Below, piece after piece: positions 1-60,495 of a stretch of 60,495 nt of DNA (positions are counted from its first letter, which is position 1; each line of letters begins with the position of its first letter). The stretch lies in assembly GCA_022510815.1 (NCBI GenBank), contig JAFLST010000016.1, positions 1-60,495 on the forward strand, written 5' to 3'. The stretch comes from Christensenellaceae bacterium. GTDB taxonomy: Bacteria; Bacillota; Clostridia; Christensenellales; Aristaeellaceae. Under the pieces are notes generated by a model, which had not been told where the DNA came from, ran no database searches, and saw only the letters and a list, made by a program, of their open reading frames with translations. Made by a program: the position numbers and the translations under genes.

Positions 1-439
1 TCTGGTTTGACTTGCTTCTACCATCAGGTGATTTGCATATACAAATCAGACTCGGCAGCAACGATGACTTTCTGTGTTCATGCAGGGTGAAGGCGCTTTT
101 CGCTCATGATTTATTGGCCTGAGAATATGCAATATACACCGACATGGCCCACAGAATTCCATGCCGGTGTATCAACTATTGCATCATCCATTTTCATATG
201 AGCTAAACCTGTATGACAGCTGCCTGTTACCAATGACCCTCTATCCTGTCATATCGACAGCCAACATGCGCGTCAGTCTTTGTGCTTTTCGGCACAAAAA
301 GCTTCCTTGCAGGCCTTCACGGCCGGGAGCGAAGCGACCAGTGAAGGCCTGGAAAGACTCGAAAAAGTGGCTTCGCCACTTGTTCGACACCCAAGCCCGC
401 TTCCTATTTCAGGAAACGAGCGATAAGGCTTGAACGGCG
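1..439. other. Non-coding stretch with several inverted repeats
   Basis: I see no credible gene here. The stretch carries three inverted repeats: 134-147 with 159-172 (14 bp, one mismatch, extended by TGCAAT/ATTGCA on either side), 310-320 with 341-351 (11 bp perfect), and 365-371 with 375-381 (7 bp around TTC). A plus-strand frame of 90 codons (161-433) runs across all of these stems, has no ribosome binding site and has a composition unlike the neighbouring genes, so I do not call it. It may be a decayed gene end or a repeat element cut by the window edge. Confidence 0.4.
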
Positions 440-1471
440 TCACGCCCACTCGGTCTTTTTCAGCGTCCAGAGCCTTTCCGCGGTCTGGAGAATCAGCTTT
501 TTGTCCTTCGCGCCGACCTTTTCAAACAGCGTGAACACCGCCTTGCCGTCCTTCTGCTTCCAGCGGCCCACCACGCGGCCCCGCAGCAGGATGCCCGGCA
601 TCACGATACCCGCCAGATTGAAGATGCCCCGCAGGTGCTCCGGCGGCAGGAAGGGATTGTCCTCCTTGCGGTAGCCGAGCATCAGCTGGTCGAACCCCGC
701 CAGCAGCACGCACGCCGGGAGCTCCGGCAGGTTTCCCTCCTCCTGCGGGATGTGGAAGTAGTCGCGGCCCTCCAGCGCGAAGGAGACCACGGGCAGCTCC
801 TTCAGCCACGTTTTGACCTGCGCCTGACTCGCCCGGAAGAAGTAGGCCGCGTCCCGCAGCGTCGCGGGGCCGTAGTGGGTGAAGTAGCGGCGGGCGAGCT
901 CGATCTGGGCGGCATGCTCGTCCATGGGCTCGAAGGCCGGGCAGAGGCGGTAGGCCTTTTCCTCCCGCACCTGATAGCAGATCACGCCCATCTCCGCTAA
1001 CTCCGCGAAGGTGCCGCCCCAGCCGTCGAACACATGCCGCTCCTCGCTTTCCGTCATGCCGCGCTCCCGGCAGCGCTGCCGCAGCCCCTCCCGGGTGTCG
1101 CAGCCCTCCCCGATCCCATCGGCAATCACCTGCGCGAAATAGGTGTCCCGCTCCCCGGTGATGCAGGGATTCCCCTGCGCGGATCGCCACCGGAACCAGC
1201 CCGACTCGCACACGTCCGCCGCCGTGCCGCAGTGCCGCCGGTACAGCGGCAGGTCGCTCTCCGGAAACAGGTGCACCGTCCCCCGCAGCGTCCACGACTT
1301 GACCAGCCCGTTCACGTCCTGCCCGCCGGTTCGCAGCCGCAGGGCATGCAGCGCGCTGGACAGGAACTGCGCCTGAACCCCGCACAGGTCGCGCGTCACG
1401 GTCAGGCTGTCCGCCGGGCTGAGCAGGTACTGATGCTTCAGTCGCAGGAGCTTCACTTCGTCGATGGTCAC
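440..1471 (-). CDS. AlkZ-like winged-helix DNA glycosylase
   Basis: This 343-residue protein matches the HTH_42/AlkZ family, whose members (YcaQ of E. coli, AlkZ of Streptomyces) remove alkylated bases or unhook interstrand crosslinks. The N-terminal helix carries the family catalytic signature as Q33-A34-Q35 (the Q-x-Q form found in AlkZ, against Q-x-D in YcaQ). Tandem winged-helix segments and a C-terminal beta region containing GRWKQKDGK follow. The start is a GTG at 1471 preceded by AAGGAAGG. It is monocistronic, with its own promoter just upstream. Likely role: base excision repair or self-resistance to alkylating metabolites; the substrate cannot be read from sequence. Confidence 0.8.
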   Translation of the reverse strand: MTIDEVKLLRLKHQYLLSPADSLTVTRDLCGVQAQFLSSALHALRLRTGGQDVNGLVKSWTLRGTVHLFPESDLPLYRRHCGTAADVCESGWFRWRSAQGNPCITGERDTYFAQVIADGIGEGCDTREGLRQRCRERGMTESEERHVFDGWGGTFAELAEMGVICYQVREEKAYRLCPAFEPMDEHAAQIELARRYFTHYGPATLRDAAYFFRASQAQVKTWLKELPVVSFALEGRDYFHIPQEEGNLPELPACVLLAGFDQLMLGYRKEDNPFLPPEHLRGIFNLAGIVMPGILLRGRVVGRWKQKDGKAVFTLFEKVGAKDKKLILQTAERLWTLKKTEWA

Positions 1472-1506
1472 GGCTTGATCCTTCCTTTAGGAGAACGTTT
1501 GTGTGC

Positions 1507-1535
1507 ATGATATCACATTCTGCCCGTTCTGACAA
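1507..1535 (-). promoter_or_regulatory. Sigma-A promoter of the AlkZ-like gene
   Basis: Read on the minus strand: -35 TTGTCA (1535-1530), a 17-nt spacer and -10 TATCAT (1512-1507), 36 nt upstream of the GTG start. Confidence 0.65.
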
Positions 1536-1546
1536 GCCGTCTCCGC

Positions 1547-1582
1547 AAAAAAAGACATCCCCATGCCCTTGGCACGGGGATG
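1547..1582 (-). terminator. Intrinsic terminator of the zinc-ribbon gene
   Basis: On the minus strand a 12-bp stem with one mismatch (arms CATCCCCGTGCC and GGCATGGGGATG, 3-nt loop) is followed by a U-rich tract (positions 1555-1547). It lies 117 bp after the zinc-ribbon stop codon and separates that gene from the AlkZ-like gene. Confidence 0.75.
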
Positions 1583-1698
1583 AATCGCTGTGGTGTTGGT
1601 CAGCCTGCTCGATGGACGCCGTCGACGGTATGAGGCATGATGAGGGCGCACGGTAAGTCATGATGGCGACGGACGCGCTCAGGCAAGCTCGGAAGGTC

Positions 1699-1980
1699 TC
1701 AGCCGCGGCGGGCGGCGAAGCACTCGCTGCAGTAGACCGGGCGATCCTCACGCGGGAGGAAAGGAACCTGAGTGGGCTTGCCGCACTCGGCGCAGATGGC
1801 GTCATGCATCTCGCGGGGAGTGCCGGGCGCGGGACGGGCGGCCTTCCGGGCCTGACGGCAGTCACGGCAGCGGGTGGGCTCATTCTGGAAGCCCTTCTCG
1901 GCGTAGAAAGCCTGCTCACCGGCGGAGAAGATGAACTCGTTTCCGCAGTCCTTGCAAACCAGCGTCTTGTCTTCGTACAT
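1699..1980 (-). CDS. Small zinc-ribbon protein (zf-trcl type)
   Basis: This 93-residue protein has four CxxC pairs (C9/C12, C38/C41, C63/C66, C84/C87), enough for two treble-clef or rubredoxin-like zinc sites. The first half, with CKDCGNEF, SAGEQ and FYAEKGF, is the typical probable zinc-ribbon domain (PF13451) common in Firmicutes and Chloroflexi. I chose the ATG at 1980 because homology begins there; a longer frame exists upstream but lies in the transcribed leader. The function of the family is unknown; a nucleic-acid or ribosome-related role is a guess. It is transcribed alone from a strong promoter through a leader of about 265 nt and ends at a good terminator. Confidence 0.75.
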   Translation of the reverse strand: MYEDKTLVCKDCGNEFIFSAGEQAFYAEKGFQNEPTRCRDCRQARKAARPAPGTPREMHDAICAECGKPTQVPFLPREDRPVYCSECFAARRG

Positions 1981-2246
1981 TGGTGGAACCCCCTGTATAA
2001 GGAAATGAAGATAGGCGATCCTCCGGCTGACCTGGTCTTTGCCCCCACACTCGCCGTCTGGAAGGTAGCTCAACGCGATCTGCGCCCTCACGCACTTCTC
2101 TCGGGGTCATCGGACGATACCCCAAAATGCCCCGGACGGACTTACCTCTAAGCTGCACCATGCTCCCCGCCGCTTTGGACGGATTACGTGGACCGTTTTG
2201 CCTGCAACTGGCATCGGCTTGCAACCACAGACCCGGAGAATCAACC
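1981..2246 (-). other. Long 5' leader of the zinc-ribbon gene
   Basis: Between the predicted transcription start (about 2246) and the ATG lie about 265 nt with no plausible ORF. The leader contains a hairpin (GGGGTATCG with CGATGACCCC, one bulged base, around 2100-2120). I could not match it to a known riboswitch, T-box, 6S, SRP or RNase P RNA. No terminator-like U-tract precedes the gene. Confidence 0.4.
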
Positions 2247-2252
2247 GCGCCT

Positions 2253-2281
2253 ATCATAGAACAGATTCTTGAAACTGTCAA
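2253..2281 (-). promoter_or_regulatory. Strong sigma-A promoter for the zinc-ribbon gene
   Basis: On the minus strand: perfect -35 TTGACA (2281-2276), 17-nt spacer, -10 TATGAT (2258-2253). Confidence 0.8.
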
Positions 2282-2440
2282 GCTTTTTTCCCCATTTTCG
2301 TACCAAAAAGTACAGAAGAGGCCCTTGCCGCCGCCCGAAGAACCGTTTATTGACAAGGTTTCCCAGTTTTTGGATGCTTCTTGCCGCATAGGGTTCTGAA
2401 AACGGCCGATTGATGATATTTCCATAGTGTATCCGCCAAC

Positions 2441-2479
2441 ACAGAAAAGCACCCCTTCCCTGCCTGAGGGAAAGGGTGC
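2441..2479 (-). terminator. Intrinsic terminator of the DegV gene
   Basis: On the minus strand a 13-bp stem (GCACCCTTTCCCT with AGGGAAGGGGTGC, one G-U type imperfection) is followed by TTTTCTGTGTT, 42 bp after the DegV stop. Confidence 0.75.
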
Positions 2480-2520
2480 GCAGAATGGCGAAAAAACCGG
2501 GCTTTGCCGAAAGCGCCGCG

Positions 2521-3405
2521 TCAGTCCTTGCGCTCGCTGCCCCAGAAGAACAGCGCGACGGTGCCGGGGCCGGTGTGGCTGCCGATGGTGGTGCCGATGG
2601 AGTTGATGAGCACCTTGCCGTTCAGCTTCGGGAAGCGCTGCTCCACCAGCTCGGCGACGGCCCTGGCGTCCTCGGGGCAGGCGGACATGGAGATGTAGCA
2701 CTTGTCGTCGTAGTCGAGGCCCTTGTCGGCGAACTCGGCCATCTTGTCCACGGTCGCCGCGATGACCTTGCGCTTGGTGCGGATCTTCTCCCGGGGGATC
2801 AGCCGGCCCATATAATCCACGTTCAGCAGCGGGCAGATATTGAGCAGCTTGCCGACGAAGCCCGCCGTCTTGCTCACCCGGCCGCCCTTGATGAAGAAGG
2901 TCAGGTCGCTGGTGAAGAACCAGTGATGCAGCCGCAGCTTGTTCTTCTCGGCCCAGTCGGTCAGCTCGTCCAGCGACATGCCCGCGTCGCGCAGGTCGGC
3001 CAGCTTGTCCATCAGCAGGCCGCAGCCCGAGGAGGCCGCCAGCGAATCGACGATGTTGATCTTCCGCTCCGGATACTTCGCCTCGAGCTGCTCCTTGGCC
3101 AGCAGCGCGGAGTTCACGGTGCCCGAGATGCCCGAGGACAGGCAGACGTGCAGAATGTCAAGGCCCTGCTGCAGGAAGGGCTCGAAGTGCGCGGCGTATT
3201 CCTCGGCGTTGACCTGCGCGGTGCGGGTGTCCGCGCCGTCGACCATCGCCTGATAGAACTTGTCCAGCGGCATCGACTGGCCCAGATCGTCGATGTGATC
3301 CACGCCGTCGAGGGCATAATGGAAGCAGACATAGTGAATATCGCGGGCGTCGAGGTGCTCCTTCGTCAGGTCGACGGTGGAGCAGGAGCTGAGGATGTAG
3401 GCCAT
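2521..3405 (-). CDS. DegV family fatty-acid-binding protein
   Basis: The protein has about 294 residues, the normal DegV length. It begins with the family motif ILSSCSTVDL and carries the lipid-binding loop segment LSSGISGTVNSALLA near residue 90. The GGRVSKTAGFVGKLL segment and the C-terminal SIGTTIGSHTGPGTVALFF are also diagnostic. Family members bind a fatty acid and, where characterised (FakB), present it to the kinase FakA for phosphorylation. FakA is not encoded here. Two in-frame ATGs lie six bases apart; I take the second (3405) because GGAAGGGG is 7 nt upstream of it and almost abuts the first. It has its own promoter and terminator. Confidence 0.88.
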   Translation of the reverse strand: MAYILSSCSTVDLTKEHLDARDIHYVCFHYALDGVDHIDDLGQSMPLDKFYQAMVDGADTRTAQVNAEEYAAHFEPFLQQGLDILHVCLSSGISGTVNSALLAKEQLEAKYPERKINIVDSLAASSGCGLLMDKLADLRDAGMSLDELTDWAEKNKLRLHHWFFTSDLTFFIKGGRVSKTAGFVGKLLNICPLLNVDYMGRLIPREKIRTKRKVIAATVDKMAEFADKGLDYDDKCYISMSACPEDARAVAELVEQRFPKLNGKVLINSIGTTIGSHTGPGTVALFFWGSERKD

Positions 3406-3450
3406 GACCATTCCCCTTCCGCAGGGAGATAATCCCTGTTATTTTCCTGT

Positions 3451-3479
3451 ATCATAGCACAATCCAGGCAAAATGGAAA
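3451..3479 (-). promoter_or_regulatory. Promoter of the DegV gene
   Basis: Minus strand: -10 TATGAT (3456-3451), 17-nt spacer and a weak -35 TTTCCA (3479-3474). Confidence 0.5.
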
Positions 3480-3504
3480 GCGCTTCACCCAAAATTCAGC
3501 CGGT

Positions 3505-4653
3505 TCACGCCTGCATCAGCGCGTCGGCGAGGGCTTCGAGGGCCTGCTCGTCGGCGGGCTTCACCGCGCCCCGGATGGTCACGACCGGCTCGATCACGGC
3601 GATCTCCTTCATGCCCTCCAGCAGCGCCCGCATGCCCTTGGCAGCCATCGGCGCCCAGCAGCCGTTCTCGACCAGCGCCACCTGCCGCTTCTGATAGTTC
3701 TTGCCCTGCAGGTGGTGCAGGAAGTCCGCCATCGCCGGCATGACGCCCGCGTCATAGGTGCTCGCCGCCAGCACGACCTTGCCGTAGCGGAAGGCGTCCT
3801 CAATGGCCTCGGCCATGTCGTCCCGGGCGAGGTCGGCGACGCTCACCTTGGCAGCGCCCTTCTGCCGGAGGATGGCCGCCAGTTTCTCCGCCGCGGCGGC
3901 GGTGTTGCCGTGCAGCGTGGCATAGGCGATGAACACGCCCTCGCTCTCCACGCCGTAGCTGGCCCATGTGGTGTAGAGCTCCAGCACATGCGGGATGGTG
4001 TCCGTCAGCACCGGGCCATGCAGCGGGCAGATGGCCTCGATGTCCAGCGCGGCGGCCTTTTTGAGCACCGCCAGCACCTGCGGGCCATACTTGCCCACGA
4101 TGTTGAAGTAATACCGCCGGGCCTCGCAGTCCCAGTCCTCCTCCACGTCCAGCGCCCCGAACTTGCCGAAGGCGTCCGCGCTGAAGAGCACCTTGTCCGC
4201 GCTGTCGTAGGCCATCATGACCTCCGGCCAGTGCACCATCGGCGCCATGACGAAGGTCAGCGTGTGCCGTCCCAGCTCGAGGGTGCCGCCCTCGCCCACG
4301 GTGATCCTGTCATTGGGCACGTCGCCGAAGTTCGCGAGGATGGGCCACGTCTTCTGGTTGCCCACCAGCTTCACGCCCGGATACTTCTTCACGAAGGCCT
4401 GAATGGACGAGGCGTGGTCAGGCTCCATGTGGGACACCACGAGGTAGTCCGGCTGACGGCCCGCCAGCGCCGCCTCGACGTTTTGCAGATACTCGTCCAC
4501 CTTGTGCACATCCACCGTGTCCATCACGGCGACCTTCTCGTCGAGGATCACATAGGCATTGTAGGACACGCCGTTCGGCACCGCGTACTGGCCCTCGAAC
4601 AGGTCGACCTCATGGTCGTTCACGCCAACATAGCGAATATCGGAAGAAATCAT
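3505..4653 (-). CDS. fprA: Flavodiiron protein (A-type flavoprotein)
   Basis: This 382-residue protein has an N-terminal metallo-beta-lactamase-like diiron domain and a C-terminal flavodoxin domain. The diiron ligand motif H-x-E-x-D-H is at residues 75-80 (SHMEPDHASS). The FMN-binding loop AYATLHGNT starts the flavodoxin half, and GCWAPMAAKG lies near the end. Such enzymes reduce O2 to water or NO to N2O using electrons from rubredoxin or F420 and protect strict anaerobes. The ATG at 4653 is preceded by AGGAGG at 9 nt; a GTG at 4662 abuts that Shine-Dalgarno site. The gene begins 30 nt after pheA, so read-through from the aro operon is possible. Confidence 0.9.
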   Translation of the reverse strand: MISSDIRYVGVNDHEVDLFEGQYAVPNGVSYNAYVILDEKVAVMDTVDVHKVDEYLQNVEAALAGRQPDYLVVSHMEPDHASSIQAFVKKYPGVKLVGNQKTWPILANFGDVPNDRITVGEGGTLELGRHTLTFVMAPMVHWPEVMMAYDSADKVLFSADAFGKFGALDVEEDWDCEARRYYFNIVGKYGPQVLAVLKKAAALDIEAICPLHGPVLTDTIPHVLELYTTWASYGVESEGVFIAYATLHGNTAAAAEKLAAILRQKGAAKVSVADLARDDMAEAIEDAFRYGKVVLAASTYDAGVMPAMADFLHHLQGKNYQKRQVALVENGCWAPMAAKGMRALLEGMKEIAVIEPVVTIRGAVKPADEQALEALADALMQA

Positions 4654-4683
4654 CAAAAGCACCCTCCTGTCTGGTTTTGCTTC

Positions 4684-5511
4684 TTAGGATGGCCGTTTTG
4701 CCCGCGGATACACGCCCAGCAGCCGCAGTTCGCCCACATGGGGCCGCGCCTGCTCCATGGCCCGGCTCAGGTGGGCGGCGTCCATCTCGCCCTCGAAGTC
4801 CGCGCAGAAGAAGTAGACGAAGGTTGTCTCAGGCATGGGTCGGCTCTCGATGCGGGACATGTTCAGCCCGTGCTCCGCAAAGGTGGTCAGCACCTTGGCC
4901 AGCGCGCCGATCTCGTTGTTCACCGTGAAGATGATGGAGGCCTTGTCCGGCGTGCCCAGCGGCACGGGGTGCTTGGAGAGAACCACGAACCGGGTGGTGT
5001 TCGCGCCGCTGGTCTGAATGTCCCGGGCCAGCACGGTCAGGCCGTATTCCTCCGCCGCCTCGAGGCTCGCGATGGCCGCGCGGGTCGCATCGCCGGACGC
5101 AGCCACCTCCCGGGCGCTGATCGCCGTGTTGCCGGAGGGGACGATGCGCACGTCGGGCATCCCCTGCAGGAACTCGTCGCACTGGGCGATGGCCTGCGGG
5201 TGGCTGTCGATGCGCCGGATGCCGGACAGGGTCGCCCCGGGCACGCCAAGGAGCTGATGCCGCACGGGCTTCATGACCTCGCCGACGATGTGCAGGGGCA
5301 GCTTCTCGAGCAGCGCGTAGGTCGCCAGCACCGCGCCGGCGGAGGAATTCTCGATGGGCAGCAGCGCGTAGTCCGCCTGACTGTCCAGCACCGCCTGCGC
5401 CGCCTCGGGGAAGGTGGCGTAGCCCGCGCAGTCCCCCTCCGGGAAGGCCGTCAGCGCCGCGGCATGGGAAAAGCTCCCGGCTGTCCCGGGAAAGGCAATC
5501 ACCGGACGCAT
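4684..5511 (-). CDS. pheA: Prephenate dehydratase
   Basis: Prephenate dehydratase makes phenylpyruvate for phenylalanine synthesis in the cytoplasm. The 275-residue protein has the catalytic dehydratase half (FPGTAGSFSH at the N-terminus, LPIENSSAGAV, and the TTRF motif in SGANTTRFVVLS). A C-terminal ACT domain follows with the ESRP motif, typical of feedback control by phenylalanine. It is monofunctional, with no chorismate mutase domain. The start at 5511 lies inside the aroC coding region, giving a 13-nt overlap consistent with translational coupling. It is the third gene of aroA-aroC-pheA. Confidence 0.92.
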   Translation of the reverse strand: MRPVIAFPGTAGSFSHAAALTAFPEGDCAGYATFPEAAQAVLDSQADYALLPIENSSAGAVLATYALLEKLPLHIVGEVMKPVRHQLLGVPGATLSGIRRIDSHPQAIAQCDEFLQGMPDVRIVPSGNTAISAREVAASGDATRAAIASLEAAEEYGLTVLARDIQTSGANTTRFVVLSKHPVPLGTPDKASIIFTVNNEIGALAKVLTTFAEHGLNMSRIESRPMPETTFVYFFCADFEGEMDAAHLSRAMEQARPHVGELRLLGVYPRAKRPS

Positions 5512-6590
5512 GCGGCACGCTCCTTCCATAGCTCCATCAGGCCGATCGCGGTCATGGCCTCCACCACCGGCACCGCCCGGGGCAGGATGCAGGGGTCGTG
5601 GCGGCCGCGAATGGCGATCTCGGCGTTCTCGTGGCTTTTCAGCGATACGGTGCGCTGCTCCCGCGCGATGGACGGCGTGGCGCGGATGACGCAGCGGAAC
5701 ACCACAGGCATGCCGTTGGTGATGCCGCCGTTCAGGCCGCCGGCGTGGTTCGTCTCCGTGACGATGCGCTCCCCGTCCATGCGGAAGGGATCGTTGGCGC
5801 TGCTGCCGGGCATGGACGCAAAGGCAAACCCCTCGCCAAATTCGACGCCCTTGACCGCCGGAATGGCGAACAGCAGGTGGCTCAGCACGCTCTCCGCGCT
5901 GTCGAAGAAGGGCGCGCCCAGCCCCGCCGGAAGCCCCACCGCCCGGCACTCGAGCACCCCGCCGACGGAGTCCTGCCGCTCCCGGGCCGCGAGCACCGCC
6001 GCCTCCATATCCCTGTCAAGCCCCTCCCGCAGCACGGGCAGGGCCATGGTCTTCAGATAGGACAAGTCCGTTTCCTCCGGCACGTCCAGCAGCGAAGCGT
6101 CGACGATATCCCCGAGCTGCTTCACATGGCACTCGACGCGCACGCCCTGCCTCTCCAGCCACTGCATGCACAGCGCGCCCGCCAGCACGATGGGCGCCGT
6201 CAGCCGCCCGGAAAAATGCCCGCCGCCGCGCCAGTCCTCAAAGCCGAAGTAGCGCACATGCCCGGTGTAGTCCGCGTGTCCGGGCCGGGCCAGATCCACC
6301 CCGTCGCCGTAGTCGCGGCTGCGCTGGCTGGTGTTGCGGATGACCGCCGCGATGGGCTGACCCGTGGTGCGGCCGTCCATAACGCCGGAGAGGAACTCCG
6401 GCAGGTCGGCCTCCCTGCGGGGGGTGGTCATGGCGCTCTGCCCCGGGGCGCGGCGGGCCATCATCGCGGATAGCCTGTCCATGTCGATGGTCATCCCCGC
6501 CGGAAAGCCGTCCATGGTGATCCCGATGCCCTCGCCGTGGGACTGCCCGAACAGCGACAGCCTCAAATGCTGCCCGAAAAAGCTGCTCAT
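5499..6590 (-). CDS. aroC: Chorismate synthase
   Basis: The 363-residue enzyme converts 5-enolpyruvylshikimate-3-phosphate to chorismate using reduced FMN. The family signatures are visible: GQSHGEGIGITMDGFPAG with the active-site His18 at the N-terminus, RPGHADYTG, RGGGHFSGRLTAP near residue 120, and NHAGGLNGGITNGMPV. Its ATG overlaps the aroA stop by 4 nt and its 3' end overlaps pheA by 13 nt, so the three genes form one tightly coupled unit. Confidence 0.95.
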   Translation of the reverse strand: MSSFFGQHLRLSLFGQSHGEGIGITMDGFPAGMTIDMDRLSAMMARRAPGQSAMTTPRREADLPEFLSGVMDGRTTGQPIAAVIRNTSQRSRDYGDGVDLARPGHADYTGHVRYFGFEDWRGGGHFSGRLTAPIVLAGALCMQWLERQGVRVECHVKQLGDIVDASLLDVPEETDLSYLKTMALPVLREGLDRDMEAAVLAARERQDSVGGVLECRAVGLPAGLGAPFFDSAESVLSHLLFAIPAVKGVEFGEGFAFASMPGSSANDPFRMDGERIVTETNHAGGLNGGITNGMPVVFRCVIRATPSIAREQRTVSLKSHENAEIAIRGRHDPCILPRAVPVVEAMTAIGLMELWKERAACVR

Positions 6591-7858
6591 GCGGTCCTTC
6601 CTCCCAGCGACTCATACACGCGCAGGAACTCCGGCCACGACTTGTCCAGCGCGCCCACGCCCCGCACCGTCACGGCCTGCGCCGCCACGGAGGCCGCCAC
6701 CGCCGCCAGCATGACCATGCGATGGTCGTTATAGTCCTCGAGGGTCACGCCGCCGCGCAGCTTGTCAACCCCCTGAATCACGATGTCGTCGCCCTCGGCC
6801 TTCGCGCAGCCGCCGAGCCGGTTGAGAATCTCCACGGTCGCCGCGAGACGGTCGCACTCCTTGAGCCGCAGCCGCCCGCAGTGGGTCAGCCGGCTCTTCC
6901 CCCTGGCAAGCTGGCAGACCAGCGCCAGCATCGGGGCGATATCGGGGCAGTCGCGCATGTCCAGCTCCGCGCCGTGGAGGTCGCCGCCCCGCACGGTGAT
7001 TTCGCCGTCCCGCTCGGTCACCGTCGCGCCGAGGTCAGCCAGATGGCGCAGCACCGCCCGGTCGCCCTGAATGCTGTCCGCTGCCAGCCCGGTGACGGTA
7101 ATGTCGTGGCCCAGCGCCGCCGCGCAGAGCAGCACCGCCGCCTGCGAATAGTCCCCGTGCAGGCTCCCGGAGGGCGCGTGATACCGCTGGAAGCCCGGAA
7201 TCCGCCACGCGAAGGGCGCGGTCTCCTCCAGCCGGATGCCGCTCTCCTCAATGGCCTTGATGGTCATGCGGATGTACCCCGCCGACTCCACCGGGGGCTT
7301 CACGGTCAGCGTGGAATCCCCCTCCAGCAGCGGCAGCGCGAAGAGCAGCCCCGACACGAACTGGCTCGATACATTGCCCGGCAGCTCATAATTCCCCGGC
7401 CGCATGCCGCCGTAGACCGTCAGCTCCGCCGAGCCGTCGGCCCCCGCGCCCATGCGCCAGTCCGCCCCGTGGGGCACGAACAGATCGCGATACACGTCCA
7501 TGGGCCGCGAGCCCAGCCGCCCGTGCATCCGGAAGGTGCCGCCCCCCGCCAGCGTCATCGCCAGCGGCACGAAGAACCGCAGCGTCGAGCCGCTCTCGCC
7601 GCAGTCCAGCACCGGCATGAACCCCGGCTTCACCGAGCCTCCGCGCACCGTCAGCACGTCGCCCTCCGACAGCACCTGCGCGCCCAGCGCCGTCAGGCAC
7701 CGCTTCGTCGCCGCCATGTCCGCCGACTCCATATAGCCCGTCAGCGTGACCTCGCCCTCCGACAGCCCCGCGCAGATCATCCGCCGGTGCGCCTCCGATT
7801 TCGACGCCGGGGCCGCAGCCGTCCCCTGCATATGGCAGGGACAAAAAAGCACATCCAT
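6587..7858 (-). CDS. aroA: 3-phosphoshikimate 1-carboxyvinyltransferase (EPSP synthase)
   Basis: The 423-residue enzyme adds enolpyruvate from PEP to shikimate-3-phosphate. It has PASKSEAHRR (K20, R25) at the N-terminus, ESGSTLRFF for substrate binding, the LGSRPMDVYRDL segment, LPGNVSSQFVSGLLFALPLL and the C-terminal EDYNDHRMVM motif with the conserved R. It is the first gene of aroA-aroC-pheA; AAGGAG precedes the ATG by 11 nt. A TATCAT -10-like box lies about 40 nt upstream but I see no good -35, so the promoter is not assigned. Confidence 0.94.
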   Translation of the reverse strand: MDVLFCPCHMQGTAAAPASKSEAHRRMICAGLSEGEVTLTGYMESADMAATKRCLTALGAQVLSEGDVLTVRGGSVKPGFMPVLDCGESGSTLRFFVPLAMTLAGGGTFRMHGRLGSRPMDVYRDLFVPHGADWRMGAGADGSAELTVYGGMRPGNYELPGNVSSQFVSGLLFALPLLEGDSTLTVKPPVESAGYIRMTIKAIEESGIRLEETAPFAWRIPGFQRYHAPSGSLHGDYSQAAVLLCAAALGHDITVTGLAADSIQGDRAVLRHLADLGATVTERDGEITVRGGDLHGAELDMRDCPDIAPMLALVCQLARGKSRLTHCGRLRLKECDRLAATVEILNRLGGCAKAEGDDIVIQGVDKLRGGVTLEDYNDHRMVMLAAVAASVAAQAVTVRGVGALDKSWPEFLRVYESLGGRTA

Positions 7859-8001
7859 CGTCTCATTTGCTCCTTTTCATGATTCCTGGAACCATGATAG
7901 CACAAAAACGGTGGTTGTGCTGTTTTCGTTCTGTACTTGTGCTGAAAAAACGGCGCCGCTTTTCCGGGATTCGCTGTTTTGTCTCCGGGAAACTCCCGGG
8001 G

Positions 8002-8877
8002 TTATTCCGGCACAGCCATGGCGAACCGCTTGAGCAGCCACGCGCCGCACAGGTCGATCCACTTCGCCGCGTCGGGGTTCATCTCGTGGGCGCGGAGGCT
8101 GGTGGTCTGATCCGCCAGCGCGAGGCCGTGGCCTCCCTCCTCAAAGATGTGTGCCTCGAAGGGCACGCCCGCCTTCGACAGCGCCTCCGCCATGTGCAGC
8201 GTGTGCCGCGCGCTGACCAGCCCGTCCTCGCTGGTGGCCCAGAGGAAGGTCGGCGGCATGCAGGACGCGTCGTTCATCGCCGGCGAGACGGCCCGCACCT
8301 GCTCCTCCGAGGGATCGTCAGCGCCCGTGATGGCCCTCGCGTAAGGCCGGAACACGCCCATGATCGGGTCGTCCGCGGGCCGCTCGCCCCAGACCACCGA
8401 GCCGTCCGCCACCGGGTAGCCCGCGATGCACGCCGCCGGGCGCAGCTCCTCCGCCGGGCAGGTCAGGGCCTCCGTCAGCACGGCTTTGTTCCACCACTGG
8501 CTGTACATGAGCACGTTGTGGCCTCCCGCCGAGAAGCCGCACAGCGCGACCCGCGACCCGTCCACCTGCCAGTCCGCGGCATTCCGGCGGATGGTCAGCA
8601 TCGCCCGGCCCACGTCGATCACCGCGTCGGGATACACGCACGCGCCGCCCTCCCGGTATACCTCATAGCGCGCCACGAAGGCCTGATACCCCATCGCCAT
8701 GAACCGCAGCGCGATCGGCTCAGCCTCCCGATCGGACAGGTACATGTAACCGCCGCCGGGGCAGATCAGCACCGCCGGACGCGGCCCCTGCGGCAGCGAT
8801 GGCGACGAATCCCACAGATAGGCCGTGAGGGTGATCTCCGGCCTGTCCTCCCGGAGCGGCATGGTCAAGCAGCGCAT
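8002..8877 (-). CDS. Alpha/beta hydrolase, acetyl-esterase type
   Basis: This 291-residue protein resembles the BD-FAE/acetyl xylan esterase-like group of alpha/beta hydrolases. It has an oxyanion-hole PGGGYMYLS, nucleophile elbow GFSAGG, an Asp in SEDGLVSARH and the terminal His in GGHGLAL, so the catalytic triad is complete. There is no signal peptide, so it acts inside the cell, probably deacetylating oligosaccharides or small esters. AGGAGG lies 6 nt before the ATG. It is monocistronic. Confidence 0.82.
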   Translation of the reverse strand: MRCLTMPLREDRPEITLTAYLWDSSPSLPQGPRPAVLICPGGGYMYLSDREAEPIALRFMAMGYQAFVARYEVYREGGACVYPDAVIDVGRAMLTIRRNAADWQVDGSRVALCGFSAGGHNVLMYSQWWNKAVLTEALTCPAEELRPAACIAGYPVADGSVVWGERPADDPIMGVFRPYARAITGADDPSEEQVRAVSPAMNDASCMPPTFLWATSEDGLVSARHTLHMAEALSKAGVPFEAHIFEEGGHGLALADQTTSLRAHEMNPDAAKWIDLCGAWLLKRFAMAVPE

Positions 8878-8904
8878 GGCGATTCCTCCTGACGCGTTTT
8901 TTTC

Positions 8905-8933
8905 ATTATAGCACCATTTCCCGGAGAGTTCAC
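8905..8933 (-). promoter_or_regulatory. Promoter of the esterase gene
   Basis: Minus strand: -10 TATAAT (8910-8905), 17-nt spacer, weak -35 GTGAAC (8933-8928). Confidence 0.5.
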
Positions 8934-8940
8934 CTGTTTT

Positions 8941-9219
8941 TTATCCCGCTTTCCCGAAAATCAGCTCGCACATGAGCATCACGCCGCAGCGGAATCCGTA
9001 GGCGAAATTCGCAAAGGCGGTGCAGCTCTCCATTTCTCCCGCGATATCGATGAACTCGTCAAAGCGCCGCCTGTCCTCCTCGTTCAGGCGGGACATCAGG
9101 TAGACGCTTTCCTTCTCGGCCCGGTCGCTTGCCCTGACGTATGCCGGCATGCTCGACGAGATCCCCTCCGGCGGAAACAGCTCGCCGTCGTAAAGCTGCT
9201 CCAACAGGGATTTTGACAT
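8941..9219 (-). CDS. DUF6809 family small protein
   Basis: The 92-residue protein begins MSKSLLEQLYDGELFPPE and ends with the helical FAYGFRCGVMLMCELIFG segment, the pattern of the DUF6809 family seen widely in Clostridia. It is predicted all-helical and cytoplasmic; its function is unknown. GGAAGGAG precedes the ATG. A degenerate copy (9270-9279) of the palindrome found before the second ribbon-helix-helix gene lies about 50 bp upstream, which hints at shared control. Confidence 0.7.
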   Translation of the reverse strand: MSKSLLEQLYDGELFPPEGISSSMPAYVRASDRAEKESVYLMSRLNEEDRRRFDEFIDIAGEMESCTAFANFAYGFRCGVMLMCELIFGKAG

Positions 9220-9411
9220 GGTTGCTCCTTCCCGCGGCTTGCCAAGCAGCCGCCGCTTGTGATAAAATGCTATCGGTAGACGTCCGCGCGACAGTACGGC
9301 GGAACAACGGCGCTGCTTCCTTGGGAGAATACGCCGCGATTTTTTGTTATGCCTTTGCTATTGCGAGGCGTGGCGACCGAGGCTTCCAGTTCCCCGGGCA
9401 GAAAGTAGTAT

Positions 9412-9472
9412 AACATACATGGCAATGTATTTCCATTGACGAAATTCACAAACATACATGACAATGTATGTT
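9412..9472 (+). promoter_or_regulatory. Twin palindromic operator of the first RHH-like gene
   Basis: Two related palindromes with centres 39 bp apart: 9414-9430 (CATACAT-GGCA-ATGTAT) and 9451-9472 (AACATACAT-GACA-ATGTATGTT, 9-bp arms). A TTGACG -35-like box (9436-9441) lies between them and a GACAAT -10-like box (9460-9465) overlaps the second, so a bound repressor would block the promoter. The position suggests autoregulation by the following gene. Confidence 0.6.
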
Positions 9473-9496
9473 TGTTATCCCCAAAGGAGGGCAATC

Positions 9497-9697
9497 ATGT
9501 CAAAAACCTCTGCTTCCGTCAAAAACAGGTATGCTGCCAAAGCATACGACCGCATTGTGATTATCGTGCCCAAGGGGCAAAAGGCCGTCATCAATGCCGC
9601 TGCACAGGAGGTCGGCGAGTCTGTCAATATGTACACTCAAAAGGCTCTGCTTGCCCGCATGGGCCTCACCGACTGGCCGAAGAAGGACGGCGAGTGA
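9497..9697 (+). CDS. Ribbon-helix-helix-like small DNA-binding protein (copy 1)
   Basis: The 66-residue protein has a short strand region (YDRIVIIVPKGQK) followed by two helices (AVINAAAQEVG and SVNMYTQKALLARMG). This is the layout of Arc/MetJ-type ribbon-helix-helix repressors and antitoxins. Its last 12 residues (MGLTDWPKKDGE) are identical to those of the next gene. AAGGAGG precedes the ATG at 9497. The twin palindromes immediately upstream suggest self-repression. No toxin gene directly follows it; it may act with the neighbouring island. Confidence 0.65.
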   Translation: MSKTSASVKNRYAAKAYDRIVIIVPKGQKAVINAAAQEVGESVNMYTQKALLARMGLTDWPKKDGE

Positions 9698-9729
9698 GTC
9701 CCTTGAAGACATGACACATTGTATCACAT

Positions 9730-9753
9730 CTACCGGTAGTTGTCTACCGGTAG
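9730..9753 (+). promoter_or_regulatory. Tandem CTACCGGTAG palindromes before the second RHH-like gene
   Basis: Two perfect 10-bp palindromes CTACCGGTAG at 9730-9739 and 9744-9753, 14 bp apart start to start, lie about 55 bp upstream of the second RHH-like gene. A degenerate copy, CTATCGGTAG, is at 9270-9279. The sequence is unrelated to the palindromes before the first copy. Confidence 0.55.
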
Positions 9754-9806
9754 ACACACCAAAAGTAGAAGCGCTATTTTGTTCATCTTGTGAGATGGAG
9801 GTTTTT

Positions 9807-10010
9807 ATGGGCTCAAAGGACACGCAGAGAAAGAAAAAATACACAGCTGAACACTATGACCGCATTGAAATCACCGTGCCGCAGGGCAATAAGCAGGTCA
9901 TCGCCGAACATGCCGCCCGCAAAGGCATGCCGTCCATCAATAAACTGATACAGACGCTTCTCCTGCAGGACATGGGCCTCACCGACTGGCCGAAGAAGGA
10001 CGGCGAATAA
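9807..10010 (+). CDS. Ribbon-helix-helix-like small DNA-binding protein (copy 2)
   Basis: The 67-residue protein is a paralogue of the gene at 9497-9697. It has the same strand segment (YDRIEITVPQGNKQ), two helices (VIAEHAARKG and SINKLIQTLLLQDMG) and the identical MGLTDWPKKDGE tail. The two genes share a 36-nt identical DNA stretch at their 3' ends (9658-9693 and 9971-10006), so the duplication is recent or the ends are being converted. A GAGATGGAGG site precedes the ATG at 9807. The role is probably a repressor or antitoxin; the partner is not certain. Confidence 0.62.
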   Translation: MGSKDTQRKKKYTAEHYDRIEITVPQGNKQVIAEHAARKGMPSINKLIQTLLLQDMGLTDWPKKDGE

Positions 10011-10033
10011 TCCCTTTTTCCACTAAATATAGG

Positions 10034-10062
10034 TTGAATTTCTCCTATGATTAGCATATAAT
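10034..10062 (+). promoter_or_regulatory. Promoter of phd-doc
   Basis: -35 TTGAAT (10034-10039), 17-nt spacer, -10 TATAAT (10057-10062). A short inverted repeat (ATAGG 10029-10033, CCTAT 10044-10048) overlaps the -35 and could be the Phd operator. Confidence 0.75.
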
Positions 10063-10083
10063 ATTCACCAAGGAGGGATTCCC

Positions 10084-10326
10084 ATGACCATCAACACGGA
10101 AAGTCTGGTCTCGATGACCGAAGCAAACCAGAATTTCTCCAAGGTTGCCCGGCTGGTCGATGAGCGCGGCGCCGCGGTCATTCTGAAAAACAACGTCCCG
10201 CGATACCTCGTGATCGAGTTCAGCCAGGCGGAGCAGATGCAGACCGCCAGCGATGAGGACGTGATGAGCGTCTCCGCCCGCCTCATCCAGCAAAACAGGC
10301 AGGCCTATGAGGTGCTCGCCAAATGA
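10084..10326 (+). CDS. phd: Phd/YefM-type antitoxin
   Basis: The 80-residue protein has the Phd fold layout: N-terminal VSMTEANQNFSKVARLVDERG followed by the strand AAVILKNNVPRYLVI, then a charged flexible C-terminus expected to bind and block Doc. Phd also represses its own promoter. AAGGAGG lies 8 nt before the ATG. It overlaps doc by 4 nt. Confidence 0.85.
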   Translation: MTINTESLVSMTEANQNFSKVARLVDERGAAVILKNNVPRYLVIEFSQAEQMQTASDEDVMSVSARLIQQNRQAYEVLAK

Positions 10327-10700
10327 GGATGCTGAATAAGGCGCAGATCATCCGGCTCCACGAACAGCTCGTCGAGGCAACAGGCGGTCTGAATGGTCTG
10401 CGCGACGACGGCATGCTGGAATCCGCGCTGGCGGCGCCCTTTCAAAGCTATGGCGACACGGCCGCTTATCCGTCGCTCCAGCAGAAGGCCGCGCGGCTGT
10501 GCTATGGCCTTGTCAAGAACCATCCGTTTCTCGACGGCAACAAACGCATCGGCGCTCATGCCATGCTGGTTTTTCTCGCGCTCAATGGCGTCGAACTGAC
10601 TTACACGCAGGACGAGCTGTCCGATATCATTCTCTCCGTCGCCGCCAGCGAAGTCGGCTATGATTCGCTCCTGCAATGGCTCCTGCAGCACGAAGCATGA
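10323..10700 (+). CDS. doc: Doc toxin (Fic-fold kinase, death on curing)
   Basis: The 125-residue protein carries the Doc/Fic active-site motif HPFLDGNKR at residues 67-75, with His67, Asp71, Asn73, Lys74 and Arg75 all present, so it looks catalytically intact. Doc phosphorylates EF-Tu and stops translation; Phd neutralises it. The length and C-terminal helix match Doc rather than longer AMPylating Fic proteins. It is translationally coupled to phd. Confidence 0.87.
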   Translation: MRMLNKAQIIRLHEQLVEATGGLNGLRDDGMLESALAAPFQSYGDTAAYPSLQQKAARLCYGLVKNHPFLDGNKRIGAHAMLVFLALNGVELTYTQDELSDIILSVAASEVGYDSLLQWLLQHEA

Positions 10701-10732
10701 CAGGTCGCCGCCGTTCCTCTCGCAAATTACCC

Positions 10733-10761
10733 TTGCGTTCGCCGTCCAAATGGGTTATAAT
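10733..10761 (+). promoter_or_regulatory. Promoter of the trpS T-box transcript
   Basis: -10 TATAAT (10756-10761) with a 17-nt spacer to a weak -35 TTGCGT (10733-10738). Transcription would begin near 10768, at the 5' edge of T-box stem I. Confidence 0.6.
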
Positions 10762-10767
10762 AAACCC

Positions 10768-11005
10768 ACACCGAAGACGAGCAAGGCGGCGCGAGAGGTT
10801 GTTCAAAGCGAGCGGGGGACGGTGAAAGCCCCGCAGCGGACGGCGCGTCCATGGCGCTCGGAGGGCGCGGGGGAACGGGCATGCGAGAGGCCCCAGTATC
10901 CCGTGACGGCTGGCCCCCGTGATCGGGCGAGAGTGGCGCACGCTGTGCGCAAGTGGGGTGGCACCGCAGTCATCTGTCCCCAGAGGACGGAGGGCTGTTT
11001 TTTTG
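10768..11005 (+). promoter_or_regulatory. T-box leader, tryptophan specific
   Basis: A canonical tRNA-sensing T-box. The stem I base pairs CGAGC (10778-10782) with GCTCG (10856-10860). The specifier UGG (10852-10854) precedes the 3' arm by one base, giving Trp. The conserved T-box AAGTGGGGTGGCACCGCAG is at 10951-10969; its UGGC (10959-10962) complements a GCCA acceptor end, as expected for tRNA-Trp with discriminator G73. The terminator stem TCTGTCC/GGACGGA (10973-10991) is followed by seven T (10998-11004). Uncharged tRNA-Trp should allow read-through into trpS. Confidence 0.93.
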
Positions 11006-11066
11006 TTCATCGCCGCGGATCGGACGCCCCGGGCCTTTCCGCACACATCAGGAAGGAGGCATTCCC

Positions 11067-12080
11067 ATGAGCGAAGTCCAATCCGTCAAAAAGCCCGTCA
11101 TCTTCTCCGGCATCCAGCCCTCCGGCATGCTCACGCTGGGCAACTACATCGGCGCGCTGAGCAACTTCTCCAAGCTGCAGGACGACTACGACTGCATCTA
11201 CTCCATCGTCGACATGCACGCCATCACCGTCCGGCAGGACCCGGCTGCCCTGCGCAAGCGCTGCCTCGAGCTGGCCGCGCTGTACATCGCCAGCGGCATC
11301 GACCCCAAGAAGAGCCTCATCTACTGCCAGAGCCACGTCTCCGGTCACGCGGAGTTAGCGTGGATTCTCAACTGCTACACCTACATGGGCGAACTCAGCC
11401 GCATGACCCAGTACAAGGACAAGGCCGCCAAGCACGCTGAAAACATCAACGCGGGCCTGTTCACCTACCCCGTGCTGATGGCTGCGGACATCCTGCTCTA
11501 CCAGACCGACCTCGTGCCCATCGGCGCCGACCAGAAGCAGCACCTCGAGCTGGCCCGGGACATTGCCCAGCGCTTCAACGGCGTGTACGGCGACGTGTTC
11601 AAGGTGCCCGAGGGCTACTTCCCCAAGATCGGCGCGCGGGTCATGAGCCTGCAGGAGCCGACCCGCAAGATGTCCAAGTCCGACCCGGACGACACGTTCA
11701 TCTCGCTGGTGGACGATCCCGACACCATCCGCCGCAAGATCAAGCGCGCCGTGACCGACTCCGACGCGGAGATCCGCTTCGATCCGCAGAACAAGCCGGG
11801 CGTGTCGAACCTGCTGTCCATCATGAGCGCGCTGGGCGCGGGCACCATCGAGCAGCTCGAGCAGGAGCTGGCCGGGCAGGGCTATGGCGCCCTCAAGACC
11901 CGCGCGGCCGAGGTGGTCGTCGAAGCCCTCGCGCCGATGCAGGCTGAATACAAGCGCCTCATCGCCGACAAGGCCTACCTCCAGAGCGTCCTCGACGAGA
12001 ACGCCAAGACCGCCTCTTACCTCGCCACCAAGACCCTCCGCAAGGTCCAGAAGAAGGTCGGTTTTGCCGCGCGGGGGTAA
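11067..12080 (+). CDS. trpS: Tryptophanyl-tRNA synthetase
   Basis: The 337-residue class I synthetase has the HIGH-equivalent segment [10 protein letters not shown], the tryptophan/ATP pocket segments DMHAITV and [12 protein letters not shown], and the KMSKS loop in [10 protein letters not shown]. Length is normal for bacterial TrpRS. GGAAGGAGG lies 7 nt before the ATG at 11067. It is controlled by the Trp T-box immediately upstream and ends before a strong terminator at 12195. Confidence 0.96.
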
Positions 12081-12103
12081 CGGCGCAAAGAACGGAGCCC
12101 TTT

Positions 12104-12163
12104 GCGAGAGGGGCAGCTTTCAGGCCGAAAGCTCCCCTCTCGCGCTCTTCCCCGAAAGGCGGC
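12104..12163 (+). repeat. Dispersed palindromic element, copy 1
   Basis: A 60-bp element: stem arm GCGAGAGGGGCAGCTTTC, 5-nt loop, arm GAAAGCTCCCCTCTCGC (17 bp paired, one bulged C), then a single-copy tail ending CCCCGAAAGGCGGC. It is almost identical to the copy at 35769-35828 and matches an inverted copy at 36001-36060. It lies just after trpS and has no U-tract, so it is not a standard terminator. Confidence 0.75.
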
Positions 12164-12194
12164 GGCGGGCAGTGCCCGCTTCTTCTTTTTCCTT

Positions 12195-12223
12195 CGCAGC
12201 ACCGCTGGTGTTGCGATTTTTTT
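12195..12223 (+). terminator. Intrinsic terminator after trpS
   Basis: Stem CGCAGCACC/GGTGTTGCG (9 bp, one G-U) with a GCT loop, followed by ATTTTTTT. Confidence 0.85.
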
Positions 12224-12246
12224 GTGTCCCGGAGCAAAAAAAGTGC

Positions 12247-12276
12247 TTGACAACGTTCCCAGTCCTGTGATATGAT
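12247..12276 (+). promoter_or_regulatory. Strong promoter of the ABC-2 exporter operon
   Basis: -35 TTGACA (12247-12252), 18-nt spacer, -10 TATGAT (12271-12276); start near 12283, leaving a leader of about 200 nt. Confidence 0.8.
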
Positions 12277-12282
12277 CGCATT

Positions 12283-12448
12283 CCATCGCGTTTTTCAAGC
12301 GACAGGAAACAAGCATCACCTGTCGGAAAAGCACCCCGAGGCGTCGAGTTTTTCTCGACCAACCGGCTCAAACCGGGGGAGGCCGTGGCTGGCTGCGCTC
12401 CATCATGGAGGGCAAGCGGCGGGCGGCGTCCCCCGGCTTTTTGTTTTT
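12283..12448 (+). promoter_or_regulatory. Structured leader with terminator (candidate riboswitch)
   Basis: The leader contains hairpins CGACAGG/CCTGTCG and GTCGAG-TTTTT-CTCGAC, then CCGG-ctcaaa-CCGG (12363-12376). The last can compete with the left arm of a large terminator: CCGGGGGA (12373-12380) pairs with TCCCCCGG (12429-12436). The terminator continues inward through GCCG/CGGC and a CTCCA-TCA-TGGAG tip, and is followed by CTTTTTGTTTTT (12437-12448). This is the architecture of a transcription-terminating riboswitch or attenuator. It shows none of the T-box, S-box, TPP, cobalamin or fluoride signatures that I can recall. Confidence 0.55.
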
Positions 12449-12482
12449 CCGGCGCACATGGACACAAAAGGAGGGAACCGGC

Positions 12483-13454
12483 ATGGCATTCATTGAGGCG
12501 CAGAACCTGTCCCGGTCGTTCGTCCGCTATTCGGCGGCGAAGGATGGGGGCCTGACGCGGCTGTGGCGGCGGGAACGCACCACCATCGAGGCGCTCAGCG
12601 GCGCGACGTTCTCCGTCGAGCGCGGGGAGTTAGTGGGGTTGATCGGCCCCAACGGCGCGGGCAAGTCCACCACGGTCAAGCTGCTCACGGGCATTCTCAC
12701 GCCCACGGACGGCACCTGCGTGGTCGACGGGCGGGTCCCGTGGCAGGAGCGTCGGGAGCATGTGCGGCATCTGGGCGCGGTGTTCGGGCAGCGGACGCAG
12801 CTCTGGTGGGACGTGCCGATCCGGGACTCCTTCGAGCTGCTGAGGGACATGTACAGCCTCGAGCAGGGGCCGTGGCAAAAGCGGCTGGACATGCTGGTGG
12901 ACGCGCTGGATCTGGGCGAGCTGATGCGCGCGCCGCTACGGCAGCTGTCTCTGGGCCAGCGGATGCGGGCGGAGCTGTGCGGGTCGCTGCTGCACGAGCC
13001 TGCGCTGCTCTTCCTCGACGAGCCGACCATCGGCCTCGACGCGGTGAGCAAGCTGAAGCTGCGGGCCTTCCTCAAGGAGGAGAACGCCCGGGGCACCACC
13101 ATCCTGCTGACCACCCACGACATGGAGGACATGCTGGCCCTGTGCAGCCGGGTGATGGTGCTGGGCCACGGCAAGCTGCTCTACGACGGTCAGCTCGACG
13201 CGCTGCTGGGGCGCTATGACACGGTGCACATCCTGCGGGCCGTCTATGACGGCGCCCCCGATCCGAGCCGCCTGTCCGGCCTGAACTGCACCCGCGACGG
13301 CGACGCGTACATCGTCACCTATGAGCCGGAGAAGCAGCCCACCGCCGAGGTGCTTTCACAGGTGCTCGGGGCGGGCGCCGTCCGCGAGATGACCCTCAAG
13401 GAGCAGAACGTCGACGAGCTGATCGCCCGCATGTATCAGGAGATGGCGCTATGA
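12483..13454 (+). CDS. ABC-2 type exporter, ATP-binding subunit
   Basis: The 323-residue ATPase has Walker A GPNGAGKST, signature LSLGQRMRAEL, Walker B LLFLDEPTIGLD and the H-loop TTHDM. The Q-loop region VFGQRTQLWWDVP is typical of the ABC-2 subgroup whose permeases belong to the DUF990/ABC2_membrane_6 family. It would power export of an unknown substrate, such as a lipid, antibiotic or polysaccharide, together with the next two genes. AGGAGG precedes the ATG at 12483. Its stop overlaps the next start by 4 nt. Confidence 0.9.
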   Translation: MAFIEAQNLSRSFVRYSAAKDGGLTRLWRRERTTIEALSGATFSVERGELVGLIGPNGAGKSTTVKLLTGILTPTDGTCVVDGRVPWQERREHVRHLGAVFGQRTQLWWDVPIRDSFELLRDMYSLEQGPWQKRLDMLVDALDLGELMRAPLRQLSLGQRMRAELCGSLLHEPALLFLDEPTIGLDAVSKLKLRAFLKEENARGTTILLTTHDMEDMLALCSRVMVLGHGKLLYDGQLDALLGRYDTVHILRAVYDGAPDPSRLSGLNCTRDGDAYIVTYEPEKQPTAEVLSQVLGAGAVREMTLKEQNVDELIARMYQEMAL

Positions 13455-14254
13455 GAACGAGAAAGTGGACCCCCTACGCCAGCGTCTTCAGGCTCCGGGC
13501 GCGGCTCGAGACCCAGTACCGGGCGGCGGCGCTGGGCGGGCTGGTGACGCAGGCGTTCTTCGGCTCGGTGCTGGTGTGCCTGTACACGGCGCTCTTTGAC
13601 GGCAATGACCCCCGCGCCCTTCAGGAGACCGTCACCTATGTGTGGCTGCAGCAGATGTTCTTCCGCATGCTGCTGAATAACGACTCGGAGCTCAACGGCC
13701 TCATCATGACCGGCGGCATTGCCTACACGATGATCCGCCCCATCGACCAGCACGCCTACTGGATGATGCGGGAGCTCGCCACGCGGCTGGTGGGCGCGCT
13801 GATGCGGCTGATACCGATGGTGCTCCTGCAGTTCATCCTGCCGGCTTCGATGCGCATGACCCTGCCGGAGAGCCCGGTCGCCCTGATGCAGTTCATGGTG
13901 TCTCTGGTGCTGGGCGCGGTGATCCTCTCGGAGATCAGCGGCGTGCGCGACGTGGTGATCATGAAGACCCTCGACACCCGCGGCATCTCGGCGATGATCA
14001 ACCTGATCCAGATGATCTTCTCGGGCAACATCATTCCCCTGACCCTGTTCCCGGACAAGGCGCAGGCGCTGATCCGCTATCAGCCCTTCGCGCAGGCGCT
14101 GGACGCGCCCTCCCGCATGTATCTCCACGCGCAGTCCGCGCCGGAATGGCTGTTCAACCTGTCGGTGCAGCTCGGGTGGATCGTGCTGATCGCGGGGCTG
14201 GGGCGCCTCCTGTGGGCCCGGCAGATGAACCGCATGACCGTGCAGGGAGGGTGA
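13451..14254 (+). CDS. ABC-2 type exporter permease 1
   Basis: The 267-residue membrane protein has about six hydrophobic segments and the N-terminal FRLRARLETQYRAAALGG amphipathic helix typical of DUF990-like ABC-2 permeases. It overlaps the ATPase gene by 4 nt and is followed after 5 nt by a second permease, so the transporter is probably a heterodimeric channel with an ATPase homodimer. Confidence 0.85.
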   Translation: MRTRKWTPYASVFRLRARLETQYRAAALGGLVTQAFFGSVLVCLYTALFDGNDPRALQETVTYVWLQQMFFRMLLNNDSELNGLIMTGGIAYTMIRPIDQHAYWMMRELATRLVGALMRLIPMVLLQFILPASMRMTLPESPVALMQFMVSLVLGAVILSEISGVRDVVIMKTLDTRGISAMINLIQMIFSGNIIPLTLFPDKAQALIRYQPFAQALDAPSRMYLHAQSAPEWLFNLSVQLGWIVLIAGLGRLLWARQMNRMTVQGG

Positions 14255-14259
14255 AAACC

Positions 14260-15048
14260 ATGCGCTATGTGCTTCATTCCATGAAAATGCTCTGGAAGTC
14301 CGCGACCCAGTATCGCTCCTCCCTCGTCATGCAGATCATCGCGCAGCTCATCATGACCGCCGGCGACCTGTTGGCGGTGCTGGTGCTGATGGACCGCTTC
14401 CTGCACATCGGCCGGTGGCAGCCCGCGGAGGTGCTGTTCTTCTTCGGCGTGATGCAGCTCACCTTCGCCATGACCGAGTGCTTCAACCGGGGGCTTGGCT
14501 CCTTTGAGGGCATGATCGGCTCAGGCGCCTTCGACTCGGTGCTGCTGCGGCCCCGGGGGCTGCTCCTGCAGGTGATCTGCTCCCAGCTCGACCCGCGGCG
14601 GTTCGGCTCCTTTCTGGTGGGCGGCGCCGCGGTGGCGCTGGCGAGCCGCACGCTGGGCCTCCGATGGACAGCCGCGAAGGCGCTGCTTTTCGGCGAGACC
14701 ATCCTCGGCAGCCTGATGCTGCTGATGGGGCTGTTCCTCATCGAGGCGACGATGTGCTTCTTCTCGGTGCGCTCCATCGAGATGGTCAATGCCCTCACCT
14801 ACGGCGGGCGCTCCACCTGCCAGTACCCCATCGACATCTACCCCAAGCCCCTGCGGCTCCTCTTCCTCTACGTCGCGCCCATCGCCCTGTGCATGCACCT
14901 GCCGGTGAGCGTCATTCTGGACAGGCCCATGTTCGCCGTGCCGGGCTGGTGCGTGTGGGCCGCGCCGCTGACCGGGCTGCTCTTCTTCCTGCTGATGGTC
15001 CGGGCGTGGTACTTCGGCGTGCGGCATTACCGCTCGACAGGCTCGTAA
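14260..15048 (+). CDS. ABC-2 type exporter permease 2
   Basis: The 262-residue membrane protein starts MRYVLHSMKMLWKSATQYRSS, the same amphipathic entry helix as its neighbour. It has six predicted membrane spans and the ABC2_membrane_6 features FNRGLGSFEGMIGSGAFDSVLLRP and GGRSTCQYPIDIYP. I chose the ATG at 14260 because it follows the previous stop and starts the family homology; a longer frame overlaps permease 1. It is the third gene of the exporter operon. Confidence 0.86.
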   Translation: MRYVLHSMKMLWKSATQYRSSLVMQIIAQLIMTAGDLLAVLVLMDRFLHIGRWQPAEVLFFFGVMQLTFAMTECFNRGLGSFEGMIGSGAFDSVLLRPRGLLLQVICSQLDPRRFGSFLVGGAAVALASRTLGLRWTAAKALLFGETILGSLMLLMGLFLIEATMCFFSVRSIEMVNALTYGGRSTCQYPIDIYPKPLRLLFLYVAPIALCMHLPVSVILDRPMFAVPGWCVWAAPLTGLLFFLLMVRAWYFGVRHYRSTGS

Positions 15049-15064
15049 CAAAGGAGACGGTTCC

Positions 15065-15499
15065 ATGACCTTTGAAAAATCCTGCGGGGCGGTTGTTTAT
15101 ACGACCGTCAACGGCGAAATCCGGTACGTTCTGATTCAGGAGCTGTCAGGCGCGTGGGGATTCCCCAAGGGACACATGGAAAAAGAGGAAACGGAAATGC
15201 AAACCGCCCTTCGCGAGATCGACGAGGAGGTTCATCTGAAAGTCGACATCCTGAAGGGCTTTCGGGCAACCGAAACCTACGCGCCCCGCGAGAAAGCAAA
15301 CGTCGTCAAGCAGGTCGTCTATTTCTGCGCCGCCTATGACCGGCAGGAGCTCCGGGCGCAGGACAGCGAATTGCTGCAGGCCTGCCTGCTGACCTACGAA
15401 GAAGCCCTGCAGCGCTTGACATTTGAAGGCTCACGGCGCATTCTGCGGGAAGCGCGTGACTTTATCCAAAGCCAATTTGTTCCGTCTGACCGGCCGTAA
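15065..15499 (+). CDS. Nudix hydrolase, Ap4A-hydrolase-like
   Basis: The 144-residue protein has a Nudix box spanning GHMEKEETEMQTALREIDEEVHL: G, x5, E, x7, R-E-U-x-E-E are present and the final glycine is replaced by His. The start MTFEKSCGAVVY and GAWGFPKGHMEKEE resemble bis(5'-nucleosyl)-tetraphosphatases. It likely hydrolyses nucleoside diphosphate derivatives. It begins 16 nt after permease 2 behind AAAGGAGA, so it may be the last gene of the exporter transcript. Confidence 0.85.
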   Translation: MTFEKSCGAVVYTTVNGEIRYVLIQELSGAWGFPKGHMEKEETEMQTALREIDEEVHLKVDILKGFRATETYAPREKANVVKQVVYFCAAYDRQELRAQDSELLQACLLTYEEALQRLTFEGSRRILREARDFIQSQFVPSDRP

Positions 15500-15614
15500 G
15501 CGAAGGGATACGGCGATCTGCGTCGCGTTTTTCCAAGACGCGCGGGGCATCCTGCGGTATGCTGAATCCGCCGTTCCCTGCGGACGCAAAGCCGAACGAT
15601 GGAGGAGGATGACC

Positions 15615-16538
15615 ATGAAAAAGATATCCCTTGACGAATTCCTGCGGCTGAGAAAGCTGGTTCACCGCTGCGCCCGGCCCCTCGACTACGCCCGATGGAA
15701 GCTCCTCTTTGAGGACGGAAGCCGCGACGACTTCCTCTCCGTGCTCTCCAGCTATCAGAACGAGGACGGCGGCTTCGGCTACAACCTCGAGTGCAACAAC
15801 TGGAACCCGAACTCCGCGCCCTACACCGTCTGCATCGCGCTGGATCATCTGGACGCGGCGGGCGAGGGCGAAAGCGCCGTCAGGGACAGGATCGTCGCGG
15901 GCATCCTCAAGTACCTCGGCTCCGGAGCCTGTCTGCTGGACGGCGGCTGGGTCGGCATGCAGGGCATCCCCAGCAACAACGACTTCGCACACATGCCGTG
16001 GTTCCACTTCGACGCCTCGAAGGAGCCCTATGCCGATATCGGCGTCACCAAGCGCCTCGCGGACTTCATCCTGCGGCACGCGGACAGGGACAGCGAGCTC
16101 TATCGCCTTGCCGAGGGGCTGAAGGCGCGTTATCAGGGCTGCGGGCAGGTGCTTCTCCACGGCTACCCCGATTACGACCCGGCGGCGCTGAACATTCAGG
16201 CCTACGACCCCGCGACCTATCCGGCGTGGCTGCCGCTGCCCGTGTACTACATCGGCTCGCCGGACAGCAGCGATTACCCCGCCTGCCAGCGCACGGTGGA
16301 GATGAATCTGGACACGATCGCCGACAGGCTGCTCGGCACGCGCGAGTTTACGCTCCCTTCCGCCGAGGAAATGGACGCCTACGAAAAGAGCAACCCCCAT
16401 CCGGATGGCAAGCGCTGGTGCGTGCCCGAGCAGACGATCGGCAACTATTACTGGGGCAGCCATTCGATTGTGACGGACCTGGATATCCTGCAAAAGTTCG
16501 GCCGGCTGAACTTTGAGCTGCCGGTTCGCATCCCCTGA
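15615..16538 (+). CDS. Alpha/alpha-toroid (squalene cyclase/prenyltransferase-like) protein
   Basis: The 307-residue protein contains SSYQNEDGGFGYNLE, a QNEDGGFG motif like the QW/PFTB repeats of terpene cyclases and protein prenyltransferases. Its helices are arranged as an incomplete toroid. It lacks the DxDD cyclase acid motif, so I do not call an enzyme. Members in Clostridia are annotated only as hypothetical. Start at 15615 is chosen because GGAGGAGG lies 6 nt upstream. It is followed closely by a methyltransferase. Confidence 0.6.
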   Translation: MKKISLDEFLRLRKLVHRCARPLDYARWKLLFEDGSRDDFLSVLSSYQNEDGGFGYNLECNNWNPNSAPYTVCIALDHLDAAGEGESAVRDRIVAGILKYLGSGACLLDGGWVGMQGIPSNNDFAHMPWFHFDASKEPYADIGVTKRLADFILRHADRDSELYRLAEGLKARYQGCGQVLLHGYPDYDPAALNIQAYDPATYPAWLPLPVYYIGSPDSSDYPACQRTVEMNLDTIADRLLGTREFTLPSAEEMDAYEKSNPHPDGKRWCVPEQTIGNYYWGSHSIVTDLDILQKFGRLNFELPVRIP

Positions 16539-16570
16539 ACACGCACTGCCCAGATGAAGGAGGAACCAGC

Positions 16571-17368
16571 ATGTCTGCCCTGCAGGGACTGGAATGGACC
16601 TTTGACACAGTCGCCCCGACCTATGAAAAGTTTCGCCCCGGCTATCCTGCCGGGGTTTACCAGACGATCCTTGATTACGTCGCCCTCGGGCCGTCTTCTC
16701 ACGCGGTGGAGGTCGGCATCGGCGGCGGGCAGGCCACGCTGCCCTTTCTGCAAACAGGCTGCGCGCTGACCGCCGTGGAGGTTGGCGTTCAGTTCTCCGA
16801 GCGGTGCCGGGAGAAGTTCCGGGACTACCCCCGCTTCTCCGTGATCACGGACAAGTTTGAGAACGTGGCCTTCCCGGACGCCGCCCATGATCTGGTCTAC
16901 TCCGCGTCGGCGTTCCACTGGGTGCCGGAGAGCGTCGGCTACGCCAAGGTGTTTGCCATGCTGAAAAGCGGCGGGGCCTTCGCGCGCTTCGCCAATCATC
17001 CCTATCGGGACAAGGGCAATCCGCCCCTGTCGGAAGCGATCAATCAGGTCTACGCCGACTACTACTACAAGTATTATGACAAAGCGCCGGAGAACCCCGT
17101 CGAATACAGCGAGGAGCAGGCTTCGCAGCGGGCCGGTATCGCGGAGAAATACGGCTTTGCGGATATCAAATATGCCCTGTTCCACAGGACGCGAACCTTC
17201 ACGGCCCATGAATACAGGACATTGATTGGCACCTATTCCGACCACATCGCGATCGAGGAAGGGTTCAGAAACGAATTCTTCTCGAAGATCGAGGAGGTCA
17301 TCAACGCTCACGGCGGCTCGATCACCATCTACGATACCATTGATCTGCAGCTCGCCAGAAAGCCGTGA
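16571..17368 (+). CDS. Class I SAM-dependent methyltransferase
   Basis: The 265-residue protein has the Methyltransf_11 fold: the N-terminal FDTVAPTYEKFRPGYP typical of UbiE-like enzymes, motif I VEVGIGGGQAT, an acidic post-I loop TAVEVG, and DLVYSASAFHWV (motif IV). Substrate unknown. AAGGAGG precedes the start. Its stop is one base from the convergent NAGPA gene, with no visible terminator between. Confidence 0.85.
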   Translation: MSALQGLEWTFDTVAPTYEKFRPGYPAGVYQTILDYVALGPSSHAVEVGIGGGQATLPFLQTGCALTAVEVGVQFSERCREKFRDYPRFSVITDKFENVAFPDAAHDLVYSASAFHWVPESVGYAKVFAMLKSGGAFARFANHPYRDKGNPPLSEAINQVYADYYYKYYDKAPENPVEYSEEQASQRAGIAEKYGFADIKYALFHRTRTFTAHEYRTLIGTYSDHIAIEEGFRNEFFSKIEEVINAHGGSITIYDTIDLQLARKP

Positions 17369-17369
17369 T

Positions 17370-18323
17370 TCACTCGCTCCACGACTCCATGGGGATCAGC
17401 GTGGCGAACCAGATGCAGTCGCCGACCTCCCGGTGCTTGCCGGTGGAGAGGGAGTTGATCTTGCGGTTGTTGAGGGACACGGTGGACGAGGAGCCGCCGT
17501 CGAGGTTGTAGGCGTTTTCCATGCCCATGTCCTTGCACATCTGGGCCATCTCCAGCAGGTCGAAGCCGACGCTGCCCTTGTTCTCGGGGCCCTCGGTGGC
17601 GAGGATCAGGTATTCCAGATGGCCGATCTGCCCGATGGCGATGCGCTGGGTGTCCTTGCCCTTGCCGTTGTCCACATGGACGGTATCCAGATCGGACAGC
17701 ACCTCGCCGTTGATCACCAGCCCCGGCCCGAAGCAGAAGGTATGCAGCACGGTGCCGCCCGCGTCGATGTACGCGTCCCACGCCTCCTTGGTGGTGTGGT
17801 CGAGGATGTGAAGGTCCCCCTGCTCGTCGACGATCAGCGTGTCCCGACCCTTGTTGGGCGCGAAGCGCAGGCGCTTGCCGTTGCGGTAGACGATGCCCTG
17901 ATCGTGGTAGATGAAGTAGTCGCCGTTGATGCCCATGACGGCGTTCACGCGCTTGGTCATGGTCGCCACGAGCCTCGCCTGCTGGGAGGGATAGCGCGAC
18001 GCCAACTCGGTGCGGAACTGGCTCACGTCCGTCAGCTTCACATACACCGCCATGACGGTGGTGTCGTTGCGGCGGAAGGTCTCGACCCGCACGTCGATGG
18101 AGTCGTCATGATAGCCGCCGTCGTCGGGCAGGTAGCCGTCGGGATTGGGCTTGTTGGGCGCGGCGGTCAGGTCCCACGGGATCGGTTCCCACGGCATCTC
18201 CGTCGGCGCGGCGAAAATCTCGTCGGACAGGCCTTCGATCACTTCCTCCTCGCCAAGATCCAGCGCCCGGGCCACGGGCAGCAGCATCAGCAGCGCCAGC
18301 AGAATCATCAGCGTTCGTTTCAT
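17370..18323 (-). CDS. Secreted phosphodiester glycosidase (NAGPA domain)
   Basis: The 317-residue protein begins with a signal peptide (MKRTLMILLALLMLLPVARA). It then carries the NAGPA (DUF2233) domain with GINGDYFIY, GPGLVINGE and the catalytic loop NLDGGSSSTV. Family members cleave GlcNAc-1-phosphate from phosphodiesters; in bacteria they are thought to act on cell-wall or exopolysaccharide phosphodiesters outside the membrane. It stands alone on the minus strand, convergent with the methyltransferase. Confidence 0.85.
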   Translation of the reverse strand: MKRTLMILLALLMLLPVARALDLGEEEVIEGLSDEIFAAPTEMPWEPIPWDLTAAPNKPNPDGYLPDDGGYHDDSIDVRVETFRRNDTTVMAVYVKLTDVSQFRTELASRYPSQQARLVATMTKRVNAVMGINGDYFIYHDQGIVYRNGKRLRFAPNKGRDTLIVDEQGDLHILDHTTKEAWDAYIDAGGTVLHTFCFGPGLVINGEVLSDLDTVHVDNGKGKDTQRIAIGQIGHLEYLILATEGPENKGSVGFDLLEMAQMCKDMGMENAYNLDGGSSSTVSLNNRKINSLSTGKHREVGDCIWFATLIPMESWSE

Positions 18324-18505
18324 CCTTCATGCCTCCATTTGCGTCTCCGCCTATTAGACGCGCGAGAGACCGCAAACGTTTGACCATTTCGCCGTGAATA
18401 TCAAAAAAACCTGCTGAATGGTCATATGGATGGGGCGGTTTCTGCCGCCTCACACGCGGCGGATGACGGCCTGTCCGCCGAAGGAAGGACGTCCGAAACC
18501 AGCGA

Positions 18506-18541
18506 GGGACATGGCCCCAATCAGCGGCCATGTCCCTTTTT
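18506..18541 (+). terminator. Orphan terminator-like hairpin
   Basis: A perfect 11-bp stem GGGACATGGCC/GGCCATGTCCC with a 9-nt loop is followed by TTTTT on the plus strand. No plus-strand gene precedes it within 1 kb, and on the minus strand no U-tract follows, so it does not serve the minus-strand gene at 18561 well. It may end a small RNA. Confidence 0.5.
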
Positions 18542-18560
18542 CAGTCCGGCAAAGCGGGAT

Positions 18561-19034
18561 TTATCTTTCCGACATGTATCCGGCAATCTCGCCGGAGGTT
18601 AATTTTCGTATCTGCGTGCCCGGATACTCCCTGTATTCCCCGGAAATGAAAACAGGCTTCATAGCTTCACAGGTCTTTCCTTTGTTCTTCTGCAAATAGG
18701 CCTGCAAATCCGCGCCATCCGCGAAAATCTTGTAGGAGCATCTGCCGTTTTCGCTTTTGATCTCATAAATACCGCACGGCTTTTTTGCGCCATATTCGGC
18801 GGTGCGCAGATACAATTTCGCGATCTCCAATGATCGAAAGGGAAAATGCCACCGCTGCAATCCGCGTTTCGGGTCATGCTCAATGCAAATGTATCGTCCG
18901 CATGTGCCGCAAATATACTGCGTATGGTTTTGCAAGCAATCCAACGGATTCAGCAATGGCGTTATTCTGCATTCCTCGGCATAGCATTCCTCGCACATTT
19001 GCCCGCATCTCCTGTCCAAAGCCCGATTGATCAC
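18561..19034 (-). CDS. Cysteine-rich hypothetical protein
   Basis: The 157-residue protein has an N-terminal cysteine cluster (RRCGQMCEECYAEECR), then CGTCGRYICIEHDP, which together could form one or two zinc sites. A basic/aromatic body (GLQRWHFPFRSLEIAKLYLR) follows. I do not recognise a family. Its ATG overlaps the stop of the upstream GNAT gene by 4 nt, so the two are translated together. The start could also be the Met at residue 13. Confidence 0.6.
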   Translation of the reverse strand: MINRALDRRCGQMCEECYAEECRITPLLNPLDCLQNHTQYICGTCGRYICIEHDPKRGLQRWHFPFRSLEIAKLYLRTAEYGAKKPCGIYEIKSENGRCSYKIFADGADLQAYLQKNKGKTCEAMKPVFISGEYREYPGTQIRKLTSGEIAGYMSER

Positions 19035-19573
19035 GGCGTTTCATCCAGCCGCCGTTTCGTCATCGCATAAAAGCGGTACGGCTCCTCGGCGGCGTCGTTC
19101 ACATCCCTGTACATTCTTCTGTCAATCAGGCGGAATCCGGCCTTCTCGATGACCCGCCATGATGAGACATTCTCCTCGCGGATGGTCGCGATGATTTCGC
19201 CGACACCATAATGCCGGAGGAAATACCGCGCGTACGCTTGGACGGCCTCCGACGCGTAGCCCCGGTTTCTGTCATTCGCGCCGATAAAGTAGGTGATTCC
19301 TGCTTTCCCCAGGTCTTCATAATACGAGCAGCCCACCGAACCGATCACCCCTCCGGCGTCTTTTCGCTCGATCGCGTAGGCCAAGTATTCGGCGGCCGGG
19401 TCATCCCTGTCGGTCAGCTTCCGGGATTCGGCGATCCATTCCTCAATCCACTGACGGCACTCCCGGTCAAGGCCGACGTCCTTGAGGCTGCCATCCGAGG
19501 CCATGTCGGCAAAGGCCTTTCCATCGCTTGCTTCCAACGCCCGGATCGTCAGCCGGTCGGTCTCGATGATCAT
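19031..19573 (-). CDS. GNAT N-acetyltransferase, RimJ/RimL type
   Basis: The 180-residue protein starts MIIETDRLTIRALEASD, the usual Acetyltransf_3 opening. The acetyl-CoA loop is NRGYASEAVQAYARYF, followed by NVSSWRVIEKAGFRLIDRRMYRD. Substrate unknown; relatives acetylate ribosomal proteins or antibiotics. It is coupled to the cysteine-rich protein downstream. A TATACT -10 box lies at 19613-19608 on the minus strand without a clear -35. Confidence 0.85.
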   Translation of the reverse strand: MIIETDRLTIRALEASDGKAFADMASDGSLKDVGLDRECRQWIEEWIAESRKLTDRDDPAAEYLAYAIERKDAGGVIGSVGCSYYEDLGKAGITYFIGANDRNRGYASEAVQAYARYFLRHYGVGEIIATIREENVSSWRVIEKAGFRLIDRRMYRDVNDAAEEPYRFYAMTKRRLDETP

Positions 19574-19660
19574 CGTCTCGCCTCACCGTCCATGATCGTT
19601 CCGAAACAGTATAGCACATGCCCGCTGAAAAAGCCATAAGCCGGCGGGCATTCCCCGGCA

Positions 19661-19700
19661 GGAAAGAAGGACGGCATGACCAGCCCGGTCGCGCCGTCCT
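19661..19700 (-). terminator. Terminator of the AraC/phosphotransferase gene
   Basis: On the minus strand AGGACGGC/GCCGTCCT (8 bp) encloses a small internal loop and GACC/GGTC, then TTCTTTCC follows. It lies 28 bp after the stop. Confidence 0.65.
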
Positions 19701-19727
19701 CTGCTTATGTCGTTTGCCGCCGGGTCT

Positions 19728-21020
19728 TCACAGCGCGATGGCCGCGATCTCCTCCCGCCGCGCCGCGATGAACCGGAGCATATCCCGATTGCGGCGGGCC
19801 AGCTCCCGGTCGATCTCGTGCTCGCCGAAGTATGCCACGCTGATCATCTGGATGGCGCAGAGCATGTCGGGCAGGGCCTGCCTTTCGGCTTCGGTGAGCG
19901 GCGACGCGCCGTCATAGCCCCGGACGAGCTCCTCCAGCACCGTCAGCCACGCCGGGCAGAGGGCCTCCTCCGTCGTCTCGGAGAGGATGCCCGTCGCCGC
20001 GTAGCACAGGTCAAAGAGGCGAACCTCATCCTCCAGCATGTCGAACTGCCGGAAGCCCGTCACCTCCCCCTCCGCCATCAGCACATAGCTTGGGCAGGGG
20101 TTGCGGTGGATGAGCTGCCGCGGCAGCTGCGGATACAGGGCCTCGAAGCGCTCCCGCCACCCCGCGAAGAACGCCTCGCCCAGCCCCAGCGACCACTGCT
20201 CGTCCTGCAGGCGCACCGCCGGGAGCGCCCATTCCAGCAGGCTCCCCAGCAGATCGCCCCGGTCGTGGGGCACCTCCGCCGCCACATCCCGCAGCGCGTC
20301 GTGCAGCCGCGCGATGCCCTCCCCTACGGCCCGGGCGGGGCTGTGTTCGCCGTAGCAGGCCGTGGGCTTGAGCGGGCTTCCCGGCATGACGCGGCTGAGC
20401 ACGAACACCCCGTCCGCCTCCGCGAAGTCCTCTCCGTCCGCCGTCGGGACGGGCACCTCCGCCTTGAAGCCGTGGGCAGCCAGCGCCGTGGTCACCTGCA
20501 GATTCTTGAGCAGCCGCACCCGATCGCCCGTGCGCAGGACGCAGCTTCCGTCCACCGCCCACTCGGTCTCGTCGGGCCTGCCGTCGTACATGACGGGCAC
20601 CTCGCCGATCTCCGCCTTCTCCATGCCCCAGCGTCCCAGCACCTGTTTGAGTTCCCTTTTCGTGTAATGCTTCATGACAGCCTCCGTTTTCGTCGTCACA
20701 GCGCCCCCGTAGAGGCGCAGATACTTTCTCGGAGAGCAGCCGTAGAGCCTGACGAAGGCCCGATAGAACCCGGAGTAGGTCTCAAAGCCGTAGCTCAGCA
20801 CCGTGTCGATGGCCCGGCTCCCCGCCGCGATCTCGCCCAGCGCCCGGTCGAGCCGCCGCCTGAGCATGTACTGCGCCACCGGCTGGCCCGTCTCCCGGGC
20901 GAACAGGCGGCTGAAATGCCACGGGGAATACCCCGCCTGCGCCGCCAGATCCGCCGGCGATATCTCGGCCTTGAGATGCTCCTCCAGATAGTCGAGGCTC
21001 CGTTGAATGTGCTCGTCCAT
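19728..21020 (-). CDS. AraC regulator fused to a degenerate phosphotransferase-like domain
   Basis: The 430-residue protein has two parts. Residues 1-105 are a two-HTH AraC DNA-binding domain (DLAAQAGYSPWHFSRLFARETG and GFETYSGFYRAF). Residues 115-430 resemble the aminoglycoside/choline phosphotransferase (APH) fold, but the catalytic loop reads LIHRNPCPSYVL (residues 303-314). The HxDxxxxN catalytic Asp is Asn307 and the Mg-binding Asn is Tyr312. It is therefore likely a pseudokinase that senses a small ligand. The DNA-binding domain is at the N-terminus, unlike most AraC proteins. It is monocistronic. Confidence 0.78.
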   Translation of the reverse strand: MDEHIQRSLDYLEEHLKAEISPADLAAQAGYSPWHFSRLFARETGQPVAQYMLRRRLDRALGEIAAGSRAIDTVLSYGFETYSGFYRAFVRLYGCSPRKYLRLYGGAVTTKTEAVMKHYTKRELKQVLGRWGMEKAEIGEVPVMYDGRPDETEWAVDGSCVLRTGDRVRLLKNLQVTTALAAHGFKAEVPVPTADGEDFAEADGVFVLSRVMPGSPLKPTACYGEHSPARAVGEGIARLHDALRDVAAEVPHDRGDLLGSLLEWALPAVRLQDEQWSLGLGEAFFAGWRERFEALYPQLPRQLIHRNPCPSYVLMAEGEVTGFRQFDMLEDEVRLFDLCYAATGILSETTEEALCPAWLTVLEELVRGYDGASPLTEAERQALPDMLCAIQMISVAYFGEHEIDRELARRNRDMLRFIAARREEIAAIAL

Positions 21021-21087
21021 GCGCTCTCCTCCCGTACGGTGGCTTCATCATACACCATGGGGCAGCAAAATACATTTCCCGCTGTGC

Positions 21088-21122
21088 GAAAAAAGACCCG
21101 GCATTCTTCCATGCCGGGTCTT
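21088..21122 (-). terminator. Terminator of the secreted-protein gene
   Basis: A 12-bp perfect stem (AAGACCCGGCAT with ATGCCGGGTCTT, 6-nt loop) is followed on the minus strand by a T-rich tract (21094-21088). Confidence 0.82.
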
Positions 21123-21147
21123 CCTGTTCATCTGTCAGCGCGCCAAA

Positions 21148-21939
21148 TTACTCGGCAGCGGGGCGCACGCCCAGCAGGATGCTCTCTTCGGTCTGCAGCA
21201 GGCAGAACTCATAGCCGTCCTGCGCGTACAGGCCCAGCACCTCGCCGTCCACACCAGCGCCAAAGAACTCGTTCAGGTCCTCGGCGGTCAGCTCGACGCC
21301 CTCGGTGCCGCTGGTCAGGATCGCCAGAAGCAGCTCGGAAATCTGCTCCTCGGTCAGATCGGGCAGCAGGGTGCCCAGCAGAACCTTGGCGTTCTTCACG
21401 AAGTCGGCAAAGGCCTCGCTGGCGTTCAGCGCGTCCACGTCGGTCAGGGACGCGAGCCAGCCCTTGAAGCCCTCAAGAACCTCAGCGGTGTAGGTGCTGC
21501 ACAGCACGATGCCGCCGTCCTCGCCGTGGTGATAGGTCAGCACGCTGCCGGCATAGCCAGCCTCCTCCTTGGGCGTATCCATCACGATATCGGTGCGGGT
21601 CTCGGTCTCGGTCACAGCGCCCTCGGGGAGCTCGCCGCCGACCTTGTCAGTGACCTGTTGCACGAAATCCTCAGGGGTGATGCCCAGAGAGGGAGCCTCG
21701 GTGGCCTCGGGTTCAGGCGTGGCGGTCGCATAGCTGGTGCTGCCAGAAGTCGAGGGCTTCTTGGTGGGAGCGGGGGTCGCCGTGGGCTCCTCGGTGGGCT
21801 GCTCGGTGGGCTGCTCGATATCCGTGCCGGTCGCGGGAATGTCGGTGTCAGTAGCGGCAGCCAGCGCAGAAGCGGCAGCCATCATGCCGACCATCAGCAG
21901 CGCCATCAGCAGCGCCATCAGACGGGTCATTTTCTTCAT
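21148..21939 (-). CDS. Secreted protein with Pro/Thr-rich linker
   Basis: The 263-residue protein starts MKKMTRLMALLMALLMVGMM, a clear signal peptide without a lipobox. A low-complexity linker (EQPTEQPTEEPTATPAPTKKPS) follows, then a folded domain of about 180 residues rich in acidic residues. I do not recognise the domain. I chose the ATG at 21939 because AAGGAGG lies just upstream; a Met 30 bases earlier has none. It stands alone with its own terminator. Confidence 0.7.
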   Translation of the reverse strand: MKKMTRLMALLMALLMVGMMAAASALAAATDTDIPATGTDIEQPTEQPTEEPTATPAPTKKPSTSGSTSYATATPEPEATEAPSLGITPEDFVQQVTDKVGGELPEGAVTETETRTDIVMDTPKEEAGYAGSVLTYHHGEDGGIVLCSTYTAEVLEGFKGWLASLTDVDALNASEAFADFVKNAKVLLGTLLPDLTEEQISELLLAILTSGTEGVELTAEDLNEFFGAGVDGEVLGLYAQDGYEFCLLQTEESILLGVRPAAE

Positions 21940-22122
21940 TTTAATGTTCCTCCTTATGATTGGTTTCAAAAACCTCTGCCATTATACTTGAAAAGCGGTG
22001 GAAAAATCAAGCGGGAATGGATGCTATTTATTAATGTTAACATTGTTTTTTTCATGTTTGTATCATCGTTCTCTTTTTCAACCATTCGAGACAAAGACGT
22101 TGGCTTCGCCGGATTGCGCCTG

Positions 22123-23040
22123 TCACCGCAGCGCCGCGAACCAGCTCCGGCAGGCTTCGGCATCCTGCGCGATCTGCTCCCGCAGGCTGTCCACGCCGTC
22201 GAAGGTACGCTCCGGCCGCTGGAATTTGAGGAAGATCAGCCGCACCCGCTCGCCGTAGAGCGACAGCCGCGTATCGAGCGCGTAGGCCTCCACGGTGACG
22301 TTCCCCTCAGGCAGCGTCGGGTGACGGCCCACATTGACCACCGCCGGATAAATCGCGCCCTTCGCCTCCAGCCAGCAGGCGTACACCCCGTAGGCCGGCA
22401 GCGCCTTGCCCCGGGCGATGGTCACGTTTGCCGTGGGGAAGCCCATGGAGCGTCCGATGTGCTTGCCGTCCGCCACGAGCCCCGTGAGGGTGTAGGCGTG
22501 CCCCATCAGCCGCGCCGCCAGCACCAGCTCGCCCGCCTGCAGCGCCCGCCGCGCCCGGGAGGAGCTCACCGCCTCGCCGTCGAGGGTCACCTCCGGGACG
22601 ATCACCGTCTCGAAGCCGTGGGCCCGTCCATAAGCCCGCAGCGCCTCGCCCGTGCCGCGGCCCTCCCGGCCGAAGGTGAAGTTGAACCCGCAGACCACCG
22701 CCAGCGGCTGATAGACCCGCAGCAGCTCCTCCATGTAGTCCTCGGCTGACTGCTCCGCCCGCGCCGCCGTGAAGGAGGTCACGCAGAGCAGGTCGACCCC
22801 GAAACCCGCCATCAGCGCGGCCTTTTCCGGCAGCGTGGTCAGCAGCGGCGGAACCTGCCCCGGCCTGATCACCCGCAGCGGATGCGGCTCGAAGGTGCAC
22901 ACCGCCAGCGGGCAGTGCAGCGTCGCTGCCAGCTCACCGCCCTGCATCAGCAGCGCCTGATGCCCCAGATGCACGCCGTCAAAGGTGCCCAGCACCAGCA
23001 CGCAGGGGGCCGTCCGGGTCGGATCGCGTAAGATTCGCAT
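22123..23040 (-). CDS. ribF: Bifunctional riboflavin kinase/FAD synthetase
   Basis: The 305-residue enzyme phosphorylates riboflavin to FMN and adenylates it to FAD. The N-terminal FAD synthetase half has GTFDGVHLGH and CGFNFTFGREGRG, with SSSRAR matching the family ISSTRIR-like motif. The C-terminal flavokinase half has GRSMGFPTANV and VNVGRHPT. GGAG lies 7 nt before the ATG at 23040; an adjacent ATG at 23043 is possible. It is the last gene of the nus operon direction, separated from truB by 236 bp. Confidence 0.94.
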   Translation of the reverse strand: MRILRDPTRTAPCVLVLGTFDGVHLGHQALLMQGGELAATLHCPLAVCTFEPHPLRVIRPGQVPPLLTTLPEKAALMAGFGVDLLCVTSFTAARAEQSAEDYMEELLRVYQPLAVVCGFNFTFGREGRGTGEALRAYGRAHGFETVIVPEVTLDGEAVSSSRARRALQAGELVLAARLMGHAYTLTGLVADGKHIGRSMGFPTANVTIARGKALPAYGVYACWLEAKGAIYPAVVNVGRHPTLPEGNVTVEAYALDTRLSLYGERVRLIFLKFQRPERTFDGVDSLREQIAQDAEACRSWFAALR

Positions 23041-23276
23041 CATATCACTCCAGCGTATCGGCAAAGGCAGGCCCTTGCCGAGAATGGCAGGCCATGTCGG
23101 TCCGACACCAGACCGTCATGCCTGTAAGGTGGCTGTCTCTTTAGCAGCCATCACCGCAAGCGATGACGAGGTCACCGTCCCGCGTCCTCCCTGCAAACGG
23201 CTCGAAAACTGACGCGCACGTCGTCAGTTCTCGATGGAAAGCCGAAGGGCCCGCCGATGATCGGTCGATCACTCCG
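23041..23276 (-). other. truB-ribF spacer with palindrome
   Basis: This 236-bp gap holds no gene. It contains a near-perfect hairpin read on the minus strand (GAGAACTGACG and CGTCAGTTTTCGAG arms, around 23200-23235) with a short TTTTC at its 3' side. That may be a weak terminator after truB. A second small hairpin is GGCTG/CAGCC around 23130-23150. rpsO, often found here, is absent. Confidence 0.4.
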
Positions 23277-24173
23277 TTATGTCTCCGGCGGCATCTGCGC
23301 GCGCCAGAGGAGCTGCTCCCCTTCCCGCGCCCCGATGCCCCAGAACTCGCCCTTCATGTAGATCCGCACAGGCTGTCCTTCGGGCAGCGCCGCCGCGCCC
23401 TTCAGCCGGTCCGCCGGGAGCTTCGCGCCCCCCGCCACCAGCCTTGACAGCGAGCTTGGCGCCTCCAGCCGGGGCAGATGACCCAGCGGCGCGTCCAGAG
23501 CCAGCAGCCGCGCCCCTAACTCCCCGGCCTCCGCAAAGGCCGCTGCCTCCTCGAGGGTCATGGCCGTCGAGAGGTCGAAGGCCCCGGACTGGCTCCGCAG
23601 CAGGAAGCGCATGTGCGCCGGGCAGCCCACCAGCTCGCCCATGTCGTGGCAGATCGAGCGGATGTAGGTGCCACGCCCGCAGCGGACAGTCATCAGCACG
23701 CCGTGATCCGGCTGCTCCCCGTGCAGCGTGATGCTCTCCACATGCACCTGCCGCAGCGGCGCTTCCACCTCCTGCCCCTTGCGCGCCAGCTCGTAGAGGG
23801 GCTTGCCGTCCCGCTTGATGGCGCTGTAGGCGCTGGGCCGCTGCCAGATATCCCCGGTCAGCTTCGCCGCCGCTTCCTCCACCTGCGCCATGGTCGGATA
23901 GGCCGTCCCGGTGGCGATCACCTGCCCGGTGGCGTCCTGCGTGTCCGTCGCCGCGCCGAAGGCCACCTCCGCGACGTAGGTCTTTTCCTTGTCCACCAGA
24001 TAATCAAAAAGCCGCGCGGCCCTGCCGATCATGATGGGCAGCACCCCGGCGGCTTCCGGGTCGAGGGTTCCGGCATGGCCCACGCGCTTCTCCCCGGTCA
24101 GGCGGCGCGTCACAGCCACCACCGCGGCGGACGTCATGCCCGGGGGCTTGAGGATGTTCAAAAAGCCGTTCAT
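23277..24173 (-). CDS. truB: tRNA pseudouridine(55) synthase
   Basis: The 298-residue enzyme makes pseudouridine 55 in the T-loop of tRNAs. It has KPPGMTSAAVV, the catalytic motif GHAGTLDPEAAGVL with the Asp nucleophile, YSAIKRDGKPLYELAR and RCGRGTYIRSICHDMGE. A C-terminal PUA-like tail (GQPVRIYMKGEFWGIG) is present. Its start overlaps the nrnA stop by 4 nt. Confidence 0.95.
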   Translation of the reverse strand: MNGFLNILKPPGMTSAAVVAVTRRLTGEKRVGHAGTLDPEAAGVLPIMIGRAARLFDYLVDKEKTYVAEVAFGAATDTQDATGQVIATGTAYPTMAQVEEAAAKLTGDIWQRPSAYSAIKRDGKPLYELARKGQEVEAPLRQVHVESITLHGEQPDHGVLMTVRCGRGTYIRSICHDMGELVGCPAHMRFLLRSQSGAFDLSTAMTLEEAAAFAEAGELGARLLALDAPLGHLPRLEAPSSLSRLVAGGAKLPADRLKGAAALPEGQPVRIYMKGEFWGIGAREGEQLLWRAQMPPET

Positions 24174-25147
24174 TCGCCCGTCTCCAATGCCTTCGCCATC
24201 GCCTCAACGCAGCGGGGCAGCCACTCGTCCAGCGAGCCCTTTACCGTCGCGCCCGAGGCCTGCGCGTGACCGCCCCCGCCAAAATGCTTCGCCACGCCGC
24301 TGACGCTCGCCGGTTCCACCGCCCGCAGGGACAGCTTCACCTCGCCGGGGACGCTCGTCTCCCGCAGCAGCGCCGTCATGCGCACGCCGAGAATGTCCAG
24401 CCCGTAGTTGACCAGCGTGTCCGCATGCTCGGCCATCGCGCCGCAGTCAGTAAAATCCTGCTTGCTGAGGGTCATCGTGGTGATGTCCCCGCCGTGGTGG
24501 AAGGTCAGGGAGCTCAGGCAGCGCTGGGTCAGCAGCACCTGCGGAATCTCCCGCTGGCGGTACAGGCGGCGGTTCAGCTCGCTCAGGGGCAGGCCGGCCT
24601 CCATCAGCTCCGCCATGACGCGGAAGGTCTCGGGGTTCGTGCTGGCAAAGGCGAAATTGCCCGTGTCAGTGCTGATGGCGACGTAGAGGCACGCCGCGAT
24701 ATCCGCGTCCATGGGCACCGACAGCCGCTCCAGCAGCTCGTGGATCACCAGCGCCGTGGCCGGGGCCTTCGCGTCGACGCAGTTCATCTCGGCATAGTTC
24801 GGGTTCGTGCCGTGATGGTCGATCTGGATGCTGCGGGCGCAGCGCTCCGTCAGGCACTGGCAGCGGCCCATCCGGTGCTCGTCGGCCACGTCCACGCAGA
24901 TCAGCAGGTCATAGCGCCCGTCTCCGGCGTTCTCGGGCCTGCGATACGCTCCGGCGTCCCTCAGAAAGGCGATGCGGTCCGGCACCCTGTCCTGACAGAA
25001 CAGCGCCGTCCTCTTGCCCAGCTTGTCCAGCCCCAGCTTGAGCGCCAGCGCGCTGCCAATGGTGTCGCCGTCAGGGTTGACGTGGCTGACCACCGCGACG
25101 GTCTCCGCCCGGTGAATCGCCTCGATGATTTCCTCCATCGGCCTCAT
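24170..25147 (-). CDS. nrnA: Nano-RNase/pAp phosphatase (DHH/DHHA1)
   Basis: The 325-residue phosphoesterase degrades 2-5 nt RNA oligomers and dephosphorylates pAp. It has the DHH domain motifs NPDGDTIGSALAL, CVDVADEHRMG and the name-giving IDHHGTN. The DHHA1 domain follows with GGGGHAQASG. It overlaps rbfA and truB by 4 nt each; this position between rbfA and truB is standard in Firmicutes. Confidence 0.94.
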   Translation of the reverse strand: MRPMEEIIEAIHRAETVAVVSHVNPDGDTIGSALALKLGLDKLGKRTALFCQDRVPDRIAFLRDAGAYRRPENAGDGRYDLLICVDVADEHRMGRCQCLTERCARSIQIDHHGTNPNYAEMNCVDAKAPATALVIHELLERLSVPMDADIAACLYVAISTDTGNFAFASTNPETFRVMAELMEAGLPLSELNRRLYRQREIPQVLLTQRCLSSLTFHHGGDITTMTLSKQDFTDCGAMAEHADTLVNYGLDILGVRMTALLRETSVPGEVKLSLRAVEPASVSGVAKHFGGGGHAQASGATVKGSLDEWLPRCVEAMAKALETGE

Positions 25148-25515
25148 TCGTTCTCCTCCTGCCCGCCCGAGGCAGCAGTCTGCGCGTCAGCCAGCATCTT
25201 GGCGATGTGCACGCCGTAAGCGATGTTCTGATCGCTGATGAACTGCAGCTCCGGCGCATAGCGGATCAGCATGTTCTTGCCAAGGCTCCGGCGGATGAAT
25301 CCCGCGGCGCTCTTGAGGGCCTTCATCAGGTCGTCGCGCTTGTCGTCCTCGAGGACGCTGACGTAGATCTTGGCATAGCGCAGGTCGCGGGTGACCTCCG
25401 CCCGGGTGATCGAAAAGGTGCCCGCCACCCGGGGATCGCTGACCTCCTCGCGGATGATCCGGTCCACCTCGTGGCGCACCTCCTCCGAGATGCGGTCAAT
25501 TCTCTGATAGCTCAT
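25144..25515 (-). CDS. rbfA: 30S ribosome-binding factor A
   Basis: The 123-residue factor has a KH-like fold and helps mature the 5' end of 16S rRNA within the 30S subunit. It shows RIDRISEEVRHEVDRIIREEVSDPRV and YAKIYVSVLEDD, both family hallmarks. The ATG at 25515 is preceded by AAAGGAG. It lies between infB and nrnA as in most Firmicutes. Confidence 0.93.
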   Translation of the reverse strand: MSYQRIDRISEEVRHEVDRIIREEVSDPRVAGTFSITRAEVTRDLRYAKIYVSVLEDDKRDDLMKALKSAAGFIRRSLGKNMLIRYAPELQFISDQNIAYGVHIAKMLADAQTAASGGQEENE

Positions 25516-25594
25516 GTTGGCTCCTTTACTGAAAGAATCGCCGGGGAACACGATCACTCGCAATCCCCGGCGAGAGAGACACTTCGGAAAGCGT

Positions 25595-28504
25595 TTACCG
25601 CTTGATTTCCTCCATGATGAAGCACTCGACGACGTCGCCTTCTTTGATGTCGTTGTGGCCCTCGAGGCTCATGCCGCACTCGAAGCCCGCGGCCATCTCC
25701 TTGACATCCTCCTTGTAGTGCTTGAGGCTGGAGAGCTTGCCCTCGAAGCAGACCACGTTGTCACGCAGCAGGCGAACCTGCGCGTTGCGCTGCACCTTGC
25801 CGTCCTGCACATAGCAGCCCGCGATGATGCCCGCGCCGGTGATCTTGAAGACGTTGCGCACCTCGGCGTGGCCCAGCAGCACTTCCTTGTACTCGGGGGC
25901 GAGCATGCCCTTCATGGCCAGCTCCATGTCCTCGATGGCCTTGTAGATGACGGTGTAGAGCCGCACATCGACCTTTTCCTTCTCGGCTGCGTCGCGGGCG
26001 GAGGCGTCAGGCCGGATGTTGAAGCCCACGATGATGGCGTTGAAGGCGGAGGCGAGGTTCACGTCGTCCTTGGTGATGGCGCCCGCGCCGGAGTGCAGCA
26101 CGCGCACCTTGACCTCGTCGTTGGAGAGCTTCTCCATGGCCTGCTTGACGGCCTCGACGGAGCCCTGCACGTCGGCCTTGATGATGAGGTTGAGGGTGAC
26201 CTGCTTGCCCTCCTCGAGGGTGGAGAACAGGTTCTCCATGGACACCTTGGCCGCGGTGGCCTCACGGGAAGCGCGGAGCTTCTCGCGGCGTTCCTCGGCG
26301 ACCTGACGGGAGAGGTGGTCGTCGCCCACGGCGATCATCTCGTCGCCCGCGGAGGGCACCTCGTCGAAGCCCATGATCTCCACAGGCTGGGAGGGCCCGG
26401 CTTCCTTCACCTTCTCGCCCTTGTCGTTGATGAGGGCGCGGACGCGGCCAGCCGCCATGCCGGCGATGATGTTGTCGCCCACATGCAGCGTGCCGTTCTG
26501 GAGCAGCACCGTCGCCAGCGGGCCACGGGCCTTGTCCAGCTTGGCCTCGATGATGACGCCGCGGCCCAGGCGGTTCGGGTTGGCCTTGAGCTCCATGGTG
26601 TCGGCCTGCAGGAGGATCATCTCCAGTAGATCATCGACGCCGTCGCCGGTCACCGCGGAAACGGGCACCACGATGGTGTCGCCGCCCCAGTCCTCGCAGA
26701 CCACGCCGTAGTTGGTCAGGTCCTGCTTGACGCGCTCGGGGTTGGCGTTGGGCTTATCCATCTTGTTGATGGCGACGATCATCGGCACCTCAGCGGCCTT
26801 GGCGTGGTTGATCGCCTCGACGGTCTGGGGCATGACGGAGTCGTCCGCCGCCACGACGAGGACCGCGATGTCGGTCGCCTGAGCGCCGCGGGCACGCATG
26901 GCCGTGAAGGCTTCGTGACCGGGGGTATCGAGGAAGGTGATCTGCCGATCGTCGAGCATGACGGTGTACGCGCCGATGTGCTGCGTGATGCCGCCCGCCT
27001 CGCCAGCCGTCACGCGGCTCTTGCGGATGTAGTCCAGCAGGGAGGTCTTGCCGTGGTCGACGTGGCCCATGATGGTGACCACCGGGGGACGCGGGAGCAG
27101 GTTCTCCTCGGCGTCCTCGAAGTCCTCGGCGACCAGCGCGTCCTCAGCGGTCTGCTCGGCCTTGCGCTCGAGGGTGATCTCGAACTCCGTGCAGATGAGC
27201 TGCGCGGTGTCGAAGTCGATCTCGGAGTTGATCGTGGCCATGTTGCCCAGCAGGAACAGCTTCTTGATGATCTCGCCGGCGGGCTTGCCGATCTTCTCGG
27301 TCAGGTCGCGGACGGTGATCGTGTCGCCGGCCATGTAGGCGGTCTCGATCTTGATGGGCGCCATGAGCTGCTGCGCGGAGGGCTTCTTGGCGCGGCTCCG
27401 CTTGCCGCCGCGGATCACATCATCGTCCATCGCGCTGTAGTTGTCGCGGGCGAGCTGCTTGCGGTTGCGGGCCACGCGCTCCGGGTCATGCTGACGGACG
27501 TAGTTCTTCTTGTTGGGATCGTAATTGGAGGAGGGCTTCTTCTCCATGGTCGGGGCCATCTCGGGGCCCTTGCTGCGACCGCCCATGGGCCGGGGCGCGC
27601 CGCCCGCGGGACGGTTGAAGCCACCCTGCGCGGGACGCTGACCGGGGGCCACAGGACGCGCCGCGCCGCCAGCCGCCGGACGGCCGAACTGTCCGGGCTG
27701 ACCCTGCGGGTTCGCGGGACGGCCATAGGGGCCCTGCGGATTCGCGGGACGGCCGTAGGGGCCCTGCGGGTTGGCAGGACGGCCATAGGGGCCCTGCGGG
27801 TTCGCGGGACGGCCATAGGGGCCCTGCGGATTGGCAGGACGGCCATAGGGGCCCTGACGCTGCGGCTGACCGGGCTGACCCGGCTGCACAGGCCGCGGCG
27901 CGCGAATCACGTTCGGGGCCAGACCCACGGGCTTCTGCGGCTGCACCTGCTGACCGGGACGCGCGATGATCTGCCCAATGGCGGGCTTGCGCGGCTGCTC
28001 GGCGGGCTTGGTTTCAGCCTTCGCGGCGGGCTGCTGGGCCTGCGCGGGCTTTTCCGCTCTGGGCGCGGGCTGCGGCTGGGCCTTGACGGGCTCGACCGCG
28101 GCGGGCTGCTCAGCAGGCTTCTCGGCAGCGGGCTGCTCCTGCGCGGGCTGCTGCTCGGCCTTCTCGGGCGCGGGCTTCTCCGCAGCGGGCGCGGGCTGAA
28201 CCGGCTCGGACGGAGTCTGCGCAGGGGCTTCCTTCGCCGCGGCGTTCATCGCGTCGAGCTGGGCCCGCTCGTCCTCGTCGAGCATGACGTACGCCTTGGA
28301 GTGATCGGACAGCTTCTTCTGCCGCTCCTCGTTGCGCGCCCGGGCCGCCTCCTCATCGCGCTCGCGCTGGAAGGCGTTCTCCTTCTCCCGCAGCGCCCGA
28401 AGCAGGCTGTCGGCCTCCTTGCGCACCCGCATGGCCTCGTCGCGGACTCTGGTCGCCTCAGCGGCCAGTTCCTTGGTGGCATCCTTCACTTTCACATTCG
28501 TCAT
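25595..28504 (-). CDS. infB: Translation initiation factor IF-2 with collagen-like repeat insert
   Basis: The 969-residue GTPase delivers fMet-tRNA to the 30S subunit. The C-terminal 600 residues are canonical: G1 [13 protein letters not shown]3 DTPGHEAF, G4 NKMD, then domains II-IV ending in [15 protein letters not shown]. The N-terminal region of about 370 residues is unusual. It has a charged helix, an Ala/Pro/Glu/Gln-rich segment and five tandem copies of the decapeptide [10 protein letters not shown], followed by QPGQFGRPA and a [11 protein letters not shown] basic stretch. The IF2_N fold ([21 protein letters not shown]) follows. Its start overlaps ylxQ by 4 nt. Confidence 0.96.
27703..27856 (-). 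repeat. 30-bp tandem repeat inside infB
   Basis: About five head-to-tail copies of a 30-bp unit with exact 30-bp period (unit boundaries at 27721, 27751, 27781, 27811 and 27841). Each encodes [10 protein letters not shown]. Copies differ by single synonymous changes such as GCGGATT/GCGGGTT and CCATAG/CCGTAG. Confidence 0.9.
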
Positions 28505-28854
28505 TCGACGCTTGCACCCCCGCCATGATTTGCAGATTCATTGGTTGTTATTTTCATCAGCCCGATGAGCTGATCCGCCAGACCGCCCTTGTTCACGGCC
28601 ATCGCGACCCCCGGACGGCCCGTCGCCTCATAGAGCAGGCCCTCGGGCAGCTCCAGCAGGCAGGTCGCGGTTCGCTGGCAGGCCGCGCGGTACTTCTCCT
28701 TCGTGGCCGCTGACGCGCCCGCGTCCATCAGCAGGGCGCCGCACTGCCCGGAGCGGATCTGTTTCAGGCATCCGTCCTCACCGAACGCCGCCTGCCTCGC
28801 CCGGACGCACAGCCCCATCAGGCCGCGCACGCGCTGATACTGCGCTTCATCCAC
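28501..28854 (-). CDS. ylxQ: L7Ae-family ribosomal-like protein YlxQ
   Basis: The 117-residue protein is the L7Ae/L30e-type RNA-binding protein found between ylxR and infB in Firmicutes. It shows [40 protein letters not shown] and [12 protein letters not shown] choose a GTG start at 28854, 1 nt after the rnpM stop, because GGAGG in the end of rnpM lies 9 nt upstream; a longer frame would overlap rnpM. It overlaps infB by 4 nt. Confidence 0.85.
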
Positions 28855-28855
28855 C

Positions 28856-29146
28856 TTACGTCGCCTCCGGTTCGGGCGGCGGCAGATGCTGGAGCTCATA
28901 CTGCAGCGCCTCGGAGACCTCCGGGGTGAGCTGCACCTCGAGCTGCCGTTCAAGCTGCCGCTGCCGGATGGCCCTTGTCAGGCATGCCTCCTGCCGGCAG
29001 ACGTATGCGCCCCGGCCCGGCTTCTTGCCCACCGGGTCCATCGAGACCGTCCCGTCCGGCGCGCGCACCACGCGGATCAGCTCCCGCTTGGGCTTCATCT
29101 CGCGGCATCCGACGCACATGCGCATCGGTATCTTCTTCGGCTTCAT
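28856..29146 (-). CDS. rnpM: RNase P modulator RnpM (YlxR)
   Basis: The 96-residue protein has the YlxR hallmark [22 protein letters not shown] and GRGAYVC, with a Cys pair that may bind metal. In Bacillus subtilis YlxR binds RNase P RNA and modulates its activity. It sits between nusA and ylxQ as usual. Confidence 0.92.
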
Positions 29147-29161
29147 GTTTCCTCCGCAGGC

Positions 29162-30391
29162 TTACAGGGTATCGTCCTCGTCCATGGGGATCTCGGCGAC
29201 CTCGTCAAAGCGCTCGAAGGGCTCGATCGGCTCGATCTCCACGTCGTCGACCATGTCCTCCATGACATTGGCCTGCGACTCGGACTTGATGTCGATCTTC
29301 CAGCCGGTGAGCTTGGCGGCCAGACGGGCGTTCTGGCCCTCCTTGCCGATGGCCAGCGAGAGCTGGTTATCCGGCACGACCACCTTGCAGGAGCGCTGGC
29401 CGCTCTCCTCAACGAAGACCGACAGCACATGCGCGGGATTCAGCGCGTTGGCGATGAACTCCGCCGGGTTGTCCGACCACTTGATGATGTCGATCTTCTC
29501 GCCCTTGAGCTCGTTCACGACCCGGTCGACGCGGCTGCCGCGCTGGCCCACGCAGGAGCCCACGGGGTCGATCATCATGTCGGAGGCATGGACGGCCATC
29601 TTGGTGCGGCTGCCAGCCTCGCGGGCGATGCCCTTGATGGTGACCGCGCCGCCGGCGATCTCCGGCACCTCCATCTCGAACAGGCGCTTGACCAGATTGG
29701 GATGGATGCGGCTGACCCGCACCTGCGGCCCCCGGGCGGAGGAGGGCGCGTTGCCCGCGTCGGGGCGGTGCACCTCGAGGACGTAGACCTTGACGTGGTC
29801 GTCCTCGTTCAGCGTCTCGCCGGGGATCATCTCGCTGGTCTCCAGAATGCCCTCGGTGCGGCCCAGCTCGAGGTAGACCGCCTTCTGGTCCACCCGGCGC
29901 ACGATGGCCGTGAGGATTTCGTTTTCCTTGTCGATGTACTCGTCGTAGACCCGGCCGCGCTCCGCCTCCCGCAGGCGCTGCATGATCACGCCCTTGGCCG
30001 TCTGGGCCGCCACGCGCAGGAAGCCCCGCGGGGTCACGTCCAGCTCGATGATGTCGCCCATCTGGCAGTCAGGCTGCAGCTTGCGGGCCTCCTCGAGGGT
30101 GATCTGATCGGCGGTGGCATGCTCCTCCTCGGCGATCTCCTCGACGATCAGCCGGCGCACATACACATGCACCACGCCGTCCGTGCGGCCGATGGTCGCC
30201 GTGATATTCGCCGGAGAGGGCACCGGCTCGCCCTTCGGAATGTTCTTCTGATAGGCCTTCTTGAGCGCGTCCTCCACCGTGGCGAAGAGCATCTCCTCGC
30301 TCAGTTCCTTTTCCTTGGCCAGAAACTTGATGGCCTCGACGATTTCTGTCCGCTGTTCGGGTTTGGCCTGAGCCTTGCGCGTTGATCTCAT
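29162..30391 (-). CDS. nusA: Transcription termination/antitermination protein NusA
   Basis: The 409-residue factor binds RNA polymerase and nascent RNA. It has the N-terminal polymerase-binding domain ([20 protein letters not shown]), the S1 domain ([35 protein letters not shown]) and two KH domains ([14 protein letters not shown] and [19 protein letters not shown]). The N-terminus is about 14 residues longer than typical and lacks a well-spaced ribosome binding site, so the true start is uncertain. Confidence 0.95.
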
Positions 30392-30436
30392 GATGCTTGT
30401 ATACCGCCTTCCACAATATATGTCCGCTTCATTGCG

Positions 30437-30928
30437 TTATTCTTCCGGGAATTCCACGTCCTCCACGCCTTCCATGTCCACCACGGGACGGATGAGCGCC
30501 GCGGCCCTGCGGGGGATGCGCTTCTCGGCGCCGCCCGCATCCAGCACGACCTCCTCAGCGGAGTAATCCGTCAGCACGCCGGTGACGACCTTCTGGCCGT
30601 CGAGGGCCTTGAACAGCTTGACCTCGACCTGGCTGCCCAGCGCGCGCTCAAAGTCGCGGTCCTTCTTCAGCGGCCTGTCCACGCCCGGCGAGGACACCTC
30701 GAGGAAATCGTAGTCAAAGTCCTCCACCTGCGGGGCGATGGCCCGGTGATAGCGCTCGCAGTCGTCGAGGGAGATGCCCTCGGGCTTGTCGATGTAGATG
30801 CGCAGATACTTGCCCGCGCCCTCCTTGTCGAGGCTCACGTCCACCAGCTCGAAGCCCAGGCTGTCCGCCAGCCGCTGGCACTTGGGCTCCACCACCATGG
30901 TCAGTTCCGACTTGGCCACGCCGATCAC
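30437..30928 (-). CDS. rimP: Ribosome maturation factor RimP
   Basis: The 163-residue factor is needed for 30S assembly. It shows VEPKCQRLADSLGFELVDVSLDKEG, LRIYIDKPEGISLDDCERYHRAI and the conserved YDFLEVSSPGVDRPLKKDRDF. It is first in the operon rimP-nusA-rnpM-ylxQ-infB-rbfA-nrnA-truB-ribF. It uses a GTG start at 30928, or possibly a GTG three codons later with better spacing from GGAAGG. Confidence 0.93.
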   Translation of the reverse strand: MIGVAKSELTMVVEPKCQRLADSLGFELVDVSLDKEGAGKYLRIYIDKPEGISLDDCERYHRAIAPQVEDFDYDFLEVSSPGVDRPLKKDRDFERALGSQVEVKLFKALDGQKVVTGVLTDYSAEEVVLDAGGAEKRIPRRAAALIRPVVDMEGVEDVEFPEE

Positions 30929-31154
30929 CGCCTTCCAGTTTTTTCCACGACGGTACTACAAAAGAGCGGCACCATCAGCCGACTCGTCGCGAAAAAGTGC
31001 GGCTGCTCCCGTGACCAGCCGTCCGGGTGCAATCCCCGCTCGCGAACTGCGGCTCATGTCCACTCTTTACCGTCGAACCCTTCTTTCTGCGGAGAAACGG
31101 CGCGCGCCGCGCTCCGGGTGCATTTCCCTGTGGGATGCGTGAATGACTTCACAC
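30929..31154 (-). other. 5' leader of the nus operon
   Basis: About 226 nt separate the predicted start site from rimP. There is no ORF. It contains a long potential stem (CAGCCG with CGGCTG) bracketing a GCACTTTTTCGCGACGAG segment near 30980-31010. I see no recognisable riboswitch; an autoregulatory leader is possible. Confidence 0.35.
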
Positions 31155-31160
31155 GAAGGC

Positions 31161-31189
31161 AGTATACCACAGTTTTTCCGGGAATACAA
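31161..31189 (-). promoter_or_regulatory. Promoter of the nus operon
   Basis: Minus strand: -35 TTGTAT (31189-31184), 17-nt spacer, -10 TATACT (31166-31161). Confidence 0.7.
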
Positions 31190-31231
31190 GCATTTTCCTC
31201 TGGCAGAAAGAGATTTTCGCAGGACTTTTTC

Positions 31232-31260
31232 TTGTCACGGCGGCAAAACCGTGCTATGCT
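31232..31260 (+). promoter_or_regulatory. Promoter of the PflX-like gene
   Basis: -35 TTGTCA (31232-31237), 17-nt spacer, -10 TATGCT (31255-31260), 35 nt before the start codon. Confidence 0.75.
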
Positions 31261-31294
31261 GTTCCCATCATGTTTAAGGAGGCGCATCCCGCCG

Positions 31295-32173
31295 ATGATC
31301 TGCACCCTGTGTCCCCGGCGCTGCGGGGCCGAGAGAACCGCCGAGGCGGGCCGCGGATTCTGCCGCCTGCCGGAAACCATGCTCATCGCGCGGGTCGCGC
31401 CGCACCTGTGGGAGGAGCCGCCCATCTCCGGCCAGCGGGGCACGGGCGCGATCTTCTTCAGCGGGTGCACGCTGCGCTGCGCCTATTGCCAGAACGCGGA
31501 TATCAGCCACCGCAACGCTGGCAGGCCCTTCACCGTCCCCGAGCTGGCGGACGCGATGAAGCGCCTTGTGGACGCGGGGATGCAGACCGTCAGCTTCATC
31601 ACCGCGACGCCCTATGCGCGGCCTGTTCTGGAGGCCCTCGACCTCTACCGCCCGCCGGTGCCGCTGGTGTGGAACTCGTCAGGCTATGAGACCGTCGAGA
31701 CCCTCCGGCTGCTGGAGGGCGCGATCAACGTGTATCTCCCCGACCTCAAGCACCGCTCCGAGGCCATGGGGCAGCTCTGCGCGCAGGCCCCGGACTACTT
31801 CGCCGTTGCCAGCGACGCCATCCGGGAGATGGTGCGCCAGACCGGGATTCCGCAGTACGACGAAAACGGCGTCATGACCCGCGGCACGCTGATCCGACAC
31901 CTGATCCTGCCCGGGCTGACGGGCGAGTCGATGCAGCTCCTCCGTTGGGTGGCCGAGGAGCTGCCCGCCGGCGTGCCCGTGAGCCTCATGCGGCAGTACA
32001 TTCCTTATAATAACGTCGCCATCAAGGGCCTCGACCGCCGCCTGACGGGCCGGGAGTATCGCCGTGTCCGGGAGCACATGCTGGCGCTGGGCCTGCCGGG
32101 CTTCCTGCAGGAGGCCGTCTCCGCATCGGAGGATTTCGTCCCCGTGTTCGACAGGGACGAGAGCTATATTTAA
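31295..32173 (+). CDS. PflX-like radical SAM protein (COG1313)
   Basis: The 292-residue protein has a Cys-rich N-terminus (CTLCPRRCGAERTAEAGRGFC) and the radical SAM cluster motif C-x3-C-x2-C in SGCTLRCAYCQN. RHLILPGLTGESMQLLRWVAEELP and MRQYIPYNNVAIKGLDRRLTGREY are typical of COG1313 (PflX/YgkB, related to AmrS). It is annotated as a putative pyruvate formate-lyase activating enzyme, but the target is unproven. AGGAGG lies 12 nt upstream of the ATG. Its 3' end overlaps the convergent AraC gene by 4 nt. Confidence 0.85.
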   Translation: MICTLCPRRCGAERTAEAGRGFCRLPETMLIARVAPHLWEEPPISGQRGTGAIFFSGCTLRCAYCQNADISHRNAGRPFTVPELADAMKRLVDAGMQTVSFITATPYARPVLEALDLYRPPVPLVWNSSGYETVETLRLLEGAINVYLPDLKHRSEAMGQLCAQAPDYFAVASDAIREMVRQTGIPQYDENGVMTRGTLIRHLILPGLTGESMQLLRWVAEELPAGVPVSLMRQYIPYNNVAIKGLDRRLTGREYRRVREHMLALGLPGFLQEAVSASEDFVPVFDRDESYI

Positions 32174-33018
32174 TCAGCCTTCTCGATCGGCACCCAAATC
32201 TCGACGATGCCGTCGCCGTTCTCAAAGCGCTCGTCGTAGAACTCCACGCAGTAATCCGTTTCCGGATCAAGCCGCCGCTGGACATATCCCTGCGCGTTCG
32301 TGGCCAGCCACTCCTCCATGGCGCTGTTCTCGCTCTCGTAGCCCCGGGCGACGTACACGTCGAACACCGCGTACCTCGACGCAGGCAGCGTCACGACCGA
32401 ATAGGCCGGATCGACCGCGCCGCCGGAGACGCACTGCCCCACATGCACCGTGCATCCGCCGCCCTGATAGAGCCTGACCTCATAGCCGCTTTCGGACGCC
32501 GCGTTCGTGAGCGGCTTTTCTTCGCGCAGGCGCATGAAACGCTGCCACACCTCGCCGGTGCGGCTGCCGTCCCCGCACGTCCCCGCAATGCGCAGCGGCC
32601 CGCGCCTGATGAGCATCGGGTTCACCAGCACGCCTCCGCGCAGCCTGTTCGTGAACCTGACGATCAGCTCCTCCGCCGTCACGACGACGGGGCGGCACCC
32701 CTGCCGCCTGTATTCCCGCGCGGACATTCCCTGACTGTCCCTGAACGCCCGCGAGAAGGCCTGCGCCGATTGGAAGCCGCTGTCCAGCGCGATGTCCAGC
32801 ATGCTCCTGTCCGTCTCGGCAAGCAGGCGGCAGGCATGCAGAATCTTCCTGTCCCGGATATACGCGGCCAGCGACTTCCCGACCACCGCCGTGAACAGCC
32901 GATGAAAATAGAAGGGCGAAAAGTGGCACTGCTCCGCCAGCATCGCCAGCGTGACCGGTTCCGCCAGATGGCTGTCGATGTACTGGAGCGCCCCGCTGAT
33001 CTGCTCAAAGTGGTTCAT
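32170..33018 (-). CDS. AraC-family regulator with GyrI-like effector domain
   Basis: The 282-residue protein has an N-terminal double HTH (LAMLAEQCHFSPFYFHRLFTAVVG and DIALDSGFQSAQAFSRAFRDSQGMSAREYRR). A C-terminal GyrI/SOUL-type ligand domain (residues about 125-282) ends in EFYDERFENGDGIVEIWVPIEK. This Rob/BmrR-like layout usually senses hydrophobic drugs. The ATG at 33018 is preceded by AAGGAG. Its target is unknown; the divergent gene behind it is the T-box operon. Confidence 0.87.
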   Translation of the reverse strand: MNHFEQISGALQYIDSHLAEPVTLAMLAEQCHFSPFYFHRLFTAVVGKSLAAYIRDRKILHACRLLAETDRSMLDIALDSGFQSAQAFSRAFRDSQGMSAREYRRQGCRPVVVTAEELIVRFTNRLRGGVLVNPMLIRRGPLRIAGTCGDGSRTGEVWQRFMRLREEKPLTNAASESGYEVRLYQGGGCTVHVGQCVSGGAVDPAYSVVTLPASRYAVFDVYVARGYESENSAMEEWLATNAQGYVQRRLDPETDYCVEFYDERFENGDGIVEIWVPIEKAD

Positions 33019-33147
33019 TCGCTCATCTCCTTGTCCGTCCTGTGCAGCGCTGTACCGCCAGTATAGCACCGCGCCGGAGGGCTGTCTTAACGATTCTTGC
33101 GCAGATATCGTCCCGCGTCCCGAACAGGAAAAATACAATCAGGAGCA

Positions 33148-33176
33148 TTGACACGTCTGCGCCGCTATGCTATCAT
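33148..33176 (+). promoter_or_regulatory. Promoter of the XRE-cupin/acyl-CoA synthetase operon
   Basis: Perfect -35 TTGACA (33148-33153), 17-nt spacer, -10 TATCAT (33171-33176), start near 33183. Confidence 0.8.
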
Positions 33177-33182
33177 ACACCC

Positions 33183-33457
33183 AATCAAATATCCACTGGA
33201 AATGCTCTGACGGAGACAAGCTCCCCGTCCCCTGCGCAAAGAGAGTCGGCGGTTGGTGCAAGCCGATGGCAGGCCGGGACAGCGCATCACTCCCGAGCAG
33301 CCGCCGTGAACAGGCCGGTTTCGGCCCCAGTAGCGGAGGACGGCGCCGCGTGATAGGCTTGGGCTTGTTGGAGCCGACAACAGCATCGTTCCGGAAGATG
33401 CACTCTGTTCCGCTATGCAAGCCCTGCGCCTCGGTATTTGAGGATGCAGGCTTTTTC
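33183..33457 (+). promoter_or_regulatory. T-box leader with apparent isoleucine (AUC) specifier
   Basis: Stem I is well formed: GGAG (33212-33215) pairs CTCC (33290-33293); GTCCC (33227-33231) pairs GGGAC (33276-33280); CTGC pairs GCAG; the AGAG bulge follows; TCGGC pairs GCCGA around the distal loop GGTTGGTGCAA. The specifier, one base before the 3' arm as in the trpS T-box, reads AUC (33286-33288) followed by A. The stem III-like block CAGTAGCGGAGGACGGCGCC also parallels the trpS leader. GGGCTTG (33361-33367) can pair CAAGCCC (33418-33424) as an antiterminator against the terminator AAGC(C)CTGCGCCTC/GAGG(A)TGCAGGCTT plus TTTT (33419-33456). The T-box bulge is non-canonical (TTGGAGCC instead of TGGTACC). 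Confidence 0.75.
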
Positions 33458-33492
33458 ATTGCCTGAAAAGGACAAACAATGGAGGGATCATT

Positions 33493-34062
33493 TTGAATCA
33501 GATTCAGCTCATCGCCATGCGCATTGCCGATCTGAGGGACATCAGCGGCATGACCGCGGAGCAGGTGGCGGAGAAATCCGGCGTGCCGCTGGAGGACTAT
33601 CTGGCCTACGAGACCGGCGAGAAGGACTTCTCCTTCTCCCACCTGTTCAACATCGCCGAGACCCTCGGCGTGGACATCTCCGACCTGCTGACCGGCGAGA
33701 GCCCCAAGCTGCGCGGCTATGTCCTCACCCGCTCCGGCAAGGGCCTCGCCTTCGACCGGCGCAAGCAGTATCACTATCAGCATCTGGCGTACAACTTCGC
33801 CCACAAGCTGGCCGAGCCCTTCATCGTGACCGTCGAGCAGGATCCGCCGGGCACCGTCAAGCAGGCCCACAGCCACGAGGGTCAGGAGTTTGACTATGTG
33901 CTCGAGGGCTACCTCAAGATCGTGCTGGGCGGCAACGAGCTGATGCTCTCCCCCGGCGACTCGATCTACTACGATTCCTCTCTGGCCCACGCCATGTACG
34001 CCGTGGAGGGCGACTGCCGATTCATCGCAGTGGTCGTCAAGAGCGGCGAGGCGCTGGAATAA
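33493..34062 (+). CDS. XRE-family regulator with C-terminal cupin
   Basis: The 189-residue protein has an N-terminal helix-turn-helix (ISGMTAEQVAEKSGVPLEDYLAYETG). A cupin follows at residues about 105-185, with the metal-binding pattern QAHSHEGQEFDYVLEG and the second motif SPGDSIYYDSSLAHAM. Such proteins usually sense a small acid and regulate the adjacent metabolic gene. It starts with TTG at 33493 behind GGAGGG. It is 22 nt upstream of the acyl-CoA synthetase and behind the T-box, so the regulator itself is under tRNA control. Confidence 0.88.
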   Translation: MNQIQLIAMRIADLRDISGMTAEQVAEKSGVPLEDYLAYETGEKDFSFSHLFNIAETLGVDISDLLTGESPKLRGYVLTRSGKGLAFDRRKQYHYQHLAYNFAHKLAEPFIVTVEQDPPGTVKQAHSHEGQEFDYVLEGYLKIVLGGNELMLSPGDSIYYDSSLAHAMYAVEGDCRFIAVVVKSGEALE

Positions 34063-34084
34063 TACGAAGAAATGAGGCAACGCC

Positions 34085-35764
34085 ATGCAGCCACTGTATC
34101 ATGAATATCTGGACGTGAAGGGCGACTTCATCAACTACGACGACTTCAACAAGAACTTCCGCCTGATCCGCCCGGCCTCCTTCAACTTCGCCTACGACGT
34201 GGTGGACCGGCTGGGCCGGGAGGACCCCGACCGCAAGGCGCTCCTGTGGACCAACCCCGAGGGCGACGTGGTGGAATACGACTTTGCCCGGATGATGCGC
34301 GACTCCAACAAGGCCGCCAACTACTTCAAGTCCCTCGGCGTGAAGAAGGGCGACGCGGTCATGGTCATCCTCAAGCGTCACCATGAATTCTGGCCGGTGA
34401 TCATCGCCCTGCACAAGATCGGCGCGGTGACCATCCCCGCCACTCACCTGCTGACCGCCAAGGACATCCGCTACCGGGTGCACGCGGCGGACGTGTCGGT
34501 CATCATCGCCACGGAGCACACCTCCGTCGTCTGCGACGCCATCGACGAGGCGGCCCCCGACTGCCCCACCCTCAGGCACCGGGTGCTCGTGCGCACCAAG
34601 CGCGAGGGCTGGGAGAGCTACGACGAGGGTTTCTCCGCCGCCAGCGATCAGTGGGAGGTGCCCACCGGCGATCAGTATCCCCAGAATGAGGACCTGATGC
34701 TGCTCTACTTCACCTCCGGCACCACCGGCATGCCCAAGATGGTCACGCACAATTACCTCTATCCTCTCGGCCATATCCTGACCGCGGTCTACTGGCTTCA
34801 GGTCGAGGACGGCGGGCTGCACCTGACCGTCTCGGAGACCGGCTGGGCCAAGTCCGTCTGGGGCAAGCTCTACGGCCAGTGGCTGGGCGGAAGCTGCGTG
34901 TTCGTTTACGACTTTGACAAGTTCAACGCCGCGGAGCTCCTCCGCATGATCGAGAAGTTCCACATCACCACCTACTGCTCGCCGCCCACCATGTACCGCT
35001 ACATGCTTCAGGAGGACTTCGCCAACTACGACCTGTCCAGCCTCAAGCACTGCTCCGTGGCGGGCGAGCCCCTGAACCCCGACATGGCCCACGAGTGGCA
35101 CAAGCGCACGGGCATCGAGCTGCGGGAGGCCTTCGGTCAGACCGAGCTGCTGGTGACGCTGGCGACCTTCCCGTGGATGGAGGTCAAGCCCGGCTCCATG
35201 GGCAAGCCCGCGCCGGTGTTCGACGTGGACCTGATCGACGGCGAGGGCAACCCCTGCCCGCCCGGCGTGTCCGGCGAGATCATCATCCGCACCCACCACG
35301 GCGCGCCCATCGGCATGTTCGCGGGCTACTACCGCGACCCGGAGATGACCAGCGACGTCTGGGACGGCAAAATCTACCACACCGGCGACGTGGCGTGGCG
35401 CGACGAGTGGGGCTACTACTGGTATGTGGGCCGCACCGACGACGTGATCAAGTCCTCGGGCTACCGCATCGGCCCGTTCGAGGTGGAGAGCGCGCTGGTG
35501 GAGCACCCCGCCGTCCTCGAGACCGCCATCACCGGCGTGCCTGATCCCCTGCGCGGTCAGGTGGTCAAGGCGACCATCGTTTTGAAGCCCGGCTGGGAGG
35601 GCACCGACGCGCTCAAGAAGGAGCTTCAGGACCACGTCAAGCACATGACCGCTCCCTACAAGTATCCCCGCGTGATCGAGTTCGTCGACGCGCTGCCCAA
35701 GACCATCTCCGGCAAGATCCGGCGCGTGGAGCTGCGGGAGAAGGACGCGGAGAAGACGAAGTAA
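34085..35764 (+). CDS. AMP-forming medium/branched-chain acyl-CoA synthetase
   Basis: The 559-residue ANL-superfamily enzyme makes acyl-CoA from a carboxylic acid, ATP and CoA. It has the P-loop LLYFTSGTTGMPKMV, AGEPLNP, the EAFGQTE aromatic motif, YHTGDVAWRDEWGYYWYVGRTDDVIKSSGYRIGP and the catalytic Lys in PKTISGKIRR. It resembles the medium-chain MACS group, including archaeal enzymes that I recall preferring 2-methylbutyrate, more than acetyl-CoA synthetase (no N-terminal ACAS_N domain, shorter length). The pairing with an XRE-cupin gene is common in anaerobes. The isoleucine-type T-box suggests the product feeds isoleucine synthesis. Confidence 0.9.
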   Translation: MQPLYHEYLDVKGDFINYDDFNKNFRLIRPASFNFAYDVVDRLGREDPDRKALLWTNPEGDVVEYDFARMMRDSNKAANYFKSLGVKKGDAVMVILKRHHEFWPVIIALHKIGAVTIPATHLLTAKDIRYRVHAADVSVIIATEHTSVVCDAIDEAAPDCPTLRHRVLVRTKREGWESYDEGFSAASDQWEVPTGDQYPQNEDLMLLYFTSGTTGMPKMVTHNYLYPLGHILTAVYWLQVEDGGLHLTVSETGWAKSVWGKLYGQWLGGSCVFVYDFDKFNAAELLRMIEKFHITTYCSPPTMYRYMLQEDFANYDLSSLKHCSVAGEPLNPDMAHEWHKRTGIELREAFGQTELLVTLATFPWMEVKPGSMGKPAPVFDVDLIDGEGNPCPPGVSGEIIIRTHHGAPIGMFAGYYRDPEMTSDVWDGKIYHTGDVAWRDEWGYYWYVGRTDDVIKSSGYRIGPFEVESALVEHPAVLETAITGVPDPLRGQVVKATIVLKPGWEGTDALKKELQDHVKHMTAPYKYPRVIEFVDALPKTISGKIRRVELREKDAEKTK

Positions 35765-35768
35765 TTAT

Positions 35769-35828
35769 GCGAGAGGGGCAGCTTTCGAGCCGAAAGCTCC
35801 CCTCTCGCGCTCTCCCCCGAAAGGCGGC
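35769..35828 (+). repeat. Dispersed palindromic element, copy 2
   Basis: Arms GCGAGAGGGGCAGCTTTC (35769-35786) and GAAAGCTCCCCTCTCGC (35792-35808), then the tail GCTCTCCCCCGAAAGGCGGC. It differs from copy 1 at only a few bases and begins 4 nt after the acyl-CoA synthetase stop. Confidence 0.78.
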
Positions 35829-35902
35829 GACCATCATGTTTCAGGGCCGTCACCTTTCTTGGTTCGGCACCTGTGTCAAAAATTGTTCCAAAAAACAAAC
35901 AG

Positions 35903-35929
35903 AGCAGACCCTGCATGGGTCTGCTTTTT
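35903..35929 (+). terminator. Terminator between the synthetase and carB-dapF
   Basis: Stem AGCAGACCC/GGGTCTGCT (9 bp) with a 5-nt loop, followed by TTTTA on the plus strand. The minus strand has a looser T-rich tail (CTGTTTGTTTTTT), so it may stop both convergent transcripts. Confidence 0.78.
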
Positions 35930-36000
35930 ATGTTTCAGGAACATCCTATACCTGACAAAACCATAGCGTAACAGCGAAGCGGCTCCGAGACATGAGAACC

Positions 36001-36060
36001 GCCGCCTTTCAGGGGTCGGTGCGGGAGGGGAGCTTTCGGCTCGAGTGCTGCCCCTCCCGC
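36001..36060 (-). repeat. Dispersed palindromic element, copy 3 (inverted)
   Basis: In the opposite orientation to copy 2: the tail GAAAGGCGGC is at 36001-36010 as its complement, and the palindrome (GCGGGAGGGG arm type, with two compensating A-to-G changes in the terminal stem) is at 36021-36060. It lies 7 bp from the carB-dapF stop, so copies 2 and 3 bracket the intergenic region. Confidence 0.7.
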
Positions 36061-36067
36061 AAGTCCG

Positions 36068-39000
36068 TCAAATCCTGACCGTTCCCTCAAAGTCCGTCAC
36101 CGCGTCGCCGGTGAGCCAGACCTGACCGTCCGCGGCGTAGCGCACGACGAGGGTGCCGCCGGGCAGGTGCAGGTCGATGTCCGCGCCGCGGTTGCACAGG
36201 TCGTTCTCCACGGCAGCGACAGCCACCGCGCAGGCGCCCGTGCCGCAGGCCGCCGTCTCACCGATGCCCCGCTCCCAGACCCGCATGCGGATGCTGGAGC
36301 GGTCGATGATCTGCGCGAAGGACACGTTCACCCGCTGCGGGAACATCGGGTCCTGCTCGATGATCGGGCCGACCTCGCTGAGCGGAATGCGGTTCACATC
36401 CTCGACGAAGATCACGACGTGGGGATTGCCCATGCTGACGCAGCTGATCTCGCGAATCTTGCCGCCCAGCTTCACCGGGCGCATCATCACGCGGTCGCCG
36501 TCCAGCTTGACCGGGACTTCCTCGGGCCTAAAGGCCGGGTAGCCCATGTCCACCAGCACGGAGAAGACCTCGTCCTCGCGGATGAAGAGCTGCGCGCTCT
36601 TAACGCCGGTCTCGGTCTCCAGCAGCATGGTATCCTTGCGCACGCGGCCGGATTCGTAGAGGTACTTCGCCACGCACCGCAGCGCGTTGCCCGCGATGGC
36701 GCCCTCGGAGCCGTCGGCGTTGAACATGCGCATCCGGGCGTCGGCGCGGGTGGACGGCAGGATCAGCACGATGCCGTCGGAGCCGATGCCTGTGCGCCGG
36801 TTGGACAGCCGCACCGCGAGGGACCGGGCGCTCTCGACCTCCTGCTCGAAGCAGTCGAAGTAGAGGTAGTCGTTGCCCGTGCCGCGCATCTTGACGAAGC
36901 GCAGCTTCTTGGGCTGCTTGCGCATGTTGTTGATGTCCACCAGCTCCACGCTTAACAGGCTGTAGCGGCTGGTCAGCGCATCCACAAGGGCTTCGGCGGT
37001 GTCAAGGCTGGTGAAGAGCGGGATGCCCCGTTCGACGGCCTTGCGGCGCAGGCGGACGGACTCCAGCAGCGGGCTGCGGCCCTTGTTGGAGGTAGAGATG
37101 ACGTAGTGCGCCTGATCCATCTCCAGGAGGCGTTCGGCGGCCTCCCTCTGCACCGTCGCGGCATAGAGGCCGTGCGCGATCAGGGTCTTGGCGGTGCCGG
37201 GGGTCGCGAAGAGGTTGAAGCCCAGCTCCGCGAACTTGCGGGCCACGTCGACGACCTCTTCCTTGTCCTTGTCGCGCACGGAGATCAGCAGGCCGCCCTT
37301 GTGCCGCATGCGGAAACCCGCTGCGACGAGGCCCTTGTAGATGGCCTCCTGCAGGTTCGCGCCCAGACCCAGCACCTCGCCGGTGGACTTCATCTCCGGG
37401 CCGAGGTGGGTGTCCACGTCCGCCAGCTTCTCGAAGGAGAAGCAGGGCACCTTGACCGCGTAGTAGGGGCTCTGGCGGTACAGGCCGGTGCCGTAGCCCA
37501 TGTCGCGGATCTTCTCGCCCAGCATCGCGCGGACGGCGAGGTCGACCATCGGCACGCCGGTCACCTTGCTGATGTAGGGCACGGTGCGGCTGGCGCGGGG
37601 GTTCGCCTCGATGACGTAGACCTCATTATGATAGACGATGTACTGGATGTTGATCAGGCCCACGGTGCCCAGCTCGATGGCGATGAGGCGGGTGACCTCG
37701 ATGAGCCGCTGGGTCATGGCGCCGGTGAGGTTCCACGCGGGATACACGGCGATGGAATCGCCCGAGTGCACGCCGGAGCGCTCCACATGCTCCATGATGC
37801 CGGGGATCAGCACCTCCTCGCCGTCGCAGATCGCGTCAGCCTCGGCCTCGATGCCCATGAGGTACTGGTCGATCAGGATCGGGTTCTCGATGCCCTGATC
37901 GAGGATGATCTTCATGTACTCGACGATGTCGCTGTCCTGATAGGCGATGATCATGTTCTGGCCGCCGAGGACGTAGGAGGGCCGCACCAGCACGGGATAG
38001 CCCAGCTCATTGGCAGCTTTGAGCGCCTCGTCGCAGGTCAGCACAGTCATGCCCTTGGGCCGCTTGATGCCGTGGCGCTCCATGGCCGCGTCGAAGCGCT
38101 CCCGGTCCTCCGCCGCGTCGATGGCGTCAGCGCTGGTGCCGAGGATGCGCACGCCCGCCTCCTGCAGCGCGTGGGTCAGCTTGATGGCCGTCTGACCGCC
38201 GAAGGCCGCCACCACGCCCACGGGCTTCTCGGTGGCGATCACGCCCAGCACGTCCTCGGGGGTCAGGGGCTCGAAGTACAGCCGGTCGGCGGTGTCGAAG
38301 TCCGTCGAGACCGTCTCGGGGTTGTTGTTGATCATGACCACGTCGTAGCCCGCCTGCTTGAGCATCCACACGCAGTGGACGGAGGCGTAGTCGAACTCGA
38401 TGCCCTGACCGATACGGATGGGGCCGGAGCCGAGCACCACGACGCAGGGCTTCTTCTCCTCGCGCTGCTCGAGGAATTCCGAGGCCTCGTTCTCCTCGTC
38501 GTAGGTGGCGTAGAAGTAAGGCGTCTCCGCGGCAAACTCCGCCGCGCAGGTATCGACCATCTTGTAGACCGGGTCGCGGTGCAGCGGCGCCTTCTCGCCG
38601 GAGAGGCGCTCGATGGCCTTGTCCGGATAGCCCATGCGCTTGGCGGCGAGGTAAGTCTCCTCGTCAATGCCGCCCTGCCTGAGCCGGTTCTCCATCTCGA
38701 GAAGGTTCTGGAACTTGTGCAGGAAGAAGTAGTCGATCTTGGTGATCTCGTGAAGCTGCTCGAGGGTCACGCCGCGGCTCATGGCCTCGTACACCGCGAA
38801 CATCCGCTGGTCGGTGCACTGGGCGATCAGGTCGAGCAGCGCGTCGGTGTCCAGCTCGGCCATGGCCTTCATGCGCAGGGTGTCGCAGCCGATCTCTGCG
38901 CCGCGCACGGCCTTCATCAGGGCCTGCTCCACGCTCACGCCGATGGACATCACCTCGCCGGTGGCCTTCATCTGCGTGCCGAGGGTGCGCTTGCCGTAGA

Positions 39001-40096
39001 CGAACTTGTCGAAGGGCCACTTGGGCACCTTGGCGACGATGTAGTCCAGCGCGGGCTCGAAGCAGGCGCAGGTCTTGCCGGTGACGGCGTTCTTCATCTC
39101 GTCGAGGGTGAAGCCGATGGCGATCTGCGCGGCGCACTTGGCGATGGGGTAGCCGGTCGCCTTGGAGGCCAGCGCGGAGGAGCGGCTCACGCGGGGGTTG
39201 ACCTCGATGACCGCGTACTCGAAGGAGTCGGGATTGAGCGCGAACTGGCAGTTGCAGCCGCCCTCCACCTCGAGGGCCGTGATGATGTCCAGCGCGGCGC
39301 GGCGGAGCATCTGATACTCCTTGTCCGCGAGGGTCAGCGCCGGGGCCACGACGATGGAGTCGCCGGTGTGCACGCCCACGGGGTCGATGTTCTCCATCGA
39401 GCAGACGGCGATCACGTTGCCCAGCTTGTCCCGCATGACCTCGAACTCGATCTCCTTCCAGCCGGAGATGCACTTCTCCACGAGGATCTGGGTGATGGGC
39501 GACAGGCGCAGGCCATTCTCGGCGATCTCCCGCAGCTCATTTTCATCCTTGCAGATGCCGCCGCCGGAGCCGCCCAGCGTGTAGGCCGGGCGCACGATGA
39601 CCGGGTAGCCGATGGTTTCGGCAAAGGCCAGCGCGTCCTCCACGTTCTCCACGACCTCGGAGGGGATCACCGGCTGATGGATCGCCTGCATGGTGTCCTT
39701 GAACTGCTGGCGATCCTCGGCCTTCTCGATGGTCTCGCAGCGCGCGCCGAGGAGCTTCACGCCATGCTGCTCAAGGAAGCCCTCCTTGGCGAGCTGCATG
39801 GACAGGGTCAGGCCGCTCTGACCGCCGAGGGTCGAGAGCAGCGAGTCGGGCTTTTCCTTCAGGATGATGCGCCGCAGGGTCTCGAGGGTCAGCGGCTCGA
39901 TGTAAATGTGGTCGGCGCTGGAGTGGTCGGTCATGATGGTGGCGGGGTTGGGGTTGACCAGCACCACCTCGAGGCCCGCGTCCTTCAGCGCGCGGCAGGC
40001 CTGAGAGCCCGCGTAGTCGAACTCCGCCGCCTGACCGATGACGATGGGGCCGGAGCCGATAATCATGACCTTATGGAGCTCAGGATTCAGCGGCAT
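36068..40096 (-). CDS. carB: Carbamoyl-phosphate synthase large subunit fused to a DapF-like domain
   Basis: The 1342-residue protein has two joined enzymes in one uninterrupted frame. Residues 1-1064 are a full CarB: carboxyphosphate ATP-grasp half (MIIGSGPIVIGQAAEFDYAG), oligomerisation region, carbamate ATP-grasp half (VLGSGPIRIGQGIEFDYASV) and the MGS-like allosteric domain ending DALTSRYSLLSVELVDINNM. Residues 1065-1342 are a complete-length diaminopimelate epimerase (LRFVKMRGTGNDY, IGSDGIVLI, NADGSEGAIAGNALRC, SMGNPHVVIF, ERGIGETAACGTGACA). The first catalytic Cys is Ala1135 (gcg codon), while the second (Cys1284) remains. It overlaps carA by 17 nt. Confidence 0.93.
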   Translation of the reverse strand: MPLNPELHKVMIIGSGPIVIGQAAEFDYAGSQACRALKDAGLEVVLVNPNPATIMTDHSSADHIYIEPLTLETLRRIILKEKPDSLLSTLGGQSGLTLSMQLAKEGFLEQHGVKLLGARCETIEKAEDRQQFKDTMQAIHQPVIPSEVVENVEDALAFAETIGYPVIVRPAYTLGGSGGGICKDENELREIAENGLRLSPITQILVEKCISGWKEIEFEVMRDKLGNVIAVCSMENIDPVGVHTGDSIVVAPALTLADKEYQMLRRAALDIITALEVEGGCNCQFALNPDSFEYAVIEVNPRVSRSSALASKATGYPIAKCAAQIAIGFTLDEMKNAVTGKTCACFEPALDYIVAKVPKWPFDKFVYGKRTLGTQMKATGEVMSIGVSVEQALMKAVRGAEIGCDTLRMKAMAELDTDALLDLIAQCTDQRMFAVYEAMSRGVTLEQLHEITKIDYFFLHKFQNLLEMENRLRQGGIDEETYLAAKRMGYPDKAIERLSGEKAPLHRDPVYKMVDTCAAEFAAETPYFYATYDEENEASEFLEQREEKKPCVVVLGSGPIRIGQGIEFDYASVHCVWMLKQAGYDVVMINNNPETVSTDFDTADRLYFEPLTPEDVLGVIATEKPVGVVAAFGGQTAIKLTHALQEAGVRILGTSADAIDAAEDRERFDAAMERHGIKRPKGMTVLTCDEALKAANELGYPVLVRPSYVLGGQNMIIAYQDSDIVEYMKIILDQGIENPILIDQYLMGIEAEADAICDGEEVLIPGIMEHVERSGVHSGDSIAVYPAWNLTGAMTQRLIEVTRLIAIELGTVGLINIQYIVYHNEVYVIEANPRASRTVPYISKVTGVPMVDLAVRAMLGEKIRDMGYGTGLYRQSPYYAVKVPCFSFEKLADVDTHLGPEMKSTGEVLGLGANLQEAIYKGLVAAGFRMRHKGGLLISVRDKDKEEVVDVARKFAELGFNLFATPGTAKTLIAHGLYAATVQREAAERLLEMDQAHYVISTSNKGRSPLLESVRLRRKAVERGIPLFTSLDTAEALVDALTSRYSLLSVELVDINNMRKQPKKLRFVKMRGTGNDYLYFDCFEQEVESARSLAVRLSNRRTGIGSDGIVLILPSTRADARMRMFNADGSEGAIAGNALRCVAKYLYESGRVRKDTMLLETETGVKSAQLFIREDEVFSVLVDMGYPAFRPEEVPVKLDGDRVMMRPVKLGGKIREISCVSMGNPHVVIFVEDVNRIPLSEVGPIIEQDPMFPQRVNVSFAQIIDRSSIRMRVWERGIGETAACGTGACAVAVAAVENDLCNRGADIDLHLPGGTLVVRYAADGQVWLTGDAVTDFEGTVRI

Positions 40097-41171
40097 GCTT
40101 GTTTCCTCCCATCATCGCGATAAAGCGGTCGAACAGAAAGCGCGTGTCCAGCGGGCCGCCGCAGGCCTCCGGGTGGAACTGCACGGAGAAGGCCGGCATC
40201 TCGGTGTAATCAATGCCCTCGCAGGTGCCGTCGTTGCCGTTGACAAAGCGCAGGGACGCCCCCGCGGGCAGCGTGTCAATGTCCACCGCGAAGCCGTGGT
40301 TCTGGCTGGTCATGTAGGAGAGGCCGGTCTTCACGTCCCGGGCGGGCTGGTTCGCGCCCCGGTGACCGTACTTGAGCTTCACCGTCTTCGCGCCCTGACT
40401 CAGGGCCAGCAGCTGGTGGCCCAGACAGATGCCGAAGGTCGGCAGGCCGTGGCGCATCAGCTCCTGCAGGTTCCGGATGACCTCGGTGTTGTCCGCCGGG
40501 TCGCCGGGGCCGTTGGAGAGCATCAGGCCGTCGGGGTTCAGGGCGAGGATATCCTTCGCCGTGGCGCTGGCAGGCACCACCGTCACCGCGCAGCCGCGCT
40601 TTTCCAGCTCCCGCTGGATGTTCTCCTTCGCGCCGAAGTCCCACAGCGCGACGCGGTACTCCCCTTCCGTCCGGGCCTGCTGAATGCCCTCGCAGGTCAC
40701 GTCCTGAATGGAGGGGTGGAAGGGCAGCGCCTTGAGCTGCTCCGCCAGAGCGCCGATATCGTCGGGCTTCTCGGTGAGCAGGGCCGCGTTCATGACGCCG
40801 GCATTGCGGATGGTGCGGGTCAGGGCGCGGGTGTCCACCCCGGTCAGGCAGGGAATGCCCTGCGCGACCAGCCAGTCATTGAGCCGCCCCTCATTGCGGA
40901 AGTTGCAGGGCTCGTCGCAGATTTCCCGGGCGATGTACCCCGACAGCTTCGGGGCCCTCGACTCGAAGTCCGGCGGGATCACGCCGTAGTTGCCGATGGT
41001 CGGGAAGGTCTGGATGACGATCTGCCCCTCGTAGCTGGGGTCGGTGAGCGTCTCCAGATAGCCGGTCATCGCCGTGGTGAACACCAGCTCCGCCATGACG
41101 CTCTTCTCCGCGCCCATCAGCGTGCCCTCGTAAAGCTGACCGTTGGCCAGCAGCAGGTATCCTTTTTTCAT
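40080..41171 (-). CDS. carA: Carbamoyl-phosphate synthase small subunit
   Basis: The 363-residue glutaminase subunit supplies ammonia to CarB. It has the N-terminal CPSase_sm_chain domain (GYLLLANGQLYEGTLMGA, TAMTGYLETLTDPSYEGQIV) and a class I amidotransferase with catalytic Cys in TFGICLGHQLLAL. Both the His and Glu are in VQFHPEA. It overlaps carB and starts 53 nt after argF. Confidence 0.95.
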   Translation of the reverse strand: MKKGYLLLANGQLYEGTLMGAEKSVMAELVFTTAMTGYLETLTDPSYEGQIVIQTFPTIGNYGVIPPDFESRAPKLSGYIAREICDEPCNFRNEGRLNDWLVAQGIPCLTGVDTRALTRTIRNAGVMNAALLTEKPDDIGALAEQLKALPFHPSIQDVTCEGIQQARTEGEYRVALWDFGAKENIQRELEKRGCAVTVVPASATAKDILALNPDGLMLSNGPGDPADNTEVIRNLQELMRHGLPTFGICLGHQLLALSQGAKTVKLKYGHRGANQPARDVKTGLSYMTSQNHGFAVDIDTLPAGASLRFVNGNDGTCEGIDYTEMPAFSVQFHPEACGGPLDTRFLFDRFIAMMGGNKHAAES

Positions 41172-41224
41172 GATACTGTTCCTCCTTCAATCGTCGCGTG
41201 TCAAACAGGAGAGACAGTTGCTTG

Positions 41225-42130
41225 TCAGCTCATCAATTTCACCATGACGGCCTTCTGAGCGTGGAGCCGGTTCTCCGCCTCGTCGAAGATCTCATCGGCG
41301 TGGGCCTCAAAGACCTCCTCGGTGATCTCCTCGCCGCGGTGGGCGGGCAGGCAGTGCTGCACCATGCAGCCCTCGTGGGCCACCGCCAGCAGCTCCGCGT
41401 TCACCTGATAGCCCGCGAAGGCCTTCTCGCGCACGGCCTTTTCCTCCTCCTGACCCATCGAAGCCCACACGTCGGTGAAGATCACGTCCGCGTCCTTGGC
41501 GGCCTCGAGGGGCTTGTCGGTCATCAGGAACTGACCGGGGTACTGCTTCACAAAGTCGAGCACCTGCGGATCGGGCTGGTAATCGTTCGGGCAGGCGATG
41601 GCGACATGCGCGCCCACCTTGAGGAAGCCCACGATCAGCGAGTTGGCCATGTTGTTGCCGTCGCCGATGTAGCACATGTTGATGCCCTCCAGCCGGCCCT
41701 TGTGCTCCCGGACGGTCTGCAGGTCCGCCAGCACCTGACAGGGATGGCAGAAATCGGTCAGGCCGTTGATGATCGGGATGGAGCCGTACTTCGCCAGGTC
41801 CTCCACCTCCTGCTGAGCGAAGGTGCGGATCATGATGCCGTCCAGATACCGGGACAGCACCCGGGCGGTGTCCTGCACGGGCTCGCCGCGGCCGATCTGC
41901 AGATCGCGGCTGGACAGGAACAGCGCGTGTCCGCCGAGCTGGACCATGCCGGTCTCGAAGCTCACGCGGGTGCGCGTCGAGGATTTTTCAAAGATCATAC
42001 CCAGCGTCTTGCCCGCCAGAAGCGGATGCGGGATGCCTGCCTTGCGCTCCGCCTTGAGCTTGTCCGCCAGATCGAGCAGGCCGATGATGTCCTCCTTGGA
42101 CAGATCGAGCAGCTTCAGCAAATGCTTCAT
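41225..42130 (-). CDS. argF: Ornithine carbamoyltransferase
   Basis: The 301-residue enzyme transfers the carbamoyl group from carbamoyl phosphate to ornithine. It has the carbamoyl-phosphate motif SSTRTRVSFE, FCHPCQVLADL, and HCLPAHRGEEI with the catalytic Cys. The order argF-carA-carB suggests the carbamoyl phosphate made here is mainly for arginine. GGAGG precedes the ATG by 11 nt. Confidence 0.95.
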   Translation of the reverse strand: MKHLLKLLDLSKEDIIGLLDLADKLKAERKAGIPHPLLAGKTLGMIFEKSSTRTRVSFETGMVQLGGHALFLSSRDLQIGRGEPVQDTARVLSRYLDGIMIRTFAQQEVEDLAKYGSIPIINGLTDFCHPCQVLADLQTVREHKGRLEGINMCYIGDGNNMANSLIVGFLKVGAHVAIACPNDYQPDPQVLDFVKQYPGQFLMTDKPLEAAKDADVIFTDVWASMGQEEEKAVREKAFAGYQVNAELLAVAHEGCMVQHCLPAHRGEEITEEVFEAHADEIFDEAENRLHAQKAVMVKLMS

Positions 42131-42184
42131 AAAACGTCAGTCCTCCGTCTCTCGGGCGCGAATTTCCCTTTGCACCCATCATTC

Positions 42185-42213
42185 ATTGTAGCATAGATTG
42201 CAGCGGAGGGCAA
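42185..42213 (-). promoter_or_regulatory. Promoter of argF-carA-carB
   Basis: Minus strand: -35 TTGCCC (42213-42208), 17-nt spacer, -10 TACAAT (42190-42185). I saw no clear ArgR (ARG box) palindrome. Confidence 0.65.
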
Positions 42214-42255
42214 CACCGCCCTTACATAAAAAGTCGAATTTAGGGAGGAACTTTC

Positions 42256-43080
42256 ATGCAGCAAACGGGCCGCATCTGTCCCCGGGGCGCGAGCTACTAC
42301 GTCTGGCAGCAGGGCGACACCGCCCAGCAGGTCGCCTACGACAACGGCACCACCGTTCAGGCCCTGCAGATTCTGAATCCCGACGTCAACTTCACCACCC
42401 TGACCGTGGGCAGCGAGATCTGCCTGCCCTCGCAGATCTACACCTGCATCAGCGGCAGCGACTACATCGTCCGGGCGGGCGACACCTTCGACAGCATCGC
42501 CGAGCGGCTGGGCATCACGGCCCTCGAGATCGCCGAGCGCAACCCCGGCGTCAGCTCCAACAACCTGACCATCGGGCAGGTGCTCTGCGTGCCCAACACC
42601 GGAAGCACCGGCAACAACGGCAGCGGCGGCGCCACCACCGACCCGGGCCAGACCCCCGTGGTTCCCCTGCCGCCCATCGTCACGGGCCCCGGCCAGCAGG
42701 AGCCTGCCTTCCCCGGCAACGGCAGCACCGGAGGCACCTCGACATCCGCCTGCCCCACCGGCTACATCCGCCGCACCGTGCGCTCCGGCCAGACCTACGC
42801 CGACCTGCTGGTGGAGAACAACGTGAGCTATCAGGCCCTGCGCATCAGCAACCCCAACCTCTCGCCGGGATACCTGATCGCCGGAGCCGCCTACTGCGCG
42901 CCGCCCGCGGGCACCCGGCAAATCTGCTCCACGGGCACGTCGACCTACACCGTCCAGCCCGGCGAGACCCTCGCCATGGTCGCGGAGCGCTTCGGCACCA
43001 CGCAGGGGCGGCTGCTCATGCTCAACCCGACGCTCCTGCCCACGGATTTCTCCTCGGGCACGATCGTCTGCGTCCCCTGA
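42256..43080 (+). CDS. Four-LysM-domain protein without signal peptide
   Basis: The 274-residue protein has four LysM-like repeats: residues about 14-57 (QQGDTAQQVAYDNG), 69-112 (RAGDTFDSIAERLG), 175-215 (RSGQTYADLLVENN) and 230-274 (QPGETLAMVAERFG). Each ends in a C-V/A-P motif. A Gly/Thr/Pro-rich linker joins repeats 2 and 3. It has no N-terminal signal peptide, so it is either exported another way or, as for SafA-like proteins, assembled onto the forespore from the mother cell. AGGGAGG lies upstream. It is divergent from argF. Confidence 0.8.
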   Translation: MQQTGRICPRGASYYVWQQGDTAQQVAYDNGTTVQALQILNPDVNFTTLTVGSEICLPSQIYTCISGSDYIVRAGDTFDSIAERLGITALEIAERNPGVSSNNLTIGQVLCVPNTGSTGNNGSGGATTDPGQTPVVPLPPIVTGPGQQEPAFPGNGSTGGTSTSACPTGYIRRTVRSGQTYADLLVENNVSYQALRISNPNLSPGYLIAGAAYCAPPAGTRQICSTGTSTYTVQPGETLAMVAERFGTTQGRLLMLNPTLLPTDFSSGTIVCVP

Positions 43081-43142
43081 GGGGGTATACAAAACGGCCG
43101 ATTTGGTGTATCATCATGGCATCATCCTGAAAGGAGCACGCC

Positions 43143-43487
43143 ATGTACATCAAAAACATTGACCATGAAAAGGTGCAGGCCGTCACGGGGCTGATCAGCG
43201 TCCAGCCGGGGCAGATCGTCAGCCGGACGCTGGCCCAGAACCCGGCGGTGAGCGTCACGCTGTTCGCCTTCGACGCGGACACGGAAATCGGCACCCACGA
43301 CTCCACCGGCGACGCGATGGTGCTGATGCTGGAGGGCACGGGGCGCTTCACGGTGGACGGCACGGAGCACATCGTCCAGCCCGGCGAGACGCTGGTCATG
43401 CCCGCCAGAAAGCCCCACGCCGTCTACGCGGTGACGCCCATGAAGTGGCTGCTGACGGTGGTCTTCCCCGAGGGGTATCAGGCATGA
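43143..43487 (+). CDS. Small cupin protein
   Basis: The 114-residue single-domain cupin has motif 1 approximated by GTHDSTGDAMVLMLEGTG and motif 2 by QPGETLVMPARKPHAVYA. A metal site is possible, with some non-canonical ligands. Its stop overlaps the next start (ATGA). Function unknown; the partner protein has a Cys motif. Confidence 0.8.
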   Translation: MYIKNIDHEKVQAVTGLISVQPGQIVSRTLAQNPAVSVTLFAFDADTEIGTHDSTGDAMVLMLEGTGRFTVDGTEHIVQPGETLVMPARKPHAVYAVTPMKWLLTVVFPEGYQA

Positions 43488-43927
43488 CGGAGACAGCCGC
43501 GCTCCGGCGGGAGCTGCTGGGCTGCCTGATCGGCCTTGCGCGCACCTGCTCCAACAATCCGCCCACCGACGAGACGGAGGGCCTGCTGCTGGCCGGGCTG
43601 CACGCCGCTGACGAGGCCGTGCCCATGGAGCCGGACCGTCTCTGGGCGCTGATCAGCCGCGTCAGGGCCGACAAAGCAGCCGTCTCGCCGAACTGCGCGA
43701 ACTGCGCGTCCCCCTGCGGCAAGAACGACGACTACGACCTCGCCCGCCTCGACGCCGCCGACCCTGCCATCCGCGCCGTGAAGGAGCGCATCCTCCGCGG
43801 GCTGATGGCCTGCGGGCATCAGGGACGCATGAGCAAGCTCGTCTTCGACGCGCTGTTCGCCCTCGCCGAGGACTGGGATGAGCAGACCCTCGGCTGGTAC
43901 GCCGACGAGCTGGAAAAAACGACATAA
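43484..43927 (+). CDS. Helical protein with C-x2-C-x3-C motif
   Basis: The 147-residue, largely helical protein contains SPNCANCASPCGKNDDYDL, a compact Cys motif that could bind an iron-sulfur cluster or metal. I recall similar PCGxxDDYD motifs in gut Clostridia annotated loosely as hydroxylamine reductase-related, but I cannot support that function. It overlaps the cupin gene by 4 nt, so the two proteins likely work together. Confidence 0.65.
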   Translation: MTETAALRRELLGCLIGLARTCSNNPPTDETEGLLLAGLHAADEAVPMEPDRLWALISRVRADKAAVSPNCANCASPCGKNDDYDLARLDAADPAIRAVKERILRGLMACGHQGRMSKLVFDALFALAEDWDEQTLGWYADELEKTT

Positions 43928-43950
43928 GCCGCGTCGGGTCAAAGACATAC

Positions 43951-43990
43951 AAAAAAGCGCTTGCCTTCCAATGAAGACAAGCGCCTTTTT
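43951..43990. terminator. Bidirectional terminator
   Basis: Stem GCGCTTG-C-CTTC with GAAG-A-CAAGCGC and a CAAT loop, flanked by AAAAAA on the left and CTTTTT on the right. It can end both the cupin-pair transcript (plus) and the MFS end of the dpp operon (minus). Confidence 0.85.
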
Positions 43991-43993
43991 CGT

Positions 43994-45175
43994 TCAGGCA
44001 GGGGCGGCCGTCTTGGATTGCCGCCTGCGCCACAGGGTGCGGTCGATCATCAGGAACACGATGCCCATCAGCATGATGCCGCCCGTGATGCAGAACATGT
44101 TGGTATATCCGAAGGACTCGCTCAGGCTGCCGCCAAGCATGGTACCCAGGCCCTGACCGATGTCGTTGCCCAGATAGCAGGTGCTCAGCGCCACACCGCG
44201 CCGCAGCACGCTGACCCGGCTCACGCAGGCGGCCTGCACGGCGGGCTGGCCGGAACTCTGGGCAACGGACTTGAGCACCGCCGCCGCCAGCAGGATCCAC
44301 AGCGCCCGCGCCGTGCCGATCATCACGGCCGAGATCGCGCCCACCGCATAGGCGGGGATCAGCACGAAGACCATGCCCTTGCGGTCGAGGAGCTTCCCGG
44401 CGAAGGGCCGCACCAGCAGCACCACCACCGAGCTGATCGTGAAGAACAGGTCCGCGCCGGTGATGCCGCGCTCGGCAGCCATCAGCGGCATGAAGGAGCT
44501 GATGATGCCGTTGCTCATGGAGAACAGGCTGCTCATCAGCGCGCAGAGCAGCAGTTCCGGCGCGATGAAGCTCTGGATGGAGAACTTCCGCTGCGGAGCG
44601 GATTCGGGCTCCAACTGGGCACGGTCATAGCGCACCAGCAGCATGAGCAGCGCCGCGGAGAAGATGATCGCCGTGGACACGAGGAACATCTGCCGGTGGC
44701 CGATGCTATTGGCTAACCGCAGGCCCAGGCCGGGTCCGCAGGCCATGGCCAGAATCTGCGCGATCCCCATGTAGCCCACGCCCTCGCCCATGCGTTCCTT
44801 GGGGATGTACAGCGTAGTGAGCGCCATGTTGGACGTGCTGCTGAAGGCGAACGCCGTGCCATGGAGGATGCGCAGCGCCACCAGCATCGCGAAGGACGTG
44901 CTGCGGCTGTAGCCCAGCGTGGACGCGGAGATGAGGAGCGTCGCGATGATCAGCAGGCGCTTTTTGTTCCAGCGGTCGGTGGCCATGCCCGCCACGGGGC
45001 GGATGAAGAGCGCCGTCAGCGAGAACAGCCCCGAGAGCACTCCCGCCATGGAGAGCGTCGCGCCGATCTCCACCGCGAAGGAGGGCAGCGTCGGCATCGT
45101 CATGTAGAAGCCGATGCTGGACAGGGTGTTGAGCAGGATCAGATAGATGAAGTGAAAGTTCCACAGCTTTTTCAT
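43994..45175 (-). CDS. MFS transporter
   Basis: The 393-residue protein has twelve predicted spans and typical major-facilitator loops (GMATDRWNKKRLL between spans 2 and 3, GKLLDRKG in the second half). It resembles drug or metabolite exporters of the MFS_1 group. It is the last gene of the dpp operon, starting with a 4-nt overlap on the hydrolase stop, so its substrate may be a product of that hydrolase. Confidence 0.87.
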   Translation of the reverse strand: MKKLWNFHFIYLILLNTLSSIGFYMTMPTLPSFAVEIGATLSMAGVLSGLFSLTALFIRPVAGMATDRWNKKRLLIIATLLISASTLGYSRSTSFAMLVALRILHGTAFAFSSTSNMALTTLYIPKERMGEGVGYMGIAQILAMACGPGLGLRLANSIGHRQMFLVSTAIIFSAALLMLLVRYDRAQLEPESAPQRKFSIQSFIAPELLLCALMSSLFSMSNGIISSFMPLMAAERGITGADLFFTISSVVVLLVRPFAGKLLDRKGMVFVLIPAYAVGAISAVMIGTARALWILLAAAVLKSVAQSSGQPAVQAACVSRVSVLRRGVALSTCYLGNDIGQGLGTMLGGSLSESFGYTNMFCITGGIMLMGIVFLMIDRTLWRRRQSKTAAPA

Positions 45176-46008
45176 GGTTCCATCACCGCCGCATACCATT
45201 TGCCGTTTTCGTGGGCGGTGCGGATGAAGCGGTCCGCTTCGCCGCAGGTCTCCTCGATCAGGTCGGTGTCGACGTTGTGACCGCAGTTGGCGTAGAGCAC
45301 CAGCTTGCAGTGCGGCAGGCACTTGGCCGTGCGGATCAGCAGTTCCGGCGTGCTGATGGGATCGTCCACGCCGCCGATGAGCAGCGTGGGCGTCTGGATG
45401 GTGCGCAGCGCGGCCTTCAGGTTCTCCTCGCTGCCCAGCCGGAGCAGCGGACGGCGATAATCGACGGCCTTTTCCAGCGGATCGGGCTCGGGCTTGGCGC
45501 TCAGCCATTCGCTGCGGGCCTGACGGCGACGGACGCGGGCGTCGTCATTGTCGATGGGCGGGTCCATGGGCGGCGGCGAGGCAATCAGCCCCTGCAGCAC
45601 CATCTGCCGGTAGGACAGCGTGCCCGCGTCGAGACTGTGGGGCCCCGCCACCACGGCGATGAACGCCTGCACACGGTCAGGATGCCGCAGCGTCAGGTGC
45701 CAGCCCACGCCCGCGCCATGGGACGCGCCCATGTAGTCGAACTGCCCGATGCCCATCTTGTCGGCGAAGGCGGCCACGTCGTCGGCAAAGATGTCGTACC
45801 AGTTCTCGCCGTAGTCCTCCCGCAGCAGCGTGGACGGAGCAAAACCCCGCAGCGTGATGCAGTAGACGTGATAGCCCATCTGCGCCAGCATCTGCTGCAT
45901 GCCGTGGGGCGCGAAGCCCACCTGCGCCGAGAGCACATAGCGGTCGCCGCTGCCGTATTCCTCATAGGCCAGCGTAATGTCTGGATTGATGCTCACAAAT
46001 TTCATCAT
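45172..46008 (-). CDS. Alpha/beta hydrolase
   Basis: The 278-residue hydrolase has nucleophile elbow GASHGAG, an acid in GGVDDPIST and the His in CGHNVDTD. HG-type oxyanion residues are replaced by VGFAPHGMQQ. Relatives include prolyl iminopeptidases and haloperoxidases. Its start overlaps the stop of the fused ABC ATPase by 4 nt and its end overlaps the MFS gene, so it is likely to act on the imported compound. Confidence 0.83.
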   Translation of the reverse strand: MMKFVSINPDITLAYEEYGSGDRYVLSAQVGFAPHGMQQMLAQMGYHVYCITLRGFAPSTLLREDYGENWYDIFADDVAAFADKMGIGQFDYMGASHGAGVGWHLTLRHPDRVQAFIAVVAGPHSLDAGTLSYRQMVLQGLIASPPPMDPPIDNDDARVRRRQARSEWLSAKPEPDPLEKAVDYRRPLLRLGSEENLKAALRTIQTPTLLIGGVDDPISTPELLIRTAKCLPHCKLVLYANCGHNVDTDLIEETCGEADRFIRTAHENGKWYAAVMEP

Positions 46009-48026
46009 TGGAAGCCTCCCTTCGAGAGAAAACAAGCGGTATAATGGCCGGGTTCAGCCTCGCGCAGCGGCGGACGGCTGCGGCGGCATTCCTCGCCGGC
46101 GTGGGGGCAGCGGTCGGCAAAGCAGCAGCCGCTGGGCCGGTTCATGACGCTGGGCACCTCGCCGGTGAGCAGCTCGCTCCTGCGCCCGGCCTCCACCGAC
46201 GGATCGGGGATGGGCACCGCGGAGAGCAGCGCCCGGGTGTAGGGGTGCAGGGGGCGGCGGTAGAGCGCCTCGCACTCGGCCATCTCGACGATCTGCCCCA
46301 GATACATCACGATAATCCGGTCGCTGATGTGCTTGACCACGGACAGGTCATGGGCGATGAACAGGTAGGTCAGGCCCATCTTCTGCTGCAGCTCCTCCAG
46401 CAGGTTGATGATCTGCGCCTGAATGGACACGTCCAGCGCGGAGATGGGCTCGTCGCAGACGATGAGCTCGGGGTTGCAGGCCAGCGCCCTGGCGATGCCG
46501 ATGCGCTGCCGCTGACCGCCGGAGAACTCGTGCGCGACCCGGTCGCCGTAAGCAGGGTCGAGCCCGACGAGCCGGAACAGCTCCTCCACCCGTCGCTCGT
46601 AGGCGGCGCGGTTGTCGACCAGCTTGAAGATTTTGAGGGGTTCGCCAATCAGCTCGGAGGCCCGCATGCGCGGATCAATGGAGCTGAAGGGGTCCTGGAA
46701 GATCATCTGGAGCTTTCGGCGCTCCCGCCGCAGCTCGCCGGCGCGCAGGGTGTTGAGATCCACGCCGTTAAAGCGGACGATGCCCTGCGCCTCGGGGATC
46801 ACCCGGAGGATGCTGCGCGCCACCGTGGTCTTGCCGCAGCCGGACTCGCCCACCAGACCCACCGTCTCGCCGCGGCGGACGGCAAAGCTGACGTCGTCGA
46901 GGATCGTGACGTGCTTCTTGGGGCGGAAGAAGGCGCCCTTGAGCGGATAGCGCACGACGAGGTGCTCCACCTCCAGCATGTTCTCCCCCACCGTCTTCTC
47001 CCGGGAGAAGCGCGGCTGCTCATGGCTGGCGTCCATTTGATCCAGCGTCTCCAGCGAGTGCACGCAGGCACTCAGGTGCTCCGTGCCGATCTCGGTCAGC
47101 TCCGGCGGCTGGCCTTGCGCGCAGCTCTCCCTGGCATAGCGGCAGCGCGGCGCAAAGGGGCAGCCAGCAGGCCGGTTGGCCGGGTTGAGCGGCACGCCCT
47201 CGATGGGGATCAGCTTGCGGTCGCGAGGATCGTCCAGCCGGGGGATGGCCGCCAGCAGCCCGCGGGTGTAGGGGTGCGCCGGCTGCCGGAAGATGTCCGC
47301 CGTGCTGCCGGATTCCACGATGCGCCCGGCGTACATCACATAGATGCGCTCGGTATAGCGGGCCACGATGCCCAGATTGTGCGTCACGAGGATCAGCGCC
47401 GCGCCGGTCTGCTTCACGACGTCCACCAGCAGCTCGAGGATCTGCGCCTGCATGGTCACGTCCAGCGCGGTGGTGGGCTCGTCTGCGATGATGACCTGCG
47501 GGTCGCCGCTCAGGGCGATGGCGATCATGATGCGCTGGCGCATGCCGCCGGAGAACTGGTGCGGGTAGTTGGCCAGACGCGCCTCCGCGTCCGGGATGCC
47601 CACCTTTTCCAGCAGCTCCACGGCGCGCTGCTTCGCCTCCTTCTCGGCGCAGCGGTGATGCAGCATGATCGACTCCATCAGCAGCGAGCCGATGGTCTTG
47701 ATGGGGTTCAGAGAGGTCATGGGTTCCTGAAACACCATGCCGATGCTGCCGCCGCGCACAGCGCGCATCTGCAGGCTGTTGGGGGCGAAGCGCAGGATGT
47801 TCATGCCGTCCAGCAGCACCTCGCCGGAGCGGATCTTGCCGGGCGGCGAAGCGATCAGCTGCATGGTAGCCAGCTGCGTGACCGTCTTGCCCGAGCCGCT
47901 CTCGCCCACGAAGCTGACGATCTCCCCCGGACGGATGGCGTAGCTCACGCCGTCCACCGCGGTCGTCGTCTGCACGGAGTTGGTGAAGGTGACGCTCAGG
48001 TTACGCACTTCCAAACAAGCATTCAT
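46005..48026 (-). CDS. Fused dipeptide/oligopeptide ABC ATPase (DppD-DppF)
   Basis: The 673-residue protein has two complete nucleotide-binding domains in one chain. The first has Walker A GESGSGKT, signature FSGGMRQR, Walker B VIIADEPTTALD and the oligo_HPY tail GCPFAPRCRYARESC. The second has GESGCGKTT, FSGGQRQRIG, LIVCDEPISALD and the tail GCCFADRCPHAGEEC. Such fusions are known in GsiA and YejF. The tail cysteines typically hold an Fe-S cluster in Dpp/Opp ATPases. It powers the dppBC permease encoded upstream. Confidence 0.93.
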   Translation of the reverse strand: MNACLEVRNLSVTFTNSVQTTTAVDGVSYAIRPGEIVSFVGESGSGKTVTQLATMQLIASPPGKIRSGEVLLDGMNILRFAPNSLQMRAVRGGSIGMVFQEPMTSLNPIKTIGSLLMESIMLHHRCAEKEAKQRAVELLEKVGIPDAEARLANYPHQFSGGMRQRIMIAIALSGDPQVIIADEPTTALDVTMQAQILELLVDVVKQTGAALILVTHNLGIVARYTERIYVMYAGRIVESGSTADIFRQPAHPYTRGLLAAIPRLDDPRDRKLIPIEGVPLNPANRPAGCPFAPRCRYARESCAQGQPPELTEIGTEHLSACVHSLETLDQMDASHEQPRFSREKTVGENMLEVEHLVVRYPLKGAFFRPKKHVTILDDVSFAVRRGETVGLVGESGCGKTTVARSILRVIPEAQGIVRFNGVDLNTLRAGELRRERRKLQMIFQDPFSSIDPRMRASELIGEPLKIFKLVDNRAAYERRVEELFRLVGLDPAYGDRVAHEFSGGQRQRIGIARALACNPELIVCDEPISALDVSIQAQIINLLEELQQKMGLTYLFIAHDLSVVKHISDRIIVMYLGQIVEMAECEALYRRPLHPYTRALLSAVPIPDPSVEAGRRSELLTGEVPSVMNRPSGCCFADRCPHAGEECRRSRPPLREAEPGHYTACFLSKGGFQ

Positions 48027-48100
48027 AGGATCAACCCTTTCCGCCGCAGGAGGGGAGCACTCCCCTGCCGACAGCTGTATGAGCGTTTCGGCCGCGGCCG

Positions 48101-48958
48101 TCAGATGGTGCCGCGCAGCCGCGGGTCAAGCACATCGCGCAGCCCGTCGCCGAAGATGTTGAAGCCCAGCACCAGCAGCACCACGCACAGGCCCGGCGCC
48201 AGCGCGAAGACAGGCGCGGTCATCAGGTGCATGTAGCCCTGATTGACCATGCTGCCCCACGACGGGGTCGGCGGCACAATGCCCAGGCCCAGGAAGCTCA
48301 GGCTCGCCTCCGCGAGAATCGTCGAGCCGATGTTCTGCGTGGTCAGCACGATCAGCGCGGACAGGCAGTTGGGCATCACATGCCCGAACATGATCCGGCC
48401 CTGCGTCGCGCCCAGGACCCGCTCGGCGAGGATGTAGTCCACATTGCGGACGGCCAGCACCTGCCCGCGCATCAGGCGCGTGTAGGTCGGGATGGTCGAC
48501 AGGCCGAGGATCAGCATCAGGCTGCCCATGCCCTGACCGAACAGGATACCCAGCGCGATCGCCAGCATCACCGAGGGGATGGCCATGAAGGCGTCCGTCA
48601 CCCGGGAAATGACCGTATCCACCACGCCGCCCAGATAGCCCGCCAGCATGCCCAGCAGCATGCCGAAGAAGGCCGAGAACATCACCGACACCACGCCGAT
48701 GAGCAGCGAGGTGCGCGCGCCGTAGATCAGGCGGCTGAGGAGGTCGCGCCCGATCTCGTCAGTACCCAGCAGGTGCTCGGCGCTGGGCGGCGCGAGGGCG
48801 TTGAGCGGATCAATGCGGAAGGGGTCGCAGGGGCTGAGGACGTCCGCCAGCAGCGCCAGTATCAGGAACAGGAACAGCAGCACCGCGCCCAGAATGACGA
48901 TCCGGCGGCTGAACAGCCGCTTGAAGAAGATGATCATGTTTCGGCATCTCGTTTGCAT
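48101..48958 (-). CDS. dppC: Peptide ABC transporter permease DppC
   Basis: The 285-residue permease has an N-terminal OppC_N segment (DVLSPCDPFRIDPLNALAPPSAEHLLGTDEIGRDLLSRLIYGARTSL residues are family typical) and five to six spans. Its EAA loop is AERVLGATQGRIMFGHVMPN. GGGAGG lies 6 nt before the ATG. It pairs with DppB. Confidence 0.92.
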   Translation of the reverse strand: MQTRCRNMIIFFKRLFSRRIVILGAVLLFLFLILALLADVLSPCDPFRIDPLNALAPPSAEHLLGTDEIGRDLLSRLIYGARTSLLIGVVSVMFSAFFGMLLGMLAGYLGGVVDTVISRVTDAFMAIPSVMLAIALGILFGQGMGSLMLILGLSTIPTYTRLMRGQVLAVRNVDYILAERVLGATQGRIMFGHVMPNCLSALIVLTTQNIGSTILAEASLSFLGLGIVPPTPSWGSMVNQGYMHLMTAPVFALAPGLCVVLLVLGFNIFGDGLRDVLDPRLRGTI

Positions 48959-48973
48959 CTTGATCCCTCCCCG

Positions 48974-49918
48974 TCACTGCAGCCTGATGCGCGGGTCGAG
49001 CCACGCATAGGAGATGTCCACCAGCAGGTTGGACAGGCAGATCACCACAGCGATGATCAGGATGCACGCCTGGGTCACCGCCACGTCCTTGGACAGCACA
49101 GCGTTGATGAGCATGGAGCCCATGCCGGGGATGCTGAAAATCTTCTCCACGGACACGGAGCCGGCCACCAGATTGCGGAAGGAGATGCCCACCAGCGTGA
49201 TGACCGGGATGAGCGCGTTGGGCAGCGCATGGGAGCGCACGACGCGTCCCTCAGGCAGGCCCTTGGCGCGGGCGGCGCGGATGTAATCCTGCGCGATGAC
49301 CTCCAGCATGCTCGAGCGCGTCTGGCGGGTCATGCCCGAGATCGCGCCGACGGACAGGACGCTCACAGGCAGGATGCACTGCTTGATGCTCATCTCCAGC
49401 CCCTGCGTCGGGAAGGAGAAGCCGTAGGCAGGCAACAGCCCCAGCTTGAGCGAGAAGACATACATGCCCATGACGGCCAGCCAGAACAGCGGCACCGCGG
49501 CTCCCAGATTGGCGAAAACGGTGATGATCGCGTCGCTGAGCTTGCCGCGGCGCGTGCTGGCGATCACGCCGAAGATCACGCCCACCGCGGTGCTGATCAG
49601 GATGGACAGGAAACCCAGGTAAAGCGTGATGGGCAGGCGCGCCGCGATCATGTCGCGCACGGGCATGCGGTTCTGATAGGAGCGGCCGAAGTCTCCCTGC
49701 AGGAAGGAGCCGATCCAGTCAAAGTACCGCTCGATCACAGGGCGGTCCAGTCCCAGCTGCTGATAAGCGATGTCATACTGCTCCTGCGTGATGTCGCCGC
49801 CCATCATCGCGTACACAGGATCGCCCGGCATCAGGTACAGCAGGCTGAAGGCAAACAGCGATACCAGCAGCACGACGATGGCCGACTGCGCCAGACGGCG
49901 CAGAATATAGCGTACCAT
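48974..49918 (-). CDS. dppB: Peptide ABC transporter permease DppB
   Basis: The 314-residue permease begins MVRYILRRLAQSAIVVLLVS and has PGDPV and GLDRPVIERYFDWI before the transmembrane domain. The EAA loop is RAARAKGLPEGRVVRSHALPN. It is the second gene of the operon, 15 nt before dppC. Confidence 0.92.
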   Translation of the reverse strand: MVRYILRRLAQSAIVVLLVSLFAFSLLYLMPGDPVYAMMGGDITQEQYDIAYQQLGLDRPVIERYFDWIGSFLQGDFGRSYQNRMPVRDMIAARLPITLYLGFLSILISTAVGVIFGVIASTRRGKLSDAIITVFANLGAAVPLFWLAVMGMYVFSLKLGLLPAYGFSFPTQGLEMSIKQCILPVSVLSVGAISGMTRQTRSSMLEVIAQDYIRAARAKGLPEGRVVRSHALPNALIPVITLVGISFRNLVAGSVSVEKIFSIPGMGSMLINAVLSKDVAVTQACILIIAVVICLSNLLVDISYAWLDPRIRLQ

Positions 49919-49985
49919 AGAAACCTCCCATCAAGGGCATGGGCGGAACCCTTCGGCTCCGCCCATGCGTTGGTCTAAGCGCGTG

Positions 49986-51524
49986 TCAGCGGTTCAGCCA
50001 GCAATCCTCCGGCGTCCACTGCGAGCCAGAGAACTCCGCCAGATGGTGATCCATCACATCCCGCGAGGCGTACATGCAGTTCGTGCCGACGCAGAAGGGC
50101 AGCAGCAGGCAGTAGTCGTCGATGATCTTGCGGGACAGCTCCTTGAGGATGGGTTCGCTCTCGGCCTGCGTCTTCGCCGTGATGCCCTGTTCGATCAGAT
50201 CGAGCACGTCGTCAGGCTTGAGGGAGCTGCCGGAGAAGCGGGGGCCGCCCTCCTGGAAGGCGCGGGCATAGAGCTGCGCGCAGTAGGGCTTGCCCTGCGC
50301 GGCCCACTCCATGATGCCGTCCCACTTGCCGTTGAGGCCGACCATTTCATCCTGGAGCGCCTGCGCGATGGGGTTGAGGTTCAGGGTGATGCCAACCTGC
50401 GCGGCATAGGCCTGCATGACCTGACCCACCTGAGCAAACAGGGTGCTGTTGGCATTGTAGTAGTAGTTGATCTCCACGCCGCCCGCGTAGCCGGCCTCTG
50501 CCAGAAGCTCCTTGGCCTTGGCGGGGTCATAGGGATAGCCGACGGTCTCGTCGTTGTAGGCCCAGGAGCCGGGGATGTTCCACTGATTGGTGTACGTCGC
50601 GATGCCGCTCTTGGCGTACATGGAGGCGATGGTGGGCACATCCATGGCATAGCAGAACGCCTGACGGACCCGGATGTCGTAGAAGGGGTCCTCGGGGTCG
50701 TTGCTGCAGAAGAACACGCCGCGCATCAGGCCGCTGGTGGGCAGGGCGCCGTTAACGGGCGTCCAGCCGTTGCCCAGCATGATCTCATCCACCGTGGTAT
50801 CACCGGTGACGCAGGCGTCGATCACGCCCGTCATCAGCGCGGTGGCAGTGGTGTTCGCGTCGGAGAAGAAGTGCATCTCCACGCCGTCCAGATAGGGCTT
50901 GCCCTCGATCCAGTATTCGTCGTTCTTCTCGTAGACCAGCTTCTCGCCGCGGTCCCAGCGTACAAACCGGAAGGGGCCGGTGCCCACGGGCGTGGCGAAG
51001 AGCGTGTCCTCATCGCTGTTCTGCGCGAAGGTCGGGGAGATCATCAAGCCGGCGGTGTAGAGCACATTCTCGTCGATGGAGCTGCTCCAGCTGCTCATGT
51101 GCAGCGTCAGATGCGTCGCGTCCGTCACGTCGATGGTCTCCACCGCGCTGATCTCATTGCGGCCGGATGCCTTGAAGTACTCCAGATTCCACTTGACCGC
51201 CTCCGCGTCGAAGGCCGTGCCGTCGTGGAACTTGACGCCCTCGCGCAGGGTGATGGTCATCTCCAGCCCGTCGGGGTCGAGCGTCCACTCCGAGGCCAGC
51301 CACGGCACCAGACGGCCGCCCTCGCCGTAGCGCGCCAGCGTCTCCAGCGCGGGCGAAACAGCCTGCTGCTCCATATAGGTCGCGACGTGCGGCGGCGAGC
51401 CAATCTGTGTAACGTTACCCGACGCAATCTTGAGCACACCGCCCGCCTTCGGAGCATCCTCCGCCATGCCGAAGCCGGGAAGCATCAAGGCCAGAACCAA
51501 CAGGACTACCAAGATTCGCTTCAT
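49986..51524 (-). CDS. dppA: Peptide ABC transporter substrate-binding protein
   Basis: The 512-residue family 5 binding protein has a signal peptide (MKRILVVLLVLALMLPGFGMA) with no lipobox Cys. It has the SBP_bac_5 hallmarks ETLARYGEGGRLVPWLASEW, LREGVKFHDGTAFDAEAVKWN and RQAFCYAMD. The ATG at 51524 is preceded by AGGAGA. It is the first gene of the operon, with a LacI-type palindrome inside its 5' coding region and another in its leader. Ligand is probably a peptide, but family 5 also binds nickel chelates and sugars. Confidence 0.92.
   Translation of the reverse strand: MKRILVVLLVLALMLPGFGMAEDAPKAGGVLKIASGNVTQIGSPPHVATYMEQQAVSPALETLARYGEGGRLVPWLASEWTLDPDGLEMTITLREGVKFHDGTAFDAEAVKWNLEYFKASGRNEISAVETIDVTDATHLTLHMSSWSSSIDENVLYTAGLMISPTFAQNSDEDTLFATPVGTGPFRFVRWDRGEKLVYEKNDEYWIEGKPYLDGVEMHFFSDANTTATALMTGVIDACVTGDTTVDEIMLGNGWTPVNGALPTSGLMRGVFFCSNDPEDPFYDIRVRQAFCYAMDVPTIASMYAKSGIATYTNQWNIPGSWAYNDETVGYPYDPAKAKELLAEAGYAGGVEINYYYNANSTLFAQVGQVMQAYAAQVGITLNLNPIAQALQDEMVGLNGKWDGIMEWAAQGKPYCAQLYARAFQEGGPRFSGSSLKPDDVLDLIEQGITAKTQAESEPILKELSRKIIDDYCLLLPFCVGTNCMYASRDVMDHHLAEFSGSQWTPEDCWLNR
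51409..51418. promoter_or_regulatory. LacI-type operator candidate inside dppA
   Basis: Perfect 10-bp palindrome GTAACGTTAC in the codons for the start of mature DppA. It matches the palindrome at the LacI gene's own promoter (52753-52762) and a degenerate one at 51554-51563. Confidence 0.5.
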
Positions 51525-51553
51525 GTGTTTCTCTCCTATCGTTCCAAAATTAG

Positions 51554-51563
51554 GTAACATTTG
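51554..51563. promoter_or_regulatory. LacI-type operator candidate in the dpp leader
   Basis: GTAACATTTG, a one-sided match to the GTAAC(A/G)TTAC palindrome, lies between the dpp promoter and the dppA start. Confidence 0.4.
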
Positions 51564-51607
51564 CAAAAACTTATTCTATTTTTGCTTTGTTTACCTTCGT
51601 TGTGTCT

Positions 51608-51636
51608 ATCATATCACGCTTGTCATGTGATGTCAA
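51608..51636 (-). promoter_or_regulatory. Promoter of the dpp operon
   Basis: Minus strand: -35 TTGACA (51636-51631), 17-nt spacer, -10 TATGAT (51613-51608). Confidence 0.82.
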
Positions 51637-51674
51637 TACTCTGTCGAAATTTTCTTTTACCCAAAAAAGAGCGG

Positions 51675-51700
51675 CAAAAAAAGCCCGCGTTGGCAGGCTT
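51675..51700 (-). terminator. Terminator of the LacI gene
   Basis: Minus strand: AAGCCTGCC-AA-CGCGGGCTT hairpin followed by TTTTTT (51680-51675), insulating the regulator from the dpp promoter. Confidence 0.72.
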
Positions 51701-51726
51701 TCTTATTTTTTATATGCTTCTATTCT

Positions 51727-52734
51727 TCAGGGAACAGGGCAGGTGTCGTTGGGCACGAAGGAAACAGGTAACACAACATGGCGCTGCGTCAGCGGCTTGT
51801 CCGCTTCCATTTTGATGAGAAAATCAACCACCAGCTCGGCCATTTCCTCCAGCGGATGGCGGATTGTCGCGATGTGATGAACCTGCGCGATGGAGGTATC
51901 GTTACAGCCGACGATGCGCACGTCCTGCGGCACCCGCATGCCGTGGTCGCGCAGGCAATGCATCGCGCCCAGCGCCAGCGCGTCCGAAGTGCAGAAGATG
52001 CCGTCCACCCCGGGATGCGCTGCCAGCAGCCGTTCAGTCGCCTCGTAGCCGTCCTGATAGGCGGCGGAATCCACCGTGATCACATAGCTGTCGTCGCAGT
52101 TGAGGCCGTATTCCCACATGGCCTTCAGGTAGCCGATGGTGCGCCCGTAGGGGGTCTTATCCAGATTGATGCGGCTGGTCACGATGCAGATGTGCCGCGA
52201 GCCGGAGGCAATCAGCTGCGTCGCCGCCAGATAGCCCGCGTCAACGTTGTTGCTCTCGACCGTCGCCACCCGCGAGTCCGCCTGTCCCTCGTCAGGAATG
52301 CAATTGATGTACACCGCCGGCACGCTGTCCGGCAGCTGGTAGCCCTTCTTGCGATACCCCGAGACGACCACCAGACCAGTCAGATTCAGCGACGCGATCC
52401 TGTCGAGGTACAGCGCCTCCCGCTCCTCGATCATGTTGCAGGCGAACGCGGCCAGATCATACGCGTACAGCTTCTGCTCAATCAGCGCGATCAGGTTGCC
52501 GAAAAACTCATACCGGATGTCCGGCACCAGAATCCCCACCGCCCGCGTGCTCGTCTTGCGGCTGGGCTTTGGGTTGCGGCCCGAGGCATAGCCCAGCTCC
52601 CGGATTTTCTCCCGGACGAGCAGCTCGGTCTCCTTGCTGCATTTCCCCTGATTGTTGATGATGCGCGACACCGTGGCGACCGATACGCCGCAGGCACTGG
52701 CAACATCGCGGATCGAGACTTGCTTTTTCGGCAT
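51727..52734 (-). CDS. LacI-family transcriptional regulator
   Basis: The 335-residue regulator has an N-terminal HTH (VSIRDVASACGVSVATVSRIINN), hinge region and a periplasmic-binding-like effector domain (GLVVVSGYRKKG, DGIFCTSDALALGAM). It lies directly upstream of dppA in the same direction. Palindromes of the form GTAAC(A/G)TTAC occur at its own promoter and around the dpp start, so it most likely represses both until a ligand is bound. Confidence 0.92.
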   Translation of the reverse strand: MPKKQVSIRDVASACGVSVATVSRIINNQGKCSKETELLVREKIRELGYASGRNPKPSRKTSTRAVGILVPDIRYEFFGNLIALIEQKLYAYDLAAFACNMIEEREALYLDRIASLNLTGLVVVSGYRKKGYQLPDSVPAVYINCIPDEGQADSRVATVESNNVDAGYLAATQLIASGSRHICIVTSRINLDKTPYGRTIGYLKAMWEYGLNCDDSYVITVDSAAYQDGYEATERLLAAHPGVDGIFCTSDALALGAMHCLRDHGMRVPQDVRIVGCNDTSIAQVHHIATIRHPLEEMAELVVDFLIKMEADKPLTQRHVVLPVSFVPNDTCPVP

Positions 52735-52752
52735 GGCTGCACCTCAAGAAAT

Positions 52753-52798
52753 GTAACATTACCCTTGCATTATAGCGCACCGCCCGGCCGGTTGTCAA
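52753..52798 (-). promoter_or_regulatory. Promoter and operator of the LacI gene
   Basis: Minus strand: -35 TTGACA (52798-52793), 18-nt spacer, -10 TATAAT (52774-52769), with the palindrome GTAATGTTAC (52762-52753) just downstream, placed to block initiation. Confidence 0.72.
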
Positions 52799-52910
52799 TG
52801 CACCAATTTGGAAACCCGCGATTCGCTCCTCCGTCCGGCGACCGTTTTCCGCGTCATTGCCATTAATTTAACGAAACCGAAAAAAATACCTACCCAAGCG
52901 GGGAAAAATG

Positions 52911-52919
52911 TGTTATACT
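52911..52919 (+). promoter_or_regulatory. Extended -10 promoter of the IscU-like/GGGtGRT pair
   Basis: TG-T-TATACT (TG at 52911-52912, TATACT at 52914-52919) without a clear -35, about 60 nt before the first gene. Confidence 0.5.
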
Positions 52920-52977
52920 GAATCGGATTTATCCAAATTCCCGTCACTTATCCTGAAAAGATAGGAGGAAATGTTCG

Positions 52978-53679
52978 ATGCAATACACCAAGGAAGTTGA
53001 AGAAATGGTCTGCGTCGCCAAGGGCCCGAATCACGGCCCCGCTCCCATCCCCGAGGAGGGCAAGTGGGTGCAGGCGAAGGAGATCAAGGACATCTCCGGT
53101 CTGACCCATGGTATCGGCTGGTGCGCGCCTCAGCAGGGCGGCTGCAAGCTGACGCTGAACATCAAGCAGGGCATCATTGAGGAGGCGCTGGTGGAGACCA
53201 TCGGCTGCTCCGGCATGACCCACTCCGCCGCCATGGCCAGCGAAGTGCTGCCCGGCAAGACCATTCTCGAGGCGCTGAACACCGACCTCGTGTGCGACGC
53301 CATCAACACCGCCATGCGCGAGCTGTTCCTGCAGATCGTGTACGGCCGCTCCCAGTCCGCCTTCTCCGATGACGGCCTGCGCATCGGCGCCGGTCTGGAG
53401 GATCTGGGCAAGGGCCTGCGCAGTCAGGTCGGCACCATGTACGGCACCAAGGCCAAGGGCACCCGTTATCTGGAGATGGCCGAGGGCTATGTGCTCAAGA
53501 TGGCGCTGGACAAGGACAATCAGGTCTGCGGCTATCAGTTCCTGTCTCTGGGCAAGATGATGGACGCGATCAAGAAGGGCATGAGCCCCAACGAAGCCTA
53601 CGAGAAGAACATCGGCACCTACGGCCGCTTCAAGGAAGAGGACGGCGCCGTGGCGTGGATCGACCCGCGCAAGCAGTAA
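52978..53679 (+). CDS. IscU-like scaffold protein of the GGGtGRT pair
   Basis: The 233-residue protein has an IscU/NifU-like core. Conserved Cys appear in GWCAPQQGGCKLTL, ETIGCSGMTHSAAMASEVLPGKT and DLVCDAINTAMRELFLQIVYGRSQSAFSDDGL. The N- and C-terminal extensions are specific to the form that accompanies GGGtGRT proteins in Clostridia. It is annotated as an iron-sulfur cluster assembly scaffold, but its true role is unknown. AGGAGG precedes the ATG. The partner follows after 18 nt. Confidence 0.85.
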   Translation: MQYTKEVEEMVCVAKGPNHGPAPIPEEGKWVQAKEIKDISGLTHGIGWCAPQQGGCKLTLNIKQGIIEEALVETIGCSGMTHSAAMASEVLPGKTILEALNTDLVCDAINTAMRELFLQIVYGRSQSAFSDDGLRIGAGLEDLGKGLRSQVGTMYGTKAKGTRYLEMAEGYVLKMALDKDNQVCGYQFLSLGKMMDAIKKGMSPNEAYEKNIGTYGRFKEEDGAVAWIDPRKQ

Positions 53680-53697
53680 TATAGGAGGTGTGCGTAA

Positions 53698-54714
53698 ATG
53701 GCTCTGTTTGAGAACTACGAAGGCCGCATTCCTCAGCTCCAGCCGGTTCTGGAAAAGTACGGCTTCAAGGATTTTGATGAGCTGAAGGCCTACAACAATT
53801 CCAAGGGCGTGGACGCCTACAAGATCGTCGAGGGCATCCAGCCCATCTGCTTCGAGAACGCAAAGTGGGCCTATGAGCTGGGCGCGGCCATCGCGCTGAA
53901 GAAGGGCGTCAAGACCGCTGCCGAAGCCGCCAAGTGCATCGGCGAGGGCCTGCAGGCCTTCTGCATCCCCGGTTCCGTCGCGGATCAGCGCAAGGTCGGC
54001 CTGGGCCACGGCAATCTGGCCGCCATGCTGCTGCGCGAGGAGACCGAGTGCTTCTGCTTCCTGGCGGGCCACGAGTCCTTCGCCGCCGCTGAGGGCGCCA
54101 TCGGCATCGCCCGCAACGCCAACAAGGTCCGCAAGAATCCCCTGCGCGTCATCCTGAACGGCCTGGGCAAGGACGCCGCCATGATCATCAGCCGCATCAA
54201 CGGCTTCACCTATGTGCAGACCAAGTATGACTACCTGTCTGCCGACGTGAAGGAAGACCATGCGCTGACCATCGTGAACGAGACCGCCTACTCCACCGGC
54301 GAGCGCGCCAAGGTCCGCTGCTACGGCGCTGACGACGTCCGCGAGGGCGTGGCCATCATGTGGCATGAGGGCGTGGGCGTGTCCATCACCGGCAACTCCA
54401 CCAACCCCACCCGCTTCCAGCACCCCGTCGCGGGCACCTATAAGAAGGAATGCTGGGAAGCCGGCAAGGCCTACTTCTCCGTCGCGTCCGGCGGCGGCAC
54501 GGGCCGTACCCTGCACCCCGACAACATGGCTGCCGGCCCCGCCTCCTACGGCATGACCGACACCATGGGCCGCATGCACTCCGACGCCCAGTTCGCGGGC
54601 AGCTCCTCCGTCCCGGCGCACGTCGAGATGATGGGCCTGATCGGCATGGGCAACAACCCCATGGTCGGCGCGACCGTGGCTGTGGCCGTGGCCGTCGAGG
54701 AAGCCAGCAAGTAA
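53698..54714 (+). CDS. GGGtGRT protein
   Basis: The 338-residue protein belongs to the GGGtGRT family (PF14057), named for the motif seen here as SGGGTGRTLHPDNM. The whole chain is highly conserved in anaerobes (AAMLLREETECFCFLAGHESFAAAEGAIGIARNANKVRKNP), but its function is unknown. Strong codon bias and a good Shine-Dalgarno site suggest high expression. It is always beside the IscU-like gene. Confidence 0.93.
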   Translation: MALFENYEGRIPQLQPVLEKYGFKDFDELKAYNNSKGVDAYKIVEGIQPICFENAKWAYELGAAIALKKGVKTAAEAAKCIGEGLQAFCIPGSVADQRKVGLGHGNLAAMLLREETECFCFLAGHESFAAAEGAIGIARNANKVRKNPLRVILNGLGKDAAMIISRINGFTYVQTKYDYLSADVKEDHALTIVNETAYSTGERAKVRCYGADDVREGVAIMWHEGVGVSITGNSTNPTRFQHPVAGTYKKECWEAGKAYFSVASGGGTGRTLHPDNMAAGPASYGMTDTMGRMHSDAQFAGSSSVPAHVEMMGLIGMGNNPMVGATVAVAVAVEEASK

Positions 54715-54720
54715 GATTAT

Positions 54721-54764
54721 TGCAAAAAAGAGGGGCTTATCCGTAAGGATAGGCTCCTTTTTGC
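54721..54764 (+). terminator. Terminator after the GGGtGRT gene
   Basis: TGCAAAAAAG and CTTTTTGCA flank a stem of GGGGCTTATCC with GGATAGGCTCC around a GTAA loop. Confidence 0.8.
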
Positions 54765-54834
54765 ATGGTTGGAAAAAGCATCATGCGAAACTGAAATCCA
54801 TGAAACTCAGCAAGCTTCTGATAGTCATGAGCGA

Positions 54835-54864
54835 TTTACAAACGGCAAGCAAGTGTGCTATAAT
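54835..54864 (+). promoter_or_regulatory. Promoter upstream of a long non-coding stretch
   Basis: -35 TTTACA (54835-54840), 18-nt spacer, -10 TATAAT (54859-54864). Confidence 0.65.
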
Positions 54865-54870
54865 ACGAAA

Positions 54871-55361
54871 CGATAATGGAAGATAACGGAAAGCAGCATA
54901 CTCCTGTGTTTTGAACAATTCTGCAGGAAGCAGATATTCTGAAAACACTTCCGTACAGGTCGGCTCGCTCCGCCGCGTCTATTGGAGCAGTTGAGAAACG
55001 CGGTTCCTGATACACCTGCGCAGAGACGGCATTAAAGCCGTGCTGACAGCGCCGCAAAGGGATGCGGAGCCCTTTTGAATGGGAAGCATCTGCAACTTCA
55101 GCGGCAGGCAGAGAACGCTTCCGGGGCCAACAGACGAGACTTACGGGGGCCAATTGATGATTTCGAGCACAGATTAGCCCTCTGGGAATTCTGCGTTATG
55201 ACATAACACAGCGTCAGCTTGATGTTTATGAGGGCTTGTTGTCAAAGAGCCAGAGCATTGGGGACAGGCAGCATTCTTCTCAACGGACGATACTTCCCGA
55301 TACAATTTGCAGTGGCGTCATTGAGCAATACGGATACTTTTGCGGAACGGAGGGGTCAATC
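54871..55361 (+). other. 490-nt untranslated leader or non-coding RNA region
   Basis: I see no gene with a ribosome binding site here. The segment 54960-55140 is rich in short stable hairpins: ACGGC-attaaa-GCCGT, CCGCA-aaggga-TGCGG and others. A 13-bp palindrome GTTATGACATAAC lies at 55195-55207. No T-box or recognised riboswitch core is present. It is either a very long leader of the lipoprotein gene or an independent structured RNA. Confidence 0.4.
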
Positions 55362-57641
55362 ATGAAGAAACTTTGGTGTTTCCTGCTCACTACACTCCTT
55401 TTCATCATGCTTCTGGGATGCAGCGCCAGCGCGTTGACGCTCACTGTTGAGTTCGATCAGCCTTATGACTACAACGATACCTATATGCTCCGAAGCGGCG
55501 ACACGCTCCACTGCTTAGCCATCAGTCACAACTCAGCATTCAACTTCGAGGAACTCACAGACTCGGTGTCCGTGGCGGCGGTGTGCTACGCCCTCGAGGA
55601 CGGCGCGCTCGTCCCCTGCCAGAGCCATTGCGCGGATCGGTTTCAGGGCGATTTTGTGTTTAGCCTTTTGAACAACCCGCCTGAAGCCACATTCAGAGGC
55701 ATCGCGCTCAGCCCGCAGAACCAGACCTATCTGATTGACTGGGACTATGGCGTTTATCAGTGGACGCCGCAGCAGGCAGAGCCGTGGCAGTATCTGTGCA
55801 CGCTGGATGTGGAGTATCCAATCGGCGTGACGATGTATACCGCGGACGGTGATACGCTCTACGCCTGCTGCACGGAGTATGAGGACGGCTCCCCCGTCCA
55901 GGGCACCGTCTTCGCCTTCTCGCTGGAGAGCGGCGCGTGTGAGGAGCTCTTCACCGAGCCTTATCTCACGGCTGCTTACCCCGTCGATGAGACACGGATG
56001 CTGATCGAAGGCATTAACGAGGATCCCCGATTCGTCCGCATGAGGTTGGTCGCGATGTATCTCTATGATCTAACCACTGGAAAAAAGACGCAGTTCAGCC
56101 TCAGCAATATCGACAACCCTGTGCCGGATGGACGTGGCGGATGGTATGGCGTCAGCATCAATTCTGGTCATGGGCTGTACCACTTCGGCGAAGAGGGCGG
56201 CAACGGAGAGAAGCTCGTCGTGCTGTCAGACTGGTGCTATTATGATCATGTCAGCCTGAGCGAGGATCGAACGACAGCCTATGTGTGCAACAAGAAGACC
56301 GGAAAATTAGGGATCCATCCGGTTGACGTTGGGGAAGCTCCCAAGCTGATCATGGTCGGGAGCCTGAACGAGTACGGACGGAACAAAAGCGTTCTGCCGG
56401 ACTTTGCGGAGTTTTCCGCGGCTCATAACAATGCGGAGATCACGGCGGCCAGCCATCCAGCCACCTTCGACGATCTTGCGTTCGCGCTGGTCTCCGGCAG
56501 CGACGCCTTCGACCTGATGCTGCTCGAGCTGTCTTCGGGAAATGTGCGCAGCCTGCTGGATAAGGGCTATTGCGTGGATCTGTCCGGGAATGACAGCATT
56601 GCCGCCTATGTGCAGAACCTGTATCCGACATGGCAGAAGGAGTGCGTGCGCGACGGAAAGATCGTCGGCGTCCCCATTGGCATGCGCACCGTCTGGACGT
56701 TCGTGGCGAACCTTGAGCTGTGGAACGAACTGGACTTGGGCGCCCTCCCGAGGAGCTATGACGAGCTGTTCGACTGCATCGAGGAGTGGGACAGGATGGG
56801 CGTGCTGGATGAGGTGCCGCTCTTTGACTATCACGGCTCATCGTCGTTTGAACGCCTGTTCTACCGGATCATGCCCGACTTTATCGGCAAATGCCAGCGA
56901 GAGGGCCGGCCGATCACCTATTCGGACGAAACCCTGCTGCATCTGCTTGACCGCTTGGAACAAGTGCGCCCCATCCTTGATGCCCAAGACACAAGAAACA
57001 TGACCGGAGACGGCCTGATCTTTGAAGGGGATTTATCGGGGATTGTGCGTATCTCGAACCTTGGCAAGCAGGAAGTCACCGCGGACAACAGCACTTTTGA
57101 GGTGCTGCCGCTGGGTATTACCGACGCTGAGGATTGCGTGGAGTCCGTGATCTTCACCCTGCTGGTCATCAACCCGAAAAGTCAGAAAAAGGAGCTGGCG
57201 GAAGCGTATCTGACCTATCTCACCGAGCATCCGACCACATGGACCCGGTGCTACCTGCTTCAGGACGGCCCGGTCGGCGTTCGGGAAAACGGATATGAGG
57301 ATTTGGATGAACAGTATGAGCAGCTCATCTCCGAACTGGACGAAAAGATCATGGCTGCCATGAAGGAAGGCGACGACGCGGTTGTCGATCGCTGGGAGCA
57401 GGAGAAGCAGGCGCTGATTGACGACTACCTGAACCAGTGGGAAGTGCGGCCCAACATGGCGGAAATGCTCTACCAGATGATGCCCTACTTCACTCCGCTG
57501 ACATCCGACGGCTACAGCTTCCTGAACAATAGCTGCGACGACCTGACGAATATGTTCCTGGAAGGAGGAATGGACAGCCGAACCTACGCCATGCGGCTGG
57601 ATCAGCGGATGCGGATGGCTGAAATGGAAGGAAGCAATTAA
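55362..57641 (+). CDS. Large lipoprotein with C-terminal solute-binding domain
   Basis: The 759-residue protein has a lipoprotein signal (MKKLWCFLLTTLLFIMLLGC with lipobox LLGC). About 330 residues of repeated beta segments follow and look like a propeller (CLAISHN, YQWTPQQAEPWQYLCTLD, GLYHFGEEGGNGEKLVVLSDW). The C-terminal half resembles a family 1 extracellular solute-binding protein (PDFAEFSAAHNNAEI, GVPIGMRTVWTFVANLELWNELD, SYDELFDCIEEW). There is no permease or ATPase beside it, so it may be a surface sensor or a binding protein served elsewhere. The ATG at 55362 is preceded by CGGAGGGG. Confidence 0.75.
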   Translation: MKKLWCFLLTTLLFIMLLGCSASALTLTVEFDQPYDYNDTYMLRSGDTLHCLAISHNSAFNFEELTDSVSVAAVCYALEDGALVPCQSHCADRFQGDFVFSLLNNPPEATFRGIALSPQNQTYLIDWDYGVYQWTPQQAEPWQYLCTLDVEYPIGVTMYTADGDTLYACCTEYEDGSPVQGTVFAFSLESGACEELFTEPYLTAAYPVDETRMLIEGINEDPRFVRMRLVAMYLYDLTTGKKTQFSLSNIDNPVPDGRGGWYGVSINSGHGLYHFGEEGGNGEKLVVLSDWCYYDHVSLSEDRTTAYVCNKKTGKLGIHPVDVGEAPKLIMVGSLNEYGRNKSVLPDFAEFSAAHNNAEITAASHPATFDDLAFALVSGSDAFDLMLLELSSGNVRSLLDKGYCVDLSGNDSIAAYVQNLYPTWQKECVRDGKIVGVPIGMRTVWTFVANLELWNELDLGALPRSYDELFDCIEEWDRMGVLDEVPLFDYHGSSSFERLFYRIMPDFIGKCQREGRPITYSDETLLHLLDRLEQVRPILDAQDTRNMTGDGLIFEGDLSGIVRISNLGKQEVTADNSTFEVLPLGITDAEDCVESVIFTLLVINPKSQKKELAEAYLTYLTEHPTTWTRCYLLQDGPVGVRENGYEDLDEQYEQLISELDEKIMAAMKEGDDAVVDRWEQEKQALIDDYLNQWEVRPNMAEMLYQMMPYFTPLTSDGYSFLNNSCDDLTNMFLEGGMDSRTYAMRLDQRMRMAEMEGSN

Positions 57642-57730
57642 CCATTTGATGGAAACGCAGTTGCTGGAAATCATGAATCGCCGGTGCGGCGGCGGAACAA
57701 ATCCCTTCTACGGCTGACGATGCCTTGTCT

Positions 57731-57762
57731 GGCAGGCAGTTCACTCTGCCTGCCTCTTTTTT
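57731..57762 (+). terminator. Terminator after the lipoprotein gene
   Basis: Perfect 9-bp stem GGCAGGCAG/CTGCCTGCC with a 6-nt loop and a TCTTTTTT tail. Confidence 0.85.
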
Positions 57763-58342
57763 GCCCGCGTCTTGTCCTCTCTCGTAAAGCCATTCAAAGA
57801 TTCGATTGACCATATCGGGTTGACCATGATACAGCAATCAACAATCGCCGCAAGATCAGTCGATGCAATAAGATGCGTTTCGTTGCCTTGGCCTGCCGCA
57901 GGATACCGAAAATCCGATGGGCAGCAATCCCATGATCGGCACGACCGCGGCCGTCGAGGAGGCCAGCAAGCATAAGCGGTCATCTGATCAGCCTTATCCA
58001 TCATGCGCATGATAAAAAGCAGGCACAGGCAGCCGCATAAAAGGGCAAGAACGGTGACTATGCTCATAAAACCCCGAGAAAGGAAGCCGGACTCCGACCC
58101 TTCCGGCAAGCATCGGTTTGGCGGAAGCTGTCTTCTTTTTTTAGCGCACAGGCGATCGGGCTTCCCAGCGCTCCGCCGCAATATCCTTGACAGGACCTGC
58201 GGGATGAGCTTTGCATCGGAAAAGACGCCGCTCATCGGTTCCCTTGCGCAGGCGATCCGTCTGTCAATGGCGCTTCTGATTGTCAAACTGGCCGAATCGG
58301 GAGCATGAGTCTAAAACCCTCTATAATCTGCAAAAAAACTTC
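57763..58342. other. Degenerate intergenic region
   Basis: No intact gene is supported. A minus-strand frame (57741-58067) begins MSIVTVLALLCGCLCLLFIM, which looks like a membrane helix. However, it has no ribosome binding site, and its 3' part runs antisense through the GGGtGRT relic and the plus-strand terminator, so I treat it as spurious or decayed. Confidence 0.4.
57917..57970 (+). pseudogene. Relic of the GGGtGRT gene 3' end
   Basis: The plus strand reads M-G-S-N-P-M-I-G-T-T-A-A-V-E-E-A-S-K, matching the last codons of the GGGtGRT gene (MGNNPMVGATVAVAVAVEEASK) with a four-codon deletion and a few substitutions. The stop codon is lost. Nothing upstream matches the rest of the gene, so it is a short duplicated fragment. 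Confidence 0.6.
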
Positions 58343-58371
58343 TTGCAATTTTACTCAAAATCAAATATAAT
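58343..58371 (+). promoter_or_regulatory. Promoter of the sugar ABC transporter operon
   Basis: -35 TTGCAA (58343-58348), 17-nt spacer, -10 TATAAT (58366-58371). Confidence 0.8.
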
Positions 58372-58427
58372 AAAAGCACCATATAAGCGTCCCAAGAGAC
58401 GCAATCCAATCATCAGGAGGTACAACC

Positions 58428-59378
58428 ATGAAGAAGTTTGTCTGCCTGCTTGTCGCTCTGGTCATGGTGCTCGCGATGAGCTCCGCTCTGGCCGACACCA
58501 TCTCGGTGGGTATCGTCAACAACCCCCCGTCCGAGTCCGGCTACCGCGAAGCCAACGTCAAGGACTTCGAGACCGTTTTCTCCGCTGAGAACGGCTACGA
58601 CGTCAAGACCGCCTACAGCCTGAAGAACGACGAGCAGCTCCAGGCCGCTCAGCAGTTCATCACCGACGGCGTTGACTATCTGCTGATCTCCGCCGCGGAG
58701 ACCACCGGCTGGGACGCCGTGCTGGCTGCCGCTCAGGAAGCGGGCGTGCGCGTGTTCCTGTTCGACCGTCTGATCGACTGCGACGAGAGCCTCTACGAGG
58801 CGGCTGTCGTGTCCGATATGGCCTTTGAGGGCGACACCGCTGTGGCGTGGCTGCTGGCTCAGGAGCTGGAAGCGTACAATATCGTGCACATTCAGGGCGC
58901 GATGGGCAGCGATGCTCAGATCGGCCGTACCGCCGCGCTGGACGCTCAGTTTGAAGCTGGCACCATGAACAAGGTTGTGCAGCAGACCGCGACTTGGGAC
59001 GAGGCTGAGGCGAAGAACATCGTCGAGGCCGTCATCAACTCCGGCGAAGCCTTCAACGTCATCTATGCCGAGAACGACGGCATGGCCAAGGGCGCTGTGG
59101 CGGCTCTGGACGAGCATGGCATCACCCATGGCGTGGGCGGCGACGTCATCATCATGGGCTTTGACTGCAACAAGTGGGCTCTGCGCGAACTTCTCGCCGG
59201 CAACTGGAACTACGACGGTCAGTGCAGCCCCTTCCAGGCGGCCGTGATCAGCGAAATGATCCAGACCCTCGAGAACGGCGGCGAGCTGACCCAGAAGCTC
59301 GTGATCTCCGATGAGAAGGGCTTCGACGCCACCACCCTCACGCAGGAAGACGTCGACGCCTACGGTCTGGGCGAGTAA
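58428..59378 (+). CDS. Sugar ABC transporter substrate-binding protein
   Basis: The 316-residue periplasmic-binding protein (Peripla_BP_4) has a signal peptide (MKKFVCLLVALVMVLAMSSALA) with no lipobox. Its core resembles YtfQ-like binding proteins: SVGIVNNPPSESGYREANVKDF, GVDYLLISAAETTGWDAVLAAAQEAGVRVFLFDR, NVIYAENDGMAKGAVAALDEHG. Ligand is probably a furanose-type or related sugar, inferred from the YtfQ likeness only. The high-expression codon pattern and following terminator are typical of a binding protein made in excess over its permease. Confidence 0.9.
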   Translation: MKKFVCLLVALVMVLAMSSALADTISVGIVNNPPSESGYREANVKDFETVFSAENGYDVKTAYSLKNDEQLQAAQQFITDGVDYLLISAAETTGWDAVLAAAQEAGVRVFLFDRLIDCDESLYEAAVVSDMAFEGDTAVAWLLAQELEAYNIVHIQGAMGSDAQIGRTAALDAQFEAGTMNKVVQQTATWDEAEAKNIVEAVINSGEAFNVIYAENDGMAKGAVAALDEHGITHGVGGDVIIMGFDCNKWALRELLAGNWNYDGQCSPFQAAVISEMIQTLENGGELTQKLVISDEKGFDATTLTQEDVDAYGLGE

Positions 59379-59401
59379 TCTCCCCAACCCCGGCAACCCT
59401 C

Positions 59402-59431
59402 GCGGTGCGGCCTGTGCCGCACCGCTTTTTT
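59402..59431 (+). terminator. Intra-operon terminator after the binding protein
   Basis: Perfect 10-bp stem GCGGTGCGGC/GCCGCACCGC, CTGT loop, then TTTTTT. It probably lets only part of transcription reach the ATPase gene. Confidence 0.85.
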
Positions 59432-59470
59432 CACATTTCCCCGCCCCGTGCGGGAAAGGAGGTAACTGCC

Positions 59471-60495
59471 ATGCCAAATGACGTCGTTCTGGCCATGCGC
59501 GGGATTTGCAAGTCATTCCCGGGCGTGCGCGCGCTGCATAACGTGGATTTCACGCTGCGCAAGGGCGAGATCCACGCCCTGATGGGCGAAAACGGCGCGG
59601 GCAAATCGACGCTCATCAAGGTGCTTACCGGCGTGTATACCAAGGATTCCGGCAGCATCTGCGTGGACGGCACGGAGAAGGAGATCTCCATCCGCTCTCC
59701 GCAGGACGCGCAGGAAAACGGCATCAGCACCGTCTATCAGGAGATTACCCTCTGCCCTAACCTGACCGTCGCGGAAAACATGTACATCGGCCGCGGCAAG
59801 GGCGCCTTTGTCCCGTGGAAAGAGATGTTCAAAAAGGCCGGGGATATCCTTGACAGCCTCGGCATTCCCGCCCGGCCAAGGCAGCAGCTCGGCAGCTGCT
59901 CCCTCGCTGTGCAGCAGATGGTCGCCATTGCCCGCGCTGTCGACATGGACTGCAAGGTGCTCATTCTCGACGAGCCCACGTCCTCCCTTGATGAGAAGGA
60001 GGTCGCCATGCTCTTCCGGCTCATGCGCGATCTCAAGAGCCGCGGCGTGGGCATCATCTTCGTGACGCACTTCCTTGAGCAGGTGTATGAGGTCAGCGAC
60101 CGCATCACGGTGCTGCGCAACGGCGAACTCGTCGGCGAATATGAGATCGAGAAGCTGCCTCAGGTGGAGCTGGTCGCCAAGATGATGGGCAAGGAGCTCG
60201 AGGGGCTCTCCGAGATCAGCACGAAGAGCGCGGCAGACGATCAGAGAGAAGTCCTCTATGAGGCGCGGGGACTGTCCAGCGCGGCTGGCACGAAGCCCTT
60301 TGACTTCCGCATCGCCAAGGGCGAGGTCAACGGCTTCACGGGCCTGCTTGGCTCCGGGCGCAGCGAGAGCGTCCGTGCCATCTTCGGCGCGGATCGCGTT
60401 ACTGGCGGCAAGGTGAAGATGGACGGCAGGGACGTGAAGGTCACCAAGCCCATCGAGGCCATGAAGCAGGGCATCGCCTACCTGCCCGAGGACCG
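59471..60495 (+). CDS. Sugar ABC transporter ATP-binding protein (partial)
   Basis: The gene runs off the window end after 341 codons. It begins MPNDVVLAMRGICKSFPGVRAL and the first ATPase domain is complete: Walker A MGENGAGKST, signature-equivalent LGSCSLAVQQM, Walker B VLILDEPTSSLD. The second domain has begun (GLLGSGRSE, IFGADRVTGG). This is the double-domain RbsA/YtfR/MglA type. AAAGGAGG precedes the ATG at 59471. A permease is expected beyond the window. Confidence 0.92.
   Translation, partial: MPNDVVLAMRGICKSFPGVRALHNVDFTLRKGEIHALMGENGAGKSTLIKVLTGVYTKDSGSICVDGTEKEISIRSPQDAQENGISTVYQEITLCPNLTVAENMYIGRGKGAFVPWKEMFKKAGDILDSLGIPARPRQQLGSCSLAVQQMVAIARAVDMDCKVLILDEPTSSLDEKEVAMLFRLMRDLKSRGVGIIFVTHFLEQVYEVSDRITVLRNGELVGEYEIEKLPQVELVAKMMGKELEGLSEISTKSAADDQREVLYEARGLSSAAGTKPFDFRIAKGEVNGFTGLLGSGRSESVRAIFGADRVTGGKVKMDGRDVKVTKPIEAMKQGIAYLPED

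Follow-up and report, generated by a model that had tools for sequence, protein, structure and literature searches.

A route from 2-methylbutyrate to isoleucine in anaerobes is known from older labelling work. For Methanobrevibacter ruminantium, reductive carboxylation of this acid to isoleucine has been proposed from genome content (PMC2812497), while a synthetase that prefers 2-methylbutyrate, MacsMa, is described from Methanosarcina acetivorans (PMC10455477). MbcS of Staphylococcus aureus supplies branched-chain fatty acid synthesis (PMC10026030). Known T-boxes sense charging through a UGGN bulge together with the helices A1 and A2 (PMC7583486).

The locus described here lies in a stretch of 60,495 nucleotides from a Christensenellaceae bacterium (the window). 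Its leader was compared within a set of 14 distinct leaders, window included, that were read upstream of XRE-cupin/synthetase pairs, where the original prediction had proposed to look for them. Eight of these leaders are canonical, and the close set of six comprises the window leader and five relatives without the UGGN bulge (L101-L105). The features of the locus are listed below; identities are mean pairwise values among the six.

33148-33176, + strand: sigma-70 type promoter, TTGACA-17-TATCAT with TG before the -10 element (11 of 12 consensus matches)
33198-33456, + strand: leader, followed by the XRE-cupin and acyl-CoA synthetase genes
33204-33298, + strand: T-box stem I (Rfam alignment; AUC in all 14 homologous leaders)
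33240-33245, + strand: AGAGAG element of stem I
33251-33258, + strand: GGUUGGUG, distal element of stem I
33286-33288, + strand: specifier AUC (Ile)
33300-33338, + strand: stem II with GAA/AGUA S-turn motif (Rfam alignment; 64% identity)
33340-33358, + strand: presumed stem IIA/B pseudoknot region, GCC...GGC (last 16 columns 96% identical)
33360-33378, + strand: stem III block, UGGGCUUGUUGGAGCCGAC (98% identity)
33361-33367, + strand: GGGCUUG, proposed 5' strand of a new antiterminator (from folds)
33368-33371, + strand: UUGG, proposed contact for the tRNA CCA end
33379-33417, + strand: variable hairpin region from the stem III block to CAAGCCC (44% identity)
33418-33424, + strand: CAAGCCC, proposed antiterminator 3' strand, sharing two bases with the terminator 5' arm
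33423-33456, + strand: intrinsic terminator, CCUGC-CCUC/GAGG-GCAGG and U-run
33493-34062, + strand: XRE-cupin regulator, 189 aa, TTG start (HTH_3 33.9 bits, Cupin_2 55.4 bits)
34085-35764, + strand: AMP-forming acyl-CoA synthetase, 559 aa, nearest to 3etc (MacsMa) and MbcS

Relationship to T-boxes and the isoleucine specifier

Judged from its sequence, the window leader is a T-box homologue with stem I, an AUC specifier, stem II, stem III and a terminator. The Rfam model RF00230 aligns to positions 33198-33368 with 41.4 bits (E 6.3e-8 in a search of 421 bases; E 9.9e-8 in the whole-genome search). The covariance match proposed as a check was obtained, though below the gathering score of 93, and the leader is absent from the list of a gathering-threshold search of the window. 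Four of the five close relatives score 50.4 to 57 bits, and the fifth, L105, is not listed at E 0.001, while the T-boxes before homologous gene pairs reach 87.7 to 104.3 bits in six of the seven loci scanned and 45.5 bits in the seventh. The view that the leader is no T-box at all and resembles one by chance could appeal to the score under the gathering value, but it is hardly credible and was rejected on the basis of the Rfam E-values (the genome-wide one included), the AUC of all 14 leaders and the higher-scoring T-boxes at homologous pairs. The promoter, for which shuffled sequences contain a mean of 0.2 sites, was also found as predicted, but with 11 of 12 consensus bases it is near-perfect and not, as had been stated, perfect.

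The motifs of stem I, described earlier as having an AG bulge and a distal loop, are present in the Rfam alignment and in the homologous leaders. The AUC specifier had been assigned by register with another T-box, and a different codon across orthologues would have spoken against it; AUC occupies this place in 14 of 14 leaders, and the base just before it varies (A, C, G or T). The genes and specifier register of the genome's other T-boxes were read by eye, and the same register is correct in those of metG (AUG), tyrS (UAC), leuS (CUC), pheS (UUC) and trpS (UGG), as well as in the Asn-type (AAC) and Asp-type (GAC) ones, while the serS and thrS T-boxes fit with one extra base and that of valS with two. 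Another register was rejected, as seven T-boxes of the same genome yield the expected codon in the register of the window leader. The predicted specificity of the leader for isoleucine is supported by AUC in all 14 leaders.

Among 79 loci, 13 T-boxes were counted, a number that may be low because stem I was detected by a loose pattern and by eye. The tree of 70 XRE-cupin proteins included six with remodelled T-boxes, six with canonical ones and 58 without a T-box (L143 and L171, both canonical, were filtered out). In this tree, the canonical T-boxes are scattered and the remodelled ones lie near one another, with two changes against a shuffled mean of 5.8. In L106, of the same genus, reading by eye indicates that the leader has been lost with the terminator, with the promoter and a short piece of the leader's 5' end still in place.

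Stem III, the terminator and the proposed new helix

The UGGN-ACC antiterminator bulge, located between helices A1 and A2, is absent in the window leader and its five relatives. UGGUACC is present in eight of the 14 leaders and absent in six, and 13 of the 14 T-box hits of the window's genome carry UGGN-ACC, serS among them with AAC for ACC. A search for a displaced canonical antiterminator in the 609 bases preceding the XRE start gave TGGN[AG]CC only as the stem III TGGAGCC in L101, L102, L104 and L105, and one further match, within stem I, in L103. The reading of UGGAGCC as an ordinary T-box bulge was rejected, since this motif occurs alongside UGGUACC in L143 and L166, which places it in stem III. 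Only UGGA is available in the window leader. In the four genus-g26 genomes of the family in which tRNA-Ile was found, the discriminator of this tRNA is A73, with which UGGA would not pair; the tRNA-Ile gene of the window's own clade was searched for and not found. The absence of a UGGN-RCC bulge had been overlooked in the original prediction.

The six share 98% identity in the stem III block, compared with 70% at 4-fold sites and 44% in the segment that follows it, and the exact pattern of the block occurs in six of 308 family genomes; in relatives, the strands of stem III (assigned by eye) vary in sequence and the hairpin is kept. Identity is 75 to 98% in the blocks of stem I, IIA/B, stem III and the terminator, and 37 to 53% in the two spacers. 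The IIA/B pseudoknot of the window was placed by eye from the relatives' leaders and from the usual T-box anatomy.

All six sequences contain an interrupted terminator hairpin followed by a U-run, in which a single compensatory pair and a single G-U change are seen; a simple terminator scan of the window leader found none. In the alignment, stem III and terminator are paired in 78 of 78 cells. In the family-wide model, GCU (33412-33414) is paired with AGC, a pairing that the window's own MFE structure does not contain. GGGCUUG/CAAGCCC can form seven pairs in five of the six sequences and is rearranged in the sixth. In RNAs cut before the terminator 3' arm, AGGC/GCCU with GGGC(UUG)/CAAGCCC is the MFE structure in all six (one mismatch in L105), with z from -2.7 to -4.5; between 0 and 5 of 500 shuffled sequences reached the same stability. 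Across the six, 94 of 96 cells pair in the proposed helix; covariation for it was not found, 12 of 16 pairs being invariant and none changed on both sides. The unforced full-length MFE structure is the stem III and terminator form in four of six, and in the consensus fold CAAGCC pairs with the first of two GGCUUG repeats, with stem III kept. Full-length folds constrained to contain GGGC/GCCC still show the terminator hairpin, in shortened form, in all six; GGGC/GCCC and the terminator are therefore not fully exclusive, and a helix that closes out the terminator entirely was rejected. UUGG is fully free in none of the six cut-RNA folds; in the window UGG is paired, and the window's own fold pairs UGGAGC with GUUCCG. 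Of the terminator with a competing GGGCTTG/CAAGCCC stem proposed earlier, both elements were seen, but the competing stem differs from the usual antiterminator of T-boxes.

The gene pair and isoleucine supply

Domain, profile and PDB matches uphold the earlier assignment of the genes as an XRE-cupin regulator and an acyl-CoA synthetase. The best PDB match of the latter is 3etc (692 bits), presumably the 2-methylbutyrate enzyme MacsMa, and its best NCBIfam match is MbcS (NF047394), at 473.5 bits, below the cut-off of 850. Its predicted membership of the 2-methylbutyrate synthetase group is supported. A second XRE-cupin/synthetase pair, one without a T-box hit, scores 725 bits against 3etc, above the window enzyme, which weakens the reading of a tRNA-Ile-gated salvage.

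A TIM-barrel/acyl-CoA ligase fusion also has a T-box, in which the register gives CUG (a Leu-type parallel); its specifier may also be UAC, because UACUGG does not vary among the leaders that were read. The ligase part of this fusion is of another type, its best match being a fatty acid CoA ligase model, below cut-off.

In the 95%-complete assembly of the window's genome, no ilvC match was found. The genome contains one class-IV aminotransferase and Vor-type oxidoreductase genes (VorB 572.6 bits, cut-off 399), and the Vor oxidoreductase is a possible partner for reductive carboxylation. The expectation that genomes with the T-box would be without ilvC and the others with it was rejected: ilvC is above cut-off in two of nine genomes with the T-box versus five of 20 without a detected one (a 30th genome, G028, was left out for missing upstream sequence). 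This lack of tracking weakens the isoleucine salvage reading. A tRNA-Ile-gated route from 2-methylbutyrate to isoleucine, as originally predicted, is plausible: the AUC of all 14 leaders, the MacsMa-group enzyme, VorB and the lack of an ilvC match point to it, and the paralogue and the ilvC pattern against it.

Proposed mechanism and comparison with known systems

We lean, by a little, towards a remodelled leader that senses uncharged tRNA-Ile via UUGG and the new helix, in an operon that feeds isoleucine from 2-methylbutyrate; how the leader would read the tRNA end we infer. Uncharged tRNA-Ile would dock on stem I and its CCA end would contact UUGG of the stem III segment, which would open stem III and favour the GGGCUUG/CAAGCCC and AGGC/GCCU conformer. 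GGGCUUG/CAAGCCC would remove terminator pairs beside the U-run or, with AGGC/GCCU, more of the 5' arm; a point against this is that AGGC must leave the presumed IIA/B pseudoknot to pair with GCCU. With charged tRNA-Ile, stem III and the terminator would stay formed. The enzyme of the operon would make 2-methylbutyryl-CoA, which Vor ferredoxin oxidoreductase may reductively carboxylate to 3-methyl-2-oxopentanoate, and transamination would yield isoleucine; the XRE-cupin protein may be a putative second control layer. It is a tentative proposal, just short of evenly balanced, that a deletion removed the UGGN sensor and stem III took over as the antiterminator, tRNA-Ile being sensed either by specifier pairing together with a discriminator-blind UUGG/CCA contact or by docking alone. 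To our knowledge, the window leader would then be the first T-box in which the UGGN sensor has been replaced naturally.

The leader might instead be a decaying T-box that has lost its antiterminator and keeps stem I as a relic, with expression set by the promoter, by leakage through the terminator and by the cupin regulator. The missing UGGN-RCC bulge, the loss of leader and terminator in L106 with its promoter and 5' remnant kept, a new helix without covariation and a stem II of just 64% identity fit such decay, which we nevertheless regard as unlikely, as AUC is retained in six of six and the four conserved blocks stand at 75 to 98%, compared with 70% for 4-fold sites and 37 to 53% for the two spacers. 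It is a shade less probable that docking on stem I suffices, for instance because it holds the nascent RNA or masks stem III, and that tRNA-Ile abundance and not charging is read; the intact stem I, the loss of the UGGN/A1/A2 sensor and the partly or wholly paired UUGG of the predicted folds agree with this, but UUGG next to the new helix is kept in all six, in the 98%-identity block. The leader may also sense isoleucine charging while the enzyme supplies primers for branched-chain fatty acids or takes part in the use of acids for energy. The best NCBIfam match, at 473.5 of 850 bits, to MbcS, which feeds branched-chain fatty acids in S. aureus (PMC10026030), and the presence of ilvC in two T-box genomes favour this possibility; the AUC of 14 leaders points to isoleucine supply, and the window's genome has Vor genes and no ilvC match, which leaves it rather unlikely, if somewhat less so than decay.

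If the tentative proposal of a deleted and replaced UGGN sensor is true, a sensor-replaced T-box lineage would govern isoleucine salvage from 2-methylbutyrate. A conserved leader without the bulge and with a frozen stem III would be a natural test of which sensor parts are needed, and the AUC specifier offers an annotation-independent argument for assigning a MacsMa/MbcS-type synthetase of anaerobes to the supply of isoleucine.

With class I transcriptional T-boxes of Ile type (RF00230), the window leader shares the stem I elements, AUC, the stem II S-turn, the IIA/B region, stem III and the terminator. It differs from them in having neither the UGGN-ACC bulge nor canonical helices A1 and A2, in a stem III sequence frozen among six leaders, and in its target, an XRE-cupin/acyl-CoA synthetase operon. 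The window synthetase is identical to MacsMa at 289 of 544 aligned residues, including seven of the eight residues tested in MacsMa (Trp259, Gly459, Tyr460, Arg490, Lys519, Tyr525 and Tyr527; PMC10455477), with Arg in place of Lys461; unlike MacsMa, it is bacterial and shares an operon with an XRE-cupin gene. MbcS of S. aureus is likewise a branched-chain short acyl-CoA synthetase and the best NCBIfam match, but the window enzyme is below the NF047394 cut-off, and MbcS serves fatty acid synthesis in S. aureus (PMC10026030). As in the route proposed for M. ruminantium (PMC2812497), the acid would be reductively carboxylated toward isoleucine; the difference is that the gene for the activating enzyme here stands behind a leader of T-box type.

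Operon layout and specifier

The assembly containing the window comprises 2.74 Mb in 77 contigs with a completeness of 95%, and ranking GTDB-contig records by the identity of their XRE-cupin protein puts Clostridia MAGs nearest to the window, several of them of deer-gut origin. The promoter, originally predicted to be perfect, is present and near-perfect, and is followed by the leader, the XRE-cupin gene (189 aa) and the acyl-CoA synthetase gene (559 aa).

33148-33176, promoter, 5' of the leader, 11 of 12 consensus bases
33286-33288, specifier
33360..33378, stem III block, with GGGCUUG (33361-33367) and UUGG (33368-33371)
33418..33424, CAAGCCC
33423..33456, terminator
33493..34062 (+), XRE-cupin gene
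34085..35764 (+), acyl-CoA synthetase gene

Among the 30 best family loci, which include that of the window, the XRE-cupin gene lies 5' of the synthetase gene in 29; the sequence of the remaining one (L033) starts within the synthetase gene. Stem I was seen in 8 of the 28 gene-pair loci with upstream sequence. In L106, a relative of the same genus, the Ile leader has been lost along with its terminator; the promoter is kept, as is a short 5' remnant (by eye).

The proposed check with the Rfam T-box model returned a match at 33198-33368, which at 41.4 bits does not reach the gathering score; it is one of 14 T-box matches in the window's genome at E 0.001. Alignment and register with the other T-boxes of this genome give AUC as the specifier. 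The same leader, looked for before orthologous gene pairs, was found in 13 of 79 GTDB-contig loci besides the window. AUC is present in all 14 of these distinct leaders, each preceding an XRE-cupin/synthetase pair, while the base before it varies (A/C/G/T) and the base after it is A or C, which together with the register upholds the predicted Ile specifier. Since no ileS was found by eye behind any of the 14 matches, the leader may be the sole Ile T-box of the assembly.

Other RNA elements were a Trp T-box (UGG) 5' of trpS at 10765-10984 (+) of the window (51.5 bits, less than the Rfam gathering score; gene read by eye), a raiA RNA at 2018-2241 (-) of the window (178.7 bits, exceeding the gathering score), and a NiCo riboswitch (L171:2091-2190, 78.8 bits) about 2 kb 5' of the Ile T-box of locus L171.

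Absent bulge and pairing of the stem III block

UGGUACC with flanking antiterminator sequence is present in 8 of the 14 leaders and was not found in the other six, namely, those of the window and its close relatives L101 to L105. Exact GGGCTTGTTGGAGCCGAC occurs in 6 of 308 family genomes, the window's and the five others giving a bulge-less leader. UGGN followed by ACC (once AAC) is found in 13 of the 14 T-box matches of the window's genome, the exception being the Ile leader. The absence of the bulge is reflected in the lower Rfam scores of bulge-less leaders (41.4 bits in the window, 50.4 to 57 in four of five close relatives, no match at E 0.001 for L105) vs. 87.7 to 104.3 bits in six of the seven canonical loci scanned (45.5 in L145; L179 was outside the scan).

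Among the six, mean pairwise identity reaches 98% in the stem III block, compared with 44% in the segment after it, 37% 5' of the promoter, and 70% for the 4-fold sites in the XRE gene; it is 84% and 75% in stem I, 64% in stem II, 96% in stem IIA/B, and 82% in CAAGCCC with the terminator. The GGGCUUGUUGGAGCC segment in L143 and L166 is stem III, since the canonical antiterminator comes after it, and in other relatives the stem III hairpin is maintained (by eye) though its strand sequences vary.

In the model that we propose, GGGCUUG would pair with CAAGCCC as a new antiterminator helix. Predicted folds of the RNA ending before the terminator 3' arm contain AGGC/GCCU and GGGC(UUG)/CAAGCCC in all six leaders (z -2.7 to -4.5), with one mismatch in L105, and the inner pairing is (G)GAGC/GCUU(U) in five and UGGAGC/GUUCCG in the window. 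Because the family-wide helix model has 94 of its 96 cells paired, 12 of its 16 pairs invariant, and none of the 16 altered on both sides in the alignment of the six, the putative helix is backed by sequence conservation and not by covariation. In the model of stem III with the terminator, 78 of 78 cells are paired, with one compensatory change. RNAalifold of the whole region favoured a third pairing, of CAAGCC with the first GGCUUG repeat and stem III closed. The tandem GGCUUG repeat GGCUUGGGCUUG (window 33356-33367) precedes the stem III loop and offers two registers for CAAGCC pairing.

When each form was forced in full-length folds of the six, the stem III and terminator form was better by 3.0 (L104) and 8.9 (L102) kcal/mol and the GGGC/GCCC form by 3.3 (window) and 3.1 (L105) kcal/mol, and for L101 and L103 the gap between the two was 0.3 kcal/mol. 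As a shortened terminator hairpin persists in all six GGGC/GCCC folds, the predicted exclusion between terminator and new helix is partial unless AGGC/GCCU, whose AGGC is presumably part of the IIA/B pseudoknot, forms too. In control folds of canonical relatives cut short, UGGUACC was free between helices in three of eight (L137, L145, and L166); in L179 it was free in the longer form.

The sole UGG between stem I and terminator is that of UUGGA in the stem III block, which may pair with the CCA of the tRNA; in predicted folds UUGGA is partly paired, or fully paired in the case of the window and L105. The tRNA-Ile discriminator is A73 in four family genomes of another genus than the window's, and the A of UUGGA would be mismatched to it; a search for tRNA-Ile of the window's clade found none.

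The synthetase and the isoleucine route

The closest PDB match of the synthetase protein is 3etc (692 bits, 289 of 544 aligned residues identical), which we take to be MacsMa. The residues reported for MacsMa fit their places in 3etc, and 7 of the 8 residues tested in MacsMa are identical in the synthetase. The consulted part of PMC10455477 describes these residues and the 2-methylbutyrate preference of MacsMa. The best NCBIfam match is MbcS (473.5 bits vs. a cut-off of 850), for which an excerpt of PMC10026030 gives 2-methylbutyrate and isobutyrate as the acids activated and describes butyrate and isovalerate as poor substrates.

The window's genome (95% complete) has no ilvC match, one class-IV aminotransferase, and a run of genes for ferredoxin, VorB, a beta subunit, and a gamma subunit, in this order, of which only VorB is over its cut-off. 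Reductive carboxylation of 2-methylbutyrate for isoleucine has been proposed for Methanobrevibacter ruminantium (PMC2812497, in the section consulted). A simple isoleucine-route story is counted against by the distribution of ilvC, over cut-off in 7 of 30 family genomes (2 of 9 with the T-box and 5 of 20 in which none was detected; the thirtieth, G028, has no ilvC over cut-off and lacks upstream sequence), and by contig C10 of the same genome, which carries a second such gene pair whose synthetase scores higher against 3etc (725 bits). None of the genome's listed T-box matches (E 0.001) is on C10.

The pair is also encoded in archaeal MAGs of Methanomassiliicoccaceae and Methanomethylophilaceae (L152, L163, L164, L168, L177, and L178), whose XRE-cupin sequences sit among bacterial ones in the tree; the stem I pattern recognised no T-box in these six loci. 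A xylose-isomerase-like TIM barrel fused to an AMP-forming acyl-CoA ligase is encoded on contig C34 of the window's genome (L182:4001-6700 (-)) and is preceded by a T-box that contains a UACUGG block, with CUG by register. Of the loci covering the start of the fusion gene, 11 of 29 have TGGTACCGCG upstream.

Relation to known T-boxes

Among the matches listed in a search of the open literature by title and abstract start (subscription papers being outside its scope), we found neither a T-box without UGGN nor one before an acyl-CoA synthetase operon, and the accessible portion of an older survey (PMC2494555) holds no word starting with CoA. Judged by homology and layout of its sequence, the leader is a T-box and probably works like one. 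It is not classed as a canonical T-box, as it lacks a defining feature, the UGGN, described in the part of PMC7583486 consulted as fixed next to helix A1 in all known T-boxes.
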